Translations under genes and position numbers: made by a program
Notes under the pieces: generated by a model
Told to the model about the DNA's origin: nothing
Seen by the model: the letters and a program-made list of their open reading frames with translations, nothing else
The model's database searches: none
Shown: in pieces, positions 1 through 64,000 of the stretch
Layout of the letters: every line of letters begins with the position of its first letter
Position numbering within the stretch: the stretch's first letter is position 1
DNA from: Tepidiforma thermophila
Lineage (GTDB): Bacteria; Chloroflexota; Dehalococcoidia; Tepidiformales; Tepidiformaceae
Assembly (NCBI RefSeq): GCF_002563855.1
Contig: NZ_PDJQ01000001.1
Location: 2,232,001-2,296,000, forward strand
Length of the DNA stretch: 64,000 bases
Direction of reading: 5' to 3'

Positions 1-1098
1 GCGAACTTCATGGTGACGATGTTCCGGATGCGGGCGCCGGGCATGACGATGTTCCGGATGCCGATCTTCTGCTGGACGATGCTGGTGACGGCTGTTCTGC
101 AGCTCCTGGCGACGCCGGTGCTGGCTTCGGCGCTGGCGATGCTCTACATCGACCGGAACTTCGGCGGCTCGTTCTTTGACCCGAACGGCGGCGGCAACGC
201 GGTTCTCTGGCAGAACATTTTCTGGTTCTACTCGCACCCGGCCGTTTACATCATGATCCTGCCGGGCATGGGCATCATCTCGGAAATCCTGCCCGTCTTC
301 GCCCGGAAGCCCCTCTTCGGCTACAAGGCGTTCGTGTTCGCAACGATGGGCATCGGCGGCCTGGGCTTCAGCGTGTGGGCGCACCACATGTTCACGACCG
401 GGGCGGTGCTGAAGCCGTGGTTCGGGTTCATGACCTTCATGATCGGCGTGCCCACCGGCGTGAAGATGTTCAACTGGCTGGGCACGCTCTGGCGGGGCTC
501 GATTACCTTCGAGGCGCCGATGCTGTTCGCGCTCGGCTTCCTGAGCATGTTCCTCATCGGCGGCATCAACGGGACCTTCTCGGCAGCGGTGCCGGTCGAC
601 TTCGCGATTCACGACACCTATTTCGTGGTCGCGCACATCCATTACGTGCTGTTCGGCGGGGCGGTGTTCGCGGTATTCGCGGGCCTGTACTACTGGTTCC
701 CGAAGATCTGGGGCCGGCGGCTCGATGAGCGGCTGGCGCGGATCCATTTCGCGCTGCAGTTCATCGGGTTTAACCTGGCGTTCTTCCCGATGCACCTGCT
801 CGGCCTGGACGGGATGCCGCGGCGTATCGCGACCTACTCCGAGAGCAGCGGCTGGGAGACGCTCAACCTGATTTCGACGATCGGCGCGTTCCTCATCGGC
901 GTCGCCATGATCCCGTTCATCATCAACGTGGTGATGGCGTTCATGCGGCCGAAAGATCAGCCGAACGACCCATGGCAGGCGAACACCCTGGAGTGGTGGA
1001 CCAGCTCGCCGCCGCCGGCGCACAACTTTGATGACCTTCCCGAGGTCCACTCCGAGCGGCCGCTCTGGGACCTGCGCCACGGCAAGGCGGCCCATTAA
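1..1098 (+). CDS. ctaD: cytochrome c oxidase subunit I, 5' part outside window
   Basis: Catalytic heme-copper subunit of the terminal oxidase, where electrons from cytochrome c pass via heme a to the heme a3-CuB site and O2 is reduced. The frame is open from base 1 (Ala-Asn-Phe before the first Met at 10), so the gene begins upstream and the N-terminal part is missing. Counting from that Met, YSHPAVY lies at 74-80 and carries the CuB histidine and the cross-linked tyrosine. The glutamate of the common HPEVY motif is alanine and Tyr-Ser precedes the His, which is the signature of A2-type oxidases. WAHHMF gives the other CuB histidines and VAHIHY the heme ligands. ctaE follows after 57 bases. 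Identity is certain; only the length is unknown. Confidence 0.97.
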   Translation, partial: ANFMVTMFRMRAPGMTMFRMPIFCWTMLVTAVLQLLATPVLASALAMLYIDRNFGGSFFDPNGGGNAVLWQNIFWFYSHPAVYIMILPGMGIISEILPVFARKPLFGYKAFVFATMGIGGLGFSVWAHHMFTTGAVLKPWFGFMTFMIGVPTGVKMFNWLGTLWRGSITFEAPMLFALGFLSMFLIGGINGTFSAAVPVDFAIHDTYFVVAHIHYVLFGGAVFAVFAGLYYWFPKIWGRRLDERLARIHFALQFIGFNLAFFPMHLLGLDGMPRRIATYSESSGWETLNLISTIGAFLIGVAMIPFIINVVMAFMRPKDQPNDPWQANTLEWWTSSPPPAHNFDDLPEVHSERPLWDLRHGKAAH

Positions 1099-1155
1099 TC
1101 GGGGCCGAAGGTCCATCGCTCACACGGGCAAAGCAGGGGAGACTGGAGGAGTTCG

Positions 1156-1767
1156 ATGGCAGCGCATGCGGTCGCCACCCAGCACAAGCAGGGCCTGAGC
1201 AATGGGATGCTCGGCTTCATCCTCTTCCTCGCGTCGGAGGTGATGTTCTTCGGCGGGCTGTTCGCCGCCTACTTCATCGCCCGGGCCGACGCGAGGGAGT
1301 GGCCGCCGGAATATCTGCTGACGCCGGAGCAGGTGGCGGCCGGCGTGAAGCTGGAAGTGGAGTTCTGGCTCCCGTTCATCGCGACCATTCTCCTTGTGAC
1401 CAGCTCGGTGACCATCCAGCTCGCGGTCTTCTCGATTCAGCGAGGGAACCGCTCGGGCCTGATCCGCTGGACGTTCGTCTCGATCGTCCTCGGCCTCGTG
1501 TTCCTCATCATGCAGATGTATGACTACAGCCAGCTCCACTTCGGAGTGGGCGACACGATTTACGGGACCACGTTCTACACCCTCACCGGCTTCCACGGCC
1601 TGCATGTGGCGGGCGGCGTGGTCTTCATGGGCATCATCCTGGCGCGCTCGCTCGCCGGGCAGTTCACTGCGGCGAATCACGAAGCCGTCGAGGCGTGCTC
1701 GTTCTACTGGCACTTCGTCGACGTGGTGTGGATCGCGCTGTTCACCACGCTCTACATCATTCCCTAG
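1156..1767 (+). CDS. ctaE: cytochrome c oxidase subunit III
   Basis: Integral membrane subunit III of the aa3-type oxidase; it stabilises the catalytic core and lines a proton/oxygen path. The 203-residue protein is the short bacterial form. It opens with the family segment LGFILFLASEVMFFGGLFAAY at about 19-39 and ends with the conserved FHGLHV and the SFYWHFVDVVWIALF helix typical of subunit III. A good Shine-Dalgarno (ggagg) lies seven bases before the ATG. It sits between ctaD and the fused subunit gene and is surely cotranscribed with them. Confidence 0.96.
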   Translation: MAAHAVATQHKQGLSNGMLGFILFLASEVMFFGGLFAAYFIARADAREWPPEYLLTPEQVAAGVKLEVEFWLPFIATILLVTSSVTIQLAVFSIQRGNRSGLIRWTFVSIVLGLVFLIMQMYDYSQLHFGVGDTIYGTTFYTLTGFHGLHVAGGVVFMGIILARSLAGQFTAANHEAVEACSFYWHFVDVVWIALFTTLYIIP

Positions 1768-1803
1768 GACGACAGGCGCGAAATTCAGGGGGGATAGCAC
1801 CGA

Positions 1804-2895
1804 ATGGACCACCAGGCGAACGCACACGGCGAACACCACGACGTCCACCTGCCGGACCCAAGCATCTGGCCACTCGTCGTCGGGGTCGCCGCGCTCTTCC
1901 TCGGCGCTGCGCTGATTTACTGGTCGCGCGTCGATGACAAAACGTTCGCCGGTCCGCTGCTCGGCGCGGCCATCGTGTCGGCGCTCATTGCGGTGTTCGG
2001 CTGGGCATACGAAGACGGCCAGATGCGCAAGAAGGCGGCGATGGGCGGCCATGGGCAGGCTGCGCCGACGCGGTACACGCAGGTCGTGACGTTCGCACTC
2101 GCCGAGGGGAAGCTGGAGCAGGCGCGGAAATCCGGCATCATCCACGACCTCGAAAGCAGCGACAACCAGCTGCGCGACCTCGACGGGTTCCAGGACCTCC
2201 GGATCATCGTCTCGCCGGCGGCAACGGGGCCGTCGCAGGTGCTGGTCGAAACGACGTGGTCGGACCGGGAAGGTCTGGCAACCTACGAGGAGACTCGCCA
2301 GACGATGCTGGACATCATCGCCCGGCACACGGACGAAGTGGTCCCCGGGACCGTGCAGGTCTTCGACATGGAGGTCATCCGGGACACCAAGGATGTTACC
2401 TTCCGGTTCGGGACCGGTGCGGCGTTCACGGTCATCGCCGGGCTGATGCTCGGCGGATTCATGGTGGGCGCCGGCCTGAATCTCTTCGCGAGCGAATCGA
2501 CCGGCACGGGCGGTGGAGCGCCTGCCCCGACCCCTGTGGACAACCCGTTCCGGGTGATTGCGACGGACAATAAGTTTGACAAGAAAGAGATCGTCGCCGG
2601 TCCGAATGCGGAGATCACGATTACGCTGGTCAACCGCGGCCGCGCGAAGCACAACATTCACTTCTATGACCGGAAGGGCGGACAAACGCTGGCGCCCGGC
2701 GCCGAGGGCGCCATTATCGACGGGGGCATGGAGACGAAGGTGACGTTTGTTACGCCAGGCCCCGGCGAGTACTACTTTGTCTGCGACCTGCACCCGGACC
2801 AGATGGACGGCATCTTCCGCGTGGTGGAGGGAGGCCCGGTGGGCACCGGCGAGCCGCCGGCCACCCCGGAAGCTTCTCCAGCGCCGGAAGGCTAA
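1804..2895 (+). CDS. fusion protein: oxidase subunit IV-like membrane domain, ABM-like domain, cupredoxin
   Basis: Last gene of the oxidase cluster, 36 bases after ctaE. Three parts are visible in 363 residues. Residues 1-75 hold two membrane helices with a His-rich start, like the small subunit IV (CtaF/CoxD) normally found at this place. Residues about 90-195 resemble a dimeric alpha/beta-barrel of the ABM kind (TRYTQVVTFALAEGK to a second half with QVLVETTWSDREGL). After a third helix (about 205-225) comes a cupredoxin domain with type I copper ligands: the His in KHNIHFYD and Cys, His and Met in CDLHPDQM. The C-terminus is a Pro/Ala/Glu tail. I infer that it anchors in the membrane and presents a copper electron carrier outside; the role of the ABM part is unknown. 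The overall architecture is not one I recognise. Confidence 0.85.
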   Translation: MDHQANAHGEHHDVHLPDPSIWPLVVGVAALFLGAALIYWSRVDDKTFAGPLLGAAIVSALIAVFGWAYEDGQMRKKAAMGGHGQAAPTRYTQVVTFALAEGKLEQARKSGIIHDLESSDNQLRDLDGFQDLRIIVSPAATGPSQVLVETTWSDREGLATYEETRQTMLDIIARHTDEVVPGTVQVFDMEVIRDTKDVTFRFGTGAAFTVIAGLMLGGFMVGAGLNLFASESTGTGGGAPAPTPVDNPFRVIATDNKFDKKEIVAGPNAEITITLVNRGRAKHNIHFYDRKGGQTLAPGAEGAIIDGGMETKVTFVTPGPGEYYFVCDLHPDQMDGIFRVVEGGPVGTGEPPATPEASPAPEG

Positions 2896-2932
2896 AGGGC
2901 GCTCCCGGTTTCCTTTCCACGCGCCAAACATT

Positions 2933-2966
2933 GAGAGGCCACCGTCGGGCGGTGGCCTCTCTTTTT
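2933..2966 (+). terminator. Rho-independent terminator of the oxidase cluster
   Basis: A perfect 11-base-pair stem (2933-2943 with 2951-2961) closes a 7-base loop and is followed by five T at 2962-2966. It lies 37 bases after the last oxidase gene and faces the CoA-transferase genes on the other strand. Confidence 0.93.
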
Positions 2967-3041
2967 GCTGGCAGCTTCGCCCTTGCGAGCCGGCGCGCGG
3001 GCCTCCCCGAGGCTCGGCCGAACGACGGCAGCTGCAAACGA

Positions 3042-4343
3042 TCACTCAAAGACGCCTTCGGTCATCAGCTCGACGAACTCCTCGTCGGAGAGGCCGACAA
3101 TCTCCTTGAAGACGTACTCGTTGTGCTCGCCGAGGAGCGGGGCGGGCCGGGTCAGTTCGGCGGGCGTCTTCGAGAGCTTGAAGGCGGGCGAGTCGTAGGT
3201 GCGAAGCCCCATCCGGGGGTGCTCAAGCTTCCAGTAGTGGTGGCGGTGGGCGAGCTGCGGGTCGGCGTGCATCTCTTCAGGCGACTGGACGATGCCGCAG
3301 GGGACCCCAAATGACTGGAAGAGCTGGACGACTTCTTCCGTGGTGTACTTGCGGACCGGCGGGCCTTCGACGCCCTCTTCGACCTGGAGGGCGGCCTCGC
3401 TGGGAAGCCGGGTAAAGTCCTCGAACCAGAAGGTGAGATGCCGGTCGATTTCCTTCTGCTCGTTGATGCGCTGCCAGCGGCGGCGCATGCGCTCCATGTC
3501 GCACCACTCGGGGCGGCCGAGCGCGGCTTTGAGCCCCTCCCAGTGCTTTTCGGTCTCGCAGGCGATGACGACCCAGCGGCCGTCGCGACAGCGGTAGGCG
3601 TTGTGGGGGGCCGCCTCGAGGTCGTGGTTGCCCAGGCGGGTTTGCTCGTGGCCGTTGACAGTCCAGTCGAGGATGGCCGTCCAGAGGCCGTGGATGGCGG
3701 CTTCGAACTGTGAGAAGTCGATGTACTGGCCCTGGCCGGTGCGGCGGCGGTAGTCGAGCGCGGCGATGAGAGCGATGGCGGCGAAATGCGGGACGAGGAA
3801 GTCGGTGTAGGCGACGCCGGTGCCGATGGGCGGGCCATCTTCCCAGCCGGTGAAGTGGTTGAAGCCGGCGGCTGCCTGGAGGACGTGTCCGTAGCCTGCA
3901 TAGTGCGCCCACGGGCCGGTCTGCCCGTAGAGGGGCATGGAGATCATGATGACGTCAGGGCGGATTTGCCGGACCGATTCGTAGTCGAAGCCGAAGCGGG
4001 CCATGGTGCCGGGCGTGTACGACTCGGTGACGACATCGCAGTGGGCGAGCAGGCGCCGCACAAGGTCCGGGCCCCTGGGGTGCTTGAAATTGATGGTGAC
4101 GCCGAGCTTCGAGCTGTTGAAGTTCGCGAAGTAGCCGGAGCCGTCGAGGTCGGGGACATCATCGACGAAGGGACCGGCGCGCCGGAGGGTCTCGGGGTAG
4201 GTGGAGCTTTCGATGCGGATAACTTCGGCGCCGTGGTCGGCGAGGTACTTGGAGACAAGCGGGCCGACGCCGACCCAGGCGAAATCGGCGACGCGGATGC
4301 CTTCGAACGGCTTCTTGAGCGGCGGCTGGGAATGTTCGGGCAC
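3042..4343 (-). CDS. class III CoA-transferase (CaiB/BaiF family)
   Basis: Moves CoA between carboxylic acids. The 433-residue protein begins its domain with FEGIRVADFAWVGVGPLVSK and AEVIRIES, the usual CoA-binding start of the family, and has the GQGQYIDFSQFEA motif near 215. The expected catalytic aspartate is present in AYTDFL at about 190. It is the second gene of a pair: the preceding paralogue ends two bases before this ATG, so the two are translationally linked. Pairs of this kind form heteromeric transferases in, for example, benzylsuccinate degradation (BbsEF). The substrate cannot be told from the sequence. Confidence 0.9.
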   Translation of the reverse strand: MPEHSQPPLKKPFEGIRVADFAWVGVGPLVSKYLADHGAEVIRIESSTYPETLRRAGPFVDDVPDLDGSGYFANFNSSKLGVTINFKHPRGPDLVRRLLAHCDVVTESYTPGTMARFGFDYESVRQIRPDVIMISMPLYGQTGPWAHYAGYGHVLQAAAGFNHFTGWEDGPPIGTGVAYTDFLVPHFAAIALIAALDYRRRTGQGQYIDFSQFEAAIHGLWTAILDWTVNGHEQTRLGNHDLEAAPHNAYRCRDGRWVVIACETEKHWEGLKAALGRPEWCDMERMRRRWQRINEQKEIDRHLTFWFEDFTRLPSEAALQVEEGVEGPPVRKYTTEEVVQLFQSFGVPCGIVQSPEEMHADPQLAHRHHYWKLEHPRMGLRTYDSPAFKLSKTPAELTRPAPLLGEHNEYVFKEIVGLSDEEFVELMTEGVFE

Positions 4344-4345
4344 GG

Positions 4346-5629
4346 TCAGATCACCATCCTGAGGCGGAGCCGGCGGAGTTCCTGGGGTTCGAGCCCGAGG
4401 AGCCCGCAGTACACCTCATCGTTATGTTCACCGAGGTGCGGGGCGCGGCCGCGCTGCTGCCAAGGGGTGGCAGACAGGCGGAAGGGTGGGCCGGGATAGG
4501 TGAACGACTGGCCGATGTCCTCGTGGGCGACGCGGACCCAGTAATCCCGGGCTGCGAGCTGCCTGTTTTCGACGATCTCGCGAGGGCTGAGGACGGGCGC
4601 CCATCCGGCACCCCGGCGCTGCGCTTCTTCGACCAGCTCCTCTTTCTTTCGCGTGCGGCAGAAGGCAGCCATGGTGGCTTCAACGTATTTCCGGTCTTCG
4701 GGCGAGAGCGGCTGGCCAGAGGTGAGGCGGGTGCGCCATTCCTGGGAATCAAGGCCGCGGGCTTCGCCATGCTCGGCGAGCCAGTCGATAATCGCGTTGG
4801 CGTTCGGCCCGATGAGACCGCCGGCCTGCAGGGCTGCGACCCAGCCGTCGGCGGTCTCGAACAGGTAGCGGGCCGTGCGGACGCCGGCGGCGTTTCGGTA
4901 GAGGCCGGGACCCGACGCGTTGACGCGGCGGATATCCCAGGTCTGCTGCGCATTGTCCATTGCGTTGGCGACGGCCTCCTGCATCGAGACATCGACGTGC
5001 TGGCCGATGCCCCCGTTGACGCCGCGGGCGTACAACGCGACGAGCGCGCCGACCATCGCCTGGACGTTGACCTGGGTGTAGGCCTGGGGGACGGTGGTGC
5101 GGACCGGGCCGCGTTCGGGGTCGCCATTGAGATACATGAGGCCGCCCATGGCGGCGCCGACGATATCGGTGGCGTGCCAGCGGGCGTAGGGGCCATCCTG
5201 CCCGAAGCCGGTGATGGAGACGAGGATTGCGGAGGGGTTGATGCGTTCGATCGTCGGGTAATCGAGCCCAAGCGCAGCCGCCTCACCGGGCATGGTGGTC
5301 TCGATGACGATGTCGGAGATGGCAACGAGGCGGTGGAAGAGTTCGCGGCCGGCCTCCAGCTTGAGCTGGAGGGTGATGGAGCGTTTGCCGGCGTTCATCG
5401 TCCACCAGAAGAGGCTGGTTTCGGTTCCGGCCTCATTGCGGAAGAAGGGTGCGTGCTGCCTGCCGGGGTCGCCGTCGCGCGGGGGCTCGACCTTGATAAC
5501 GTCGGCGCCGAGCTCGGCAAGGAGCCGGGCGCCGAGCTGGCCTTTTTCGTCGGCGAGGTCGAGGACGCGGTACCCGGCGAGCGGCCCGGACGGGTGAGGG
5601 AGCGGAACAGGCGGCCGTTCTGGGTTCAT
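4346..5629 (-). CDS. class III CoA-transferase (CaiB/BaiF family), catalytic Asp replaced
   Basis: First gene of the tandem CoA-transferase pair, 427 residues and full length. It has the family start GYRVLDLADEKG, AELGADVIKVEPP, and the late GIGQHVDVSMQEA motif. Where the downstream partner has the catalytic aspartate (AYTDFL), this protein reads AYTQVN, so glutamine seems to occupy the position. I therefore infer a non-catalytic or regulatory subunit that pairs with the downstream protein. The alternative is an alignment shift, with another acid serving. The substrate is unknown. Confidence 0.88.
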   Translation of the reverse strand: MNPERPPVPLPHPSGPLAGYRVLDLADEKGQLGARLLAELGADVIKVEPPRDGDPGRQHAPFFRNEAGTETSLFWWTMNAGKRSITLQLKLEAGRELFHRLVAISDIVIETTMPGEAAALGLDYPTIERINPSAILVSITGFGQDGPYARWHATDIVGAAMGGLMYLNGDPERGPVRTTVPQAYTQVNVQAMVGALVALYARGVNGGIGQHVDVSMQEAVANAMDNAQQTWDIRRVNASGPGLYRNAAGVRTARYLFETADGWVAALQAGGLIGPNANAIIDWLAEHGEARGLDSQEWRTRLTSGQPLSPEDRKYVEATMAAFCRTRKKEELVEEAQRRGAGWAPVLSPREIVENRQLAARDYWVRVAHEDIGQSFTYPGPPFRLSATPWQQRGRAPHLGEHNDEVYCGLLGLEPQELRRLRLRMVI

Positions 5630-5660
5630 AGCCGAGTTCTACCGGGTGCTGCGCCGGCGT

Positions 5661-6854
5661 TCAAACGGCGGTGGAGAGCATGGCAGGGAGTTCGAGCTCG
5701 ATGTGCTCGAAGCCGCTTTCGAGGCCTTCTTCGATCCGCTCGCGGAGGAGGTCGAGGCCCCAGCGGTTCGCGGCCGAGATGATGGCGACGTTGCGCGGGG
5801 GTGCCCCGGCCCCGAGGATGATCGCGCGGGCTTCGTCGTAGTCGGCGACGGGGCGGCCATCCTCGTGGCGGAGGAGGTCAACCTTGTTGAGGGCGAGGAG
5901 CTGTGGTTTCCGGTCGACGCCGAGGTCGCGGAGGGTGGACTCGACGGTTTGCACGTGCTGGTAGGCGTTGGGGTGGGAGATATCGACGACGTGGAGGAGG
6001 AGGTCGGCGTCTTCGAGCTCTTCGAGCGTGGCGCGAAAGGCCGCGACGAGCTGGGTGGGCAGCTTCTGAATGAACCCGACGGTATCGGTCAGGAGGACGA
6101 TTTCGCCGGAAGGGAGGGAGATACGGCGAGTGACCGGGTCCAGCGTGGCGAAGAGCTTATCCTCAGCGAGGACGTCGGCGCCGCTGAGAGCGCGCATGAG
6201 GGTGGACTTGCCGGCGTTGGTGTAGCCGACAAGCGCGACGACGGGAACGTTGTTGCGGGCGCGGCGGCGCCGGTAGAGTTCGCGCTGGGTGCGCACCTCC
6301 TCGAGGTCGCGGCGTATCTTTGCGATGCGGTTGCGGATGAGGCGGCGGTCAGTCTCGATTTGGGTTTCGCCGGGGCCGCGGGTGCCGATGGCGCCTTCCA
6401 TGCGTTCGAGGTGGGACCACTGGCCCGCGAGGCGAGGCAGGAGGTACTGGTGCTGGGCCAATTCGACCTGCAGCCGGCCTTCGCGGGTCTGCGCCCGGGT
6501 GGCGAAGATGTCGAGGATGAGGGCGGTGCGGTCGATGACCTTGACACCGAGCGCCTTCTCGAGGTTGCGCTGCTGCGAGGGCGAGAGTTCGTCGTCGAAG
6601 ATGACCACATTGGCGCCGTGTTCGCGGATGGCCTCGACGATCTCCTGCACCTTGCCGCTGCCGATGTAGGTTGCGGGGTTGGGATGGTCGAGCCGCTGGG
6701 TGAAGCGGGCGACGACCTCGGCGCCGGCGGTCCGGGCGAGCTCGGCGAGCTCATTGAGCGATTCGTCGGCAGGCAGGAGGGCGCCGGGGACGTCGGCGGC
6801 GACGAGGATGGCGCGGTCGGGTGCGGGTGCAGTCTGGTGGAGCGCTCTTGGCAT
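5661..6854 (-). CDS. hflX: GTPase HflX
   Basis: Ribosome-associated GTPase that splits stalled or heat-damaged 70S ribosomes. The 397 residues show the HflX N-terminal domain (NPATYIGSGKVQEI near 58-71), the glycine-rich segment GAIGTRGPGETQIETDRR, the P-loop GYTNAGKSTLMRAL near 207, switch II DTVGFIQKLP, and NKVD. No Shine-Dalgarno is visible before the ATG, but TACGCT lies eight bases upstream, so it may have its own leaderless promoter in addition to read-through from dapL 47 bases upstream. Confidence 0.96.
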   Translation of the reverse strand: MPRALHQTAPAPDRAILVAADVPGALLPADESLNELAELARTAGAEVVARFTQRLDHPNPATYIGSGKVQEIVEAIREHGANVVIFDDELSPSQQRNLEKALGVKVIDRTALILDIFATRAQTREGRLQVELAQHQYLLPRLAGQWSHLERMEGAIGTRGPGETQIETDRRLIRNRIAKIRRDLEEVRTQRELYRRRRARNNVPVVALVGYTNAGKSTLMRALSGADVLAEDKLFATLDPVTRRISLPSGEIVLLTDTVGFIQKLPTQLVAAFRATLEELEDADLLLHVVDISHPNAYQHVQTVESTLRDLGVDRKPQLLALNKVDLLRHEDGRPVADYDEARAIILGAGAPPRNVAIISAANRWGLDLLRERIEEGLESGFEHIELELPAMLSTAV

Positions 6855-6862
6855 CTGCCTCT

Positions 6863-6868
6863 AGCGTA
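6863..6868 (-). promoter_or_regulatory. putative -10 element of hflX
   Basis: TACGCT reads toward hflX and ends eight bases before its ATG. There is no Shine-Dalgarno in between, which fits a leaderless start, though the match is only TANNNT. Confidence 0.35.
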
Positions 6869-6901
6869 CCGCCCGCGGGCCGGCGCTGCGAGGGTTTTGT
6901 C

Positions 6902-8068
6902 TCAGCGCCTTGCGGACCACTCCTCAAGGCGACGCATGCCCTCCTCCAGCCGGTCATCGGGCGTGGTAACGGAGAGGCGGATGTAGCCCTCGCCGTTGAG
7001 CCCGTAGCCGCGGCCGGGGGTCACGACGACACCGGTTTCGTCGATGAGGCGGGCGGCGTAGTCGGCGCTGGTTACGCCGTCGGGGAGCTTCGCCCAGACG
7101 TAGAGCGAGGCTTTTGGCACATCGACTTCGAGGCCGCACTTCCGGAGGACTTCGACGATGCGGTCGCGGCGGCGCTGATAGATGCGGTTGTGCTCCTCGA
7201 TGCAGTCCTGGGGGCCGTCGATGGCGGCGATGGCCATCTTCTGGATGGCCTGGGGGATGCCGCTATCGAGGTTCGACTTGACGCGCATGAGGGCGTCGAC
7301 CATCCGGGCGTTGCCGACGACCATACCGATGCGCCAGCCGGTCATGTTGTAGGCCTTCGACCAGGAGTTGAATTCGACAGCGACATCCTTTGCGCCGGGG
7401 ACCTGAAAGATGGTCGGCGGGTTGTAACCGTCGTAGGCGACGTCGCAGTACGGGTTGTCGTGGAGGATGGCAACGTCGTATTTCTTCGCCCAGGCGACCG
7501 CCTTTTCGAAGAACTCGAGCGGGGCGACGGCTCCCGTGGGGTTGTTCGGGTAGTTGAGCCAGAGGACCTTCGCGCGGCGGGCGACGTCGTCGGGGATGGC
7601 GTCGAGGTCGGGGAGCCAGCCGTTCTCGCGCTTGAGGTCGAGGCGGTAGCATTCGCCGCCGGCGAACATGGTGCCGATTTCGTAGACCGGGTAGGCGGGG
7701 TCGGGGACGAGGGCGATGTCGCCGGGGTCGATGAAGCAGAGGGCGATGTGGCCGATGCCTTCCTTGGAGCCGATGAGCGGGAGGGTCTCCTTCATCGGGT
7801 CGAAGGAGACTTCGAAACGGCGCTGGTAGTAGCGTGCGATCGCTTCGCGGAGCTCGGGGAGTCCCTCGGATTCAGGGTAGCGGTGGTTGACCGGGTCCTC
7901 GGCGGCCTCGTGGAGGGCGTCGAGTATGTGGCGCGGCGTGGGCAGGTCGGGGTCGCCGATGCCGAAGGTGACGATATCGACGCCCTGGGCGCGCTTTGCG
8001 GCGATTTTCTTCGAGATTTCGGCGAACAGGTACGGCGGGAGCGCCTCGACGCGGCGGGCGAGCTTCAT
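6902..8068 (-). CDS. dapL: LL-diaminopimelate aminotransferase
   Basis: PLP enzyme that converts tetrahydrodipicolinate to LL-diaminopimelate in one step, bypassing the succinylase/acetylase routes. The 388 residues start with the family sequence RVEALPPYLFAEISKK and GIGDPDLPTP. NYPNNPTGA near 170 and the PLP-lysine segment NSWSKAYNMTGWR near 235 follow, with RLSVTTPDD at the end. dapF lies 111 bases upstream on the same strand, which supports the lysine/peptidoglycan role over a general aspartate-type aminotransferase. An AGGA element sits about nine bases before the ATG. Confidence 0.92.
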   Translation of the reverse strand: MKLARRVEALPPYLFAEISKKIAAKRAQGVDIVTFGIGDPDLPTPRHILDALHEAAEDPVNHRYPESEGLPELREAIARYYQRRFEVSFDPMKETLPLIGSKEGIGHIALCFIDPGDIALVPDPAYPVYEIGTMFAGGECYRLDLKRENGWLPDLDAIPDDVARRAKVLWLNYPNNPTGAVAPLEFFEKAVAWAKKYDVAILHDNPYCDVAYDGYNPPTIFQVPGAKDVAVEFNSWSKAYNMTGWRIGMVVGNARMVDALMRVKSNLDSGIPQAIQKMAIAAIDGPQDCIEEHNRIYQRRRDRIVEVLRKCGLEVDVPKASLYVWAKLPDGVTSADYAARLIDETGVVVTPGRGYGLNGEGYIRLSVTTPDDRLEEGMRRLEEWSARR

Positions 8069-8179
8069 GCAGGTGTCCTGGGTGCAGGGTTGGCGCGCGG
8101 CCGCGGCTCCGGGGCGGCGCCGGGCGCGAACGGCGTCGATCCTACCACGGGCAGGCGTTAGGGCCGCGGACAGCGGCGC

Positions 8180-9022
8180 TTATGTATACCATTCGGCATC
8201 GAAGACGCGGACGGCGGGGCCGGTCATGAACACGGAGCCGGTGCCATCCCATTCGAGGATAAGGTCGCCGCCGGGCATGTGGTCGACGATGCGGTCGCCG
8301 GTGAGGCCGCGCAGGCGGGAAGCGGCAGCGACGGCCGAAGCGCTGGTGCCGGAGGCGAGGGTGATGCCGGAGCCGCGCTCCCAGACGCGGTGGCGGACCT
8401 CGCCAGGGCCGAGCACCTGGACGACCTGGAAGTTGACGCGCCTCGGGAAGAGGGGATGGTGTTCGACGAGGGGACCGATGCGCTCAAGCGGGAACTCGGC
8501 GGGGTCGGTCTGCACGTAATGGATGGCGTGGGGATTTCCCATGCTGACGAGCGTGAGGCGGAGGTCGACGCCGTCGATGGTGAGGGGGAGGTCGATGACC
8601 GGGCCGGTCTCTTCGACGGCGGCAGGAAGGTCGGCAGGGTCGAAGCTGGGCGGGCCCATATCGACGCGGGCTGCGGTGACCACGCCGTTGTCGCGGAAGA
8701 CGGCGACGGTCTTGATCCCGGCGAGCGTCTCGACGGTGACTTCGTTTCGGTCAGGCGGGACGAGCCCCTCTTCGATGGCGAATTTCACGAGGCAGCGGAT
8801 GCCGTTGCCGCACATCTCGGCTTCGGAGCCGTCGGCGTTGAAGATGCGCATGCGGACGTCGGCAACCTTCGAGGGAAGGGCGAGGATGAGGCCGTCGCTG
8901 CCGACGCCGAAGTGGCGGTCGCTGACGCGGCGGGAGAGCTCGGGCCAGTCGTGCTCGTCCTCGCGGGCGGGGGCGAGGTAGATGTAGTCGTTGCCGAGGC
9001 CGTGCATCTTGGTAACGCGCAT
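8180..9022 (-). CDS. dapF: diaminopimelate epimerase
   Basis: Turns LL- into meso-diaminopimelate for lysine and peptidoglycan, without a cofactor. The 280 residues show the complete fold: KMHGLGNDYIY at the start, FNADGSEAEMCGNGIRC with the first catalytic cysteine near 71, and GNPHAIHYV. The second catalytic site normally reads ACG(T/S)GACA but here is ASGTSASA, so serine stands where the second cysteine is expected. The domain is otherwise intact and the gene lies next to dapL, so function is likely, perhaps with altered chemistry. There is no Shine-Dalgarno; TACACT sits six bases before the ATG. Confidence 0.93.
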   Translation of the reverse strand: MRVTKMHGLGNDYIYLAPAREDEHDWPELSRRVSDRHFGVGSDGLILALPSKVADVRMRIFNADGSEAEMCGNGIRCLVKFAIEEGLVPPDRNEVTVETLAGIKTVAVFRDNGVVTAARVDMGPPSFDPADLPAAVEETGPVIDLPLTIDGVDLRLTLVSMGNPHAIHYVQTDPAEFPLERIGPLVEHHPLFPRRVNFQVVQVLGPGEVRHRVWERGSGITLASGTSASAVAAASRLRGLTGDRIVDHMPGGDLILEWDGTGSVFMTGPAVRVFDAEWYT

Positions 9023-9028
9023 GGGGAG

Positions 9029-9034
9029 AGTGTA
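9029..9034 (-). promoter_or_regulatory. putative -10 element of dapF
   Basis: TACACT ends six bases before the dapF ATG with no Shine-Dalgarno between, as expected for a leaderless transcript. Confidence 0.45.
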
Positions 9035-9047
9035 GCGGCCGGGCCGG

Positions 9048-9985
9048 CTACCGGCGCTCGCCCCGGATCACGTTGGTGCAGGCGCCGGTGAAGATGTTGA
9101 CCTGGAGGTCGATATCGTCGACGTCGCGCACCCAGGTGATGCGGGGGTCATCGCGGCGGAACCACTGCTCCTGGGAACGAACCAGGCGGTGGGTGGCGCG
9201 TTTGGTGCGCTCGATGGCGTCGGCGAGGGTGAGCCTGCCCTGGAGGAATGCGACGGTCTCTGCGTAGCCGATAGAGGACATGGCGGGGGCATCGGGCGGG
9301 ACACCGGCATCGAGCAGGGCACGGACCTCGTCGACGAGGCCGGCAGCGAACATGCGCTCGACCCGCTCATCGACCCGGCGGTAAAGCTCCCGGCGGGGCA
9401 CGTCGATGGCGAAGAGGAGGTACTCGAAGTCGGGCGCGCCTTTCTGCTGCCAGGCGGAGATGGGCCTGCCGGTCTTTTCGTAGACCTCGAGGGCGCGGAT
9501 GACGCGCCGAACGTTCCGCGGGTCGATGCGGGCGGCAGAGGCCGGGTCGACGGCGGCGAGGCGGGCATGGAGGGCCGCGGGGCCTGCGGCGTCGGCGAAG
9601 GCCTGCAGGGCTGCGCGCAGCCCGGGGTCGGGCGGGACGGCGGGCACCTGCCAGTTTTCGAGGATGGCCCAGGCGTACTGGGGGGTGCCGCCCACCAGCC
9701 AGGGGAAGCTGCCGCGCGCCCAGATGGCTTCGAACGCCGCGCGGGCGTCGGCGCGGTATTCGGCGAGGGAGTAGCCCTCGCGGGGGTCGCGGATGTCGTA
9801 AAGGTGGTGGCGGACAAGCCGGCGCTCGGCGGGGGTCGGCTTGGCGGTGCCGATATCCATGCCGCGGTAGACCTGCCGGCTGTCGGCGTTGACGATTTCG
9901 CCGCCGAGGCGCTGCGCGAGCTCGAGGGCAGCGGCGCTCTTGCCGGTGCCGGTGGCGCCGACGATTGCGACGAGCCGGCGGAGCA

Positions 9986-9986
<1 letters not shown>
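9048..9986 (-). CDS. miaA: tRNA dimethylallyltransferase
   Basis: Adds a dimethylallyl group to A37 of tRNAs that read UNN codons. The 312-residue protein has the P-loop VAIVGATGTGKS at 7-18, the DSRQVYRGMDIGTAKP motif near 36-51, GGTPQYAWAIL, and RVIRALEVYEKTG near 167. Its ATG overlaps the TGA of tpiA (ATGA), so it is coupled to the glycolytic genes upstream. Confidence 0.95.
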
Positions 9987-10729
<743 letters not shown>

Positions 10730-10760
10730 GGTTCGGCTCCGGGGTGAGATAGCGAAGGCG

Positions 10761-10823
10761 CGGGATGCCGCAGCGGACCCTGGGGGGCCGGCGAGGGGAG
10801 CAACCCGCTGGTTCGGCATCCCG
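10761..10823. repeat. long inverted repeat between pgk and tpiA
   Basis: Arms 10761-10770 and 10814-10823 are a perfect 10-base inverted repeat. They extend inward as a further 6 base pairs (10771-10776 with 10805-10810) past a 3-base bulge, leaving a GC-rich loop. In the minus-strand transcript this folds in the leader between pgk and tpiA. There is no T tract, so it is not an intrinsic terminator; mRNA stabiliser, regulatory leader or small RNA are all possible. Confidence 0.6.
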
Positions 10824-10874
10824 GCGACTGGGGGGATGATGGCGGGGGACCCGGCCTCGCGCAAGGCGAGCGGC

Positions 10875-12058
<1,184 letters not shown>

Positions 12059-12062
<4 letters not shown>

Positions 12063-12526
12063 GGCCGAGGGGCCTCCGCGGCGATGCCGCGCCGCTCGAC
12101 GTCGTGGAGCTTGGCGAGCCGGCGCTCGTGGCGGCCGCCTTCGAACTCGTGGGTGAGGAAGGCGCGGAGGATGTCCTCGGCGACGCCACGGCCGATCTCC
12201 CATGCACCGAGGGCCAGGACGTTGGCGTTGACGTGCTGGCGGGCCCGGGCCGCGCCCCAGCTCGTGTGGCAGAGCGCGCAGCGGATGCCGGGCATCTTGT
12301 TGGCGGTGATGGAGATGCCGACACCGTTGGAGCAGAGGACGACGCCGAGATCGGCGCGGCCATCGAGGACGGCGCGGCCGACGGCTTCGGCGAAATCGGG
12401 ATAGTCGACGGAGTCGGGCGAATGGGTGCCGAGGTCGAGCACCTCGTGGCCGAGGTCGCGCGCGACGCCAGCGAGGTGGTTCTTCAGTTCGAAGCCGGCG
12501 TGATCGGCGCCGAAAGCGAGTTTCAC
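12059..12526 (-). CDS. rpiB: ribose-5-phosphate isomerase B
   Basis: Interconverts ribose 5-phosphate and ribulose 5-phosphate (RpiB/LacAB family). The 155 residues begin with KLAFGADHAGFELK and include VDYPDFA and the catalytic cysteine motif LCSNGVGISITANK near 69-82. It starts with GTG and overlaps the tsaC stop as GTGA; its own stop overlaps the pgk start. The coupling places it as a carbon-metabolism gene in this run. Confidence 0.93.
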
Positions 12527-13167
12527 GAGCGGACGCTCCTGCGGACGGGAATGGAGGCGACGCCCAGTATAGAAGCGAGCTGGTTAGCGGTGATTGCGCC
12601 TTCGCGGAGGACGACGGGGTCGGGGCCGGAGAGGTCGATGACCGTGGAGTCGATGCCCTGCGCGGTGGGGCCGGCATCGATCGTCATCGCGCAGAAGGCG
12701 CCGACCTGGCGGGCGGCCTCTTCGGCAGTGACGGGGCTCGGGCCGCCGGAGACGTTGGCGCTGGTGGCGGCGAGGGGCGCACCGAGAGCATCAACGATGT
12801 CGAGGACGATGTCGACCGGGACGATCCTGAAGCCGACGGTGCTGCCCCCGGAGAGTGCGGGGCTCGACCAGCCGGGCCGGCCGGGGACGATGATGGTCCA
12901 GGCGCCGGGCCCGAGGGCGTCGACCAGCCGCCGGGCCGCCGGGGTGAGGTCGGCGTATTGCTCGAGCAGGGCCGGGTCGCGGCCGAAGAGGAGCTGGAGC
13001 GGCTGTGCAGGGTCGCGCTGCTTGGCGCGGTAGATGGCGGTAACGGCGTCGTCATTCCGGACATCGGCGGCGATGCCGTAGACGGTGTCGGTGGGGAGGA
13101 TGACGAGCTCGCCGCTGCGCAGCAGCTCAACGGCGCGGTCGATGAGGGATCCGGGGGAATCAGTCAT
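12523..13167 (-). CDS. tsaC: threonylcarbamoyl-AMP synthase (TsaC/Sua5)
   Basis: Makes threonylcarbamoyl-AMP for the t6A37 modification of ANN-reading tRNAs. The YrdC domain is complete: LPTDTVYGIAAD near the N-terminus, YRAKQRDPAQPLQLL, and TSANVSGG near 130. I chose the ATG at 13167 (MTDSPGSLIDRA); another ATG two codons upstream (13173) is possible and the frame is open further, into the divergent guaA region. There are 214 residues, so this is the short TsaC form without the Sua5 extension. Confidence 0.9.
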   Translation of the reverse strand: MTDSPGSLIDRAVELLRSGELVILPTDTVYGIAADVRNDDAVTAIYRAKQRDPAQPLQLLFGRDPALLEQYADLTPAARRLVDALGPGAWTIIVPGRPGWSSPALSGGSTVGFRIVPVDIVLDIVDALGAPLAATSANVSGGPSPVTAEEAARQVGAFCAMTIDAGPTAQGIDSTVIDLSGPDPVVLREGAITANQLASILGVASIPVRRSVRS

Positions 13168-13178
13168 GAGCATGAGGT

Positions 13179-13199
13179 GGGGTCCGTTGCCCGGACCCC
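13179..13199. repeat. inverted repeat between tsaC and guaA
   Basis: Two perfect 8-base arms (13179-13186 and 13192-13199) with a 5-base spacer lie in the short divergent region. It could be an operator shared by both promoters or a hairpin in the guaA leader. No convincing -10/-35 pair was found nearby. Confidence 0.4.
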
Positions 13200-13238
13200 C
13201 GAAGTGGGATAGCGTTCGAACCGAGTGTACCGCGTTCC

Positions 13239-14828
13239 ATGGCAGCAACGGACCCTGTAACTTCCCCGGCAGGCGCACAGGACCCGGCGAAACGCCACGA
13301 GTGCATCGTGGTGCTGGATTTCGGGTCGCAGTTCTCGATGCTGATTGCGCGGCGGGTGCGGGAACTCAATACCTACTGTGAACTGCTGCCGTACGACGTG
13401 CCGCGCGAGCGGCTGGCCGGCATGGACGTGCGGGGGATTATCCTCTCGGGGGGGCCGAATAGCGTCTACGAGGAAGGTGCACCGCTGGCGCCCGACTGGG
13501 TGTGGGAGTCGGGGCTGCCCGTGCTGGGCATTTGCTACGGCATGCAGGTGATGGCTCACCAGCTGGGCGGAAAGGTGGCGCCGGGCGCCGAGCGCGAATA
13601 CGGGCCGGCCGTGGTGCACCGCGACCATGCTGCACCGCTGCTCGACGGGCTGCCCGCCGACTTTGAGGTGTGGATGAGCCACGGGGACCGGATTGAGGTG
13701 CTGCCGCCGGGCTTCGCCGGGTATGCGAGCACGGCGAATTCGCCGTTCGCTGTGATGGCTGACCCCTCACGCGGGTACTACGGGCTGCAGTTCCATCCTG
13801 AGGTGGCTCACACGCCGCGCGGACGGGACATCCTGAAGAATTTTGTCCGGGGCATTTGCAGGGCGGAAGGCACGTGGACCCCGGGGAATTTCATCGAGGA
13901 GACGGTGGAGGCGATCCGGGCGCAGGTCGGGAGCGACCGGGTGATCTGCGGGCTCTCGGGCGGGGTCGACAGCGCGGTCGCCGCGGTCCTGGTGCACCGG
14001 GCCGTCGGCGATCAGCTGGTGTGCATCTTTGTCGACAATGGGCTGCTCCGGGCGGGCGAGGCGGAGGAGGTCGTGACGACCTTCCGGAAGAACCTGGCGA
14101 TCAACCTGGTGCACGTGGATGCTGCGGGAGAGTTCCTCGCGCAGCTGGCCGAAGTGACGAACCCGGAGACGAAGCGGATCCGCATCGGCAATACGTTCGT
14201 TCGGGTGTTCGAGCGGGAGGCGCGGAAGGTCGAGGGGGCGCGGTTCCTGTGCCAGGGCACGCTGTACCCGGACGTCATCGAAAGCGGGTCGCACGGTAAG
14301 GGAGCGAGCACGATCAAGACACATCACAACGTGGGCGGGCTGCCGCCGGACATGAAGCTCGAACTGGTCGAACCGCTCCGGTACCTCTTCAAAGACGAGG
14401 TGCGGCGGATTGGCGAGGCGCTGGGGCTGCCCGAGGAGATGGTCTGGCGGCATCCGTTCCCGGGCCCGGGGCTGGCGATCCGGTGCATCGGCGAAGTGAC
14501 GCCTGAGAAGCTCGAGATCCTCCGGCGGGCGGACCGGATTGTGATGGACGAAATCCGGGAGGCGGGGCTCTACCGGGACCTCTGGCAGGCGTTTGCGGTG
14601 CTGACGGACACGAAGACCGTGGGCGTGATGGGTGACTTCCGCACGTACGGCTATGCGGTAGCGGTCCGGGCGGTGGTTGCGGATGACGCCATGACGGCGG
14701 ACTGGGCGCGGCTCCCGCATGAGCTGCTATCGCGCATTTCGAACCGGATCGTCAACGAGGTGCACGGGGTGAACCGGGTGGTGTACGACATCACGCCGAA
14801 GCCGCCGGGCACCATCGAATGGGAGTAA
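13239..14828 (+). CDS. guaA: GMP synthase (glutamine-hydrolysing)
   Basis: Converts XMP to GMP with glutamine and ATP. The 529 residues contain a class I glutaminase domain with the nucleophile in LGICYGMQ near 102 and FHPEV near 190. An ATP pyrophosphatase domain follows, with the PP-loop [10 protein letters not shown] near 232, and then the dimerisation domain ending in KPPGTIEWE. About 20 residues precede the conserved VVLDFGSQF, slightly longer than usual, and a later start is not excluded. It is the first gene of the purine run; purD starts four bases after the stop. Confidence 0.97.
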
Positions 14829-14832
14829 GCGG

Positions 14833-16107
14833 ATGAGCGCACGGGTGCTGCTCGTGGGGAGCGGAGGGCGGGAGCATGCGGTTGCGTGGAAGCTTTCGCA
14901 GTCGCCAGATGTGGGGGAGATCTTCGTCGCGCCGGGGAACGCGGGGACCGCCCGGCTGGCGCGGAACATCGACATCCGGCCCACCGATATCGAGGGGCTG
15001 GTGCGGGCGGCGAAGGAGCTGCGCGTCGATTTCTACCTGGCGACGATGGATGACCCGCAGCCGCTCGGGCTGGTCGACCGGCTGAAGGCTGAGGGCGTGC
15101 TCTGTTACGGCCCGGTGGCCGATGCTGCGCGGATCGAGGCGAGCAAGGCGTGGGCGAAGGCGTTCATGGAGCGGCACGGCATCCCGACGGCGCGCGGGCG
15201 GTCGTTCAGCTCGTTCGACGAGGCGGCCGCGTGGGTGGAGTCGCTGCCTGAGCAGCGGCTGTGGGTCAAGGCCTCGGGGCTGGCGGCGGGGAAGGGAGCG
15301 GTCGGCGCCGCCAACCGGGAAGAGGCGATCGCCATCCTGCGGTCGATGCTCATCGACCGGGCGTTCGGCGAGGCGGGCAGCACCGTGGTCGTCGAGGAGG
15401 AGCTGACCGGCTTCGAAACGAGCGCGCATGCGTTCTGCGACGGGAAGACGGCGGTGCTGTGGCCCTTCGCGACCGACTACAAGCGGGCGCTGGACGGGGC
15501 GCAGGGGTTGAACACGGGCGGGATGGGCGCATATGCGCCGACGCGGGGCATCGACGAGCGGCTGGCTGGCATCATCCACGAGCGGGTCATTGCGCCGGTG
15601 CTGCGCGGGATGGCTGCCGAAGGGCACCCGTTCGTCGGGACGCTCTTCCCGGGGCTGATGGTCCGGGACGGCGACGTCAGGGTGATCGAGTACAACGCGC
15701 GGTCGGGGGACCCCGAGACGCAGGTGCACATGCTGCGCCTGAAGTCGGACCTGTTCGCGGTTACGAAGGCGGCCGCGGAGGGGCGGCTGCACGAGGTTGC
15801 GGTGGAGTGGGCGGACGAGCCGGCGGTATGTGTCGTGCTGGTGCCCGGGGGCTACCCGGGGAAGTATGAGACGGGCCATCCTATCGAAGGGCTGGACCGG
15901 GTAGACCCGGACGTATTCGTGTTCCACGGCGGGACGAAGCTGGTTGACGGGAAGGTGGTGACCTCTGGTGGGCGGGCGCTCACCGTGGCGGCGCGGGGCC
16001 GGACGATCCGGGAGGCACGGGAGCGGGTGTACGACAACGTGCGGCGGATTCATTTCAAGGACATGCACTACCGGACCGACATCGCGCTGGAGGCAGTGGG
16101 CGGGTAG
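14833..16107 (+). CDS. purD: phosphoribosylamine-glycine ligase
   Basis: Second step of de novo purine synthesis, joining glycine to phosphoribosylamine with ATP. The 424-residue ATP-grasp protein starts with RVLLVGSGGREHAVAWKL and has KASGLAAGKGAV, LNTGGMGAYAPT near 225 and the metal-binding EYNARSGDPETQ near 285. It follows guaA by four bases. PurD is complete and unfused here. Confidence 0.97.
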   Translation: MSARVLLVGSGGREHAVAWKLSQSPDVGEIFVAPGNAGTARLARNIDIRPTDIEGLVRAAKELRVDFYLATMDDPQPLGLVDRLKAEGVLCYGPVADAARIEASKAWAKAFMERHGIPTARGRSFSSFDEAAAWVESLPEQRLWVKASGLAAGKGAVGAANREEAIAILRSMLIDRAFGEAGSTVVVEEELTGFETSAHAFCDGKTAVLWPFATDYKRALDGAQGLNTGGMGAYAPTRGIDERLAGIIHERVIAPVLRGMAAEGHPFVGTLFPGLMVRDGDVRVIEYNARSGDPETQVHMLRLKSDLFAVTKAAAEGRLHEVAVEWADEPAVCVVLVPGGYPGKYETGHPIEGLDRVDPDVFVFHGGTKLVDGKVVTSGGRALTVAARGRTIREARERVYDNVRRIHFKDMHYRTDIALEAVGG

Positions 16108-16138
16108 CAGGCAGCTTCTCCGAGCCGCCCGGGCGGGC

Positions 16139-16144
16139 TACCAT
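16139..16144 (+). promoter_or_regulatory. putative -10 element of purB
   Basis: TACCAT ends six bases before the purB GTG and no Shine-Dalgarno lies between. It lies just after the purD stop, so purB may also have its own leaderless transcript. Confidence 0.4.
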
Positions 16145-16150
16145 TGCGGG

Positions 16151-17443
16151 GTGATCCCGCGCTACTCGCGGCCGGAGATGGCTGCAATCTGGACCGACGA
16201 GGCGAAGTATCGCCGCTGGCTCGATGTTGAGATCGCGGCGTGCGAGGCGTGGGCGGAGCTGGGCCAGATCCCGCGGGAGGCGGCGGAGAAGATCCGGCGC
16301 GATGCGAAATTCGACGTCGCGAAGATCAACGAGTACCTCGCCATCACGCACCACGACGTGACCGCGTTCCTGCGGTCGGTGGCAGATTCGCTCGGTGAAG
16401 AGGGGCGGTATGTCCACTTCGGGCTGACCAGCTCGGACGTGTGGGACACCGCAACGGCGCTGCAGCTGCGGGACGCAAGCGACATTCTGCTGGCCGACAT
16501 CGATGCGCTCCTTGCGGTACTGGAGCGGCAGGCGCGGGCGCACCGCGACACGCTCTGCGTCGGGCGGACGCATGGGGTCCATGCAGAACCGACGACCTTC
16601 GGGCTGAAGCTGGCCGTCTGGGTCGATGAGATGCGGCGGAACCGGGCGCGGCTGGTGGCAGCGCGGGAGATGGTGGCCGTCGGTGCGATCTCGGGGACGG
16701 TGGGGACGCATGCGTCGGTGCCGCCGAAAGTGGAGGAGCTGGTCTGCGCGAAGCTGGGCCTCGGGATTGAGGCGGCCTCGACGCAGGTCATCCAGCGGGA
16801 CCGGCACGCCCAATTTGTGACGACGCTGGCGATTATCGGCGCGTCACTCGAGAAGTTCGCGACGGAGATCCGTGCGCTGCAGAAGACCGAGGTGCGCGAG
16901 GCGGAGGAGCCATTCGACGAGGGGCAGACGGGTTCGAGCGCGATGCCGCACAAGCGGAACCCCGAGCTGTGCGAGCGGATCACGGGGCTGGCGCGGGTGC
17001 TGCGGGGCTACGCGGTGACGGCGATGGAGAATGTGGCGCTGTGGCACGAGCGGGATATCAGTCACTCCTCGACGGAGCGGATCGTGTTTCCGGACGCCAC
17101 GCTCGTGCTCGACTACATGCTGAACCTGTTCACGGGCATCATGGACCGGCTGCGGGTATACCCGGAGCACATGCGCGAGAACCTCGAGCGTTCGTACGGG
17201 CTGGTATTCTCGCAGCGGGTGCTGCTGGCGCTCATCGAGACGGGACTGAGTCGGCAGGACGCCTACGCGATTGTGCAGCGGAACGCGATGCGGGCCTGGA
17301 ACGAGCGGGTACCGTTCCTTGACCTGCTGCTGGCCGACCCCGACGTGACGAGCCGCATCAGCGAGGCGGAGCTGCGCGGACTGTTCGATTACGGCTACTA
17401 CCTCAAGAACATCGGCGCGACCTTCGAGCGCCTCGGGCTGTGA
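16151..17443 (+). CDS. purB: adenylosuccinate lyase
   Basis: Works twice in purine synthesis, cleaving SAICAR to AICAR and adenylosuccinate to AMP, with release of fumarate. The GTG at 16151 yields IPRYSRPEMAAIWTDEAKY, the typical start, and 430 residues. Key motifs are THHDVTAFL near 60, FGLTSSDVWDTA, RTHGVHAEPTTFG with the catalytic His, and the superfamily signature GSSAMPHKRNP near 261. An upstream extension of the frame covers the end of purD and was discarded. Confidence 0.96.
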   Translation: MIPRYSRPEMAAIWTDEAKYRRWLDVEIAACEAWAELGQIPREAAEKIRRDAKFDVAKINEYLAITHHDVTAFLRSVADSLGEEGRYVHFGLTSSDVWDTATALQLRDASDILLADIDALLAVLERQARAHRDTLCVGRTHGVHAEPTTFGLKLAVWVDEMRRNRARLVAAREMVAVGAISGTVGTHASVPPKVEELVCAKLGLGIEAASTQVIQRDRHAQFVTTLAIIGASLEKFATEIRALQKTEVREAEEPFDEGQTGSSAMPHKRNPELCERITGLARVLRGYAVTAMENVALWHERDISHSSTERIVFPDATLVLDYMLNLFTGIMDRLRVYPEHMRENLERSYGLVFSQRVLLALIETGLSRQDAYAIVQRNAMRAWNERVPFLDLLLADPDVTSRISEAELRGLFDYGYYLKNIGATFERLGL

Positions 17444-18213
17444 TGCAGCCGGGAATGGCGCCGGCCGTCGGTTTGCTGCCCGCCCGGCGGGTCATCGCGA
17501 CGGCGTGGGACCTCGTCACGAGCCGGCCGAAGGAGGTGCTGCTGCCGGTTGCCGCCGTGGAGGTGCCGGTTTCGGTCGTGGCAGCACTGGTCATCGCCGG
17601 GGCGCTTTCCACGGTACTCCGGGACGTGGCGCTCGACGGGCAGGACAGGGGCTACCTCGCGCTCCTGCTGATCGTGGGAGCCGGGCAGGCACTCTTCGCA
17701 CAGGTAGCGCACGGAGCAGCGATTGTCTCGATTGCAGCCGTGCTGCGGGGGAAGCCGGTGCCGCTTGCCGGCGCGCTGGACCCGGCGTTTACGCGGATGG
17801 GCGGGCTGCTGGCGCTCCTGGTGATCCTCGTGGCGATGTCCGTTCTACTGGCGCTGACCATCATCGGGCTGGTGCTGCTGCCCTACCTGGTGGTGCGGCT
17901 GGCGCTGGCGCACCAGGCGTTCATGCTGGAAGGGCGGTCACCGTTTGCGGCGCTCGGGAGGAGCTGGGCGCTGATGCGGGGGCACATGCTGCGGATGCTG
18001 GGAGTGATGCTGCTAACCTTCCTCATCTTCCTCGGCCCGGCCATCCTCATTTCGGCGCTGGACGGCCTTGTCGCCGGGTCGCGCGGCGTGCAGGTTGCCC
18101 TGCAGGCCCTGGTGTCGGTGGTCCAGGGGGTGCTGGCCGTGCCGCTGGTGGCGTTCGCTTCGGCGACAACGACCGTGTTCTACCTGAACCTGGAGGATGC
18201 TGCCCGTGGCTGA
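17443..18213 (+). CDS. multi-pass membrane protein embedded in the purine operon
   Basis: Function not recognised. About 256 residues form some six hydrophobic helices: an early one near 40-58, others near 72-95, 120-150 and 185-205, and a last one near 220-245. An amphipathic start contains ARRVIATAWDLVTSRPKEVLLP. The layout resembles the YciC/GlpQ-membrane-domain type of protein (a helix bundle with LEGRSPFAALGRSWALMRG in the middle). The ATG overlaps the purB stop (TGATG) and its end overlaps purC, so it is made with the purine enzymes. Whether that means a purine-related role or only convenient placement is open. Confidence 0.75.
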   Translation: MQPGMAPAVGLLPARRVIATAWDLVTSRPKEVLLPVAAVEVPVSVVAALVIAGALSTVLRDVALDGQDRGYLALLLIVGAGQALFAQVAHGAAIVSIAAVLRGKPVPLAGALDPAFTRMGGLLALLVILVAMSVLLALTIIGLVLLPYLVVRLALAHQAFMLEGRSPFAALGRSWALMRGHMLRMLGVMLLTFLIFLGPAILISALDGLVAGSRGVQVALQALVSVVQGVLAVPLVAFASATTTVFYLNLEDAARG

Positions 18214-19093
18214 GCCGATGGCGTACTCGAACCTGCCGGCGCCGGTGTACCGCGGCAAGGTGCGCGATACGTACGACCTGGGCGACCGCCTCCTGATCGT
18301 GGCGACGGACCGCATCTCGGCGCTGGACGTCGTGCTGCCGACGCCGATTCCGGGGAAGGGAAAGGTGCTGACGATGCTCTCGGCCTGGTGGTTCGAGCGG
18401 ATCAGCGGGGTAGTACCGAACCACTTCATTGCCGTCATCACCGCGGAGAACCGTTCGGCGGTACCGTTCGAGCTGGGCCCGGAGTACTACGGCCGCTCCA
18501 TGCTGGTGCGGAAGGCGCAGCGGCTCGACGCGGAGTGCATTGTGCGCGGCTACCTCTCGGGCTCGGGGTGGAAGGAGTACCGGGAGACGGGCATGGTGTG
18601 CGGACTTCGGCTGCCGGAGGGGCTGCGCGAGTCGGACCGGCTGCTGGAGCCGATTTTTACGCCGAGCACGAAGGCGACCGAGGGGCACGACCGGAATATC
18701 ACCTACGAGGAGCTGGCCAGGCTGGTTGGGGCAGAGGCGGCGAACGCCATGCGGATCCGCTCGCTCGCGGTGTACGGCTATGCGCACACTGTAGCGCTGG
18801 AGCGGGGCATCATCATCGCGGACACGAAGTTCGAATTCGGGTGGTGGAACGAGGAGGTCATCCTCATCGACGAAGTGTTGACGCCGGACAGCAGCCGGTT
18901 CTGGCTGGCGAACGAGTACCGGCCCGGCGGCCCGCAGCCGAGCCTCGACAAGCAGCCGGTGCGTGACTGGCTTGCCGCCCACTGGCGGGAAGGCGAACCG
19001 GCGCCCGAGCTGCCGCCGGACGTGGTCGAAGCGACGACCGAGCGGTATCTGCGGGCGTACCGCATGCTGACAGGAGAGGAGCTTTCGCTGTGA
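18206..19093 (+). CDS. purC: phosphoribosylaminoimidazole-succinocarboxamide synthase
   Basis: Joins aspartate to CAIR with ATP in purine synthesis. The 295-residue protein has YRGKVRDTYDLGDRLLIVATDRISALD at the start, AECIVRGYLSGSGWKEY near 109, and DTKFEFGWW and IDEVLTPDSSRFW near the end. Start choice: GGAGG at 18192-18196 is ideally spaced for the GTG at 18206; an ATG touching that site (18197) and one at 18218 are alternatives. It overlaps the membrane-protein gene upstream and purS downstream. Confidence 0.95.
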   Translation: MAEPMAYSNLPAPVYRGKVRDTYDLGDRLLIVATDRISALDVVLPTPIPGKGKVLTMLSAWWFERISGVVPNHFIAVITAENRSAVPFELGPEYYGRSMLVRKAQRLDAECIVRGYLSGSGWKEYRETGMVCGLRLPEGLRESDRLLEPIFTPSTKATEGHDRNITYEELARLVGAEAANAMRIRSLAVYGYAHTVALERGIIIADTKFEFGWWNEEVILIDEVLTPDSSRFWLANEYRPGGPQPSLDKQPVRDWLAAHWREGEPAPELPPDVVEATTERYLRAYRMLTGEELSL

Positions 19094-19437
19094 CCAGGAA
19101 AGACGGGAAAACGAAGGGGCAGGAGCCCGGGAAGAAGGAGAAGGGGCAGAAGGCGAAGCACGAGCAGGGCGCCGAGGCGCCGCGCGAGTTCCTTGCGCGG
19201 GTGTACGTCTCGCTCAAGCCGACCGTGAATGACCCGGAAGGCCTGGCGATCGCGAACGCGCTGGGCTCGCTCGGCTTCGGGACAGTGCAGGGGGTACGTT
19301 CCGGGAAGTACTTCCAGGTGCGGCTGGCCGCGGAGGACGCAAAGGCCGCGGCAGAGCAAGTCGACCAGATGTGCAGCAGGCTCCTGGCGAACCCGGTCAT
19401 TGAGACGTACGAGTTCGAGCTGGAGAAGGCCCGGTAG
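19090..19437 (+). CDS. purS: phosphoribosylformylglycinamidine synthase subunit PurS
   Basis: Small dimeric subunit that channels ammonia between PurQ and PurL. The domain runs from residue 33 on (REFLARVYVSLKPTVNDPEGLAI to NPVIETYEFELEKAR). It is preceded by an unusual Lys/Gly/Glu-rich, probably disordered N-terminus of about 32 residues. The GTG start overlaps the purC stop (GTGA). purQ and purL, which usually follow, are absent from the window. Confidence 0.92.
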   Translation: MTRKDGKTKGQEPGKKEKGQKAKHEQGAEAPREFLARVYVSLKPTVNDPEGLAIANALGSLGFGTVQGVRSGKYFQVRLAAEDAKAAAEQVDQMCSRLLANPVIETYEFELEKAR

Positions 19438-19441
19438 GGGG

Positions 19442-20224
19442 ATGGGACCGCAGCGGATCGTCTGCCTGACGGCGGAGACCACCGAGATTGCGTTCGCGGC
19501 AGGCGCGGGCGACCGGGTCGTTGGGGTGAGCGGATACGCGGTGCGCCCGCCGGAGGCGCGGAAGAAGCCGAAGGTCGCGGCATTCCAGACAGCGCACGTC
19601 GAGCGGATCCTTGCGGTTGAGCCAGACCTTGTCCTCGGGTTCAGCGACCTGCAGGCGGACATTGCGCGGGAGCTGATCCGGGCCGGCGTTCCGGTGCTCA
19701 TCACCAACCAGCGGACGCTGCGCGAGACGGCAGAGGCGATTGCGCTGGTCGGGGCGGCCTGCGGCGAGCCGGAGGCGGGGCGGAAACTGGCGGAAGAGTT
19801 CGAGGCGGAGCTGGAGGCCATCCGACAACGGCCGGGCCGGCCGGCGCACCGGATGCGGGTGTACTTCGAGGAGTGGGACGACCCGCTGATCTCGGGGATC
19901 GCGTGGGTGAGCGAACTGATTGAGCTGTGCGGGGGCGAGGATATCTTCCCGGAGCTGCGCGGCTGCCGGTCGGCGCGGGACCGGGTGGTTGAGCCGGAGG
20001 AGGTGGTTCGCCGAGACCCGGAGGTGATCGTGGCGAGCTGGTGCGGCAAGAAGGCCCGGCTGGAGCGGATTGCGGCGCGGCCAGGCTGGGAAGGCGTCAG
20101 CGCCGTGCGGGCGGGACGGCTCTTTGAGATCAAGTCGCCAGATATCCTGGCGCCGGGGCCGAGCCTGCTGCACGGCGCGCGGCAGCTCGCGGCGATTCTC
20201 GACAGCGTTACTGGCGCGGGGTAA
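19442..20224 (+). CDS. BtuF/TroA-like cobalamin-binding protein without signal peptide
   Basis: The periplasmic-binding fold of the BtuF class is visible in 260 residues: RIVCLTAETTEIAFAAGAGDRVVGVSGY at the start, VERILAVEPDLVLGFSDLQ, ETAEAIALVGAACG, and RPGWEGVSAVRAGRLFEI near the end. The usual role is delivering cobalamin or another ligand to an ABC importer. This protein starts directly with the first strand, has no signal peptide or lipobox, and has no permease or ATPase neighbour, so it may act in the cytoplasm. A ggggg element lies before the ATG, four bases after purS. Its end overlaps the convergent ATPase gene by 17 bases. Confidence 0.82.
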   Translation: MGPQRIVCLTAETTEIAFAAGAGDRVVGVSGYAVRPPEARKKPKVAAFQTAHVERILAVEPDLVLGFSDLQADIARELIRAGVPVLITNQRTLRETAEAIALVGAACGEPEAGRKLAEEFEAELEAIRQRPGRPAHRMRVYFEEWDDPLISGIAWVSELIELCGGEDIFPELRGCRSARDRVVEPEEVVRRDPEVIVASWCGKKARLERIAARPGWEGVSAVRAGRLFEIKSPDILAPGPSLLHGARQLAAILDSVTGAG

Positions 20225-21596
20225 CCGGTCCGGGGTCGACGGCGAAGTAGACTTCGCAGGCGCGGCGGGCGGCGCCGGGCTCGAGCACCGGCGGGCGCTT
20301 GACGAAGCGGGACTCTTCGATGATGAGCTGGAGGATATCCCGCGGGTGGCAGCTGCGGAGGTTGCCGTTGGAGGCGCGGCGCACCAGCTCGACGGCGATA
20401 TCGATCGCCTGGGGCGTGGCTTCGACGCCCATGGCGTCGGCAAAGCGGCGGAAGATTTCGGCCATCTGCTCGGTCGTGGGCTCGGGAATGCGGATTTTGT
20501 ACGGGATGCGACGCAGGTGGGCCTCTTCGAGCATGGCTTTCGGCTCGAGGTTGGTGCTGAAGCAGATGGTCGAGCGGAAGGGAAAGGTGATTCGCTCGCC
20601 GGTGACGAGGGCCATGGTGTCTTCGCCGCGTTCAAGTGCGGCGATCCAGCGGTTGAGGAGGGCCTGGGGGGAGACCTGCTGGCGGCCGAAGTCGTCGATT
20701 GCGAGCAGGCCGCCGTGGGCTTTGACGTGGGGCGGGGCCTGGTGGTAGCCGAGCGCCGGGTCGTAGGCGAGGTCGAGGTCCTCGGGGCGGAGTTCGCCGC
20801 CGACGAAGACGAAGGGGCGACGGATGCGGAGCCAGCGGCGGTCGAACTGGGAGGTGGCGTCGGCGGTGTCGTCGCCCTCAACGGGCTGGTGCACGAGGTC
20901 ATCGTAGAGGCGGATGATGTGGCCGCTGACGTAGACGGCCATGGGCATGAGGGTGACGCCCTGGATGGCCTCGCTGGTGAGTTCGAGGATGGTGGTCTTC
21001 CCGTTGCCGGGGGCGCCCCAGAGCATGGCCGGGCGGCCGCTGGTGAGGGCGAGGCAGACCTTGGCGACGACGTCGCGGCCGAGGACGAGCTGCTGGAGTG
21101 CGCGGGCGAGGCGGACCGGGTCGGGGGCACCGACCTCGGTGTCGCGTTCGAGGACGCGGAAGTAGTCCTGGATCGGAACGGGGACAGGACCGACGTACTT
21201 GCTGCGGCCGAACGCGTTTTCGGCTTCGCGCATGCCAAGCTCGGTGAGGCGGTACTGCCACTCGGTTTCGAGGCGGCCCGAGGCGGAGGTCGTCTCGACG
21301 AGGCGCTGGCGCCGGAGTTCGTCGAGGGCTTCGCGGGCGACACCGGGCGAGACGCGCATGGCGTTGGCGATGCCGATTGGCGTGGGGACGGTGATACGGT
21401 AGAGGGTCTTGAGGGTCAGGTCCTCGATGAACCGCTCGGGGAGGCCGAGCTCGTAGATGTGGTCGGGTGCTTCGGGGAGGGAAGGCAGGGCGCGCAGGTG
21501 GCCGGGTGCCGGACGGGGTGTTTGCTGGCGCGGGCCCTCGGCGTACTCCGGCTGCATGGCGAGGTTGCCGGAGGTCGGGGGGAATGGCTGCTCCAT
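20208..21596 (-). CDS. AAA+ ATPase with winged-helix-like N-terminal domain
   Basis: Specific role unknown. The 462 residues comprise a Pro-rich start (1-45) and a helix-turn-helix/winged-helix-like region at about 50-120 (IGIANAMRVSPGVAREALDELRRQRLVE). An AAA+ core follows with the Walker A WGAPGNGKTT near 199, Walker B GGLLAIDDFGR near 296, the sensor 1 region TICFSTNLEP and an arginine-rich HLRRIPYKIRI. C-terminal helices include SCHPRDILQLI. Layouts of this kind occur in Chloroflexota and deltaproteobacterial genomes, sometimes near pilus genes; none is nearby here. GGAAGG before the ATG is a good ribosome site. Confidence 0.82.
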   Translation of the reverse strand: MEQPFPPTSGNLAMQPEYAEGPRQQTPRPAPGHLRALPSLPEAPDHIYELGLPERFIEDLTLKTLYRITVPTPIGIANAMRVSPGVAREALDELRRQRLVETTSASGRLETEWQYRLTELGMREAENAFGRSKYVGPVPVPIQDYFRVLERDTEVGAPDPVRLARALQQLVLGRDVVAKVCLALTSGRPAMLWGAPGNGKTTILELTSEAIQGVTLMPMAVYVSGHIIRLYDDLVHQPVEGDDTADATSQFDRRWLRIRRPFVFVGGELRPEDLDLAYDPALGYHQAPPHVKAHGGLLAIDDFGRQQVSPQALLNRWIAALERGEDTMALVTGERITFPFRSTICFSTNLEPKAMLEEAHLRRIPYKIRIPEPTTEQMAEIFRRFADAMGVEATPQAIDIAVELVRRASNGNLRSCHPRDILQLIIEESRFVKRPPVLEPGAARRACEVYFAVDPGPVTPRQ

Positions 21597-21699
21597 ATCA
21601 CCTTCCTGCGTGGCACCGAGCGCCGTTCGGGGCGGGGTGCTCTACCTTGAAGGTCGGCAGCCGGGCGGCCTGCCCCAGATCAGGGGGGTGATGAAGCAG

Positions 21700-22332
21700 C
21701 TATTGCCGCGGTGACAGCGGGGTGAACGGGGGGTTTTCGGGCCCGGGCGGGTCGGCGAAGGCGAAGCGCCCCTCCATGTCCCAGAGCAGCCACCATTCGC
21801 GGCGCACCTCCATGCGGATGTAGCGGTCGTCGCCGCGCTGGACGGCGACGGTCGGGCTGAAGCCTGCGGCGATAAAGGCACGGCGGGCCGGGAGGTTCTC
21901 GGCAAGGGTATGGAGGTAGATTTCGCGGAAGGGGTGGCTGGCGAAGAGGTGACGGAGGAAGAGGACGACGGCCTCGCGCCCAAGGCCGTGGCCGCGGCGA
22001 CGGGCGTCGCCGATGGTGATGCCCAGCTCGGCGGAGTCGCCGGACTCGGCGTTGTAGTACATGACGGTGCCGATGTGCTCTCCGGCGATGGTGTCGATGG
22101 CGAGCTGGTCGCGCCCGTGGCCGGCGAGCCGCCACTCCTGTTCGAAGGTATCGAGGAAGCGGGCAAAGGAGGGGGAAACGGGCGGCTGGCCGTTCAGGCG
22201 GGCGGTTTCGGGGTCGCGGCGCCAGGCGTATTCGTCGATGGCGTCCTCGCGGCGGCGGCGGCGGAGGACGACGTTGCGGCCGCGGGCGACCACGAGGGCA
22301 TCGTAGCCGGCCGGCGGCGTCTCGAGCGTCAC
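21700..22332 (-). CDS. GNAT acetyltransferase (RimJ/RimL type)
   Basis: Acetyl-CoA-dependent N-acetyltransferase of unknown target. The 210 residues have VVLRRRRREDAIDEYAWRRDPETARLNG at the start, as in ribosomal-protein acetyltransferases. The acetyl-CoA loop DARRRGHGLGREAV follows near 111, then LHTLAENLPARRAFIAAGFSP. A nonstandard tail of about 40 residues follows the domain. GTG start overlapping the Nudix stop (GTGA), so it is coupled to that gene. Confidence 0.86.
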   Translation of the reverse strand: MTLETPPAGYDALVVARGRNVVLRRRRREDAIDEYAWRRDPETARLNGQPPVSPSFARFLDTFEQEWRLAGHGRDQLAIDTIAGEHIGTVMYYNAESGDSAELGITIGDARRRGHGLGREAVVLFLRHLFASHPFREIYLHTLAENLPARRAFIAAGFSPTVAVQRGDDRYIRMEVRREWWLLWDMEGRFAFADPPGPENPPFTPLSPRQ

Positions 22333-22775
22333 ACGTCGACTCCGAGGCGGCGGGCGGCCTCGCGGACGAGGTTGCGCTCGCCTTCGTAGGTGAGGAGCTC
22401 GAGGGCCTCGGGGATGGTCACCCAGCGGACCTCGTCGAACTCGTGGTCGTGGTTAGCGACGTCGCCGCCGATGGGCTCCATCAGCCAGTGGTGGACGCGC
22501 TTGTGGTAGCGGGTTCCGTTGGCGGTGAACCAGTATTCGATGCTGCCGATCGGTTCGCCGAGGCGGACATCGAGGCCGGTCTCTTCGCGGACTTCGCGGA
22601 GGGCGGTGGCCTCGAGGGGTTCGCCGTCGTCGGGGGTTCCCTTGGGGAGGACCCAGAGCTTCTCGCCCCGGCGCCCGCAGATGGCGATTTCGATCTCGCC
22701 GCGCTCGTTCATGCGCCAGGGGATGCCGCCAGCGGAGACGACGTCTTCGATGGGGAGGCGGGAGCGGGATGTCAC
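22329..22775 (-). CDS. Nudix hydrolase
   Basis: Hydrolyses nucleoside-diphosphate-linked compounds; the actual substrate is unknown. The Nudix box is perfect: G at the start of GTPDDGEPLEA, then REVREETGL near 60-68 (G-x5-E-x7-REUxEExGU). The opening SAGGIPWRMNERGEIEIAICGRR and WVLPKGTPDDGE look like the diadenosine-polyphosphate hydrolase (MutT/Ap4A) branch. 148 residues. GTG start; overlaps by GTGA with the HEAT-repeat gene upstream and with the GNAT gene downstream. Confidence 0.9.
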   Translation of the reverse strand: MTSRSRLPIEDVVSAGGIPWRMNERGEIEIAICGRRGEKLWVLPKGTPDDGEPLEATALREVREETGLDVRLGEPIGSIEYWFTANGTRYHKRVHHWLMEPIGGDVANHDHEFDEVRWVTIPEALELLTYEGERNLVREAARRLGVDV

Positions 22776-23692
22776 AGCGGTTCTCCGAATCGGCGGAACT
22801 GGATGCCGCGGGCGGCTTCGAGGGCGGCTTCGACTGCGTCTTCGAGGCCGGGCGGCGCCTCCTCGCGGTAGGCCTCGAGGAGTTCGACGGCTGCCTCGCC
22901 GCCGATGTCGCCGAGGGCTTCGAGGACGGCGAAGAGGACCTCGGCGTCATCATCGTTGAGGGCTTCGCCGAGGGCCGGGACGAGCTCTTCGGAGCCGAGG
23001 CTGCCGGCGGCGAGGGCGGCTTCGAAGCGCATCTCGGGGTCGGCGGCGGTGAGCTGCTCGGCGATGTACTCGGCCCACCGCTCGCGGGCGGAGTAGCCCA
23101 TGGCCCGGATGGCGGCGAGTCGGAGGGCGGGGATGCCGCTTTCGTAGGCGGATTCGATAAGCGCCGGGACCCTGGGGTCGCCGCTGGGGCCGAGGGCTTC
23201 GACGGCGGCAGCGCGGAGGTCTTCGATGCCGGCTTCGGCGGCGGCCAGCAGCGCCTCCACCATCCGGCGGGCGACGGCGGCATCGAGGCGGCCGTATTCG
23301 GCGGACTCGAGGTAGCGGAGGAGGCTGCGGGCGGCGGCAGCGCGGACCTCGGGGTCGGGCTCCGATTCGACGAGGCCGACCAGGAGGTCGCCAACGGCGG
23401 GGTCGAGCGACTCCCAGAGGGCCTGGATGGCGCGGAGGCGGACCGACGGCTCGGCATCGGCGAGGCCGATGCGGCCGAGGACGGTGAAATCGAGGGAGAT
23501 ATCTTCGTCGGCGAGTTCGTAGGCCTCGTCGAGGAGGAATTCGCGCTCGGGGAGGGGGATGTGCGGCCACCGCTCGCGCAGGTAGGAGGCGTCGCCGCGG
23601 TCGAGGTCGGAGAACGCGGCGAACTCGGCCGGGCGCGGCCGGGTGCCGGATTCGAGGGCATCGAGGATGCGCTGGAGCGCGGGGGAAGGCAT
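22772..23692 (-). CDS. HEAT-repeat protein
   Basis: Probably a protein-interaction scaffold; no enzymatic motif seen. The 306 residues form a run of helical repeats of about 30-38 residues with the pattern DPEVRAAAARSLLRYLE, IEDLRAAAVEALGPSGDPRVPALIE, IPALRLAAIRAMGYS and DDDAEVLFAVLEALGDIGGEAAVELL. Composition is very acidic and Ala/Leu/Glu-rich. The ATG at 23692 is preceded by TACGAT seven bases upstream and no Shine-Dalgarno, so it may be a leaderless first gene of the HEAT-Nudix-GNAT unit. The frame upstream crosses gpsA and was discarded. Confidence 0.85.
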   Translation of the reverse strand: MPSPALQRILDALESGTRPRPAEFAAFSDLDRGDASYLRERWPHIPLPEREFLLDEAYELADEDISLDFTVLGRIGLADAEPSVRLRAIQALWESLDPAVGDLLVGLVESEPDPEVRAAAARSLLRYLESAEYGRLDAAVARRMVEALLAAAEAGIEDLRAAAVEALGPSGDPRVPALIESAYESGIPALRLAAIRAMGYSARERWAEYIAEQLTAADPEMRFEAALAAGSLGSEELVPALGEALNDDDAEVLFAVLEALGDIGGEAAVELLEAYREEAPPGLEDAVEAALEAARGIQFRRFGEPL

Positions 23693-23699
23693 CACCCTG

Positions 23700-23705
23700 A
23701 TCGTA
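23700..23705 (-). promoter_or_regulatory. putative -10 element of the HEAT-repeat gene
   Basis: TACGAT ends seven bases before the ATG at 23692, with no Shine-Dalgarno. The site lies in the 25-base gap after gpsA. Confidence 0.4.
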
Positions 23706-23717
23706 CCACCGGCGCGC

Positions 23718-24725
23718 TCAGCGGCGGGGCAGCTCCTCGCGGGCGAGCGGCCGGCCGAGGAGCCGGAGCATCGCCTCGGGGACGGTGCGCTCCCCGCCGA
23801 TGACGGCAGCGACTTCGGCGGTGATGGGGAGTTCGACCCCCGCGGCGGCGGCGAGGCGGAGGGATACTGGGGCGGTGTGGGCACCTTCAACAGTTTCGCC
23901 AATCTCGTCGACGGCATCGGCCGGGGTGCGACCGGCGGCGAGCAGTTCACCGAACCGACGGTTGCGGGAGAGGGGGGAGAAGCAGGTTGCGGCGAGGTCG
24001 CCGACGCCGGCGAGGCCGTTGAAGGTCGCAACTTCGGCACCGAGCGCGAGGCCGAGGCGGGTCATCTCGGCGAGGCCGCGGGTCATGATGGCGGCGACGG
24101 CGTTGGCGCCGAAGCCGAGACCCCAGGCGGCGCCGGCCGCAATGGCAATCACATTCTTGAGCGCGCCGGCGAGCTCGACGCCGAGCACGTCGGTCGAGGC
24201 GTAGACCCGGAAGGCGCCGGCGGAGAGCGCCGTTTGCCACGCGCGGCCGAGTTCGAGGTCGGGCGTTGCGATGACGGCAGCTGCGGGGAGGCCACGGATG
24301 ATTTCGTGGGCAAGGTTTGGCCCCGAGAGGGCGCCGGTCCGGTCGGGGTCGTAGCCGAGCGCGTGGAGGACCTCGGTCATGCGGCTGGAGGTTTCGAGGT
24401 CGAGGCCCTTGGCGGCGGAAACGACCGGCAGGCTGCGGGGGAGGCCAGCGGCCTGGACGGCCGCGCGGAAGGCGTGGGAGGGCACGGCAACGAGCGCGCC
24501 GCTGAGCCCGGCGGCGTGATTGGCGGTGAGCGGCATGGGGTGGATGTGGACGCGAGGCCCAAGCACGGGGCCGGTGCCGAGGCGCTCGAGGCCGCCGGCG
24601 GCGCGGACGGCATGGGCTTCGAGTTCGGAGCGGACGAGGAGGATGACGTCGTTGCCGGCGCGCTCGAGGAGGGCGGCGAGGGTGACGCCCCAAGAGGTGG
24701 CGCCGACGACGGCGTAGGCGGGCAT
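23718..24725 (-). CDS. gpsA: glycerol-3-phosphate dehydrogenase [NAD(P)+]
   Basis: Reduces dihydroxyacetone phosphate to sn-glycerol 3-phosphate for phospholipids. The start at 24725 gives 335 residues opening with the Rossmann strand AYAVVGATSWGVTLAALL (GATSWG in place of the more common GAGxWG). SAAKGLD near 104, SGPNLAHEI near 135, the catalytic Lys in AGALKNVIAIAAG near 185, and GLAGVGDLAATC follow. It overlaps the plsY stop (TGATG); plsY makes the next step, so substrate supply and acylation are coupled. Confidence 0.96.
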   Translation of the reverse strand: MPAYAVVGATSWGVTLAALLERAGNDVILLVRSELEAHAVRAAGGLERLGTGPVLGPRVHIHPMPLTANHAAGLSGALVAVPSHAFRAAVQAAGLPRSLPVVSAAKGLDLETSSRMTEVLHALGYDPDRTGALSGPNLAHEIIRGLPAAAVIATPDLELGRAWQTALSAGAFRVYASTDVLGVELAGALKNVIAIAAGAAWGLGFGANAVAAIMTRGLAEMTRLGLALGAEVATFNGLAGVGDLAATCFSPLSRNRRFGELLAAGRTPADAVDEIGETVEGAHTAPVSLRLAAAAGVELPITAEVAAVIGGERTVPEAMLRLLGRPLAREELPRR

Positions 24726-25348
24726 CAGCCGGTTGCGGGGCGGTCGCCGCCCTGGCCGATGCGGGGCTCGGTGCCGTTCAGGAGGCGCCGGATGTTGGGG
24801 ATGTGCTTGTATTCGACGAGCGCGGTGGCGAAGAGGGCGTACCAGGCGAAGGCAGGGTCGGTCTTCCCGGCGATGGCGAGGCCGCAGATGATGGCCGCGC
24901 AGATCGGGACGCCGACGACGGACATGAACGAGACGTAACGGGTTGCCCCCACGAGGACGGCGCCGATGAGCGGGAAGAGGAGTGAGATGCCGGGGGCGAG
25001 GCCGAGGATGCCTCCGTAGGTGCTGGCGACGCCGCGGCCGCCGCGAAAGCCGGCGAAGACCGGCCACACGTGGCCGACGATGGCGGCGCCAGCGCCGACA
25101 GCCGCCACCTCGTTGCTGTCGAACACGTAGCGGCCGACGAGCGCCGGGACGGCACCCTTGGCGATATCCAGGACCATGACGATGACCGCAGGGACCTTTC
25201 CGGCGGTGCGGAGAACGTTGGTGGTGCCGGTTTTCCCGCTGCCGGACTCGCGGATATCGCGGCCGGTCGCGAGGTAGCCGACGATGAGGCCCCAGGGGAG
25301 GGAGCCAAGGATGTAGCCGAGCAGCGCGTTGAGGACGTAGTCGATCAC
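24725..25348 (-). CDS. plsY: glycerol-3-phosphate acyltransferase PlsY
   Basis: Membrane enzyme that acylates glycerol 3-phosphate from acyl phosphate. 207 residues with the family motifs LGSLPWGLIVGYLATGRDIRESGSGKTGTTNVLR at the N-terminus (conserved Ser/Arg loop), GHVWPVFAGFRGGRGVAS near 92, and EYKHIPNIRRLLNGTE at the end. About five membrane helices. GTG start overlapping the der stop; followed by gpsA. Confidence 0.96.
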   Translation of the reverse strand: MIDYVLNALLGYILGSLPWGLIVGYLATGRDIRESGSGKTGTTNVLRTAGKVPAVIVMVLDIAKGAVPALVGRYVFDSNEVAAVGAGAAIVGHVWPVFAGFRGGRGVASTYGGILGLAPGISLLFPLIGAVLVGATRYVSFMSVVGVPICAAIICGLAIAGKTDPAFAWYALFATALVEYKHIPNIRRLLNGTEPRIGQGGDRPATG

Positions 25349-26688
25349 GACCGGGAATCATCGCCCGAACGGGCTCTGAAGACCAGCTTGATGGCGGTGC
25401 CTTCGAAATCTGCGGCCTCGCGGATGGCGCGTTCGAGGTAGCGGCGGTAGCTGAAGTGGACGAGTTCGGGGTCGTTGACGAAGAGGACGAAGGTTGGCGG
25501 GTCGATGCCGGCCTGGGTGGCATAGAAGAGCTTGAACCGCTTGTTGTGGACGAGCGGGGGAACGTGTTCGCGGATGGCGCGTGCGAGGACTGCATTGAGC
25601 TCCGGGGTGGGGATGCGGCGGCGGCGGGCTTCGCGGGCTGTCTGGACGAGCTGGAGGAGCTCTGAGAGGCCCCGGCGTTCGAGCGCGGAGATGAAGGTGT
25701 AGAGCGCCCAGGGGACGAACCGGATGCGGCTTCGCATTTGGCGCTCGGCCCACGCCTTTCGCTCGGCGGGGTCGTCCCAGAGGTCAATCTTGTTGACGGC
25801 GATGACGAGCCCCTTGGCGTTCTCGACGGCGATGCCGGCGATGTGGGTATCCTGGGCGGTGACGCCCTCGGTGCCGTCGACCACGAGGACGGCGACGTCG
25901 CACCGTTCGACGGCGCGGGTGGTACGGAGGACCGAATGGCGCTCGACACCGGTGCCGAGTTTGCCCGGGCGGCGGACACCGGCGGTATCGATGAGGACGA
26001 AGGACCCCTCCGGGGTGTCGATTTCGGTGTCGATGGCGTCGCGGGTCGTTCCAGCGACGTCGGAAACGATGACCCGCTCCTGGCCGAGGATGGCGTTGAC
26101 GAGCATCGACTTGCCGACGTTCGGGCGGCCGATGATGGCGACACGGGTGCGGTCGGACTCAGGGATGAGGGGGATATCGGGGAGGAGAGCGACCACCATG
26201 TCGAGCATGGTGCGGACGTTGACGTCGTGGAGGGCGCTGACAGGGAGCGGCTCGCCGAAGCCGAGGGCCGACGCCTCGGCGATGCCGGTGAGTTCGCGGG
26301 CCTCGTTGTCGGCCTTGTTGGCGACCAGGATCGTCGGTTTCTGTGCACGCCGAACGACCTCGGCCATGTCGTAGTCGCTCGCGGTGAGGCCGTCGCGCGC
26401 ATCGACGACGAAGATGACGACGGCGGCCGTGTTGATGGCCTGCTGGACCTGGCCCATGATGAGCGGGGCATAGACGTTCTGCTCGTTCGTCTCGTAGCCG
26501 CCGGTGTCGATGAGGCGGAACCGGCGGTCGAGCCACTCGACATCGGCTTCGAGGCGGTCGCGGGTGGTGCCGGGCTCATCTTCGACGATGGCGCGGCGCT
26601 CACCAAGGACACGGTTGAAGAGCGACGACTTGCCGACATTGGGGCGGCCGACGATGACGACGCGCGGGAGGACATCGGTGGCGGTCAC
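25345..26688 (-). CDS. der: ribosome-associated GTPase Der (EngA)
   Basis: Double GTPase needed for 50S ribosome assembly. 447 residues with two G domains: the first P-loop GRPNVGKSSLFNR at about 14 with DTGGYE and NKAD, the second GRPNVGKSMLVNA near 187 with DTAGVRRPGK and NKIDLW. A KH-like C-terminal domain follows (RFKLFYATQAGIDPPTFVLFVNDPELVHFSYRRYLE region). GTG start overlapping the ybbR stop (GTGA). Confidence 0.97.
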   Translation of the reverse strand: MTATDVLPRVVIVGRPNVGKSSLFNRVLGERRAIVEDEPGTTRDRLEADVEWLDRRFRLIDTGGYETNEQNVYAPLIMGQVQQAINTAAVVIFVVDARDGLTASDYDMAEVVRRAQKPTILVANKADNEARELTGIAEASALGFGEPLPVSALHDVNVRTMLDMVVALLPDIPLIPESDRTRVAIIGRPNVGKSMLVNAILGQERVIVSDVAGTTRDAIDTEIDTPEGSFVLIDTAGVRRPGKLGTGVERHSVLRTTRAVERCDVAVLVVDGTEGVTAQDTHIAGIAVENAKGLVIAVNKIDLWDDPAERKAWAERQMRSRIRFVPWALYTFISALERRGLSELLQLVQTAREARRRRIPTPELNAVLARAIREHVPPLVHNKRFKLFYATQAGIDPPTFVLFVNDPELVHFSYRRYLERAIREAADFEGTAIKLVFRARSGDDSRS

Positions 26689-27962
26689 GGGAGCACCTGG
26701 ATGAGCGAGACGGTGACCGCTGCGGGAGCTTCGAGCTTGAGGCCGGAGGGACCTGTCACGGTTACAGGATAGGCGGCGGTGCCGGCTGTGGCACCAGCGA
26801 GGGAGACTACCGCCTTGATGTCGGAGGGTTTGAGCGCGGCGACGATGTCGGCGGGGCCGGTGACACGGACCTCAACGGCAAGGGGACGGGAGGGGTCGCG
26901 GGCAAGGCCGGCTGGCAGGTTCTGGAGCTCCGGCGCAACTGTGAGCGTGGCTGACACGTCGATCGGGTCAAACCGGATGGTGACGGTGACGGTTCGCCGT
27001 TCGAGGGAGACGTTGGGCACGGGGACGAGGCTGCGGACGAGGCGGAGCTCGGTCCGGGCCCCGGTGACGTCGATTTTCTCGGTCGCGAGGGCGTTGAGTT
27101 CGTTGACGACGGCGCGCTCGCCGGAGACGGTCACCGCCGGCGGGTCAATCGTGATGGCGGCAATGCGGTAGCCCGGTGCGGGTGCGCCGGCGACATCGGC
27201 CACGACCGGGAGGGTGCGCTGGATGAAGGCCTGGCCGATGCGGATGGTGGCGGTAGCGCGGGGAGGGTTGATGGTCACGGTTTCGACCGTGCCGGTAGCA
27301 GAGCGGGCAACGAGCTCGCCGGTCACGACGTAGGCCTGGTCTTTGACGCCACTGAGGTTGACGTCGAGGTCGACGGACTGGACGGCCTGGACCCGCTCGG
27401 GGAGGCCGGTAATGGTGACGACGGCCGGTTCGACAGTGGTGGCCGACTCGTCCTCGCGGAAGCCGGCGGGAAGCTGGCCGGAGCGGCGAATTGTGACCGG
27501 GAGTTCGCGGGTCGCGGGTTCGACGAGGGTGATACGGACCTGGGAGGGGATGACCTGGAGGACGCGGACGCCTGGCCGACGGCTCGTGACGCGGACCTGG
27601 CGAAATTCTTCCACACCGGGTTGCATGCCGCGGACATCGACGCGGGCTTCGAAGTCGGAAGGGGTAAGCGCGGCGAGGTCGTCGGCGCGGCCTTCGGCCA
27701 CCACGCGGACGGAGTAGTTCTCCCGGACAATGTAGGGGCCGGCATTTTCGGCGGTGACGACAATAGACGGCGGCTGTCCCTCATCGGGGAAGGTGACAGA
27801 GACGCGGGGGTTTTCGACGTCCTGGATGACGAACCAGATCGCGAATGCGGCCACCAGGCTGAAGGCCGCCTGGGCCCAGTGTTCACGGACGGAGCGCAGG
27901 ATGCCGCCAGCGACCTGGCGTACGGCCTGGTGGCGCGACGGACGGCGGTGGTTGCCGTTCAT
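26685..27962 (-). CDS. YbbR-domain protein (CdaR-like)
   Basis: Likely regulator of the adjacent diadenylate cyclase. The start at 27962 gives 425 residues: a basic cytoplasmic tail (1-30), one membrane helix near 33-49 (AAFSLVAAFAIWFVIQ), then repeated beta-rich YbbR domains outside. Repeated patterns include VTITGLPERVQAVQSVDLDVNL, ITIDPPAVTVSGERAVVNELNALATEKIDVTG and VRVTGPADIVAALKPSDIKAVVSL. The ATG overlaps the cdaA stop, the common CdaA-YbbR arrangement. Confidence 0.9.
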   Translation of the reverse strand: MNGNHRRPSRHQAVRQVAGGILRSVREHWAQAAFSLVAAFAIWFVIQDVENPRVSVTFPDEGQPPSIVVTAENAGPYIVRENYSVRVVAEGRADDLAALTPSDFEARVDVRGMQPGVEEFRQVRVTSRRPGVRVLQVIPSQVRITLVEPATRELPVTIRRSGQLPAGFREDESATTVEPAVVTITGLPERVQAVQSVDLDVNLSGVKDQAYVVTGELVARSATGTVETVTINPPRATATIRIGQAFIQRTLPVVADVAGAPAPGYRIAAITIDPPAVTVSGERAVVNELNALATEKIDVTGARTELRLVRSLVPVPNVSLERRTVTVTIRFDPIDVSATLTVAPELQNLPAGLARDPSRPLAVEVRVTGPADIVAALKPSDIKAVVSLAGATAGTAAYPVTVTGPSGLKLEAPAAVTVSLIQVLP

Positions 27963-28774
27963 ACCCGGGCTCCAGTCGGCGCAACAGGGGGTGGTTCGGC
28001 GGTTTGGGGCTCGAGCACCCATTCGAGCACGGCCCGAAGACGGCGCTCATCGGGCACGGGGGTGAGGCGGCCGTTGAGGGCGACGCTGATTTCGCCGGTC
28101 TCCTCCGAGACAACGACGGCGAGGGCATCGGTGGCCTCGGTGATGCCGAGGGCGGCCCGGTGGCGGGTGCCGAGGTTGCGGTCGGCCGGGTCGGATGCGA
28201 GGGGGAGGACGCAGCCGGCAGCAACCACGCGCTGGTCACGGATAACGACGGCCATATCGTGGAGCGGCGAGTTGGGGAAGAAGATGCTGGTGAGGAGCTC
28301 CGGAGAGACGCGGGCATCGACGGGGACGCCGGTTTCGATGACATCCTGGAGGCCGGTTTCGCGCTCGATGACGATGATGGCGCCATGATGGGCGACGGAG
28401 AGACGGCCGGCGGCCCTGGAGACGGCATCGATGACGTCACCGTATTCGGCGGTGCGGAACCAGCCGGATAGGCCGGTGCGGCCGAGGCGGTCGAGCGCTC
28501 TGCGAATTTCGGGCTGGAAGATGATGACCGCGCCGACGAGGAGCGCGGTGACCGAGTGCTCGACGAGGTAGTTGATGACGACGAGGTCGAGGGCGCGGCC
28601 GAGGACGACAAAAACGAGGAAGAGAGCGATAACGCCGCGGAGCTGGGTCATCGCCCGGGTGCCGCTCAGGAGGCGGAGGGCAGCGTAGATGAGTACGGCG
28701 ATGAGCAGCACATCGACCGCGCTGCTGAAGGTGAACTGCTCGAGGACGTCGCGAAGGTGACCGGGTTGGAGCAT
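27959..28774 (-). CDS. cdaA: diadenylate cyclase CdaA
   Basis: Membrane-bound synthesis of cyclic di-AMP from ATP. 271 residues: three N-terminal helices (about 18-75), then the DAC domain with the RHR motif in GTRHRAALGITE near 203. The DGA motif reads LHDMAVVI here, with Met in place of Gly; the metal-binding aspartate is kept. It is first in a chain with ybbR, der, plsY and gpsA. TAGAAT at 28807-28812 is a plausible -10. Confidence 0.94.
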   Translation of the reverse strand: MLQPGHLRDVLEQFTFSSAVDVLLIAVLIYAALRLLSGTRAMTQLRGVIALFLVFVVLGRALDLVVINYLVEHSVTALLVGAVIIFQPEIRRALDRLGRTGLSGWFRTAEYGDVIDAVSRAAGRLSVAHHGAIIVIERETGLQDVIETGVPVDARVSPELLTSIFFPNSPLHDMAVVIRDQRVVAAGCVLPLASDPADRNLGTRHRAALGITEATDALAVVVSEETGEISVALNGRLTPVPDERRLRAVLEWVLEPQTAEPPPVAPTGARV

Positions 28775-28806
28775 AGCGGGAGACCGCCCGGCGGACGGGC
28801 CGCCTC

Positions 28807-28812
28807 ATTCTA
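28807..28812 (-). promoter_or_regulatory. putative -10 element of the cdaA operon
   Basis: TAGAAT on the minus strand, five of six matches to TATAAT, lies 32 bases before the cdaA ATG in the gap after argF. The -35 region at 17 bases (CGGGCA) is a weak match. Confidence 0.4.
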
Positions 28813-28837
28813 CGCTGCGGGGGGAAGAATGCCCGGT

Positions 28838-29770
28838 TCAGCGCTCGATGCTGCGGTCGGCACCGAGCAGGAAGGCCACGACGGCGGCCTGGGCCCAGAC
28901 GCGATTCTCGGCCTGGTCGAAGATGATGGACGACGGCGACTCGAAGACGTCGTCGGTAATTTCTTCGCCGCGGTGGGCAGGGAGGTCGTGCATGATGAAC
29001 GCCCCGGGCTTCGCGTGGGCGACGAGGGCGGCGTTGAGCTGGTAGGCGGCGAAGTCGATCTTGCGGCGCTCGGCCTCGCGCTCCTGGCCCATGGAGGTCC
29101 AAACGTCGGTATACAGGGCCTCGGCACCGCGGACGGCTTCGACCGGGTCGGTGGTGTGGCGGAAGCTGCCGCCGCTGGCTGCGGCTCTGCGGGACGCCTC
29201 GCTGATGGCCCACTCGGGGAGCTGATAGCCGGGCGGAGAGGCGATACGGACGTCCATGCCGAGCGCGGTGGCGGTGAGGACGAGGCTGGTGGAGACGTTA
29301 TTGCCGTCGCCCACGAAGGCGAGCGAGCGGCCGCGGAGGTCGCCCATGTGCTCGCGAAGGGTGAGGAGGTCGGCCAGCGCCTGGCAGGGGTGCTCTTCGT
29401 CGGTCAGTGCGTTGATGACGGGGATCGACGAAAACCGAGCGTACTCCTCGATGATGGACTGGCCGTACGTTCGGACGGCGACGATGTCGACGTAGCGGGC
29501 GAGGACGCGGGAGACATCCCGGATGGCTTCGCGTTCGCCGAGGCCGACCTCGCGGGGGTCGAGGTACATGGTGAAGGCCCCGAGGTGGTCCATCGCGATT
29601 TCGAAGCTGACGCGGGTGCGGAGCGAGGCTTTTTCGAAGAGGAGCGCGAGGTGCTTGCCTACCAGGACTTTCTGTGGGCGGCGCTTGAGGGCGGCAGCGA
29701 GGTCGAGGAGGTAGGCAATCTCTTCGGCGGAGAGGTCGGCGGAGCTGAGGAGATGGCGAGGGGTATGCAT
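28838..29770 (-). CDS. argF: ornithine carbamoyltransferase
   Basis: Makes citrulline from ornithine and carbamoyl phosphate in arginine synthesis. 310 residues: the carbamoyl-phosphate loop FEKASLRTRVSFE near 47-59, HPCQALADLLT near 129, the FVGDGNNV strand, and DVWTSMGQE for the ornithine side. The usual HCLPAHRGEE reads HDLPAHRGEE, so the conserved cysteine near the ornithine site is aspartate. The start at 29770 is supported by a -10 element seven bases upstream and the absence of a Shine-Dalgarno. A frame extension to about 30050 covers non-coding and divergent sequence. Confidence 0.93.
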   Translation of the reverse strand: MHTPRHLLSSADLSAEEIAYLLDLAAALKRRPQKVLVGKHLALLFEKASLRTRVSFEIAMDHLGAFTMYLDPREVGLGEREAIRDVSRVLARYVDIVAVRTYGQSIIEEYARFSSIPVINALTDEEHPCQALADLLTLREHMGDLRGRSLAFVGDGNNVSTSLVLTATALGMDVRIASPPGYQLPEWAISEASRRAAASGGSFRHTTDPVEAVRGAEALYTDVWTSMGQEREAERRKIDFAAYQLNAALVAHAKPGAFIMHDLPAHRGEEITDDVFESPSSIIFDQAENRVWAQAAVVAFLLGADRSIER

Positions 29771-29777
29771 CGAGGGA

Positions 29778-29806
29778 AGTATAGGTTCGGGGCGCCGGTG
29801 TGTCCG
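29778..29806 (-). promoter_or_regulatory. argF promoter, leaderless
   Basis: On the minus strand CGGACA (29801-29806) and TATACT (29778-29783) are 17 bases apart. TATACT ends seven bases before the ATG, so transcription should begin at or next to the start codon. No Shine-Dalgarno is present. Confidence 0.65.
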
Positions 29807-29884
29807 GCCGGGTGTGAATCGCGGCCGGGGGGTGCTGCAGCGTGGCGGCCGGCGTGACGATAGTGATGACAGGAGGGTATCGCT

Positions 29885-30067
29885 GTGGGCAACCGGTGGG
29901 TGCTGCAGCCGACGTGGGCAGGCAAGGAGGCCGAGGGGAAGATGTTCCGGAGGCTCGAATGCGACCGGTGCGGGGCGTGGTTCCATTTCGGGGAGCGGCC
30001 GCGGGTCACGCGGGTGCCGCGCTGCCCGGCTTGCGGGTCGATGAACAGCCACCCGCGGGCGGCATAG
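29885..30067 (+). CDS. small zinc-ribbon protein
   Basis: 60 residues, function unknown. Two Cys pairs form a zinc ribbon: CDRCGAWFHFGE near 26 and CPACGS near 47, with basic surroundings. A strong AGGAGG (29871-29876) is eight bases before the GTG start, which makes this short gene credible. It diverges from argF and precedes the tRNA cluster. Possible roles: RNA or DNA binding, or a metallochaperone. Confidence 0.7.
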   Translation: MGNRWVLQPTWAGKEAEGKMFRRLECDRCGAWFHFGERPRVTRVPRCPACGSMNSHPRAA

Positions 30068-30104
30068 GGCGGGTCCGGGGGATTCCGCGTTGGGCCAGCT
30101 TTGC

Positions 30105-30110
30105 TACGAT
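30105..30110 (+). promoter_or_regulatory. putative -10 element of the tRNA cluster
   Basis: TACGAT ends ten bases before tRNA-Trp, right for transcription starting a few bases ahead of the tRNA. A TTCCGC sequence lies 16 bases upstream. Confidence 0.5.
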
Positions 30111-30120
30111 GGAGTTGGAC

Positions 30121-30196
30121 AGGGGTGTAGCTCAGCTGGTAGAGCATCGGTCTCCAAAACCGAGTGTCGCGGGTTCGAGTCCTGCCACCCCTGCCA
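30121..30196 (+). tRNA. tRNA-Trp (CCA)
   Basis: Full cloverleaf: acceptor arms 30121-30127 and 30186-30192 pair perfectly, with discriminator G and encoded CCA (30194-30196). The anticodon loop 30152-30158 carries CCA at 30154-30156. The D arm (TAGCTCAGCTGGTAGAGC) and T arm (GGGTTCGAGTCC) are canonical. First of three tRNAs in a row. Confidence 0.97.
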
Positions 30197-30265
30197 GCCA
30201 TTCCCGGCGCCCACCCTCAGGCGCTTGCCGCATGGCGGGGATGGTTCGTAGGATGTGGGTGCGTT

Positions 30266-30351
30266 GCCCAGGTGGTGGAATGGCAGACACGCTGTCTTGA
30301 GGGGGCAGTGCCTGTATGGGCGTGTGAGTTCAAATCTCACCCTGGGCACCA
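30266..30351 (+). tRNA. tRNA-Leu (GAG)
   Basis: 86-base class II tRNA. Acceptor 30266-30272 pairs with 30341-30347, discriminator A, CCA encoded at 30349-30351. Anticodon stem 30292-30296/30304-30308 with loop TTGAGGG; anticodon GAG at 30299-30301. Long variable arm and T loop TTCAAAT present. Confidence 0.96.
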
Positions 30352-30363
30352 ATCGCATACTCC

Positions 30364-30437
<74 letters not shown>

Positions 30438-30448
30438 GACCTCGCGCA

Positions 30449-30473
30449 AGGCTCCCGCTTCGGGGGCCTTTTT
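30449..30473 (+). terminator. Rho-independent terminator after the tRNA cluster
   Basis: Stem 30450-30457 with 30461-30468 (one T-G pair), 3-base loop, followed by five T at 30469-30473. It starts 12 bases after tRNA-Cys. Confidence 0.92.
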
Positions 30474-30529
30474 GTTGCGGCGGATGCGCCCGCCTTCGGC
30501 CGGCGTTCGCCCGGTTGGCAGCGAGCGGG

Positions 30530-30535
30530 TAGCAT
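30530..30535 (+). promoter_or_regulatory. putative -10 element of the thiolase-like/DUF35 pair
   Basis: TAGCAT lies 36 bases before the ATG and after the tRNA terminator. TTCGCC is 18 bases upstream; the same TTCGCC-N18 spacing precedes TATCCT (40417-40422) ahead of fabD, which suggests a shared local promoter type. Confidence 0.4.
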
Positions 30536-30571
30536 TCGGCCGGTTGCTGAATCGCGTTCGGAGGGACACGC

Positions 30572-31753
30572 ATGGGGGGTTTGCGCGGCGAGGCCGCGAT
30601 TGTGGGCATCGCGGAGTTTGCGCCGGTGCGGCGGCCGGACCGGACCTGGATGGGCCTGGAGGCGTACGCGGAGCTGGCGCGCCTGGCCCTGGAGGATGCC
30701 GGGTTCACGCACGATGATGTTGACGGGCTGATGACCGGTCACCTGGCGGACTCGGGCGGGCTATTCGCGCCGGGCCACCTGACGGAGTACCTGGGCATCG
30801 GTTCGCACTTTTCGGAGGTGGTGGACCTCGGGGGCGCCACGGGTGCCGGGGCGGTGCTGCGCGCGGCCATGGCGATCGAGATGGGCCTCTGCGAAACGGC
30901 GCTCTGCATTGTCCACACACTGCCGCGGCCGAAGAACCCGAAGGGCGGCGGGCCGACGTTCCGGATGGGGGCCTGGGGCTCACCGATGGGCGAGTTCGAT
31001 TACCCGTTCGGGGCCGTGGGGCAGAACTACGCGTATGCGCTGATCGCAAACCGCTACGCCTACGAGTTCGGGCTCACCGACCGGCAGCGGGCCAAGGTGG
31101 CAGTTGACCAGCGGACGAATGCGATGGCGAACCCAAAGGCGGTGTTCCGCGACCCGATCGACATCGATGATGTGCTGAACTCGCCGGTGATTGTGGACCC
31201 GCTGCACATGCTGGAGATTGTGATGCCGTGCTTCGGCGGGGCAGCCGTCGTGGTGACGTCGAAGGAGAAGGCGAAGCGGGCGAGACACCGGCCGGCGTAC
31301 ATCCTCGGCGGGGGCGAGAACACGACGCACCTGTCGGTGACCTATGACCCGAGCTTCACCGAGACGCCGATCAAGGCGGCGGCGGACCGGGCCTTCACAA
31401 TGGCGGGGGTGAAGCGTTCGGAGATTGACCTTGCTTCGCTGTACGACTGCTACACGATTACGGTGCTGCTGACGCTGGAAGACGCCGGGTTCTGCGGCAA
31501 GGGCGAGGCGGGGAAGTTCGTGGAGGAGCATGACCTGACCTACCGGGGCGACTTCCCCATGAACACGCACGGTGGTCAGCTCAGCTTCGGGCAGGCCGGG
31601 ATGGCCGGCGGGATGTCGCATATCACCGAGGCGTGCCTGCAGCTGACGGGCCGGGCCGGCGACCGGCAGCTTCGCCGCTGCGACACGGTCTTCGTGCACG
31701 GCAATGGCGGTCTCATGAGCGAGCAGGTCTCGCTGATTCTGCGGGGGGAGTGA
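30572..31753 (+). CDS. thiolase-like protein lacking the nucleophilic cysteine (Ltp/SCPx type)
   Basis: 393 residues with the thiolase fold: AAIVGIAEFAPVR at the start, LDLA..LYDCYTITVLLTLED near 290, NTHGGQLSFGQAGMAGG near 330 with the conserved His, and FVHGNGGLMSEQ at the end. At the N-terminal active site, where a thiolase has Cys, this protein reads DLGGATGAGA (85-94), so it should not form an acyl-enzyme. Such proteins paired with a DUF35 protein (here the next gene) act as retro-aldolases on CoA thioesters in steroid side-chain degradation; the substrate here is unknown. GGAGGG before the ATG is a good ribosome site. Confidence 0.87.
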   Translation: MGGLRGEAAIVGIAEFAPVRRPDRTWMGLEAYAELARLALEDAGFTHDDVDGLMTGHLADSGGLFAPGHLTEYLGIGSHFSEVVDLGGATGAGAVLRAAMAIEMGLCETALCIVHTLPRPKNPKGGGPTFRMGAWGSPMGEFDYPFGAVGQNYAYALIANRYAYEFGLTDRQRAKVAVDQRTNAMANPKAVFRDPIDIDDVLNSPVIVDPLHMLEIVMPCFGGAAVVVTSKEKAKRARHRPAYILGGGENTTHLSVTYDPSFTETPIKAAADRAFTMAGVKRSEIDLASLYDCYTITVLLTLEDAGFCGKGEAGKFVEEHDLTYRGDFPMNTHGGQLSFGQAGMAGGMSHITEACLQLTGRAGDRQLRRCDTVFVHGNGGLMSEQVSLILRGE

Positions 31754-31756
31754 GCG

Positions 31757-32176
31757 ATGCCGAAGTATCGGACGACGACTGAACCGCTACCCGTGCCGAC
31801 CCCGATTACGCAACCGTTCTGGGACGGGACGCGGCAGCACCGGCTGCTGCTCCAGCGGTGCGAGGCGGGGCACATGATCTTCTACCCGCGGTCGCACTGC
31901 CCAAGGTGCCTCTCGAACCGGCTCGAATGGGTTGAGGCTTCGGGAAGGGGCACGCTGTACAGCTACACGGTGGCGCGGCGGCCGACATCGCCGGACTTCG
32001 AGCATGATGTGCCGTTCGTCATTGCAGTTGTTGAACTGGATGAGGGGCCGCGGATGACCTCGCGCCTCGTGGAGGTGGACCCCGACGCGGTGCGGATCGG
32101 GATGCGGCTGGAGGTGGTGTTCGACGACGTGACGGAGGAGATTACGCTGCCGTACTTCCGGCCCGCTGCCAGCTGA
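31757..32176 (+). CDS. DUF35 OB-fold protein with zinc-ribbon-like start
   Basis: Partner of the thiolase-like protein three bases upstream. 139 residues: a rubredoxin-like segment LLLQRCEAGHMIFYPRSHCPRC (positions about 29-50), where the first pair is Cys/His instead of Cys/Cys, then an OB-fold (GRGTLYSYTVARRPTSPDF, PFVIAVVELDEGPRMTSRLV, VRIGMRLEVVFDDV). DUF35 proteins form heterocomplexes with Ltp-type thiolase-fold enzymes and bind the CoA end of the substrate. Confidence 0.9.
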   Translation: MPKYRTTTEPLPVPTPITQPFWDGTRQHRLLLQRCEAGHMIFYPRSHCPRCLSNRLEWVEASGRGTLYSYTVARRPTSPDFEHDVPFVIAVVELDEGPRMTSRLVEVDPDAVRIGMRLEVVFDDVTEEITLPYFRPAAS

Positions 32177-32197
32177 GGGAGACGAGGGAGAGGTGGA

Positions 32198-32274
<77 letters not shown>

Positions 32275-32347
32275 ACCAGGTGGGAGCGGCAACCGCACCG
32301 CCGCGGCGCCATTCCACGGTACACCATACGAAGGGCTGGGCGCGGGG

Positions 32348-33691
32348 TCAAAGCCTGCGGGGCAGTTCCTGGCGGGCAGGGCCTGTGTCCGGAGCGGTAC
32401 CGTGCTCGCGCGGCGGGGAGGAAGGTCCGTGGCCGCGGACGGCGCCATCTGAACGGATCTCGGCCAGGCGCCGTCCGAAGAGAAGGAGCACGAGTCCGCT
32501 CATCGCGATGATGGCGGCACCCAGGGTGAAGAGGCCGGGGCGGATGCCGAGCGCCTCCACAAGCGCACCGGCGAGGATGGCGCCAAGCGGGATGAGTCCG
32601 CGGTCGAGGCTGAGGAGCGACATGACCCGGCCGTGCATCTCGGGCCGGCTGTTCGAGAGCAGGATGCCGTTGGTGAACGCCATGTAGGTGACCGTCATGC
32701 TGCCGGCGACTGCCAGGAGCAGGGCAGTGACCCAGACGTTCGCCTGGAGGGAGATGGCGACGAGGGCGGCGCCGAAGATGAGCATGTTGATCATCAGCTG
32801 GAGGCCCGGGCGAGCGATGTTCGATTTCCAGGCGACGAAGAGCGACCCCGCGAAGGCGCCGACACCGGTGGCACCGGCCAGGAAGCCGACGCCGGAATCG
32901 CCGAGGTCGAGGGTTTTCGTTGCGAGAAGCGGCACGAACACCTGCTGGTACGGGAATCCGAAGACGAAAAGGATGAGGGAGAGGCCGGTGACCACGAAAA
33001 GCACCGGCTGACCGGCGACGTAGCGGAAGCCCTCAGCGAGGTCAGCGAAGAGCCCGGCTTCGCTGCGGCGGCCTGCGGAGCCGTCGGCCTCGAAGCGCAT
33101 GAGGAGGGTGGTGAGGATGACGAGGAGGTAGATGCCGGCGGTGACGAGATAGACGCTGCCGACGCTGAGCACGAGGAGGAGGCTGCCGGCGATGGCGCCG
33201 CCGCCGATGCGCATGAAGCTAAGCGCCGTGGAGTTCAGAGCCACGGCATTGAGGAGGTCCTCAGGCGGGACGGTCCGGGGGATGAGCGACTGGCGGACAG
33301 GCTGGTTGAAGGCCATGGCCGTACCGGAGACGGCCGCGGTGAGGAAGACGTGCCAGACTTCGACCAGGCCGGTGACCGCCACGATACCGATAAAGAGGTG
33401 GCAGGCGGTGGAGACGCACTGGGTGACCATCAGGATGCGCTTTTTGTCGTAGCGGTCGGCGACGGCCCCGGCGACGAGGCCGAAGAGGAGGATGGGGGCG
33501 AGGCGGGTGGCGATTACGAGGGAGAGCATGACCGCGGAGTCGGTCAGGTCGAGGATGAGGACGGCGCGGGCGACCTGGTCCATCCAGAGGGTTGCGGAGT
33601 GACCGGTTTGGCCGAGCCAGAGGAGGCGGTAGTTGCGATGGCGGAGGGCGCGGAAGGTGGTATCCGCGCCGGGGAGAGAGACCGACGGCAC
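32348..33691 (-). CDS. MFS transporter (EntS/MFS_3-like exporter)
   Basis: Twelve-helix secondary transporter, probably an exporter. 447 residues with FRALRHRNYRLLWLGQTGHSATLWMDQVARA at the start, the family pattern of MFS_3 proteins. The loop 2-3 motif GAVADRYDKKR lies near 77, FNQPVRQSLIPRTVPPEDLLNAVALNS near 129, and HGRVMSLLSLDRGLIPLG near 355. The last 45 residues are a hydrophilic tail. GTG start without Shine-Dalgarno; a -10 element and an operator-like dyad lie just upstream, so expression may respond to a ligand. Confidence 0.9.
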   Translation of the reverse strand: MPSVSLPGADTTFRALRHRNYRLLWLGQTGHSATLWMDQVARAVLILDLTDSAVMLSLVIATRLAPILLFGLVAGAVADRYDKKRILMVTQCVSTACHLFIGIVAVTGLVEVWHVFLTAAVSGTAMAFNQPVRQSLIPRTVPPEDLLNAVALNSTALSFMRIGGGAIAGSLLLVLSVGSVYLVTAGIYLLVILTTLLMRFEADGSAGRRSEAGLFADLAEGFRYVAGQPVLFVVTGLSLILFVFGFPYQQVFVPLLATKTLDLGDSGVGFLAGATGVGAFAGSLFVAWKSNIARPGLQLMINMLIFGAALVAISLQANVWVTALLLAVAGSMTVTYMAFTNGILLSNSRPEMHGRVMSLLSLDRGLIPLGAILAGALVEALGIRPGLFTLGAAIIAMSGLVLLLFGRRLAEIRSDGAVRGHGPSSPPREHGTAPDTGPARQELPRRL

Positions 33692-33698
33692 GTGGGGA

Positions 33699-33722
33699 AC
33701 TGTACGTTTACGCGAGCGTAAA
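33699..33722 (-). promoter_or_regulatory. MFS promoter -10 with overlapping operator-like dyad
   Basis: TACAGT (33699-33704) ends seven bases before the GTG. Immediately upstream, 33707-33722 reads TTTACGC-GA-GCGTAAA, a perfect 7-base dyad with a 2-base centre. It fills the -35 to -10 spacer, where a repressor would block RNA polymerase. Confidence 0.6.
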
Positions 33723-33741
33723 GGAAAGACGTGGCGGGCGG

Positions 33742-34521
33742 TTAAAGGTCGAGTTCGATGCCGACCGGGCAGTGGTCGGAGCCCATGACCTCGGGCTGGA
33801 TGAATGCGCGGCGGACCCGCGGCATGAGGTCCTGGCTGACGAAGACGTAGTCGATACGCCAGCCGACGTTGCGGGCGCGTCGCTCGCGCCAGGGGTCCCA
33901 GTAGGTGTAGGCGTCACGCTGGTCGGGGTGCAGGGCGCGAAAGGTATCGACGTAGCCGTTTTCGATGATACGGGTAATCCAGGCGCGCTCTTCGGGGAGG
34001 AAGCCGGTGCCCTTGGCCGCCTCCTGCGGGCGGGCGACATCCATTTCGGTGTGAGCGATGTTGAAGTCGCCCATGAAAACGAGCGAACGCCCCTGGTCGC
34101 GGAGGTGGTTCACGTGCGCGAGGAAGGCTTCGTAGAACTCGAGCTTGTATGCGAGGCGGTCCTCGCCACGGCCGGCATTGGGGTAGTAGGATGTCAGCAG
34201 GGTGAACTCCGGGTAGTCGGCCTGGATAACGCGCCCTTCGATATCGAATCGTTCGATACCGAGTCCGAGGCGGACTTCGAGCGGCTCGGGTTTCGAAAGC
34301 AGGAGCGCACCGCTGTAGCCCGCGCGCTGTGCGGGATGCCACCACGACCGGTAGCCGAGAGCAGTCCACGGCTCTTCGTCGACCTGGTCGGGCGTTGCTT
34401 TGACTTCCTGGAAGCCGGCGATGTCGGGAGCGGTGGTCTTGAGCCACGCTTCGAGATGGCCGCTCTTGAGTACGGAGCGGAGGCCGTTGACGTTCCAGGA
34501 GCAGATGGTGAGGGTCGCCAC
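33742..34521 (-). CDS. xth: exodeoxyribonuclease III
   Basis: AP endonuclease and 3'-5' exonuclease of base excision repair. 259 residues with all motifs: SWNVNGLRS near 8, the metal Glu in GFQEVKA near 38, SYYPNAGRG, GDFNIAHTEMD near 151, WRIDYVFVS near 224 and the catalytic MGSDHCPVG near 246. GTG start. No close partner genes. Confidence 0.95.
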   Translation of the reverse strand: MATLTICSWNVNGLRSVLKSGHLEAWLKTTAPDIAGFQEVKATPDQVDEEPWTALGYRSWWHPAQRAGYSGALLLSKPEPLEVRLGLGIERFDIEGRVIQADYPEFTLLTSYYPNAGRGEDRLAYKLEFYEAFLAHVNHLRDQGRSLVFMGDFNIAHTEMDVARPQEAAKGTGFLPEERAWITRIIENGYVDTFRALHPDQRDAYTYWDPWRERRARNVGWRIDYVFVSQDLMPRVRRAFIQPEVMGSDHCPVGIELDL

Positions 34522-34655
34522 GGCGACAGTTCAGCGGATGGCGGGGCAGCGGGCAAGGGTGCGATAGGGCGCAATTCCAGCGGAGATGCGGGGTTCGCCC
34601 GGGTCGGTTCGTTCATACGTGCCGGCCGATACTACGTTTGACGAAAGGAGTGGCG

Positions 34656-34823
34656 ATGATGACCGAGTGTCCTGTTTGCCAGGCACGGTTTGCGGCCGCG
34701 GGCCAGGCGGAACGCCGCTGGCTCGAGTGGCATATGGAGCGCTCGCACGGGGTGCAGCGGATGCAGCTGGTGGCTGGATGGCCGCTGCGGGGCGAGTCCA
34801 CGAGCGGCCGGCCGGCAGCCTGA
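34656..34823 (+). CDS. small C2H2-like zinc-finger protein
   Basis: 55 residues, function unknown. CPVCQARF then WHMERSHG gives a Cys-x2-Cys ... His-x4-His layout like a C2H2 zinc finger, uncommon in bacteria. A clear AAAGGAG (34644-34650) stands before two consecutive ATGs (34656, 34659); the second has the better spacing. It ends two bases from the convergent membrane-protein gene. It could bind DNA/RNA or be a metal-binding accessory peptide. Confidence 0.65.
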   Translation: MMTECPVCQARFAAAGQAERRWLEWHMERSHGVQRMQLVAGWPLRGESTSGRPAA

Positions 34824-34825
34824 GG

Positions 34826-35545
34826 TTACGCAAACACCCGGGCGACGATGACCGCCGCCGAGGCGACCGTGGTGACCACGGCGTATTCGGCGGCGGTTCC
34901 CCATTCGAGGTCGTGGTCGAGGAGGTGGTGGACGATGCCGGTGGCGAGGTAGAAGGCGATCACGAGGAGGGCGCCGGCGAGCAGGCCATCGAGCGGGAAG
35001 AAGTAGAGAGCGAGGCGGAGCTCGGCGAGGGAGATGCCGATTGCGAGGGCGACGAGCAGTGAACTCGGGCCGGTGATGCGGCTTTCTCGGAGGAGTTCGA
35101 GCGCGAGGAGCATGCTGACCGCGCCGACCGCAAGGGCGGCAACCCCAAGGGAGTCGTCCCGGGTAAAGAGGACGGCGTAGAAGGAGAAGGCGACGAGGTA
35201 GGTGGCGACGGCCATCACGAGGCGGAAGGGGCCGTAGAGGCGGGAGCGGACATCGACGGTCTGGTATTCGCCGAAGGCGACGGCGCCGACAGAGAGGGCG
35301 GCCACGAGCGCGAGCGCGGGCCGGGCATAGCCGACGATGGCGTGGTCGATGAAAAGTGCGGCGCCGATGATGCCGAGGGCAGGGAGGAAGGTGTAGACCA
35401 GGGAGTCGAGAGGACCGCCGGTCCACCCTGGGTGGCTGCGGACGATACCGTCGGTGGCGAAGGCGACGAGGACGGCGGTGAGCCACGGCAACCAGGGGAG
35501 CTCGGGCCGGAGGGTAACGGAGGCCGCGAGGCCGCCTGCGGCCAC
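34826..35545 (-). CDS. multi-pass membrane protein of unknown function
   Basis: 239 residues as counted from a GTG, with about seven hydrophobic helices and few charged residues; it resembles Chloroflexota proteins of the DUF5656 kind, though I am unsure. The GTG start lies inside the first helix and has no ribosome site. The frame is open upstream to 35626, and a CTG at 35620 has GGAG nine bases before it. That would add 25 residues (LAPSPIPAAGDHANG and the first half of the helix). The true start is probably upstream of the GTG. It is next to the amidohydrolase gene on the same strand. Confidence 0.65.
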   Translation of the reverse strand: MAAGGLAASVTLRPELPWLPWLTAVLVAFATDGIVRSHPGWTGGPLDSLVYTFLPALGIIGAALFIDHAIVGYARPALALVAALSVGAVAFGEYQTVDVRSRLYGPFRLVMAVATYLVAFSFYAVLFTRDDSLGVAALAVGAVSMLLALELLRESRITGPSSLLVALAIGISLAELRLALYFFPLDGLLAGALLVIAFYLATGIVHHLLDHDLEWGTAAEYAVVTTVASAAVIVARVFA

Positions 35546-35626
35546 AAGGGTCAGGAGGACGATGCGGGCGGTGAGCCCGTTGGCATGGTCGCCGGCGGCC
35601 GGGATTGGCGAGGGAGCCAGGGGGTG

Positions 35627-36523
35627 CTACTCCGCTGCGAAGATGGGCTCTTCGAGGCCGTAGATTTCGGCGGCATTGCGCCACCAGAGGCGCTCCTGTT
35701 CGTCCTCGGTGAGGCCCAGCTGTTCGTACATGATGTCGAAGCGGCGGATGTGCTCAGCGATTTCGTCCATGCCGCAGTCGCTGCCCCAGACGAGCTTTTC
35801 CACGCCGAATTCGCCCTGGGAATTTGCTGCGAGCAGCTTCCGTTCGACGAGGTGGCGCTCGATGGTTTCGCCGCCGCTCATGTCGAACCAGACGTTATGT
35901 CGCCACCGGGCGACGGAGGCGGCGTAGTCGTAATTGCCCTGGTTGCCGACGTGGGCGCCGATGATTTTCAGCCTGGGGAAACGGTTGGCGATGGTGTCGA
36001 GATGCAGCGGCGACATCCGGGCGGCGGAGACGTTGCGCGGGGGCATGCGCTCCTGCATGGCCAGCATGCGCTGGTAGGCCTGGGCCGCGGCGGCGCTGCG
36101 GCGCGGATGGGTGATGGAGTAATCGAGGCCGCCGCCGATAACGCCCATGTGGAAGAGGATGGGCATGCCGAGCTGCTCGGCCTTCGCGTAGGTCGGCAGG
36201 TAGTCCGGCTCGTCGTAGGGGCGGGCGACGCCGATGAGCTTCAGGCCGCGGTAGCCCATGTCGTAGAGGTGCTGGATCTCGTCGGGGCCGATCTCCTCTG
36301 GGTCGATGACGGCGACCGGGATGAAGAGGTCGAGGTACTTTTCGAGGATCTCCATGCCGCGCTCGTAGGAGGGCCCGAAGCGGCCGCCGGTGAGCATGCA
36401 GGCCTTTGTGATGCCGACCCGGGTTGCGATCTCGGCGAGGCGGTCGACCATCGGGGCCTGGTCTTCGTCCGGGTTCTCCCAGTTCCGGGGGAAGTGGATG
36501 TGGACGTCGAAGATCTTTCTCAT
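35627..36523 (-). CDS. amidohydrolase-2 family metal-dependent hydrolase
   Basis: TIM-barrel hydrolase or decarboxylase of the ACMSD-like group; substrate unknown. The start at 36523 gives 298 residues with FDVHIHFPRNW at once (the metal His-x-His). PILFHMGVIGGG near 148, KIIGAHVGNQGNYDY near 200 and the catalytic-type Asp in LVWGSDCGMDEI near 257 follow, then the usual WWRNAAEIYGLE terminal. A longer open frame upstream is not coding. Confidence 0.85.
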   Translation of the reverse strand: MRKIFDVHIHFPRNWENPDEDQAPMVDRLAEIATRVGITKACMLTGGRFGPSYERGMEILEKYLDLFIPVAVIDPEEIGPDEIQHLYDMGYRGLKLIGVARPYDEPDYLPTYAKAEQLGMPILFHMGVIGGGLDYSITHPRRSAAAAQAYQRMLAMQERMPPRNVSAARMSPLHLDTIANRFPRLKIIGAHVGNQGNYDYAASVARWRHNVWFDMSGGETIERHLVERKLLAANSQGEFGVEKLVWGSDCGMDEIAEHIRRFDIMYEQLGLTEDEQERLWWRNAAEIYGLEEPIFAAE

Positions 36524-36610
36524 GGGCGGAACGACCGGGGCATGGAGGCTCCTGCGAGTGTAGCACCCGGTCGCCCGGAGGCTCACCGAGCGGTCCACGG
36601 AGTGATAGGG

Positions 36611-36616
36611 TAGGCT
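36611..36616 (+). promoter_or_regulatory. putative -10 element of the second MFS gene
   Basis: TAGGCT ends seven bases before the ATG at 36624, with no Shine-Dalgarno. Confidence 0.3.
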
Positions 36617-36623
36617 CGAAGCG

Positions 36624-37859
36624 ATGCGTTCCCGCCCCTTCGTCGCGCTGTACGTTGCGGTCTTTGTCGCGACGATGGGCATTTCGATGGTGAGCCCGCT
36701 GCTGCCGGTCTATGCGGAGCGGCTCGGGGCGACGGGCATCTGGCTGGGGCTCACCTTTTCGGTTTTCGCGATTGTGCAGACCTTCGTGGGTCCCTTCGCG
36801 GGGCGGCTTTCGGACCGGTACGGGCGAAAGCCGTTCATCGTGGCGGGGCTGCTGGTCTACCTTATCGCCGCCCTCGGGTATTTGACCGCGCAGAACTTCT
36901 ACCAGGTGATCGCGTTCCGGGCGTTCTCGGGGCTGGGCACGAGCCTGATCTTCTCGGTGGCGCGGGCCTACGTCGGGGACCTGACGCCGCGCGGGCAGGA
37001 GGGGCGCTGGCTGGGGGTATTCGCGACGGCCGACATCGTGGGATTCGGCACGGGCCCGCTGGTGGCCGGCGTCCTGCGCGAAGTGCTGGGGTTCCGGTCG
37101 GTGTTCGTCGCGATGGCGGCGATGATGGCGCTTTCGGCGCTGGTGCTGACGCTCTGGCTGCCGCGGCACAGCCCGGCAGAGCTGGAGCGCCGGGCGACCC
37201 GGCGGGCGGGCGGCACGGTTACACGCACGGACCGCACCTTCCGGGAGGCGCTGAGCGACCGGGTGGTCCTCGCGGTGACCCTGCACGCGGCCATGGTGGC
37301 CGTGGCGGCAGGGGCGACGCTCAGCTTCCTTGCGTTGCGGCTCGAGGCGGGGATCGGTGCGACACCGATCATGATCGGCGTCGCGTTCGCGATGCAGGAC
37401 ATTACCGGGGGGCTTGCGCAGCCGATCCTGGGGCGGATTGCGGACCGTCGGGACCGCCGCCTGCTTGTCGCGGGCGGGCTGGCGGCGTATGCAGCGCTGC
37501 TGGCCAGTCTTGGCGTGGTGCCGAGTTACGGGGCCGCGGTCGCTGTGCTGCTCGGGATGGGAGCGACGAGTGCGCTCTCGATGGTGGCCGCCGGCGCGAT
37601 CCAGGTGGTGGCCGGGCGGCGTGCGGGGATGGGCACGGTGCTCGGGTTGAGTTCCGCCTCGAACGGCATCGGTATTGTGGCCGGCTCGCTGCTCTCAGGG
37701 GTGGTGGTGAGCCTGTTTCGGCTCGAAGCTGCCTTCTTCTTCGGCGGGGCGGTGATGGCGGCCGGTATTCCGCCGTTCCTGTGGCTGACGCGGGGCGCAG
37801 CTGTGGCGGAGGCTTCGGCACCGGAGCCGCGGGCCCGGGAGGCCGAGGCAGCAGGTTGA
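36624..37859 (+). CDS. MFS transporter (drug/sugar exporter type)
   Basis: 411-residue twelve-helix transporter. It begins with RSRPFVALYVAVFVATMGISMVSPLLPVYAE and has the signature GRLSDRYGRKPFIVAG near 60-75. Motif-C-like GFGTGPLVAGVL is near 140, the second-half repeat is ILGRIADRRDRR near 267, and an Ala/Glu tail follows. Substrate unknown. It diverges from the amidohydrolase and runs toward priA. Confidence 0.9.
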   Translation: MRSRPFVALYVAVFVATMGISMVSPLLPVYAERLGATGIWLGLTFSVFAIVQTFVGPFAGRLSDRYGRKPFIVAGLLVYLIAALGYLTAQNFYQVIAFRAFSGLGTSLIFSVARAYVGDLTPRGQEGRWLGVFATADIVGFGTGPLVAGVLREVLGFRSVFVAMAAMMALSALVLTLWLPRHSPAELERRATRRAGGTVTRTDRTFREALSDRVVLAVTLHAAMVAVAAGATLSFLALRLEAGIGATPIMIGVAFAMQDITGGLAQPILGRIADRRDRRLLVAGGLAAYAALLASLGVVPSYGAAVAVLLGMGATSALSMVAAGAIQVVAGRRAGMGTVLGLSSASNGIGIVAGSLLSGVVVSLFRLEAAFFFGGAVMAAGIPPFLWLTRGAAVAEASAPEPRAREAEAAG

Positions 37860-37876
37860 GGAGAGCGCGCGGGGCG

Positions 37877-37882
37877 TACCAT
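37877..37882 (+). promoter_or_regulatory. putative -10 element upstream of priA
   Basis: TACCAT lies six bases before an in-frame GTG (37889) and 63 bases before the preferred ATG. It fits either a leaderless longer form or a leadered transcript starting near 37889. Confidence 0.35.
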
Positions 37883-37945
37883 CTGGGCGTGAGCACGCAC
37901 CCGGCGCACGCTATGGACCCCGCCTTCGTTCCCCCGGAGGGAACG

Positions 37946-40363
37946 ATGTTCGCCGAGGTTGGTGTCTATACGACGCAGCCGGCCCGGCGGCCATTTACGT
38001 ACGCGGTGCCTCCCGGTATGGCCCTCGCCCCGGGGATGGCGGTTTTCGTGCCGTTCGGGCCGCGGATTGTGCAGGGCATCGTGCTCCGGTTGAGCGAACG
38101 GAGCGAGGTAGAGGCGGTTCGCCCCATCAGCGCGGTGATGGACCCCGAGCCGCTCCTCGACCCGGCCCGGATCGCGCTGGCGGAGTGGATGGCCGAGGAG
38201 TACCTCGCGCCGCTCTGGGAGTGCGTCGCCTGCTTCCTTCCGGCCGGCTTCGGGCAGAAGCCGGTGACGATGGTGTCGCCGGTGGATGTGCCGCCGCTGC
38301 TGCCGGTCTATCCGAAAGACCGGGCGATCCTGCAGTACATCGCGGCGCACGGCCGGGTGACCCTCGACGAGTTGCGGAAGGCGGTGGGCCAGGTCTCGCT
38401 GACGACGCTCCAGCGGCTGCAGCAGGAGGGCCATCTCACCGTCACGCAGGGACTGGCCCGGCCGACCGGCCGGCCGAAATTTGAGCGGCGGGTGGCGCTC
38501 ACCGTCGAGCCGGCGGCAGCGAGGGCGGAAGCCGAGCGGCTGCTCGCGGAGCGGCCCCGCTCGGTGGAGGGGCGGGTGCTGCTGCGGCTGGCGGAGGAGC
38601 CCGACCTGCCCCTCGGCGCAGTGCGGGCGCTGGGGGCGACGCCGGGGCACCTCGAGCGGCTGGCCGAGCGGGGCTTCATCCGGGCGTATGACCGGCGGGT
38701 GGAGCGGGACCCGGTCGCGGCAGTGCGGGGCGGCAGCAGGCCGCCGCCGGTGCTCAGCGCGGAGCAGGCGGCGGCAGCGGACACGGCGTGGCGCGAGCGG
38801 GTGACGCTCCTCCATGGGGTCACTGGCTCGGGGAAGACGGAGGTGTACCTCGACCTGGTCGGGAGGGCGCTGGCGGCGGGCGGCGGAGCGATCGTTCTCG
38901 TTCCGGAGATTTCGCTCACCCCGCAGGCGATCCGGCGGTTCGGGGAACGATTCGGCGATGAGCTGGCGGTCTTCCATTCGCGGCTTTCGACGGGCGAGCT
39001 GTACGACCAGTGGTTCCGGGTGGAGCGCGGCGAGGCGCGGCTGGTGCTCGGCTCGCGCAGCGCGGTGTTCGCGCCGGTCCGGAAGCTGGAACTGGTCGTG
39101 CTCGACGAGGAGCATGAGTGGAGCTACAAGCAGTCGGACCCGGTGCCGCGGTACCACGCGCGGGATGTTGCGCTGAAGCTGGGCGAGCTGACTGGCGCCC
39201 GGGTCGTGCTTGGGAGCGCGACGCCGGATGTTGTGACCTACCACCGGGCGGAGACCGGGCAGATTGCCCGGGTTGAGCTGGCGACGCGGCTGGCGCCGGC
39301 CGAGGACGGGAGCGTGACCGAAGGAGCACTTCCGTCGGTGCAGGTGGTGGATATGCGGGAGGAGCTGCGGGCAGGCAACCGGAGCATGTTCAGCCGTGCA
39401 CTGCGGCAGGCTGTGCGGGAGGCGCTGGTCGCAGGGGAGCAGGCGATCCTGTTCGTGAACCGGCGGGGATCGGCGCGGTTCGTGCTCTGCCGGGATTGCG
39501 GGTTCCTGCCGCTGTGCCCGTCGTGCGAGGTTGCGATGAGCCTTGATGCCGAGGCAACGATCCACGCCATGCTGCGCTGCCACCACTGCGGCCGGACGAA
39601 ACGGCTGGAGGAGCGGTGCCCGAACTGCGACAGCCTGCGGTATCGGCCGTTCGGGGTCGGGACGCAGCGCGTGGAGGCGGAGGCGCGGGCGGTGTTCCGC
39701 GGGGCGCGGGTGGCCCGCTGGGACAGCGACACTGCCCGTACGCGGGATGCGCATGAGCGAATGGTCGCAGCGCTGGAGGCCGGGAAGATCGACATCGTCG
39801 TGGGGACGCAGCTGCTGGCGAAAGGACTGGACCTGGAGCGGCTCACGGTTGTGGGGGTGGTCGATGCCGACGTTGGCCTGAGCCTGCCCGACTACCGGGC
39901 GGCCGAGCGGACGTACCAGCTATTGAGCCAGGTTGCGGGGCGCGCCGGCCGGCGGGACCGGCCGGGCAGGGTGTACATCCAGACGTACGAACCCGAGGCT
40001 CCACCGATCGTAGCGGCGGCGGAGCATGACTACCGTGGCTTCTACGAAAGCGAGATTGCCCACCGGCGGCGGGCGGGGTACCCGCCGTTTTCGCGCATCG
40101 CGCGGCTGGTCTACCGGCATCACGATGAAGCGGCCGGGCTGGAGGAGGCGAGCAGGGTTGCGCGGGAGCTGCGGGTGCTGCGCGACGCTGCGGGCCGGGC
40201 CGAGCCGGAGATCCTGGGGCCGACGCGGCCGTTCATCCCGCGGGTCCGGGGCGAGCTGCGTTGGCAGATCCTGTTGCGGGGGCGGGCGCCGGGTACGCTC
40301 ATCGGGCAGGTGCGGCTCGGGGAGCGATGGCAGGTAGACATCGACCCGGCAAGCCTCCTGTGA
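37946..40363 (+). CDS. priA: primosomal protein N' (replication restart helicase)
   Basis: Restarts stalled replication forks by recognising them and loading the helicase. 805 residues: the 3'-DNA-binding domain (FAEVGVYTTQPARRPFTYAVP), a winged-helix part, Walker A HGVTGSGKTEVY near 290, and DEEH in VVLDEEHEWSYKQ near 387. The zinc region has eight cysteines (CRDCGFLPLCPSC ... CHHCGR ... CPNCDS) and the late helicase motifs are GTQLLAKGLDL and QVAGRAGR. GGAGGG (37936-37941) supports the ATG at 37946. An in-frame GTG at 37889, six bases after a TACCAT, would add 19 residues. Confidence 0.96.
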   Translation: MFAEVGVYTTQPARRPFTYAVPPGMALAPGMAVFVPFGPRIVQGIVLRLSERSEVEAVRPISAVMDPEPLLDPARIALAEWMAEEYLAPLWECVACFLPAGFGQKPVTMVSPVDVPPLLPVYPKDRAILQYIAAHGRVTLDELRKAVGQVSLTTLQRLQQEGHLTVTQGLARPTGRPKFERRVALTVEPAAARAEAERLLAERPRSVEGRVLLRLAEEPDLPLGAVRALGATPGHLERLAERGFIRAYDRRVERDPVAAVRGGSRPPPVLSAEQAAAADTAWRERVTLLHGVTGSGKTEVYLDLVGRALAAGGGAIVLVPEISLTPQAIRRFGERFGDELAVFHSRLSTGELYDQWFRVERGEARLVLGSRSAVFAPVRKLELVVLDEEHEWSYKQSDPVPRYHARDVALKLGELTGARVVLGSATPDVVTYHRAETGQIARVELATRLAPAEDGSVTEGALPSVQVVDMREELRAGNRSMFSRALRQAVREALVAGEQAILFVNRRGSARFVLCRDCGFLPLCPSCEVAMSLDAEATIHAMLRCHHCGRTKRLEERCPNCDSLRYRPFGVGTQRVEAEARAVFRGARVARWDSDTARTRDAHERMVAALEAGKIDIVVGTQLLAKGLDLERLTVVGVVDADVGLSLPDYRAAERTYQLLSQVAGRAGRRDRPGRVYIQTYEPEAPPIVAAAEHDYRGFYESEIAHRRRAGYPPFSRIARLVYRHHDEAAGLEEASRVARELRVLRDAAGRAEPEILGPTRPFIPRVRGELRWQILLRGRAPGTLIGQVRLGERWQVDIDPASLL

Positions 40364-40471
40364 CGGCGGGGACGGTTCGGGGGCGGCAAATCTTCGCCCG
40401 GTGCGGAGCGGGCTGGTATCCTCGTTGGCCAACCGGGCCGTGGAGGCCCGCGGAACGAAGGGACGTTTCGG

Positions 40472-41461
40472 ATGGACCAGGAGATCAAGCCGTGGTCGCG
40501 GCTGGCCCTGATTTTCCCGGGTCAGGGCTCGCAGCACGTCGGCATGGGGCAGAAGCTCGCGCAGGTTTCGAAGGCGGCGCGGGACGTGTTCCGCCGGGCC
40601 GACGAGCTGCTGGAGCGCAACCTTTCGAAGCTGTGCTGGGAGGGCCCGGCAGAGGAGCTCGAGTCGACACGGAACCAGCAGCCCGCCACGTTCGTCACCT
40701 CCATCGCGTGGCTCGAGGCGCTGAAGGAGCGGTGGGCGTCGATCGGACGCACGTTCCAGCCGTTCCTGTTCGCGGGGCATTCGATGGGCGAGTTCACCGC
40801 GGCGGTGGCTGCGGGCTCGATTTCGTTCGAGGACGGGCTGGAGCTCGTCGATGCCCGCGGGAGGCTCATGGAGGAAGCGGGCCGTGAGAACCCCGGCGGC
40901 ATGGCTTCGATCCTCGGCCTGCCGGAGGAGAAGGTGCTCGAGATCTGCGCCGAGGCCTCGAAGGAGGGCTACGTCGGGCTGGCGAATTCGAACTGCGAAG
41001 GGCAAAGCGTGATTTCGGGCTACCTGAAGCCGCTCGAGCGGGCGATGCAGCTTGCGGAACAGGCGAAGGCGCGGCGGGTGGTGCGGCTGCCGATCACCAT
41101 CGGCTCCCACTCGCCGCTGATGGCAAAGGCAAGCGAGGGGATGGCGGCCCTCCTCGACCGGGTGAAGGTGAAGGACCCGATCCGTCCGCTGGTCGGCAAC
41201 GTGAACGCCAGCCTGCTGCGGACCGGGGCCGAGGTTTGCCAGGAGCTGAAGGAGCAGCTCACGCACGGCGTGCAGTGGCAGAAGACGATTGAGCGGATGC
41301 GTGACGAAGGGGCCGACATGTTCCTGGAGGTCGGGCCCGGGTCGGTGCTGACGAAGCTGGTGCGGCGGATTGACTACAGCGTCAACAGCGTCGCGATCAG
41401 CGATGACTATGAAGGGATGCTCTCGGAGCGGTGGGCACTCGTGGAGGCAGCTGCACGATGA
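40472..41461 (+). CDS. fabD: malonyl-CoA-ACP transacylase
   Basis: Loads malonyl groups onto ACP for fatty acid synthesis. 329 residues: ALIFPGQGSQHVGMGQ near 12, active serine in AGHSMGEFTAAVAAG near 104, the arginine in VDARGRLMEEA, the catalytic His in IGSHSPLMA near 211, and LEVGPGSVLTKL at the end. First gene of fabD-fabF-fabF-acpP; its stop overlaps the next ATG (ATGA). TATCCT at 40417-40422 is a possible -10. Confidence 0.95.
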   Translation: MDQEIKPWSRLALIFPGQGSQHVGMGQKLAQVSKAARDVFRRADELLERNLSKLCWEGPAEELESTRNQQPATFVTSIAWLEALKERWASIGRTFQPFLFAGHSMGEFTAAVAAGSISFEDGLELVDARGRLMEEAGRENPGGMASILGLPEEKVLEICAEASKEGYVGLANSNCEGQSVISGYLKPLERAMQLAEQAKARRVVRLPITIGSHSPLMAKASEGMAALLDRVKVKDPIRPLVGNVNASLLRTGAEVCQELKEQLTHGVQWQKTIERMRDEGADMFLEVGPGSVLTKLVRRIDYSVNSVAISDDYEGMLSERWALVEAAAR

Positions 41462-42696
41462 CGAGGCGCGTGGTGGTGACGGGCGTCGGCGCGGTAACTG
41501 CCGTCGGGCACACGGCGGAGGAGACCTGGCAGGCGATGCTGGAGGGGCGGAGCGGCATCGGGCCGATCACGCTCTTCGACCCGGAGCCCTACCCGGTCCG
41601 CATCCAGGCGGAGGTGAAGGGATTCGATCTGGGCGACCGGGTCGACCCAAAGCAGCAGCGGTACATGAACCGCTCGGTGCAGTTTGGCGTGGCCGCAGCG
41701 CTCGATGCCGTTGCCGACAGCGGGCTGAAGGTCACCGAGGAGAACGCCGACATGGTGGGGGTAATCTTCGGCTCGGGAGCGGGCGGGACGGACATGATCC
41801 TGGAGCACCAGCGGATCCTCGAGGAGAAGGGGCCGCGGCGGATTACGCCGTTCCTCGTGGCCAATTTCATCCCGGACGCGGCCAGCGGGCACATCGCGAT
41901 TGCCACGGGCGCGCGGGGGCCGAACTACGCGCCGGTGGCGGCGTGCGCAACGGGTGCGGCGGCGATTGGGGAGGCGTTCGAGACGATCCGCCGGGGCGAT
42001 GCCGACGCGGTGATTACCGGGAGCTCGGAGGCGGTGCTGCTGCCCATCTACCACGCGACGTGGTGTTCGATGCGGGCGCTGGCATCTGACAACGAGCACC
42101 CGGAGAAGGCGCTGAAGCCGTTCGACCTTCACCGGGATGGGTTCATTGCGGGGGAGGGGGCGTGCGGCATGGTGCTCGAGGAGTACGAGCACGCGCGGGC
42201 GCGCGGGGCCCGGATCTACTGCGAGGTCATCGGCTACGGGTCATCGAATGACGCGTACGACATGATTGCGCTGCACGAGACCGGGCGCGGGCTGAAGCGG
42301 GCCGTGGTGGCGGCCATCCGCAAAGCGGGCATCGACCCATCGGAGATCGACTACATCAACCCGCACGGGAGCGGGACGCCGCTGAACGACCGGGTGGAGA
42401 CGCTGGTCTTCAAAGAGGTGATGGGGCCGGCGGCGTACCGGGCAGCGATTTCGTCGGTGAAGCCGATTACCGGGCACTGCATGGGCGCCAGCGGTTCGGT
42501 GGAGGCGCTCGCCTGTGTGATGGCTATTCGTGACCAGAAGGTGGCCCCGACCATCAACTACACGACGCCCGACCCGGAGTGCGACCTCGACTATGTGCCG
42601 AACGTGGCGCGGGCGATGCCGGTGAACGTGGCGATGACGACGTCGGTGGGGCTCGGCGGCCACAACGCCTGTCTGATATTCCGGAAGGTCGACTGA
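41458..42696 (+). CDS. fabF: beta-ketoacyl-ACP synthase II (first copy)
   Basis: Claisen condensation that lengthens acyl-ACP. The ATG overlapping the fabD stop gives 412 residues. The Cys-His-His triad is complete: Cys in VAACATGAA near 163, His in NPHGSGTPLND near 303, and His in KPITGHCMGASG near 338. The text around these differs from the consensus (NPHGSG for NAHGTST, TGHCMG for TGHLLG), so this copy is divergent. It lies 15 bases before a second synthase gene. Confidence 0.93.
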   Translation: MTRRVVVTGVGAVTAVGHTAEETWQAMLEGRSGIGPITLFDPEPYPVRIQAEVKGFDLGDRVDPKQQRYMNRSVQFGVAAALDAVADSGLKVTEENADMVGVIFGSGAGGTDMILEHQRILEEKGPRRITPFLVANFIPDAASGHIAIATGARGPNYAPVAACATGAAAIGEAFETIRRGDADAVITGSSEAVLLPIYHATWCSMRALASDNEHPEKALKPFDLHRDGFIAGEGACGMVLEEYEHARARGARIYCEVIGYGSSNDAYDMIALHETGRGLKRAVVAAIRKAGIDPSEIDYINPHGSGTPLNDRVETLVFKEVMGPAAYRAAISSVKPITGHCMGASGSVEALACVMAIRDQKVAPTINYTTPDPECDLDYVPNVARAMPVNVAMTTSVGLGGHNACLIFRKVD

Positions 42697-42711
42697 CGGG
42701 GAGAACAGCCT

Positions 42712-43950
42712 GTGAGGCGAGCACTGGTGACCGGCGTGGGGGCCATCACGCCGATTGGACTGACCGCGCACGAGTTCTGGGAGAACCTTGTCGCGGGCGT
42801 TTCGGGCGCGGGGCCGATCACGCGCTTCGATGCCACGGACCTGCCGGTGAAGATTGCGACCGAGGTGAAGGGCTTCGAGCCCGGGCGCTACATGGACACG
42901 AAAGAGGCGCGGCGGATGTCGCGGTTTGCGCAGTTCGCCGTAGCTGCGGCGAAGCTTGCCGCGGAGGATGCCGGCCTGGTCCTGGGCGATGAGGAGCGGC
43001 GCCGGGCCGGCTCGGCGATTGCGACGGGCTCTGGCGGCGCCATTGACACGATGGAGGAAACGCTCGTCCTGAAGGAGCGCGGGCCGAACCGGGTGAGCCC
43101 CTTCTACGTTCCGACGATGGCCCCGAACATGGGAGCGTGCCAGGTTTCGATGCACCTCGGGCTGCGCGGCCCGGCGATGGCGAGCGTGGCCGCGTGCGCG
43201 AGCGGGCTGTACAGCTACATCGAGGCGAAGCAGCTGATCGCGTCGGGCCGGTGCGATGTGGTGCTCGCGGGGGGGACCGAAGCGGCGCTCCACCCGCTGC
43301 CGATTGCCGCGCTGGCGAACATGAAGGCGCTCAGCCGGCGGAACGACGAGCCGGAGAAAGCGAGCCGACCGTTCGACCGGGACCGTGACGGGTTCGTGTT
43401 CGGTGAAGGCGCGGTGGTGATGGTCATCGAGTCGGAGGAGCGGGCGAGGGCCCGGGGCGCGCGGGTGTACGCGGAGCTTGCCGGCGGCGGCCTGAGCTGC
43501 GATGCCTACCACATCACTGCGCCGCTGGAGGATGGGTCGGGGGCGTGTGACGCGATGACGGAAGCGCTCCGCGACGCTGGACTCCGGCCAGAGGATGTCG
43601 ATTACATCGCCGCGCACGGGACGGGCACCCCGCTCAACGACGTCGCCGAGACGAAGGCGATTAAGCTGGCCTACGGGGAGCACGCCTACCGGCTGGCGGT
43701 GAGTTCGCCGAAATCGATGGTTGGGCACCTGCTGGGTGCGGCCGGAGCAGTGGGTGCGCTGGCGGCGGCGCTGTCGGTCTACCATGACGTGGTGCCGCCG
43801 ACGATCAACCTGGAGCACCCGGACCCGGAATGCGACCTCGACTATGTGCCGCTGAAGGCGCGGGAGATGCGTGTCCGGGCGGCAGCGGCGAATGGATTTG
43901 GCTTCGGTGGGCAGAACGGGTCGGTGATCTTCCGCAAGTACGAAAGCTGA
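42712..43950 (+). CDS. fabF: beta-ketoacyl-ACP synthase II (second copy)
   Basis: Paralogue of the preceding gene, 412 residues, GTG start with GGGGAG upstream. The triad is complete and closer to the consensus: Cys in VAACASGLYSY near 161, His in AAHGTGTPLND, and His in SMVGHLLGAAG. Both copies lack any sign of inactivation. acpP follows after 54 bases. They might differ in chain-length or branched-chain preference, or form a heterodimer. Confidence 0.94.
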   Translation: MRRALVTGVGAITPIGLTAHEFWENLVAGVSGAGPITRFDATDLPVKIATEVKGFEPGRYMDTKEARRMSRFAQFAVAAAKLAAEDAGLVLGDEERRRAGSAIATGSGGAIDTMEETLVLKERGPNRVSPFYVPTMAPNMGACQVSMHLGLRGPAMASVAACASGLYSYIEAKQLIASGRCDVVLAGGTEAALHPLPIAALANMKALSRRNDEPEKASRPFDRDRDGFVFGEGAVVMVIESEERARARGARVYAELAGGGLSCDAYHITAPLEDGSGACDAMTEALRDAGLRPEDVDYIAAHGTGTPLNDVAETKAIKLAYGEHAYRLAVSSPKSMVGHLLGAAGAVGALAAALSVYHDVVPPTINLEHPDPECDLDYVPLKAREMRVRAAAANGFGFGGQNGSVIFRKYES

Positions 43951-44004
43951 CGTAGCCTAGCGAACGCCCGGCAGCGTACATCACACCGAGGGGAGCAATC
44001 GCCA

Positions 44005-44256
44005 ATGGCAACAGTGTTCGAACGAGTTCGCGATGTGGTGGTTCGGCAGCTGAAGGTGAGCCCCGACGAGGTGACGCCGGAGGCAAGCCTCGTGGATGAC
44101 CTGCGGGCCGACTCGCTCGATATCGTGGACCTGACGATTGCGATCGAGGAGGAGTTCGCGGACCAGGCGCAGTTCGAGATCCGCGACGAGGACGCAGAGA
44201 ACATCCGCACGGTGCAGGACATTCTGGACTTCCTGGCGCACCAGGGCATCCACTAG
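44005..44256 (+). CDS. acpP: acyl carrier protein
   Basis: Carries acyl intermediates on a 4'-phosphopantetheine arm. 83 acidic residues with the attachment serine at 37 in [27 protein letters not shown] precedes the ATG. The end overlaps the stop of the convergent cysteine desulfurase gene by four bases. Confidence 0.97.
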
Positions 44257-45422
44257 GCGCCGGCGAGGGCGCGCAGTTTTCGGACGATCCCGGGAAGTAC
44301 CTCGAGGACGCGGTCGATCTCGGCGTCGGTGGTGTGGCGGCCGAGGGTGAGGCGGAGGGCGGCATGGGCGAGGTCGCGGTCGATGCCCATAGCCGTGAGG
44401 ACGTGGGAGGGCTCAAGGGCGCCGGTGGTGCAGGCTGAGCCGCTGCTGGCGGCGATGTCGGCCATATCGAGCGCGAGGAGAACGCTTTCACCTTCAACGT
44501 TGCGGAAGCAGCAGGAGAAGTTGTTCGGCAGGCGGCGTTCGGGATCGGCCGGGCCGGTGATGACGGTGTCCGGGATACGCTCCGGGAGCTCGAAAAGGAG
44601 GCGGTTGCGCAGGCGGGCGACGTGGGCGTTGTAGGCTTCGCGGTCCTGCCAGGCGAGCTGCATGGCGACTGCGAGGCCGACGATGCCGGGGACGTTCTCG
44701 GTGCCGGCGCGGCGCTCCTTTTCCTGGCTGCCGCCGAGGATGAAGGGCTGCCAGGGCGTGCGGTTCTTGATGTAGAGCAGGCCGATGCCCTTCGGGCCGT
44801 AGATTTTGTGGCCGGCGAGGCTGAGGAGGTCGACCCCGAGCTTCGCGGGGGTGATATCGAGGGAGCCGGCGGCCTGGACGGCGTCGGTGTGGATGACGAC
44901 CCGGGGGTTGCGCTCGCGTGCGATGCGGGCGGCCTCAGCCACGGGCTGGATGGTGCCGACCTCGTTGTTCGCGGTCATGACCGAGACGACGACGGTTTCG
45001 GGGCCGACGGCCTCGGCGAGGGCCTCGAGCGAAACGACGCCGTCGCGGTCGACCGGGAGGTAGGTGGCGCGGAAGCCCTCGCGCTCGAGCTGCTCGACCG
45101 TGTGGAGGACAGCGTGGTGCTCGATGGCGGTGGTGACGATGTGGTTGCCGCGTCCGCGGGCGCGCTGGGCGTAGGCTGCGCCGCGGATCGCCGCGTTATC
45201 GGATTCGGTGCCGCCGGAGGTGAAGACGATCTCTTTCGGGCTGGCGCCGAGGAGGTCGGCGATGGTTTTGCGGGCGGCATCGACCGCGCGGCGCGCCTCC
45301 TGCCCTTCGAGGTAGATGCTCGATGGGTTGCCCCAGTGGGTGGTGAAGAAGGGGAGCATCGCCTCAATCACGCGGGGGTCCGGGGGAGTGGTAGCGGCGT
45401 GGTCGAGGTAGATCCGCGGCAT
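44253..45422 (-). CDS. cysteine desulfurase (NifS/IscS family)
   Basis: PLP enzyme that takes sulfur from cysteine for Fe-S clusters and tRNA thiolation. 389 residues: [19 protein letters not shown] at the start, [10 protein letters not shown] near 68, HTDAVQAAG, the PLP lysine in [12 protein letters not shown] near 200, and the persulfide cysteine in [17 protein letters not shown] near 326. Its place next to nothing obviously Fe-S related leaves NifS, IscS or a thiouridine role open. TACCCT lies six bases before the ATG and there is no Shine-Dalgarno. Confidence 0.93.
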
Positions 45423-45428
45423 GGTTTC

Positions 45429-45457
45429 AGGGTAGCGGATCAGCGCGGGGGCTGATC
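45429..45457 (-). promoter_or_regulatory. divergent control region: desulfurase -10 and adjacent inverted repeat
   Basis: TACCCT (45429-45434) ends six bases before the desulfurase ATG. Next to it are perfect 7-base arms GATCAGC (45438-45444) and GCTGATC (45451-45457) with a 6-base spacer. They lie between the desulfurase promoter and the nusA promoter (TATGCT, 45478-45483), so one regulator could act on both. Confidence 0.45.
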
Positions 45458-45477
45458 ACGGCCCGGGAGGAACGTGC

Positions 45478-45530
45478 TATGCTGTGTGCAGCGATTCCAT
45501 CCGGGAGTGGGCGCCGGCGCCCACTTTTTT
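45478..45530 (+). promoter_or_regulatory. nusA promoter -10 and terminator-like leader hairpin
   Basis: TATGCT (45478-45483) should start transcription near 45490. The transcript then meets a near-perfect hairpin (45506-45513 with 45518-45525, CCGG loop) followed directly by a run of six T (45525-45530). This is an intrinsic terminator placed 10 bases before the nusA ATG. It resembles the attenuator leaders known ahead of rimP-nusA operons. Confidence 0.7.
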
Positions 45531-45539
45531 GTTGAGACC

Positions 45540-47078
45540 ATGAAGAACGAACTGTTGTTGGCGCTGAATCAGCTGGCGGCAGAGAAGAATCTCCCGCCGG
45601 AGACCGTGTACGAGGCCGTCGAAGCGGCGCTGACGTCGGCCTTCCGGCGCGAGGAGGACGATGCGCCGAACATGTACGTCAAGATCGATGCACGCAACGG
45701 TGAAATCCGCGCGTACCGCCAGATGTTCGTGGTGGAGCAGGTGGAGAACCCGCGCGTCGAGATGACGGTGGAGGAGGCGCGGAAGTGGAAGCCGGATGCG
45801 CGCCCGGGCGACGTGCTCGACTTCGAGGAGGAGCTCCCGAAGAACGCCGGGCGGATCGCGGCGCAGACGGCGAAGCAGGTCGTCCTGCAGCGGCTCCGCG
45901 AGGCCGAGCGGGATGCGATTTACGAGGAGTACATCGGCAAGGTCGGCGAACTTATCGTCGGTACGGTGCAGAAGGTTGAACCGCGGCAGGTGATTCTCGA
46001 CCTAGGGCGGGGCACCGAGGCCGTGCTGCCGGCGAGCGAGCAGGTGCGGAATGAGCACCTCCGTGCGGGGCAGCGAGTACGCGTGCTGGTCGTGGAGGTG
46101 AACCGCGCTTCGAAGGGGCCGCAGATTGTGGTCAGCCGGGCCCATCGGAACCTGCTGCGCCGGCTGTTCGAAATGGAAGTGCCGGAGATCAAGAACGGCA
46201 CCGTGGAGATTAAGAGCATTGCCCGGGAAGGCGGCCACCGCAGCAAGATTGCGGTCTGGGCGCGGAACCCTGCGATCGATCCGATCGGTGCGTGCGTTGG
46301 GGTGCGGGGGACCCGCATTCAGAACATTGTGAACGAGCTGAACGGCGAGCGGATCGACGTGATCAAGTGGGACCCGGACCCGGCGAAGTTCGTTTCGAAC
46401 GCCCTGAGCCCGGCGCAGGTTTCGGAGGTCGAGATCGACCCGGCGGAGCGGCTGGCGTCGGTGGTGGTGCCGGACAAGATGATGTCGCTGGCGATCGGGA
46501 AGGACGGGCAGAACGCGCGCCTGGCGGCGAAGCTGACCGGGTGGAGGATCACGATCCTGAGCGAATCGGCGAAGGCGCGCCAGGAGGCAGGCGAGGCGGA
46601 AGCGCCGATGGCGTTCGAGCCGTATGCCCCGGGCGAGGCGCCCGATATCGATATCCTCCAGCAGGCGGAGCAGGTTGCCGCTGCGGCGGAGGAGGCGGCA
46701 CCCGCGGGTGCGCAGGCTGCTGCGGTCACGGTGGAGCCGCCGCGCCCGCAGCCGGAGCCGGAGCCTGTGTACGAGGAGGAGGAAGAGGAGATCTCGTTCG
46801 CTTCGATTGTCGAGTCCATCCCGGTGCCGCGCGGCGAGGAGCGCGAATCGGAGGATTACGGCGAGGAAGAGGACGAGGAGTACGAGATCCCGGCTGCCAT
46901 CGTTGAGGAGACGCGGCCGTCATCGATCCGGTTCGCCGAGGATGTGCTTCCGCGGCGGGACGAGGAGGACGAACCGCTGCCGAAGAAGTCGGCCGGCAAG
47001 AAGGGGAAGCGCGCGCCCCGGTTCTACGACGAGGGCGACGACATGGATGACATCGATTACGCGGGCCGCATCCACTGA
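45540..47078 (+). CDS. nusA: transcription termination/antitermination factor NusA
   Basis: RNA polymerase-bound pausing and termination factor. 512 residues from the ATG at 45540: NusA N-terminal domain (KNELLLALNQLAAEKNLPPETVYEAVEAAL), S1 domain (GTVQKVEPRQVILDLGRGTEAVLP), and KH domains (DPIGACVGVRGTRIQNIV and LAIGKDGQNARLAAKLTGW). A long acidic, low-complexity C-terminus follows from about 370 to the end. rimP, which usually precedes it, is missing. An extension of 22 codons upstream would run through the leader hairpin and was rejected. Confidence 0.96.
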   Translation: MKNELLLALNQLAAEKNLPPETVYEAVEAALTSAFRREEDDAPNMYVKIDARNGEIRAYRQMFVVEQVENPRVEMTVEEARKWKPDARPGDVLDFEEELPKNAGRIAAQTAKQVVLQRLREAERDAIYEEYIGKVGELIVGTVQKVEPRQVILDLGRGTEAVLPASEQVRNEHLRAGQRVRVLVVEVNRASKGPQIVVSRAHRNLLRRLFEMEVPEIKNGTVEIKSIAREGGHRSKIAVWARNPAIDPIGACVGVRGTRIQNIVNELNGERIDVIKWDPDPAKFVSNALSPAQVSEVEIDPAERLASVVVPDKMMSLAIGKDGQNARLAAKLTGWRITILSESAKARQEAGEAEAPMAFEPYAPGEAPDIDILQQAEQVAAAAEEAAPAGAQAAAVTVEPPRPQPEPEPVYEEEEEEISFASIVESIPVPRGEERESEDYGEEEDEEYEIPAAIVEETRPSSIRFAEDVLPRRDEEDEPLPKKSAGKKGKRAPRFYDEGDDMDDIDYAGRIH

Positions 47079-47120
47079 TGGCCCGCGGGTCGACGCAGCT
47101 GACAGCTGGAGGCGCCTACG

Positions 47121-47423
47121 ATCGCGCAGGGAGTTCGACCACGACGACAGCCGCAACGGACGTGCATCGCCTGCCGGGCTGAGCAGGGGAAGCGCGAGCT
47201 GATCCGCCTTGTGCGGACGCCGGAGGGGCGTGTTCGGGTCGACCCGAGCGGCAAGGCGAACGGGCGCGGCGCGTACGTGCACCCCAATCGCGAGTGCTGG
47301 GAGAAAGCGCTGCGAGGGGGTACGATAAAGAATGCACTGAAAATTACCCCGGCCGTGGACGATATCGAAGCCCTGCGGGCCTTCGGGTTGGCGTTGCCGG
47401 CGAAGGAAGGCGATAGCGTATGA
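47121..47423 (+). CDS. ylxR: YlxR family RNA-binding protein, apparent ATC start
   Basis: Small protein of the nusA-infB operon, likely RNA- or nucleoid-associated. The conserved part is clear: RTCIACRAEQGKRELIRLVR, VRVDPSGKANGRGAYVH, and a Cys in PNRECWEKAL. The frame has a stop at 47100-47102, and between it and the conserved cysteine motif there is no ATG, GTG or TTG. A perfect GGAGG (47108-47112) stands exactly eight bases before an ATC at 47121. Starting there gives 100 residues (AQGVRPRRQPQRTC...), a normal length. The alternatives are CTG at 47106 or ACG at 47118, or a truncated start at GTG 47211, which would cut off the conserved cysteines. The stop overlaps the infB ATG. Confidence 0.8.
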   Translation: MAQGVRPRRQPQRTCIACRAEQGKRELIRLVRTPEGRVRVDPSGKANGRGAYVHPNRECWEKALRGGTIKNALKITPAVDDIEALRAFGLALPAKEGDSV

Positions 47424-49198
47424 CGGCAAAATCTTCGTCCCGCACGACCGTGCGAATCCCGGACGCCCTGACGGTGAAGGAGCTGGCGGACCTGCTGCGG
47501 GTTTCGCCGGTCGAGGTCATCAAGCGGCTGATGACCAACGGGGTAATGGCCGCACAGAACCAGACGATCGACTACGACACGGCTGCGATTGTCGCGGTGG
47601 AGCTGGGCTTCGAGCCCGAACTGGAGGCCGCGGCAGAGCCGGAGCCTGGCGCACCGCTGGTCGAGCCGGAGGAGGAACCGGACGACCCGGCCTCGCTGAA
47701 GCCGCGGCCGCCCGTCGTAACGATCCTCGGCCATGTGGACCACGGCAAGACGAGCCTGCTGGACGCAATCCGCAAGACGCGGGTGGCAGCGGGCGAGGCG
47801 GGCGGCATTACGCAGCACATCGGCGCCTACCAGGTCGAGCGGGACGGGCAGAAGATTACGTTCATTGACACGCCGGGGCACGCGGCATTCACCGCGATGC
47901 GGGCGCGCGGAGCGCAGGTCACCGATATTGCGGTGCTGGTGGTCGCTGCCGATGACGGCGTGATGCCGCAGACGGTGGAGGCGATCAACCACGCGAAGGC
48001 GGCCGGGGTGCCGATCATCGTGGCCATCAACAAGATCGACCTGCCCGCGGCCAACCCCGACCGCGTGAAGCAGCAGCTGACCGAGTACGGCATCGTTGTG
48101 GAGGAGTACGGCGGCGACACGGTGTGCGTGCCGGTTTCGGCGGCGACCGGGCAGGGCATCGGCGACCTCCTCGAAGCGATCAACCTCGTGGCGGAGATCA
48201 GTGAGCTGAAGGCGAACCCGAACCGGCCAGCCTCGGCGGTGGTGATCGAGGCGGAGCTGGACCCGCACCGGGGGCCCATCGCGACGGTCCTGGTGCAGCG
48301 GGGAACGCTGCGGCAGGGTGACGCGGTGGTTGTCGGGGAGACGAGCGGCAAGGTCCGGGCGATGCTCGATGACACCGGCAAGCGGGTGAAGGAGGCCGGG
48401 CCATCGACGCCGGTCGTCATCCTCGGGCTCGAAGATGTGCCGGAGGCCGGCGACCGGCTGCGGGTGGTTGCCGACGAGAAGGTCGCGCGGCAGATTGTCG
48501 AGGAGCGGAAGCGGCAGCGCGAGGCGCAGGAGCAGACCCAGCACGCCCGCGTCAATCTCGACACGCTGTTCAACGAGATTAGCGCCGGGAAGCTGAAGGA
48601 GCTGATCATCATCCTGAAGACGGACGTCCGCGGGACTGCTGAGGCGATCAAGGGCGCACTGGAGCGGCTGAGCACGCCCGAGGTGAAGCTGAAGATCATC
48701 CACGCGGCGACGGGGCCGGTCACGGACAACGACGTGATGCTGGCGGAGGCCTCGAACGGCATCATCATCGGGTTCAACACGCGGGTAGAGCCGGGCGCGA
48801 AGAAGCGGGCCGAGGCTGTCGGCGTCGAGATCCGGACGTACAGCATCATCTACCAGCTCCTCGAGGACATCGAGAAGGCGCTGCAGGGCATGCTCGAGCC
48901 GGTGTACAAGACCGTGGTTGACGGGCATGCCGAGGTTCGGGCGGTGTTCAAGTCGAGCCGCGTCGGGCAGATTGCAGGCTGCTATGTGACGGACGGCGTG
49001 GTGCGGCGCGGGTCCCTCGCGCGAGTGCTGCGAGGAAAGGAGGAGGTCTGGAAGGGGCGGTGCGAGGGCCTGAAGCGGTTCCAGGACGACGTCCGCGAGG
49101 TGCAGGCCGGCTACGAGTGCGGCATCGTCATCTCGGGGTTCGACAAGTTCCAGGTTGGGGACGTCATCGAGTTCTACCACGAAGAGCGGGTGAGCTGA
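47420..49198 (+). CDS. infB: translation initiation factor IF-2
   Basis: GTPase that brings initiator tRNA to the ribosome. 592 residues, a short form with only a brief N-terminal IF2_N region ([28 protein letters not shown]). The G domain has [12 protein letters not shown] near 105, DTPGHAAF near 152 and NKIDLP near 205, and domains II-IV end in [26 protein letters not shown] overlap with ylxR. Confidence 0.97.
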
Positions 49199-49214
49199 GG
49201 CTCCGGAGGGCGCC

Positions 49215-49586
49215 ATGAGTATGCGCACGACGCGCGTGGGCGAGCTGCTCCGCGCAGAGATTTCGGAGCTGCTGCTCCGGGAGGTGAAGGACCCGCGAGT
49301 CTCCCGGGGGATGGTGACGATTACCGAGGTACAGGTTTCGCCGGACCTGCGGCGGGCGGTGGTGTACGTATCGCATCTCGGGAGCGAGCAGGAGCGCGCC
49401 GAGGCGCTCGCGGGGCTGCAGCACTCGGCGACGTTCCTGCATCGCGAACTGGTACACCGGCTCTCGCTGCGGCACGTACCGGAGCTGGTGTTCCGGTTCG
49501 ACCCCTCGATCGAGCGGGGGGCGCGGCTCGCGGAGCTCATCCACCAGGTGAGTGCGGAGCGCCGTGGCGAGGAAGCGGGCGACTGA
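49215..49586 (+). CDS. rbfA: ribosome-binding factor A
   Basis: Helps mature the 16S 5' end on the 30S subunit. 123 residues with the KH-like fold: RVGELLRAEISELLLREVKDPRV, MVTITEVQVSPDLRRAVVYVSHLG and LHRELVHRLSLRHVPELVFRFDPSIERGARL. It follows infB by 16 bases and overlaps the truB start. Confidence 0.96.
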   Translation: MSMRTTRVGELLRAEISELLLREVKDPRVSRGMVTITEVQVSPDLRRAVVYVSHLGSEQERAEALAGLQHSATFLHRELVHRLSLRHVPELVFRFDPSIERGARLAELIHQVSAERRGEEAGD

Positions 49587-50472
49587 CGGCCCCGACGGCA
49601 TCCTGCTGGTGGACAAGCCGGCCGGGTGGACAAGCCACGATGTGGTGGCGAAGGTCCGCAGGCTGGTTGGCCAGCCCCGCGCCGGGCACGCCGGGACGCT
49701 GGATCCCTTTGCGACAGGACTGCTGGTCGTATGCCTTGGGCAGGCAACCCGGCTCGCCGGGTACGTGATGGCGCATGAGAAGGTGTACGAGGGCGAGATT
49801 GTCCTTGGGGTGACCACCGACACGGCGGATTGCGACGGGACGGTGATTGCGCGACGCCCGGTCCCGCCGGTTGACACCGTTGCGCTGGATCGGGTCGCCG
49901 GGCTGTTTACCGGCGTGATTGCGCAGACGCCCCCTGCGTACAGCGCCGTGAAGGTTGCCGGGCAGCGGGCGTACGACCTTGCGCGGCAGGGGAAGGCGGT
50001 CGAACTCACCGCGCGGCCGGTGGAGGTCTTCGAACTGCGGCTGACCCCCAGTGGGGCCGACCGGCTGCGGATCCATGTCCGGTGCGGGCCGGGGACGTAC
50101 ATCCGGAGCCTCGCGCGGGACATCGGTGAGGCGCTGGGGTGCGGGGCTCACCTCGCGAGCCTGCGGCGGCTTCGGTCGGGGCGGTTCCGGGTCGAGGATG
50201 CGTGGGCGATACCGGAGCTGGAGCGGCTGGCTGGCGAGGGGAGGGCAGGGAAGGCCATGCTCCCGGCCGACGAGGCGCTGCTGGACCACGACTGCGCCAT
50301 CCTCGGAACGCCGGGCCGGGAGGCGTTCCTGCACGGGAACGTGCATAGCGCTGGAACGGCGGTCCGGCCAGCGGCGGCCGCGCGGGTGTACGGTACCGAC
50401 GGCGCGTTCCTGGGCGTGGGCGCTGTGGATGCCAGCGGACGGGTGCAGCCGGTGAGGGTCTTTCGGGCCTGA
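49564..50472 (+). CDS. truB: tRNA pseudouridine(55) synthase
   Basis: Makes the T-loop pseudouridine of tRNAs. The GTG at 49564 gives ARKRATDGPDGILLVDKPAGWTSHDVV and 302 residues, with GGAG upstream; a GTG four codons earlier (49552) is also possible. The catalytic aspartate is in GHAGTLDPFATGLL near 48, and PPAYSAVKVAGQRAYDLAR and the PUA-like tail follow. It overlaps rbfA by 23 bases. Confidence 0.95.
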   Translation: MARKRATDGPDGILLVDKPAGWTSHDVVAKVRRLVGQPRAGHAGTLDPFATGLLVVCLGQATRLAGYVMAHEKVYEGEIVLGVTTDTADCDGTVIARRPVPPVDTVALDRVAGLFTGVIAQTPPAYSAVKVAGQRAYDLARQGKAVELTARPVEVFELRLTPSGADRLRIHVRCGPGTYIRSLARDIGEALGCGAHLASLRRLRSGRFRVEDAWAIPELERLAGEGRAGKAMLPADEALLDHDCAILGTPGREAFLHGNVHSAGTAVRPAAAARVYGTDGAFLGVGAVDASGRVQPVRVFRA

Positions 50473-50518
50473 ACCCGGGAATTTCGCGCGTTATGTTCGT
50501 TTCAGGTTCATGTTCCGG

Positions 50519-50547
50519 TTGACACGGGGGAGGCCGAAGGTGATCAT
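50519..50547 (+). promoter_or_regulatory. possible promoter of the DUF5679 gene
   Basis: TTGACA (50519-50524), a perfect -35, is followed after 17 bases by GATCAT (four of six matches). The start codon is about 90 bases downstream. The -10 is weak, so confidence is modest. Confidence 0.35.
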
Positions 50548-50635
50548 GCAGGATGGCCGGCAGGTCTGCGCAATTGCGTAGGCACTCTCACAATTGTTGC
50601 CGGTCCCGTCGCAGGACGGGGAGAAGGAGGGTTGA

Positions 50636-50776
50636 TTGGAGGCCTACTGCCTGAAGTGCCGGGAACGGCGCGAAATGAAGGACGCGAAGGCGATCACGAT
50701 GAAGAACGGGAAGCCCGCTACCGAGGGCACCTGCCCGGTCTGCGGGACGAAGATGTTCAAGATCGGGAAAGCCTGA
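50636..50776 (+). CDS. DUF5679 small zinc-ribbon protein
   Basis: 46 residues starting at a TTG with AAGGAGG (50624-50630) five bases upstream; a TGA directly precedes it in frame. EAYCLKCRERREMKDAKAI and GTCPVCGTKMFKIGKA supply two Cys-x2-Cys pairs, matching the DUF5679 family found mainly in Chloroflexota and Actinobacteria. Function unknown; the family is small and strongly conserved. It lies after truB and is followed by a long palindrome. Confidence 0.85.
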   Translation: MEAYCLKCRERREMKDAKAITMKNGKPATEGTCPVCGTKMFKIGKA

Positions 50777-50808
50777 CGCCGGGCCTTCGGCGACACACTG
50801 AACGCGCT

Positions 50809-50838
50809 GCAAGCGCCCGCCGGCCGGCGGGCGCTTGC
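50809..50838. terminator. 30-base perfect palindrome, likely bidirectional terminator
   Basis: Bases 50809-50838 are a perfect palindrome (15-base arms) between the DUF5679 gene and the convergent phosphatase gene. Only a short GTTT follows on the plus strand. The position suits a two-way terminator; the missing T run lowers certainty. Confidence 0.55.
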
Positions 50839-50859
50839 GTTTGCGGCGAAACAGGCGGT

Positions 50860-51630
50860 TCAGGCGAGGTCGGAGGCGAGCAGGCGGATAACTTCGTTAT
50901 GGAGCAGGCCGTTGGTGGCGACGGCAGAGTCACCAAGGGCGGGGTTGCCATCCCACTGGCTGAAGCCGCCGCCAGCCTCACGGATGACCGGCTGGAGGGC
51001 GGCGGCGTCCCAGATGCTCATGTCGGGGTCGAGCATGATCTCCGCGCGGCCGGTCGCGACCATGAGGTAGCCGTAGCAGTCGCCCCAGGCCCGGGCGAGG
51101 CCGCACCGTTCGACGAGGGCGCGGTAGCCGAGGGGCCGCCGGGCGGCAGTCCGGGCGAAGGAGGTCATGGTCAGGGTTGCGTCATCGAGCGATGCCACCC
51201 GGGAGACGCGGCAGGGTTCGCCGTTGAGCCGTGCGCCGAGCCCCGCGGCGGCCGCGACGGTTTCGCCGACGGCGTGGCAGGAGATGACCCCGACGACCGG
51301 CTCACCGTCGCGTTCGAGCGCGACGAGTGTGCCGAAGAGGGGGACGCGGTGGATGAACGACTTGGTGCCGTCGATGGGGTCGATGATCCAGCGGTGGCGG
51401 CCATCGCCGGGCGTTTCGCCGTATTCTTCGCCGAGGACGCCGAAGCCGGGGGTTTCACGGGCGAAGAATTCGCGCATGGCGAGCTCGGCGCGGCGGTCGG
51501 CTTCGGTGACGGGGGTGCGGTCGGCTTTGCGCTCGACTTCGAAGGGGCTGGCGTAGATGGGCATGATGGTTTCGCCGGCGATGGCGGCGGCGCGGAGGGC
51601 GATTTCGAGCAGGGCGGAGAGCTCGGACAT
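50860..51630 (-). CDS. inositol-monophosphatase family phosphatase (HisN-like)
   Basis: Mg-dependent phosphatase, 256 residues. Metal motifs: GVLGEEYGE near 64, WIIDPIDGTKSFIHRVPLFGTLVALE near 80, and WDAAALQPVIREAGG near 205. The phrase DPIDGTKSFIHRVPLFGTL is typical of the histidinol-phosphatase (HisN) branch, so histidine synthesis is more likely than inositol. Its ATG overlaps the stop of the reductase gene upstream. Confidence 0.88.
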   Translation of the reverse strand: MSELSALLEIALRAAAIAGETIMPIYASPFEVERKADRTPVTEADRRAELAMREFFARETPGFGVLGEEYGETPGDGRHRWIIDPIDGTKSFIHRVPLFGTLVALERDGEPVVGVISCHAVGETVAAAAGLGARLNGEPCRVSRVASLDDATLTMTSFARTAARRPLGYRALVERCGLARAWGDCYGYLMVATGRAEIMLDPDMSIWDAAALQPVIREAGGGFSQWDGNPALGDSAVATNGLLHNEVIRLLASDLA

Positions 51631-52628
51631 CAGCGGGCGGAGTCTCCCCGGCGGTATTCGAGGGTCAGGTCGTCGAGGCGCTGCTTGAGTTCCGGTGGGA
51701 GCGGCGTTTCGGCGGCAGCCAGAGTATCGGCGAGCTGTTCGGGACGGCTGGCGCCAATGATCGGGGCGGTGATGACGGGGTTGGCCATGACCCAGGCGAC
51801 GGCCATCTGCGCGAGCGACATGCCGGCCTCAGCGGCGATGGGGCGGAGCTGCTCGACTGTCTGGAACATGCGGTCGTGCCAGTAGCGCTCCTGGTAGCGC
51901 TGGGCGGCGGTCCCGAGGGTGAAGCGGGAGCCTTCTTCCGGGCCGGTCTCGGGATTGTGCTTTCCGGTCAGGAGGCCGCCGGCGAGCGGGTTGTAGGGGA
52001 TGACGCCGATGCCTTCTTCGGCGCACAGGGGGAGGAGCTCCCGTTCGATTTCGCGAAAGAGGAGGTTGTAGCGGGGCTGGACGGAATCGAAGCGGGCGAC
52101 GCCGAGGACCTCGCTGCGGCCGATGGCGCGGGCGACCTGGTAGGCGAGGAAGTTGGAGCAGCCGATGTAGCGGACCTTTCCCCAGCGAACGAGGTCATCG
52201 AGCGCCTTGAGGGTCTCATCGATCGGGGTTTGGGGGTCCGGTCCGTGGAGCTGGTAGAGGTCGATGTAGTCGGTGCCGAGTCGGCGGAGGGAGGCGTCGA
52301 CGGCGTCGAGGATGTGCTTGCGGGAATTGCCCTGGTCCCAGCGGGCGGGGCCAACGCGGCCGAAGCACTTGGTGGCGAGGATGATGCGGCTGCGGTTGCC
52401 GGTGCGGGCGAGCCAGCGGCCGATAATCTCTTCGGTGCGGCCCTGCGCGCCGGGTGGAGCGCCGATGGGGTAGACGTCGGCGGTATCGAAGAAGGTGATG
52501 CCGCCCTCGAAGGCACGGTCCATGATGGCGAACGAGGTGGCTTCGTCGCACTGGAAGCCGAAGGTCATGGTGCCGAGACAAAGGCGGGAGACGCGGAGGC
52601 CGGTGCGGCCGAGGCGGGTGTACTGCAT
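51630..52628 (-). CDS. aldo/keto reductase
   Basis: NAD(P)H-dependent reductase with a TIM barrel; substrate unknown. 332 residues with the catalytic tetrad: Asp and Tyr in FFDTADVYPIG near 48-53, Lys in ILATKCFG near 86, His in LYQLHGPD near 128. GCSNF near 155 and IIGASRPEQLADTLAA at the end bind cofactor. It resembles the YajO/Tas subgroup. CACAAT lies six bases before the ATG without a Shine-Dalgarno. Confidence 0.92.
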   Translation of the reverse strand: MQYTRLGRTGLRVSRLCLGTMTFGFQCDEATSFAIMDRAFEGGITFFDTADVYPIGAPPGAQGRTEEIIGRWLARTGNRSRIILATKCFGRVGPARWDQGNSRKHILDAVDASLRRLGTDYIDLYQLHGPDPQTPIDETLKALDDLVRWGKVRYIGCSNFLAYQVARAIGRSEVLGVARFDSVQPRYNLLFREIERELLPLCAEEGIGVIPYNPLAGGLLTGKHNPETGPEEGSRFTLGTAAQRYQERYWHDRMFQTVEQLRPIAAEAGMSLAQMAVAWVMANPVITAPIIGASRPEQLADTLAAAETPLPPELKQRLDDLTLEYRRGDSAR

Positions 52629-52634
52629 GGGGGC

Positions 52635-52640
52635 ATTGTG
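52635..52640 (-). promoter_or_regulatory. putative -10 element of the aldo/keto reductase gene
   Basis: CACAAT (four of six matches) ends six bases before the ATG; no Shine-Dalgarno. Confidence 0.3.
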
Positions 52641-52679
52641 CCGGAGGCATGCCCCGGTGTCTTTCGGGGGAAGCGGTCC

Positions 52680-53054
52680 TCAGTGACGGGATTGGTCGAT
52701 GATTTCCTCGGCGGCGCGGATGGCGGCCTCGGTTTCGTCGACCGGGTCGTTCCCGCCGGGAGGGGGAGGTGCGACCGGTTCGAGGTAGGTGCAGTAGCGG
52801 CAGCTGGCGGAGGACCCGACCAGAGCGAGGGCGAAGTGGGAGAAGGTGCGGCCGCAATTTGCGACCCGCGCACGGCGGACGCGAGCCTTCCGTGCACTCG
52901 CGCGCGGGGTCTTCGCTTCCTTCGGGCGGGGGATGCCGCCGGCGATGCCGCCGCCCATGCCCTTCCGGGCGTCCCGCTGGGCAAGGTAGGCATTCAGCAG
53001 GTAGAGAAAGAAGGGGAGCCCGAGCACGAGGAAGAAGAGCACGGACTGCAGCAT
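52680..53054 (-). CDS. small membrane-anchored protein with Cys motif
   Basis: 124 residues, not recognised. One N-terminal helix (LQSVLFFLVLGLPFFLYLLNAYLA, about 2-25) is followed by a basic linker rich in Arg/Lys/Ala (about 40-65). A cysteine segment (ANCGRTF ... SCRYCTYLEP) may bind metal, and an acidic amphipathic end follows (DETEAAIRAAEEIIDQ). TACACT stands seven bases before the ATG at 53054. The frame continues upstream into the aminotransferase, where it is a shadow. Confidence 0.65.
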   Translation of the reverse strand: MLQSVLFFLVLGLPFFLYLLNAYLAQRDARKGMGGGIAGGIPRPKEAKTPRASARKARVRRARVANCGRTFSHFALALVGSSASCRYCTYLEPVAPPPPGGNDPVDETEAAIRAAEEIIDQSRH

Positions 53055-53061
53055 GGCTGCC

Positions 53062-53067
53062 AGTGTA
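53062..53067 (-). promoter_or_regulatory. putative -10 element of the small membrane protein gene
   Basis: TACACT, identical to the dapF element, ends seven bases before the ATG. Confidence 0.4.
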
Positions 53068-53091
53068 GCGGATTCCAGATGCGATTTGGAG

Positions 53092-54438
53092 TCAGGCGGA
53101 ATCGAGGTGGCCCTCGGCCCGGAGGTCAAGGAGCGCGGCCCGCCAGGCCTCGAGCGTGGCATCGATGTCGGCGGCGGTGTGGGCCGAGCTGAGCATGCCG
53201 CCGGTGCCGAAGAGCTGGACCCCGCGGTTGAGGAGCGCGAGCTGGAGGAGGCGGGCACGCTCGGGCGGCATTGGGGTCTCGAGGAGGGCGCGAGGCAGCT
53301 CGCGGCCGTTGTAGTCCTGGGCTTCAGGGACCATCGTCCCGGCGAGGAGGACACGGAAGGCAGAGGACTGCCCATAGACGACGCCGGGGATGCCGAGTTC
53401 GCAGAGGACTGCGTTCATACCGGAACGGAGCGATGCGGCGAGTTCGGCGGCCCGGCGCTGGTGGGTGCCATCAGCGATTTCGCGGAGGCAGGCGACGCCC
53501 GCGGCGGCAGAGAGCGGATTGGCATTGAAGGTGCCGGGGTGGCCAACCTTCTCGGTTTTCGGGCCAGCGCCGGGGAACTGGAGGTATTCGAGAAGGTCCC
53601 GGCGGCCGGCGACGGCGCCGCCGGGGAACCCGCCGGCGAGGATCTTGGCGAGGGTGACGAGGTCGGGGCAGACGCCTTCGACCTCCTGCACGCCGCCGGG
53701 CGCCCAGCGGAAACCGGTCACGACCTCGTCCATGATGAAGACCGCGCCGCGTCTGCGGCAGATTTCGGCGAGGCCGTGGAGGAACCCTCTCGGAAGCGGC
53801 ACCTGACCGCTGGAGGCGCCGGCAGCTTCGACAATGACGGCGCCGATGTCATCTCGGGCTGCGAAGGCGGATTCGACGGCCGCGAGGTCAGGCGGCAGGA
53901 CGAGGACGGATTCGAGGGTGGCTGACGGGATGCCGGGGGGCGTGCGGCCCGCATAGCTCGAAGCGGGGACAACGTAGTCGTGCCAGCCGTGGAAGTGGCG
54001 CTCGAACTTGATGACGCCCGGTCTGCCGGTTGCGGCCCGGGCGAGACGGAGCGCCATGAGGGTCGCTTCGGTGCCGGAGGAGGTGAAGCGGACGACCTCG
54101 GCGGCAGGAACGAGGCGGGTCACCTCTTCGGCCCATTCGATTTCGCGGAGATGGCTGGCGCCGTAATGGGTGCCGCGGGCGAGCTGGGCTGCAGCGGCGG
54201 CGGTGACCGCCGGGTGGTTATGGCCCAGGAGCAGCGCGCCGTGCCCGACAACGTAATCGATGTAGCGGTGGCCATCGACGTCCCACTTGCAGGCGCCTTC
54301 GGCCCGGTCGGCGTAGATAGGAAAGGGGCGGAGGTAGCGGCTGTCGTGGGTGACGCCGCTCGGCAGGACGCGGGATGCGCGCTCGTAGAGGGCGCGGGAG
54401 CCGGGGTGGCGGTCGAGGTACTCCTGTTCGATGGGCAT
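53092..54438 (-). CDS. class III aminotransferase, glutamate-1-semialdehyde aminomutase-like
   Basis: PLP enzyme of the HemL-like group. The start at 54438 yields 448 residues: PIEQEYLDRHPGSRALYERASRVLPSGVTHDSR at the N-terminus, GHNHPAV near 80, RFTSSGTEATLMALRLARA near 120, the DEVVTGFRWAPGG segment with the PLP aspartate, and the lysine in LAKILAGGFPGGAVAG near 260. True HemL has KIIGGGLPVGA there, and no other heme gene is close by, so a related aminotransferase with another substrate is more likely. TATCAT lies seven bases before the ATG. Confidence 0.85.
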   Translation of the reverse strand: MPIEQEYLDRHPGSRALYERASRVLPSGVTHDSRYLRPFPIYADRAEGACKWDVDGHRYIDYVVGHGALLLGHNHPAVTAAAAAQLARGTHYGASHLREIEWAEEVTRLVPAAEVVRFTSSGTEATLMALRLARAATGRPGVIKFERHFHGWHDYVVPASSYAGRTPPGIPSATLESVLVLPPDLAAVESAFAARDDIGAVIVEAAGASSGQVPLPRGFLHGLAEICRRRGAVFIMDEVVTGFRWAPGGVQEVEGVCPDLVTLAKILAGGFPGGAVAGRRDLLEYLQFPGAGPKTEKVGHPGTFNANPLSAAAGVACLREIADGTHQRRAAELAASLRSGMNAVLCELGIPGVVYGQSSAFRVLLAGTMVPEAQDYNGRELPRALLETPMPPERARLLQLALLNRGVQLFGTGGMLSSAHTAADIDATLEAWRAALLDLRAEGHLDSA

Positions 54439-54445
54439 AGCCGGG

Positions 54446-54451
54446 ATGATA
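54446..54451 (-). promoter_or_regulatory. -10 element of the HemL-like gene
   Basis: TATCAT, five of six matches, ends seven bases before the ATG with no Shine-Dalgarno. One of the best leaderless-type elements in the window. Confidence 0.5.
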
Positions 54452-54497
54452 CCGGCTTTTCCCGAGGGTGCCGTGCGCGTAGATTGGCAACGGGGGC

Positions 54498-55172
54498 ATG
54501 GCGGACCAGTCAATCCTGCAGCCGGGCAACCTGCTGATGGTCCAGGAGCGCGAGCGCTACCTGGCGCGTCTGTTCGTGCGGGTTGGGTGGACGTCGCTCG
54601 CGGAACTGCGGGCGTTCGAAGCGGGGTGTTCGACGGGGTACAACCTGCGGCAGCTGGTGCAGTGGGGCGCGAAGCCGCAGAACGTCGCGGGGCAGGATAT
54701 TGACCCGGCGGCGGTGACATACTGCCGGTCCCGAGCGAGCGACATCCGGGTACATGAGGGGAGCGCCGAGCGGATTCCCGAGCCGGACCGGGCCTTCGAC
54801 CTGGCCCTGGCGTTCACGCTCTTCAGTTCGGTGGCAGATGAAGATGTGGCCCAGCGGATTGCCGCGGAGCTGGTGCGCATCACCAGGCCGGGCGGGCTCA
54901 TCGTTGTGTACGACATGCGGCGGCGGAACCCGGCGAACCCGAACGTGCACCCGGTGCTGGAGGACGACATTCGGCGGTGGTTCCCGCGCTGCCCGATGCG
55001 GGTGAAGACTCTGACCCTGGCTCCCCCGATAGCGCGCCGGGTCGGGCGATTTGCGCCGTGGCTGTACGGGCCGCTGGCGGCGATCCCGCCGTTCCGCACG
55101 CATGCCATGTACGTGCTACGTCGGCCGGGGCAGGTCGACGTGTTCCCGGCCGCGCGGGGCACGGAATCGTAA
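54498..55172 (+). CDS. class I SAM-dependent methyltransferase
   Basis: 224 residues, target unknown. SAM-binding motif I is FEAGCSTGYNLRQL near 40 (glycine pattern GCSTG), acidic motif II is AGQDIDPAAV near 64, and motif III-like AFDLALAFTLFSSVADED and RPGGLIVVYDMRRRNP follow. It diverges from the HemL-like gene. The downstream dehydrogenase operon begins 110 bases later and seems separate. Confidence 0.87.
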   Translation: MADQSILQPGNLLMVQERERYLARLFVRVGWTSLAELRAFEAGCSTGYNLRQLVQWGAKPQNVAGQDIDPAAVTYCRSRASDIRVHEGSAERIPEPDRAFDLALAFTLFSSVADEDVAQRIAAELVRITRPGGLIVVYDMRRRNPANPNVHPVLEDDIRRWFPRCPMRVKTLTLAPPIARRVGRFAPWLYGPLAAIPPFRTHAMYVLRRPGQVDVFPAARGTES

Positions 55173-55184
55173 ACGTTCGAACGT
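55173..55184. repeat. 12-base palindrome upstream of lpdA
   Basis: ACGTTCGAACGT is a perfect palindrome directly after the methyltransferase stop and 98 bases before lpdA. It could be an operator for the dehydrogenase operon. No clear -10/-35 pair was found in this gap, though the ribosome site AGGAGG before lpdA is strong. Confidence 0.35.
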
Positions 55185-55282
55185 AGACAGCCTCTTGCGG
55201 AATCGGGCAGAGTGGAGAGGCAGCTGACTGTGCTGTGGGCCCGTTCCGTTCGATACTGCCTATGGTAGTCTAGGAGGACGCT

Positions 55283-56704
55283 ATGACTCAGTGGGACGTC
55301 GCAGTTATCGGGGGCGGGCCCGGCGGGTACGTGGCCGCCATCCGGGCGGCCCAGCTGGGGCTACAGGCCGCGGTCTTCGAGAAGGACCGGGTCGGCGGGC
55401 TCTGCCTGAACTGGGGATGCATCCCGAGCAAGGCGCTCCTGAAGAACGCGGACGTGGTAAACGCGGTGCGGGAAGGCGCGCGGTGGGGCCTGCGCGGCGC
55501 TGACGGCGTGTCCTTCGATTTCGGCGCGGCGATCGACCGGAGCCGGCAGGTGGTGGACCAGATCGTGGGCGGCGTCGAGGGGCTGCTGCGCGACAATGGG
55601 GTGGAGGTGATCCACGGTACGGCCCGGCTGGCGGGGACGCGCGCGGTAGCGGTGGACGGGACAGAGTACCGGGCGGCCAACATCATTATCGCGACGGGAG
55701 CACACACGCGGGTGCTGCCGGGCATGGAACCGGACGGCGAGACCGTCATCACGAGCAGGGAGGCGCTGGAGCGCCGGATGCCGCCGGGGAGGGCGGTAAT
55801 CATCGGGGCGGGACCGGTCGGCGTGGAGTTCGCGCACCTGTGGGCGAGCTACGGGAGCGAGGTCACCATTGTCGAGATGATGGAGACGCTCGTCCCGCTC
55901 GAGGACCCCGATATCGGCCGACTGCTGCGCCGAAGCTTCGAGGCGCGGGGGATCCGCTGCATGGTGAGCACGAAGGTCAGCGGCATCGAGCGGACGAGCG
56001 CGGGCGCGGTGGTGCGAACCGAGGGACCGGACGGGGCGGGCGCGCTGGAGGCGGATACGGTGCTGGTCGCCGTGGGGTTCGTCGCACACACGGATGGGCT
56101 GGGGCTGCAGGCGGCCGGGGTCCGGACAACCCGGGGGTTCATTGACATTGACGGGAGGATGGAGACGAACGTGCCGGGCATCTACGCGGTGGGGGATGTG
56201 ACCGGGAAGCTGATGCTGGCGCACGTGGCCTCGCACCAGGGCGTGCTGGCGGCGGAGGCGATTGCCGGGTTGTCGCGGCCCGAACCAGATTATGTCCAGA
56301 TGCCACGGGCGACGTTCTGTCAGCCGCAGGTGGGCTCCATCGGCTACACGGAGGCAGCGGCGAAAGCGGCGGGCTTTACGGTCCGCACGGGGCGGTTCCC
56401 GCTCACGGCACTGGGCAAGGCGGTGGCGGCCGGCCACACCGAGGGATTCGTGAAGGTGGTAGTGGAGGAAGCGACCGGGCAGGTGCTCGGCATCCACATG
56501 GTTGGGCACGACATCAACGACCTGCTGGGCGAAGCGACGATGGTCGCGCTGCTGGAAGCTACCTCGGCGGAGGTCGGGTTTGCGGTGCACGCGCACCCGA
56601 CGCTGCCCGAGGCGCTCAAAGAGGCTGCACTGGCAGCCGACGGGGAAGCCATCCACATTGCGCGGCGGCGAACGACGCCGCGGGAAGGAGCCGCGACACG
56701 GTGA
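55283..56704 (+). CDS. lpdA: dihydrolipoyl dehydrogenase (E3)
   Basis: FAD enzyme that re-oxidises the lipoyl arm of E2 and reduces NAD+. 473 residues: FAD motif VIGGGPGGYVAAIRAAQ at 8-24, redox pair Cys41/Cys46 in GLCLNWGCIPSK, NAD motif VIIGAGPVGVEFAHLWASYG near 173, GIYAVGDVTG near 300, and the His/Glu of AHAHPTLPEALKEA near 440. AGGAGG precedes the ATG. First gene of an E3-E1alpha-E1beta-E2 operon; its stop overlaps the E1alpha GTG. Confidence 0.96.
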   Translation: MTQWDVAVIGGGPGGYVAAIRAAQLGLQAAVFEKDRVGGLCLNWGCIPSKALLKNADVVNAVREGARWGLRGADGVSFDFGAAIDRSRQVVDQIVGGVEGLLRDNGVEVIHGTARLAGTRAVAVDGTEYRAANIIIATGAHTRVLPGMEPDGETVITSREALERRMPPGRAVIIGAGPVGVEFAHLWASYGSEVTIVEMMETLVPLEDPDIGRLLRRSFEARGIRCMVSTKVSGIERTSAGAVVRTEGPDGAGALEADTVLVAVGFVAHTDGLGLQAAGVRTTRGFIDIDGRMETNVPGIYAVGDVTGKLMLAHVASHQGVLAAEAIAGLSRPEPDYVQMPRATFCQPQVGSIGYTEAAAKAAGFTVRTGRFPLTALGKAVAAGHTEGFVKVVVEEATGQVLGIHMVGHDINDLLGEATMVALLEATSAEVGFAVHAHPTLPEALKEAALAADGEAIHIARRRTTPREGAATR

Positions 56705-57702
56705 CCACAGAAACCCGCAAGGACCTGATGCATGAGCTGGGCGCGGAGCAGCTGGGGCTGTTCCTGTACCAGATGGTGCTCATCCGCCGCTTCGAGGAGA
56801 AGTGCGGCGAGCTGTATACGAAAGGGAAGATCCGCGGCTTCCTTCACCTGTACACGGGGCAGGAGGCGTGCGCGGTCGGTTCGATCAACTGCCTGGAGCC
56901 GAAGGACAAAATCCTGACGCACTACCGCGACCACGGACACGCCCTGGCGCGGGGGCTCGACCCGAACCGGGTGATGGCGGAGCTCTTCGGCAAGGCCACC
57001 GGTGTGGCGGGCGGGCGCGGCGGCTCGATGCACCTGTACGACGTCGAGAAGGGATTCCTCGGCGGGTACGCGATCGTCGCGGCCCACCTGCCGCTGGCGG
57101 TGGGGCTCGGGGTGGCGGCCCAGATGCGGCGCGAGGACTTCGTGACGCTCTGCATCTTCGGTGACGGGAGCGTGGGTGAAGGTGAGTTCCACGAGGCGCT
57201 CAACATGGCGGTGCTGTGGAACACGCCGACGGTGTTCTTCTGCGAGAACAACCTGTACGGCATGGGTGTGCCGTTCAAGGCATCGCTTTCGACCGAGATT
57301 CCGAAGCTGGCGGCGGCGTACAACATGCCAGCGGTTTCGGTGGACGGCATGGACGTGCTGGCCGTCTACGAGGCGACGCGGGAGGCGGTGGCCCACGCGC
57401 GCGCGGGGAAGGGCCCGTACTTCATCGAGGCGATGACGTACCGGTACCGCGGCCACTCGATGGCCGACCCGGAGCTGTACCGGCTGAAGGAGGAGATCGA
57501 GGAAGCCAAGCGGCGCGACTGCATCGAGCGGCTCCGGAGGCAGATGACGGAGGCGGGGATGCTGGATGACGCCGGCTATGCCGAGATCGAAGCGCGGGCC
57601 GAGGCGGTAGTGAACGAGGCGGTTGAGTTCGCCGAGCGGAGCCCGCAGCCGGCGCTGGAGACGCTCTTCGACCACCTGTACAAGGAGCCGTCCAATGGCT
57701 GA
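56701..57702 (+). CDS. pdhA: 2-oxoacid dehydrogenase E1 component, alpha subunit
   Basis: Thiamine-diphosphate subunit that decarboxylates the 2-oxoacid. 333 residues with the phrase IRRFEEKCGELYTKGKIRGFLHLYTGQEA of PDH/AcoA-type E1alpha, HYRDHGHALARG near 80, GGRGGSMHLYD, and the TPP motif GDGSVGEGEFHEALNMA running to NNLYGMGV near 157-182. Pyruvate or acetoin are the likely substrates; branched-chain type is less likely from the RFE and GGRGGSMH motifs. GTG start in GTGA overlap with lpdA. Confidence 0.94.
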   Translation: MTTETRKDLMHELGAEQLGLFLYQMVLIRRFEEKCGELYTKGKIRGFLHLYTGQEACAVGSINCLEPKDKILTHYRDHGHALARGLDPNRVMAELFGKATGVAGGRGGSMHLYDVEKGFLGGYAIVAAHLPLAVGLGVAAQMRREDFVTLCIFGDGSVGEGEFHEALNMAVLWNTPTVFFCENNLYGMGVPFKASLSTEIPKLAAAYNMPAVSVDGMDVLAVYEATREAVAHARAGKGPYFIEAMTYRYRGHSMADPELYRLKEEIEEAKRRDCIERLRRQMTEAGMLDDAGYAEIEARAEAVVNEAVEFAERSPQPALETLFDHLYKEPSNG

Positions 57703-58678
57703 GATGCGGATGCGCGACGCGCTGCGGGAAGCGCTGCGCGAGGAGATGCTGCGCGACGAGCGGATCTTCCTGCTCGGCGAGGACATCGGCCTCTATGGCG
57801 GGTCGTATGCGGTGACGAAAGGGCTGCTGGAGGAGTTCGGCGAGGAGCGGGTGCGCGATACGCCCATCGCCGAATCGGCCATTGTAGGCATCGGCATCGG
57901 CGCGGCCATGGGGGGCATGCACCCGATGGTCGAGATTATGACCATCAACTTCAGCTTCCTCGCGCTCGACCAGATTGTGAACAACGCGGCGAAGCTGCTG
58001 TACATGTCGAACGGGCAGATAAACGTGCCGCTGGTCATCCGGATGGCGAGCGGCGGCGGTTCGCAGCTGGCGGCCACGCACAGCCACAGCCTGGAGGGGC
58101 TGTACGCGCATTTCCCGGGACTGAAGGTGGTGTGTCCATCGACGCCGGCGGACGCGAAAGGGCTGCTGAAGCGGGCCTTCCGCGACGAGAACACGGTGAT
58201 TTTCATCGAGCACACGGCGAACTACGGCCTCCGGGGCGAAGTGCCGGATGACCCGGACTTCCTGGTCGAGTTCGGGGTGGCGAACGTGGTGCGCGAGGGC
58301 ACGGACGTGACGATCGTGGGCTACAGCGGGAGCGTGCACCAGGCAATCCGGGCGGCGCAGCTGCTGGAAGAGCAGGAGGAGATCAGCGCGGAGGTGATCG
58401 ACCTGCGGACGCTCCGGCCGCTGGACATCGACACCGTCGTTGCTTCGGTGAAGAAGACGAACCGCGCAGTGGTCGTGGAAGACGCGTGGAAGTTCGGCGG
58501 CTTCGGCGGCGAGCTGGCAGCGCAGATTATGGAGCGGGCCTTCGACTGGCTGGATGCGCCGGTGGCGCGGGTGGCCTGCAAGGATGTGCCGCTGCCCTAC
58601 AATCGGAATCTCGAGTTCTACGCGCTGCCATCCGAGGAAGACGTGGTCGAGGCGGTCCTCGGGATGTTCAAGGAGTGA
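57695..58678 (+). CDS. pdhB: 2-oxoacid dehydrogenase E1 component, beta subunit
   Basis: Partner of E1alpha that helps bind thiamine diphosphate and contacts E2. The ATG at 57695 (AAGGAG eight bases upstream) gives 327 residues: RDALREALREEMLRDERIFLLGEDIGLYGGSYAVTKGL, DTPIAESAIVGIGIGAAMGGM near 58, HSHSLEGLYAHFPGLKVVCPSTPADAKGLL near 130, and IDLRTLRPLDIDTV near 230. It overlaps the E1alpha end by eight bases. Confidence 0.95.
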   Translation: MAEMRMRDALREALREEMLRDERIFLLGEDIGLYGGSYAVTKGLLEEFGEERVRDTPIAESAIVGIGIGAAMGGMHPMVEIMTINFSFLALDQIVNNAAKLLYMSNGQINVPLVIRMASGGGSQLAATHSHSLEGLYAHFPGLKVVCPSTPADAKGLLKRAFRDENTVIFIEHTANYGLRGEVPDDPDFLVEFGVANVVREGTDVTIVGYSGSVHQAIRAAQLLEEQEEISAEVIDLRTLRPLDIDTVVASVKKTNRAVVVEDAWKFGGFGGELAAQIMERAFDWLDAPVARVACKDVPLPYNRNLEFYALPSEEDVVEAVLGMFKE

Positions 58679-58681
58679 GCC

Positions 58682-59983
58682 GTGACGATTGAAGTGACGA
58701 TGCCCCAGATGGGGGCGGACATGGTGGAGGGCACGCTCGTCCGCTGGCTGAAGCAGGTTGGCGACACGGTGCGGCGCGGGGATGTCATCGCCGAGATCGA
58801 GACGGACAAGGCGACCGTTGAGCTTGAGGCGTTCGAATCGGGGACGATCCTGAAGCTTGTTGCCAACGAGGGCGATATTGTGCCGGTAGGGGACGTTATC
58901 GCGATCCTCGGCGACCCGGCGGAGGTGCCGCCCGAGGTGGAGCGAAAGCCGGTGCCGCCGCCGGCGAAGCGGGAGATCGAGCCCGAGCTCAAGGCGGCAG
59001 CAGCAACGGCAAAGGCCGCGGAACCGGCGGCGGCGACCGCGCAGGCCGAGGAGCCGGAGGACGGGAGAATCCGGATCAGCCCGGTGGCCCGGAAGATCGC
59101 CCGTGAGGCGGGCATCGATATCCGCACCCTGAAGGGCTCGGGCCCGGACGGGCGGATTCTGCGGCGGGATGTGGAGGCGGCGATCGCGGCGCTGGCCGCG
59201 AGGCCGGCCGCCGCGGCCACGGCACCGGCAATGGCCCCGGCAGCGGCACCTGCTCCTGCCCCGGCCCGGCCCGCTCCTGCGCCGGCGCCTGCTGCTGCCG
59301 GCGGCGAAACGATCGAGCTGGGGAAGATGCGGAAGGCGATCGCGCACCGGATGACGCTTTCGAAGCAGACGCAGCCGCACTACTACCTGACGCTCGACAT
59401 CGATATGACGGACGCGCTGGCGTTCCGGTCACAGCTGAATGCCGGGCTGTCCGAGGGGCAGAAGGTGACAATCAACGACCTGATCGTGAAGGCGTGCGCG
59501 CTAGCGCTGGAGCGGCACCCGAAGTTCAACGCGGCGTACTCCGATGATGGTCTCCGGATGCACGAGCGGATCAATATCTGCATCGGCATTGCGCTCGACG
59601 AGGGGCTGATTGCGCCGGCGGTGCTGGATTGCCAGGCGAAATCGCTGGGCCGGATTGCGCAGGAGACGAAGGACCTGATCGAACGGGCGCGCGCCGGGAA
59701 GCTGACGGCGGCCGAGTACGGCGAAGGGACGTTCACGATTACGAACCTGGGCGCGTACGGGGTTGAGACCCTTATCGGCATTATCAACCCGAGCCAGGCG
59801 GCCATTCTCGGTGTCGGTGCGGTCATGCCGAAGCCGGTGGTGCGCGACGGGGAGATTGTTATCCGGCAGGTGATGAAGGTGGCGCTCAGCGCCGATCACC
59901 GGGTGACCGACGGCGTCGAAGGGGCGCGGTTCATCAAGGAGATCCAGGGCATCCTGGAACAGCCGGCAACCCTGGCGCTCTAA
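58682..59983 (+). CDS. pdhC: 2-oxoacid dehydrogenase E2 component (dihydrolipoamide acyltransferase)
   Basis: Core acyltransferase of the complex. 433 residues: one lipoyl domain (1-80) with the lipoyl-lysine 43 in EIETDKATVEL, a linker, the E1/E3-binding domain (RISPVARKIAREAGIDIRTLKGSGPDGRILRRDVEAAI, near 122-160), a long Ala-Pro linker near 170-205, and the catalytic domain ending in ALSADHRVTDGVEGARFI with the active His. GTG start three bases after pdhB. The stop overlaps the convergent tesB stop by four bases. Confidence 0.95.
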   Translation: MTIEVTMPQMGADMVEGTLVRWLKQVGDTVRRGDVIAEIETDKATVELEAFESGTILKLVANEGDIVPVGDVIAILGDPAEVPPEVERKPVPPPAKREIEPELKAAAATAKAAEPAAATAQAEEPEDGRIRISPVARKIAREAGIDIRTLKGSGPDGRILRRDVEAAIAALAARPAAAATAPAMAPAAAPAPAPARPAPAPAPAAAGGETIELGKMRKAIAHRMTLSKQTQPHYYLTLDIDMTDALAFRSQLNAGLSEGQKVTINDLIVKACALALERHPKFNAAYSDDGLRMHERINICIGIALDEGLIAPAVLDCQAKSLGRIAQETKDLIERARAGKLTAAEYGEGTFTITNLGAYGVETLIGIINPSQAAILGVGAVMPKPVVRDGEIVIRQVMKVALSADHRVTDGVEGARFIKEIQGILEQPATLAL

Positions 59984-60843
59984 CGCGGGGCGTCTTCGGT
60001 CCGGTCGCGCGGGATGCGGATGAGCCCCTCCTGGGCGACGGAGGCGATGCGCAGCCCGTTCGGGGTCCAGATGGAGCCGAAGATGAGCCCGCGGGCGTGG
60101 CGGGCGACAGGGCTTTCGCTCGCGTAGAGGACCCAGCCGTTGAAGTTGACGGGCCCGTGGAACCAGACCGCGTGGTCGAGGCTGGCGGACATGCGGCGGC
60201 CCCAGGTCAGGCCGTGGGGCCTCGCAGCCGTGGAGAGGAGGGTGCGGTCGCTGGCGTAGGTGAGCACGGCGGCGTGGATGAGCGGGTCATCGGGCAGTTC
60301 GCCATTGGGGCGCATCCAGATGCGGCGCCGGGCGGGCAGGCGCTCGCCCGGGAGGTCGGGGTCGACGACGCGGATTTCAACAGGCTGGGAGCGGCGGCGG
60401 CGTTCGGCGTCTTCAAGGATTTCGCCACGGACCTCCTCCCAGTCGGGGAGGCCATCGGGCGGCGGAGCGGCGGGCATCACGTCCTGGTGGGCGACGCCGT
60501 CTTCGGGCCTGGCGAAGGAGGCGCTCAGGTCGAAGATGGCTTCGCCGCCCTGGTAGGCGACGACGTGACGGGTCGAGAAGGTGCGCCCGTCGCGGATGCG
60601 GTCGACGACGAAGCGGATGGGGACATCGTGGCTGCCGCCCTTGAGGAAGTAGGCGTGGAGGGAGTGGATGAACCCCGCGCCGGGCTCGAGGGTGAGGCCG
60701 GCGGCCATGACGGACTGCGCGGCGACGTGGCCGCCGAAGAGGCGGCCGGTGCCAGGCCCGGGTTGCCCCAGGAAGAGGTCGCGGTCGAGCCGTTCGAGCT
60801 GCAGGTTCTGGAGGAGCAGGTCGAGGGCGCGGCTTCGAGTCAC
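59980..60843 (-). CDS. tesB: acyl-CoA thioesterase II
   Basis: Hydrolyses acyl-CoA; double hotdog fold. 287 residues: FLGQPGPGTGRLFGGHVAAQSVMAAGLTL at the start, HSLHAYFLKGGSHDVPIRFVVDRIRDGRTFSTRHVVAYQ near 60-98, the catalytic aspartate in AAVLTYASDRTLL near 200, WFHGPVNFNGWVLYASESP, and the Gln in ASVAQEGLIR near 276. GTG start overlapping the stop of the RNHCP gene. Confidence 0.95.
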   Translation of the reverse strand: MTRSRALDLLLQNLQLERLDRDLFLGQPGPGTGRLFGGHVAAQSVMAAGLTLEPGAGFIHSLHAYFLKGGSHDVPIRFVVDRIRDGRTFSTRHVVAYQGGEAIFDLSASFARPEDGVAHQDVMPAAPPPDGLPDWEEVRGEILEDAERRRRSQPVEIRVVDPDLPGERLPARRRIWMRPNGELPDDPLIHAAVLTYASDRTLLSTAARPHGLTWGRRMSASLDHAVWFHGPVNFNGWVLYASESPVARHARGLIFGSIWTPNGLRIASVAQEGLIRIPRDRTEDAPR

Positions 60844-61175
60844 GGCAGGTACTCCAGGGGGACAGGGGGGTTGGCGAGCGGACGGGCGGCGATAGCCATG
60901 AGGATCATGAGGTTGTCGTCGCCGGCGATGCGGTTTTCATGCAGGACGCCGCAGGACTTGCAGCGGTGGATAAGCATCCATTCGCCGTCAGGTGCGACGA
61001 AGACGGCGAGGGGCTCCATGGGGCCGCCGCAGGCAGCCTTCCTGTCGCCGGGGAAGTTATCGACGTGGCGGCTCCAGAGGCACCGGTTGCAGTGATTGCG
61101 CTGGGTTGTGCCGAAGGCGAGGGTGTCGACAGTGCTCCGGCATTTGATGCAGCGGAATGTCTCGGCGTCGGGCAT
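60840..61175 (-). CDS. RNHCP-domain zinc protein
   Basis: 111 residues of the RNHCP family, function unknown. Three zinc-type pairs: FRCIKCRSTV near 8, TQRNHCNRCLWSRHVDNFPGD near 24-44 (the name-giving motif, with Asn in place of Pro after the Cys), and HRCKSCGVLHENRIAGDDN near 70-88. GAGG precedes the ATG. It is between a GNAT gene and tesB on the same strand. RNA binding has been suggested for such motifs but is not shown. Confidence 0.88.
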   Translation of the reverse strand: MPDAETFRCIKCRSTVDTLAFGTTQRNHCNRCLWSRHVDNFPGDRKAACGGPMEPLAVFVAPDGEWMLIHRCKSCGVLHENRIAGDDNLMILMAIAARPLANPPVPLEYLP

Positions 61176-61213
61176 GGGGACGTCCTCAACAGTACTGCCG
61201 GTGCGGGTTACGG

Positions 61214-61756
61214 TCAGCGGAGGCGGCGGCCCATGATGTAGAACGGCCAGCCGCCGGCGGTGAAGGTCATTTCGGCGAGGTACTCGAAGCCGAGGCGTGC
61301 GTACAGCTCGTGGGCACGGCTGTCAGTGCGGGTGCTGAGAACGGCGGTCCGCTCGGTGAGGCCGTCGAGGAGGGCGTTGACGAGCGCGCTGCCGACGCCG
61401 CGGCCCTGCGCAGCGGGGGCGACCGCGACTTCGACGACTTCATAGGCATCGCTCAGCCACTCGGCAGCGACGCGGGGCCCGACCCAGCGGACGACGGCAT
61501 CGTGCCACCACTGGCCGTCTTCGCCGTGGTAGCCGTAGGCCATCCCGCAGACTTCGCCATCGGCGGATTCGGCGATGAGGAAGCGGAAGCCCTTGCGGTA
61601 GCGATGGGTATCTCGGATGCGGGCGCGGACCTCACGTCCGCGGTCGAGGTCGCTGTAGGGCGGTTCGGCGAACGCGTCGCCGTAGACCGCGATGGCCCCC
61701 TCGAAGAGGGGGCCATGGGGTTCGATAGCGCGGATGCGGATGGTGGTTGCTGTCAC
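61214..61756 (-). CDS. GNAT acetyltransferase
   Basis: 180-residue acetyltransferase of unknown target. Acetyl-CoA loop AVAPAAQGRGVGSALVNALL near 113-132, the preceding strand EVVEVAVAP, and RAHELYARLGFEYL near 150. FRFLIAESADGEVCGMAYGYHGED forms the central strands. GTG start four bases after the MoxR-type gene, so it is in the same transcription unit. Confidence 0.88.
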   Translation of the reverse strand: MTATTIRIRAIEPHGPLFEGAIAVYGDAFAEPPYSDLDRGREVRARIRDTHRYRKGFRFLIAESADGEVCGMAYGYHGEDGQWWHDAVVRWVGPRVAAEWLSDAYEVVEVAVAPAAQGRGVGSALVNALLDGLTERTAVLSTRTDSRAHELYARLGFEYLAEMTFTAGGWPFYIMGRRLR

Positions 61757-61760
61757 GCCA

Positions 61761-63161
61761 TCAGCCGCGGTACTGGGTCTTGCCGCCGACGCGGTCCTTG
61801 TTGAGCCGTTTGTTGAGGTGGAGCCCTTCGAGGATGAATTCGACGGCGGCCGCGGTTTCGGCGTCGCTGCCGGCCCCGCCGAGCTTCTCCACAGCCGGCA
61901 TGAGACCTTCGATCTGGCGGGCGACGGCGGCGTGCTCGCGGGAGGGAACCATGTCGCCGACTTCGACGGCCACGCCGGCTTTGAAGCGGTTCACAACCTG
62001 CTCCAGTTCGCCGAGGTTGAACGAGCGGTTGAAGACGGCCACGACCGCGCCCTGGATGAGCTTTTCGATGATCTGGTCTTCGCGGCCGTCCTCGACGGTT
62101 TCGAACTCGACCTTGCCGGAGAGGGCCGGGACAACATAGGGGAGGTCGCTGACGCGCGGGACGACGCGGTCTTCGCCGGTGACGATGGCGCGGCGGAGGG
62201 CATTGGCGAGCATCGACTCGTAGTTGGCGATGGAGGCGCGGACGCTGACGCCCGAGCGCTGGTTGATGTCGGGGCTGCGTCGGGCGAGCCGGCTGATCTC
62301 GGCAATGATCTCCTTCATGTATTGCGGGACGGCGACGTCGAAGTCGGCCGGCACCGGGTGGTGCTCCGCTTCCATGATGTCGATTTCGTGTTCGATGCGG
62401 GTCGGGTAGTGGGTGCGGACCTGGGCGCCGTAGCGGTCCTTGAGCGGCGTAATGATGCGGCCGCGGTTGGTGTAGTCCTCGGGGTTAGCGGAGGCGACGA
62501 TGAAGACATCGAGCGGCAGGCGGATGCGGTAGCCGCGGATCTGGACGTCGCGCTCCTCCATGATGTTGAGGAGGCCGACCTGGATGCGTTCGGCGAGGTC
62601 GGGGAGCTCGTTGATGCAGAAGATGCCGCGGTTGGTGCGCGGGATAAGGCCGTAGTGGATGGTGAGCTCATCGCTCAGGTAGCGGCCTTCAGCGACCTTA
62701 ATGGGGTCGACCTCGCCGATGAGGTCGGCGATGGTGATGTCGGGGGTGGCGAGCTTCTCACCGTAGCGTTTCTCGCGGGGGAGCCACTCGATGGGGGCGT
62801 CGTCTCCCTTTTCGGCGATGAGATCGCGGCCGGCCTGGGTGATGGGGTTGAAGGGGTCCTCGGGGATTTCGCAGCCGGCGAGGATGGGGATCTCCTCGTC
62901 GAGGAGGTTGACGAGGGAGCGGATGATGCGGGATTTCGCCTGGCCGCGCTCGCCGAGGAAGATGATGTCCTGGCCGGCGAGGATGGCGTTGACGATGTGG
63001 GGGATGACGGTGTCGTCGTAGCCGTAGATGCCCGGGAAGAGGGTTTCGCCGGCGCGGATCTTCGCGATGAGGTTCTTCCGCATCTCCTCGCGGACGGGAA
63101 GGACGCGATAGCCGGAGGCGCGAAGTTCGCCGACGGTGCGGGGACGTTCGAGTGTCGTCAC
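61761..63161 (-). CDS. MoxR/magnesium-chelatase ChlI-type AAA+ ATPase
   Basis: 466-residue AAA+ protein. Walker A is FLGERGQAKSRIIRSL near 69 (GxxGxxKS), Walker B GIFCINELPDLAERIQVGLLNIMEE near 180, and sensor 1 VFIVASANPEDYTN near 222. Such proteins usually work with a VWA-domain partner as chaperones for metal-cofactor or surface proteins. No VWA or chlorin gene is in the window, so magnesium chelation is unlikely. GTG start. A well-formed promoter and two leader hairpins lie upstream. Confidence 0.87.
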   Translation of the reverse strand: MTTLERPRTVGELRASGYRVLPVREEMRKNLIAKIRAGETLFPGIYGYDDTVIPHIVNAILAGQDIIFLGERGQAKSRIIRSLVNLLDEEIPILAGCEIPEDPFNPITQAGRDLIAEKGDDAPIEWLPREKRYGEKLATPDITIADLIGEVDPIKVAEGRYLSDELTIHYGLIPRTNRGIFCINELPDLAERIQVGLLNIMEERDVQIRGYRIRLPLDVFIVASANPEDYTNRGRIITPLKDRYGAQVRTHYPTRIEHEIDIMEAEHHPVPADFDVAVPQYMKEIIAEISRLARRSPDINQRSGVSVRASIANYESMLANALRRAIVTGEDRVVPRVSDLPYVVPALSGKVEFETVEDGREDQIIEKLIQGAVVAVFNRSFNLGELEQVVNRFKAGVAVEVGDMVPSREHAAVARQIEGLMPAVEKLGGAGSDAETAAAVEFILEGLHLNKRLNKDRVGGKTQYRG

Positions 63162-63246
63162 TGGTGTGCCACTCCGATGAGGTTACCGGCTGGATGCCGG
63201 GAGCCGATGGAGGGGCGGCGCCCCGTGGCGCAAGCCCGTTCCCGGA

Positions 63247-63329
63247 CACTGCCGCTGGCAGTGCGCCCGGTACCGTTCGCAGGTACCGGGCCTCTGGCTC
63301 AATCTTAGGGTGCCCCCCAGGCCTGTCAA
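63247..63329 (-). promoter_or_regulatory. promoter and two leader hairpins of the MoxR-type gene
   Basis: On the minus strand, TTGACA (63324-63329), 16 bases, TAAGAT (63302-63307): one of the best promoters here. The roughly 130-base leader that follows contains two adjacent perfect hairpins: 10 base pairs (63265-63274 with 63282-63291, 7-base loop) and 7 base pairs (63247-63253 with 63257-63263, 3-base loop). Neither has a T tract. Confidence 0.6.
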
Positions 63330-63363
63330 CCGAGGGTGAGCGGGCTGGCATTCGCGGGGGAAA

Positions 63364-63981
63364 TTACCCGAGCAGGGCGTCGATTTCGGCCAGCCGGTCC
63401 GGCGTGTTGGCGTTGAGGAAGCTGCGCAGGCCGGGATCCACAGCGCGGAGCTCGGCTTCGCCGGGTTCGACGACGCGGAGACCTGCGTAGGCAGCGAGGA
63501 TGCGGAGGCCGCCTGCCCCGGACTCGACCGCACGGCGGAAGGCCGGGGCACAGGTTGCGGGCCGGTAGACCGCGACGAGCGGCTGGGGGTAGCCGCCGAC
63601 CCGCGGACAGACGACATCCGCAGAGGCTGCGCGGGCGATGTCGGCGAGGCGCGCAAGGAGGGCGGGAGCGATGAGCGGGGCATCGCAGGAGCATGCGAAG
63701 GCGAGCGGGGCCGCGACCGCGGCAAGGCCGGTCGCGAGGCCCGCGAGGGGCCCGAGGCCGGGGAATTCATCGTCGACGAGGTCGACCGGGACCGGCAGGT
63801 CGAGCGGGGGTAACAGTTGCCCGGGGGCGCGGACGATGACGAGGCGGTCGACCGCCGGCGCGACGGCCTCTGCGACCCACTGGAGGAGGGGCCGGCCGCG
63901 GAGCGGTGCGGAGGCTTTATCGCGGCCGAAGCGGGTGCTGCGGCCCCCGGCGAGGATGACGGCCTCGAGGCCGCGGCTCAC
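63364..63981 (-). CDS. mobA: molybdenum cofactor guanylyltransferase
   Basis: Attaches GMP to molybdopterin to form the MGD cofactor. 205 residues with the GTP-binding start LEAVILAGGRSTRFGRDKASAPLRGRPLLQWVAEAV, DDEFPGLGPLAGLATGLAA near 70-88, FACSCDAPLIAP near 95, and FLNANTPDRLAEI at the end. GTG start 19 bases from the window edge. No other molybdenum genes are in view. Confidence 0.92.
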   Translation of the reverse strand: MSRGLEAVILAGGRSTRFGRDKASAPLRGRPLLQWVAEAVAPAVDRLVIVRAPGQLLPPLDLPVPVDLVDDEFPGLGPLAGLATGLAAVAAPLAFACSCDAPLIAPALLARLADIARAASADVVCPRVGGYPQPLVAVYRPATCAPAFRRAVESGAGGLRILAAYAGLRVVEPGEAELRAVDPGLRSFLNANTPDRLAEIDALLG

Positions 63982-64000
63982 GGGGCACCGTAGAATCGAA

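Follow-up and report, generated by a model that had tools for sequence, protein, structure and literature searches.

A probable cytochrome c oxidase subunit of Tepidiforma thermophila with a tethered type-1 copper domain

The window analysed here, a stretch of 64,000 nucleotides, corresponds to positions 2,232,001-2,296,000 of the 2.74-Mb single-contig genome of Tepidiforma thermophila. It opens within a cytochrome c oxidase (cta) cluster of the order ctaA-ctaB-ctaC-ctaD-ctaE, followed by a reading frame for which the original prediction had proposed a fusion of subunit IV-like helices, a dimeric alpha/beta-barrel-like domain, another helix and a type I copper domain. The relevant features are the following (window positions):

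1-1098 (+), 3' part of ctaD (subunit I), Pfam COX1 match with E 6e-118
1156-1767 (+), ctaE (subunit III), short form of 203 aa without TM1-2, Pfam COX3 match
1804-2895 (+), uninterrupted ORF of 363 aa, hairpin-ABM-TM-cupredoxin fusion, last gene of the cta cluster
1846-2013 (+), residues 15-70, HLPDPSIWP motif and two-helix hairpin resembling subunit III TM1-2 and the C-terminal half of CtaF
2065-2379 (+), residues 88-192, ABM-fold (dimeric alpha+beta barrel) domain, predicted cytoplasmic
2413-2481 (+), residues 204-226, third helix, predicted to bring the C-terminus to the P side
2542-2829 (+), residues 247-342, type-1 cupredoxin domain (PF13473)
2650-2652 (+), copper ligand His283 (KHNIHF), read from the sequence and conserved in 51/51 homologues
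2782-2805 (+), copper ligands Cys327, His330 and Met334 (CDLHPDQM), with C..H...M in 51/51 homologues
2933-2961 (+), intrinsic-terminator-like hairpin closing the cluster, 13 pairs followed by TTTTT

The fusion gene starts 36 bases after ctaE. The CtaE product matches the Pfam COX3 profile only from position 65 onwards and the actinobacterial CtaE model with an E-value of 9e-48, under that model's cut-off. The full-length ctaD (G000:C1:2231488-2233098) encodes 536 aa and lacks the C-terminal hairpin, and the CtaC of the cluster (266 aa) carries the CuA motif. Two neighbouring genes (window 3042-5629), CoA-transferase-like by sequence reading, are convergent to the oxidase cluster. The 363-residue frame is a real gene: besides being uninterrupted, its product is 89-94% identical across the other genomes of the genus (91% in the T. 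flava homologue), and about the same domain order is kept in ~30 of 36 Tepidiformaceae genomes.

The C-terminal domain matched Pfam Cupredoxin_1 (PF13473) over residues 245-336 with an E-value of 2.4e-9 (37.6 bits against a cut-off of 27). The ligands are those originally claimed, and the His plus C..H...M motif was found in 32/32 homologues of the family and in 19/19 other homologues. Based on the family match and the His-Cys-His-Met set, the domain is assigned from its sequence as a type-1 cupredoxin. Ten Tepidiformaceae homologues have tandem cupredoxins, with the ligands kept in both copies. The duplication is not confined to this family, as an f17 relative (L079:6236-7633) also has two tandem cupredoxins. 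The mean Lys/Arg counts across the family were 4.6 after helix 2, 2.9 before helix 3 and 0.3 after helix 3. Such Lys/Arg-rich flanks on both sides of the ABM domain, dropping to near zero after the third helix, suggest that the ABM domain is cytoplasmic and the cupredoxin outside.

Beyond the cupredoxin, the fusion protein alone has no confident Pfam match, and relatives were therefore used for the domain calls. A search of the fusion protein itself with Pfam ABM (PF03992) gave no match at E<1. The middle domains of 9 of 21 relatives did match it (best E 2.6e-4), one relative (L149) scoring above the cut-off, and a profile of the relatives' middle domains found PDB 1tz0 and heme-degrading ABM proteins. 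Modelled alone with AlphaFold2, the domain adopted a beta-alpha-beta-beta-alpha-beta arrangement (pLDDT 85); the full-length model was usable for this part only and poor elsewhere. Foldseek against the PDB returned 1tz0, IsdI and IsdG first, and the leading matches were ABM or dimeric alpha+beta barrel proteins. Among aligned family members, mean identity to the fusion protein was highest in the ABM part (62%), followed by the hairpin (54%), the third helix (53%) and the cupredoxin (43%). A plain linker was ruled out by the confident fold together with this highest conservation. Domain search and structure prediction agreed with the barrel-like domain originally proposed.

The domain shares its predicted fold with PF03992 proteins such as B. 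cereus 1tz0 and IsdG/IsdI but, unlike them, is membrane-tethered. The catalytic Trp66 of IsdI aligns with Tyr161 (hmmsearch alignment to 4fnh, which is IsdI W66Y), and the catalytic Asn and the heme-ligand His lie outside the alignments. The canonical heme-monooxygenase residue set was thus not found, and a canonical heme-degrading enzyme of the IsdG/IsdI type is unsupported. As had been remarked, an ABM domain still has no obvious role in a respiratory complex; our best guess is that it may serve as a dimer scaffold. Since a single protein spans both membrane faces and the ABM domain is its most conserved part, one could imagine a redox sensor or regulator, with the P-side copper domain reading the electron supply and the cytoplasmic domain relaying it to the oxidase, for instance at the entrance of the D pathway, which is modulated by subunit III loops (PMC8361435), or to other proteins. 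We consider this very improbable, because neither an output domain nor a regulatory partner was seen and the parts also occur separately, as detailed below; the original suggestion that the copper carrier senses the oxidase found no specific support.

Helix prediction gave residues 22-43 and 50-80 for the two N-terminal helices and residues 204-222 for the third. When a profile of the N-terminal segments was compared with 177,635 PDB sequences, the best 15 matches were COX3 N-termini (E 0.0014-0.03), and the Thermus subunit I+III chain was also among the matches. In other families of the class, CtaD ends in an HxPxPSxxP two-helix tail, which hhalign aligned with the fusion hairpin profile at 98.4% probability (E 5.6e-15). 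The CtaD-tail profile in turn matched COX3 (E 8e-7), the subunit I C-termini of aa3-600 and bo3, and mycobacterial CtaF. At the level of these profiles, the two helices were confirmed as the TM1-2 hairpin of subunit III. The original label "subunit IV-like" is thereby corrected to the subunit III hairpin, a module that actinobacterial CtaF supplies as well. The CtaF family PF12270 did not match the fusion protein above its curated cut-off; it gave weak matches in 6 of 19 hairpins, and only the relative L149 (family f111) passed (29.0 against 26.9 bits). A COX4_pro-type CtaF was rejected as an identity for the hairpin, other families having a separate COX4_pro gene besides the CtaD hairpin, and Pfam matches of the segment to TctB, DUF4131 and DUF4381 were judged to be generic two-helix matches. 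Stand-alone two-helix proteins of 82 and 85 aa, hairpin-like and away from oxidase genes, are encoded in G030 (L050:7710-7958 and L051:7378-7635).

The partners of the hairpin are as expected for a TM1-2 or CtaF-type module, CtaE being short and CtaD having no hairpin of its own. The tail after the PPP motif of CtaD measures 25-37 aa in Tepidiformaceae versus 103-110 aa in other families. The tail hairpin was absent from 13/13 Tepidiformaceae oxidase-1 CtaDs checked and present in the oxidase-1-type CtaDs of other families wherever these were read to the end. Hence, the hairpin has apparently moved onto the copper protein. Read most simply, the hairpin may have left the C-terminus of CtaD for the N-terminus of the ABM protein, or else have been inherited in a form like CtaF. 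In mycobacteria, CtaE and CtaF together constitute subunit III and make the contact with complex III (PMC8361435). Actinobacterial CtaF (PF12270) is alike in carrying a related PSxWP-type hairpin and completing a short CtaE beside a tail-less CtaD, whereas the Tepidiforma hairpin lacks the N-terminal half of CtaF and is fused to ABM domain, helix and cupredoxin.

Among 400 sampled Chloroflexota genomes, only those of the class of Tepidiforma (Dehalococcoidia) yielded the ABM domain; within the class, 59 of 393 genomes have it. The hairpin-ABM-TM-cupredoxin order is that of Tepidiformaceae (f1). In at least five other families of the class (f17, f44, f125, f129 and f135), an ABM-3TM-cupredoxin gene lies by the cta cluster, adjoining cta genes in most loci and usually convergent. 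In the three such loci read in detail, ctaF and ctaG stand between it and ctaE; its products would have the same sidedness as the Tepidiforma protein. Family f133 has in the same place a 3TM-cupredoxin without recognisable ABM domain (clear in L183, with other ligand spacing in L184 and N-masked in L185), and f23 a stand-alone ABM protein. One f111 genome encodes, immediately after ctaA-ctaB, a 191-aa hairpin-ABM protein without cupredoxin (L149:4049-4624). This protein, together with the lower conservation of the cupredoxin relative to hairpin and ABM domain, would fit a structural subunit in which the copper domain is a vestige or mere copper store. We find this scarcely credible given that the type-1 ligands are all retained in 51/51 homologues, including both copies of the tandem duplicates.

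We have then compared the copper genes with the form of CtaC. A CxxCH motif, indicative of a fused cytochrome c, was found in the CtaC of 0/38 loci of copper-module genomes (a few of these CtaC frames being incomplete), Tepidiformaceae and three f133 loci included. Conversely, CtaC has CxxCH after CuA in 27/27 sampled genomes without the ABM gene. The wider context was read in four of these caa3-type genomes (L044, L045, L186 and L187), and no cupredoxin gene of such type was found by the cta cluster in those four. The three apparent exceptions, all from f133, have the 3TM-cupredoxin or a related gene in the same spot. In the sampled class, copper module and CtaC-fused cytochrome c are mutually exclusive. 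Mapped on a tree of CtaC, the caa3 label requires two changes, and one origin for all cupredoxin-type CtaC was not rejected (p-AU 0.33); the association is thus strong with thin phylogenetic replication, and we do not claim independent swaps. The pattern suggests that the tethered copper carrier took over from the cytochrome c found attached to this enzyme in related bacteria. As a separate case, a paralogous oxidase carries a type-1 cupredoxin instead of cytochrome c at the C-terminus of CtaC2 in G058 and G418 (families f23 and f44; L188:10687-11970 and L102:3299-3823).

The electron supply was surveyed with PF00034 and PF13442. The T. thermophila genome has two cytochrome c domains, one of which belongs to a protein that looks CopD-like in our reading. 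The other is part of a 616-aa protein that also contains five LysM repeats and, at its C-terminus, a plastocyanin-like domain (Copper-bind, E 0.009, under the cut-off). It is encoded in a cytochrome b/subunit IV/Rieske cluster (L065:2375-6557; G000:C1 ~700.4-704.6 kb), and LysM is odd in a respiratory subunit. In a survey of 28 Tepidiformaceae genomes, most have 1-2 cytochrome c domains each, nearly all within frames >500 aa, the outliers being G008 with four, including two short partial matches, and G013 with none. No small soluble cytochrome c was recognisable in Tepidiformaceae with these two families, which could miss a very divergent or unusual one. The bc-complex cytochrome c-LysM-cupredoxin subunit is a plausible partner of the tethered cupredoxin. 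A separate lipoprotein cupredoxin is also encoded in the genome and could be an alternative or intermediate carrier, or even the true donor.

Taken together, we consider it likely from the sequence comparisons that the fusion protein belongs to the aa3-type oxidase as an integral subunit, with the cupredoxin as built-in electron donor to CuA. The hairpin, homologous by sequence, would stand in for TM1-2 of subunit III and complete the short CtaE as CtaF does. The ABM domain would hang beneath subunit III in the cytoplasm, perhaps forming dimers, and the third helix would put the copper domain on the P side, as suggested by the charge distribution. Judging from the swap pattern, the copper domain would take electrons from the bc complex and hand them to the CuA of CtaC, performing the job of a caa3-fused or soluble cytochrome c. 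The originally proposed feeding of the oxidase by a tethered copper carrier is thus the best-supported reading, favoured by the exclusion of the CtaC cytochrome c, by the failure to recognise a small soluble cytochrome c and by the CtaC2-cupredoxin fusions.

Four genomes (G006, G008, G014 and G022; loci L020, L011, L030 and L021) keep the gene beside ctaA-ctaB while only the second oxidase type, and not oxidase 1, was found in them; the HLPDPS motif is changed in all four proteins. The gene cannot therefore be tied to oxidase 1 alone, and mainly for this reason we do not hold the integral-subunit reading more firmly. In these genomes the protein may work with oxidase 2 or take part in assembly. 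As a general explanation, an assembly factor in which the ABM domain handles the heme (A/O) of CtaA/CtaB, the cupredoxin brings copper to CuA or CuB and the hairpin docks the protein on the nascent oxidase agrees with ctaA-ctaB being directly followed in several genomes, these four among them, by the fusion gene or a hairpin-ABM relative, and with heme-degrading IsdI and IsdG being among the best-scoring solved structures. Nevertheless, we regard it as unlikely: the four-ligand type-1 site is that of an electron-transfer protein, unlike the Met/His copper site of PCuAC (PMC9145763), the ABM domain is predicted to be cytoplasmic with Tyr161 at the IsdI Trp66 position, and copper delivery would leave the exclusion of CtaC-fused cytochrome c unexplained.

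The proposed integral subunit with a built-in donor resembles published kinds, namely CtaF for the hairpin, caa3 for the carrier and a haloarchaeal halocyanin-IIa fusion. In caa3 oxidases the built-in carrier is a cytochrome c fused to CtaC, whereas in Tepidiforma it would be a cupredoxin on the subunit III side, next to a CtaC without CxxCH. In the haloarchaeal ba3 oxidase, halocyanin is fused to subunit IIa (PMC3128077), and there too the helix of a small oxidase subunit carries a blue copper protein, described as the redox partner. This likeness concerns the working only; that enzyme is an archaeal B-type oxidase, the helix is another one (IIa, beside subunit II) and there is no ABM domain. 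According to a work cited in PMC8756737, a cupredoxin also replaces heme c in subunit II of eNOR, a heme-copper enzyme but an NO reductase, with the copper domain in subunit II. Among open-licence papers, we met none that links cytochrome c oxidase with both a cupredoxin and an ABM domain, and thus no account of the fusion as a long-described oxidase subunit; no title or abstract on Tepidiforma and cytochrome concerned the fusion gene.

More tentatively, the Tepidiformaceae chain may work without mobile cytochrome c, electrons passing from the bc cytochrome c-LysM-cupredoxin subunit through the tethered cupredoxin (sometimes two in series) to CuA within an obligate bc-aa3 supercomplex whose halves would be held together by the cytoplasmic ABM dimer. 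If true, it would be a copper-wired analogue of the III2IV2 complex of mycobacteria. Apart from this reading, the built-in carrier of the oxidase has probably been swapped lineage-wide from heme c to type-1 copper, together with a subunit III hairpin moving between subunits. The family thus provides a testable case, outside Actinobacteria, of respiration that does without soluble cytochrome c, and the ABM domain gains a first context within a respiratory complex.

The second aa3-type oxidase of T. thermophila (L066:3314-7182; G000:C1 ~921-925 kb) has an N-terminally extended CtaD2. The gene that follows encodes a conserved membrane protein of 146 aa, which has a CSFH motif, matches no Pfam family and may be a degenerate form of a tethered cupredoxin.
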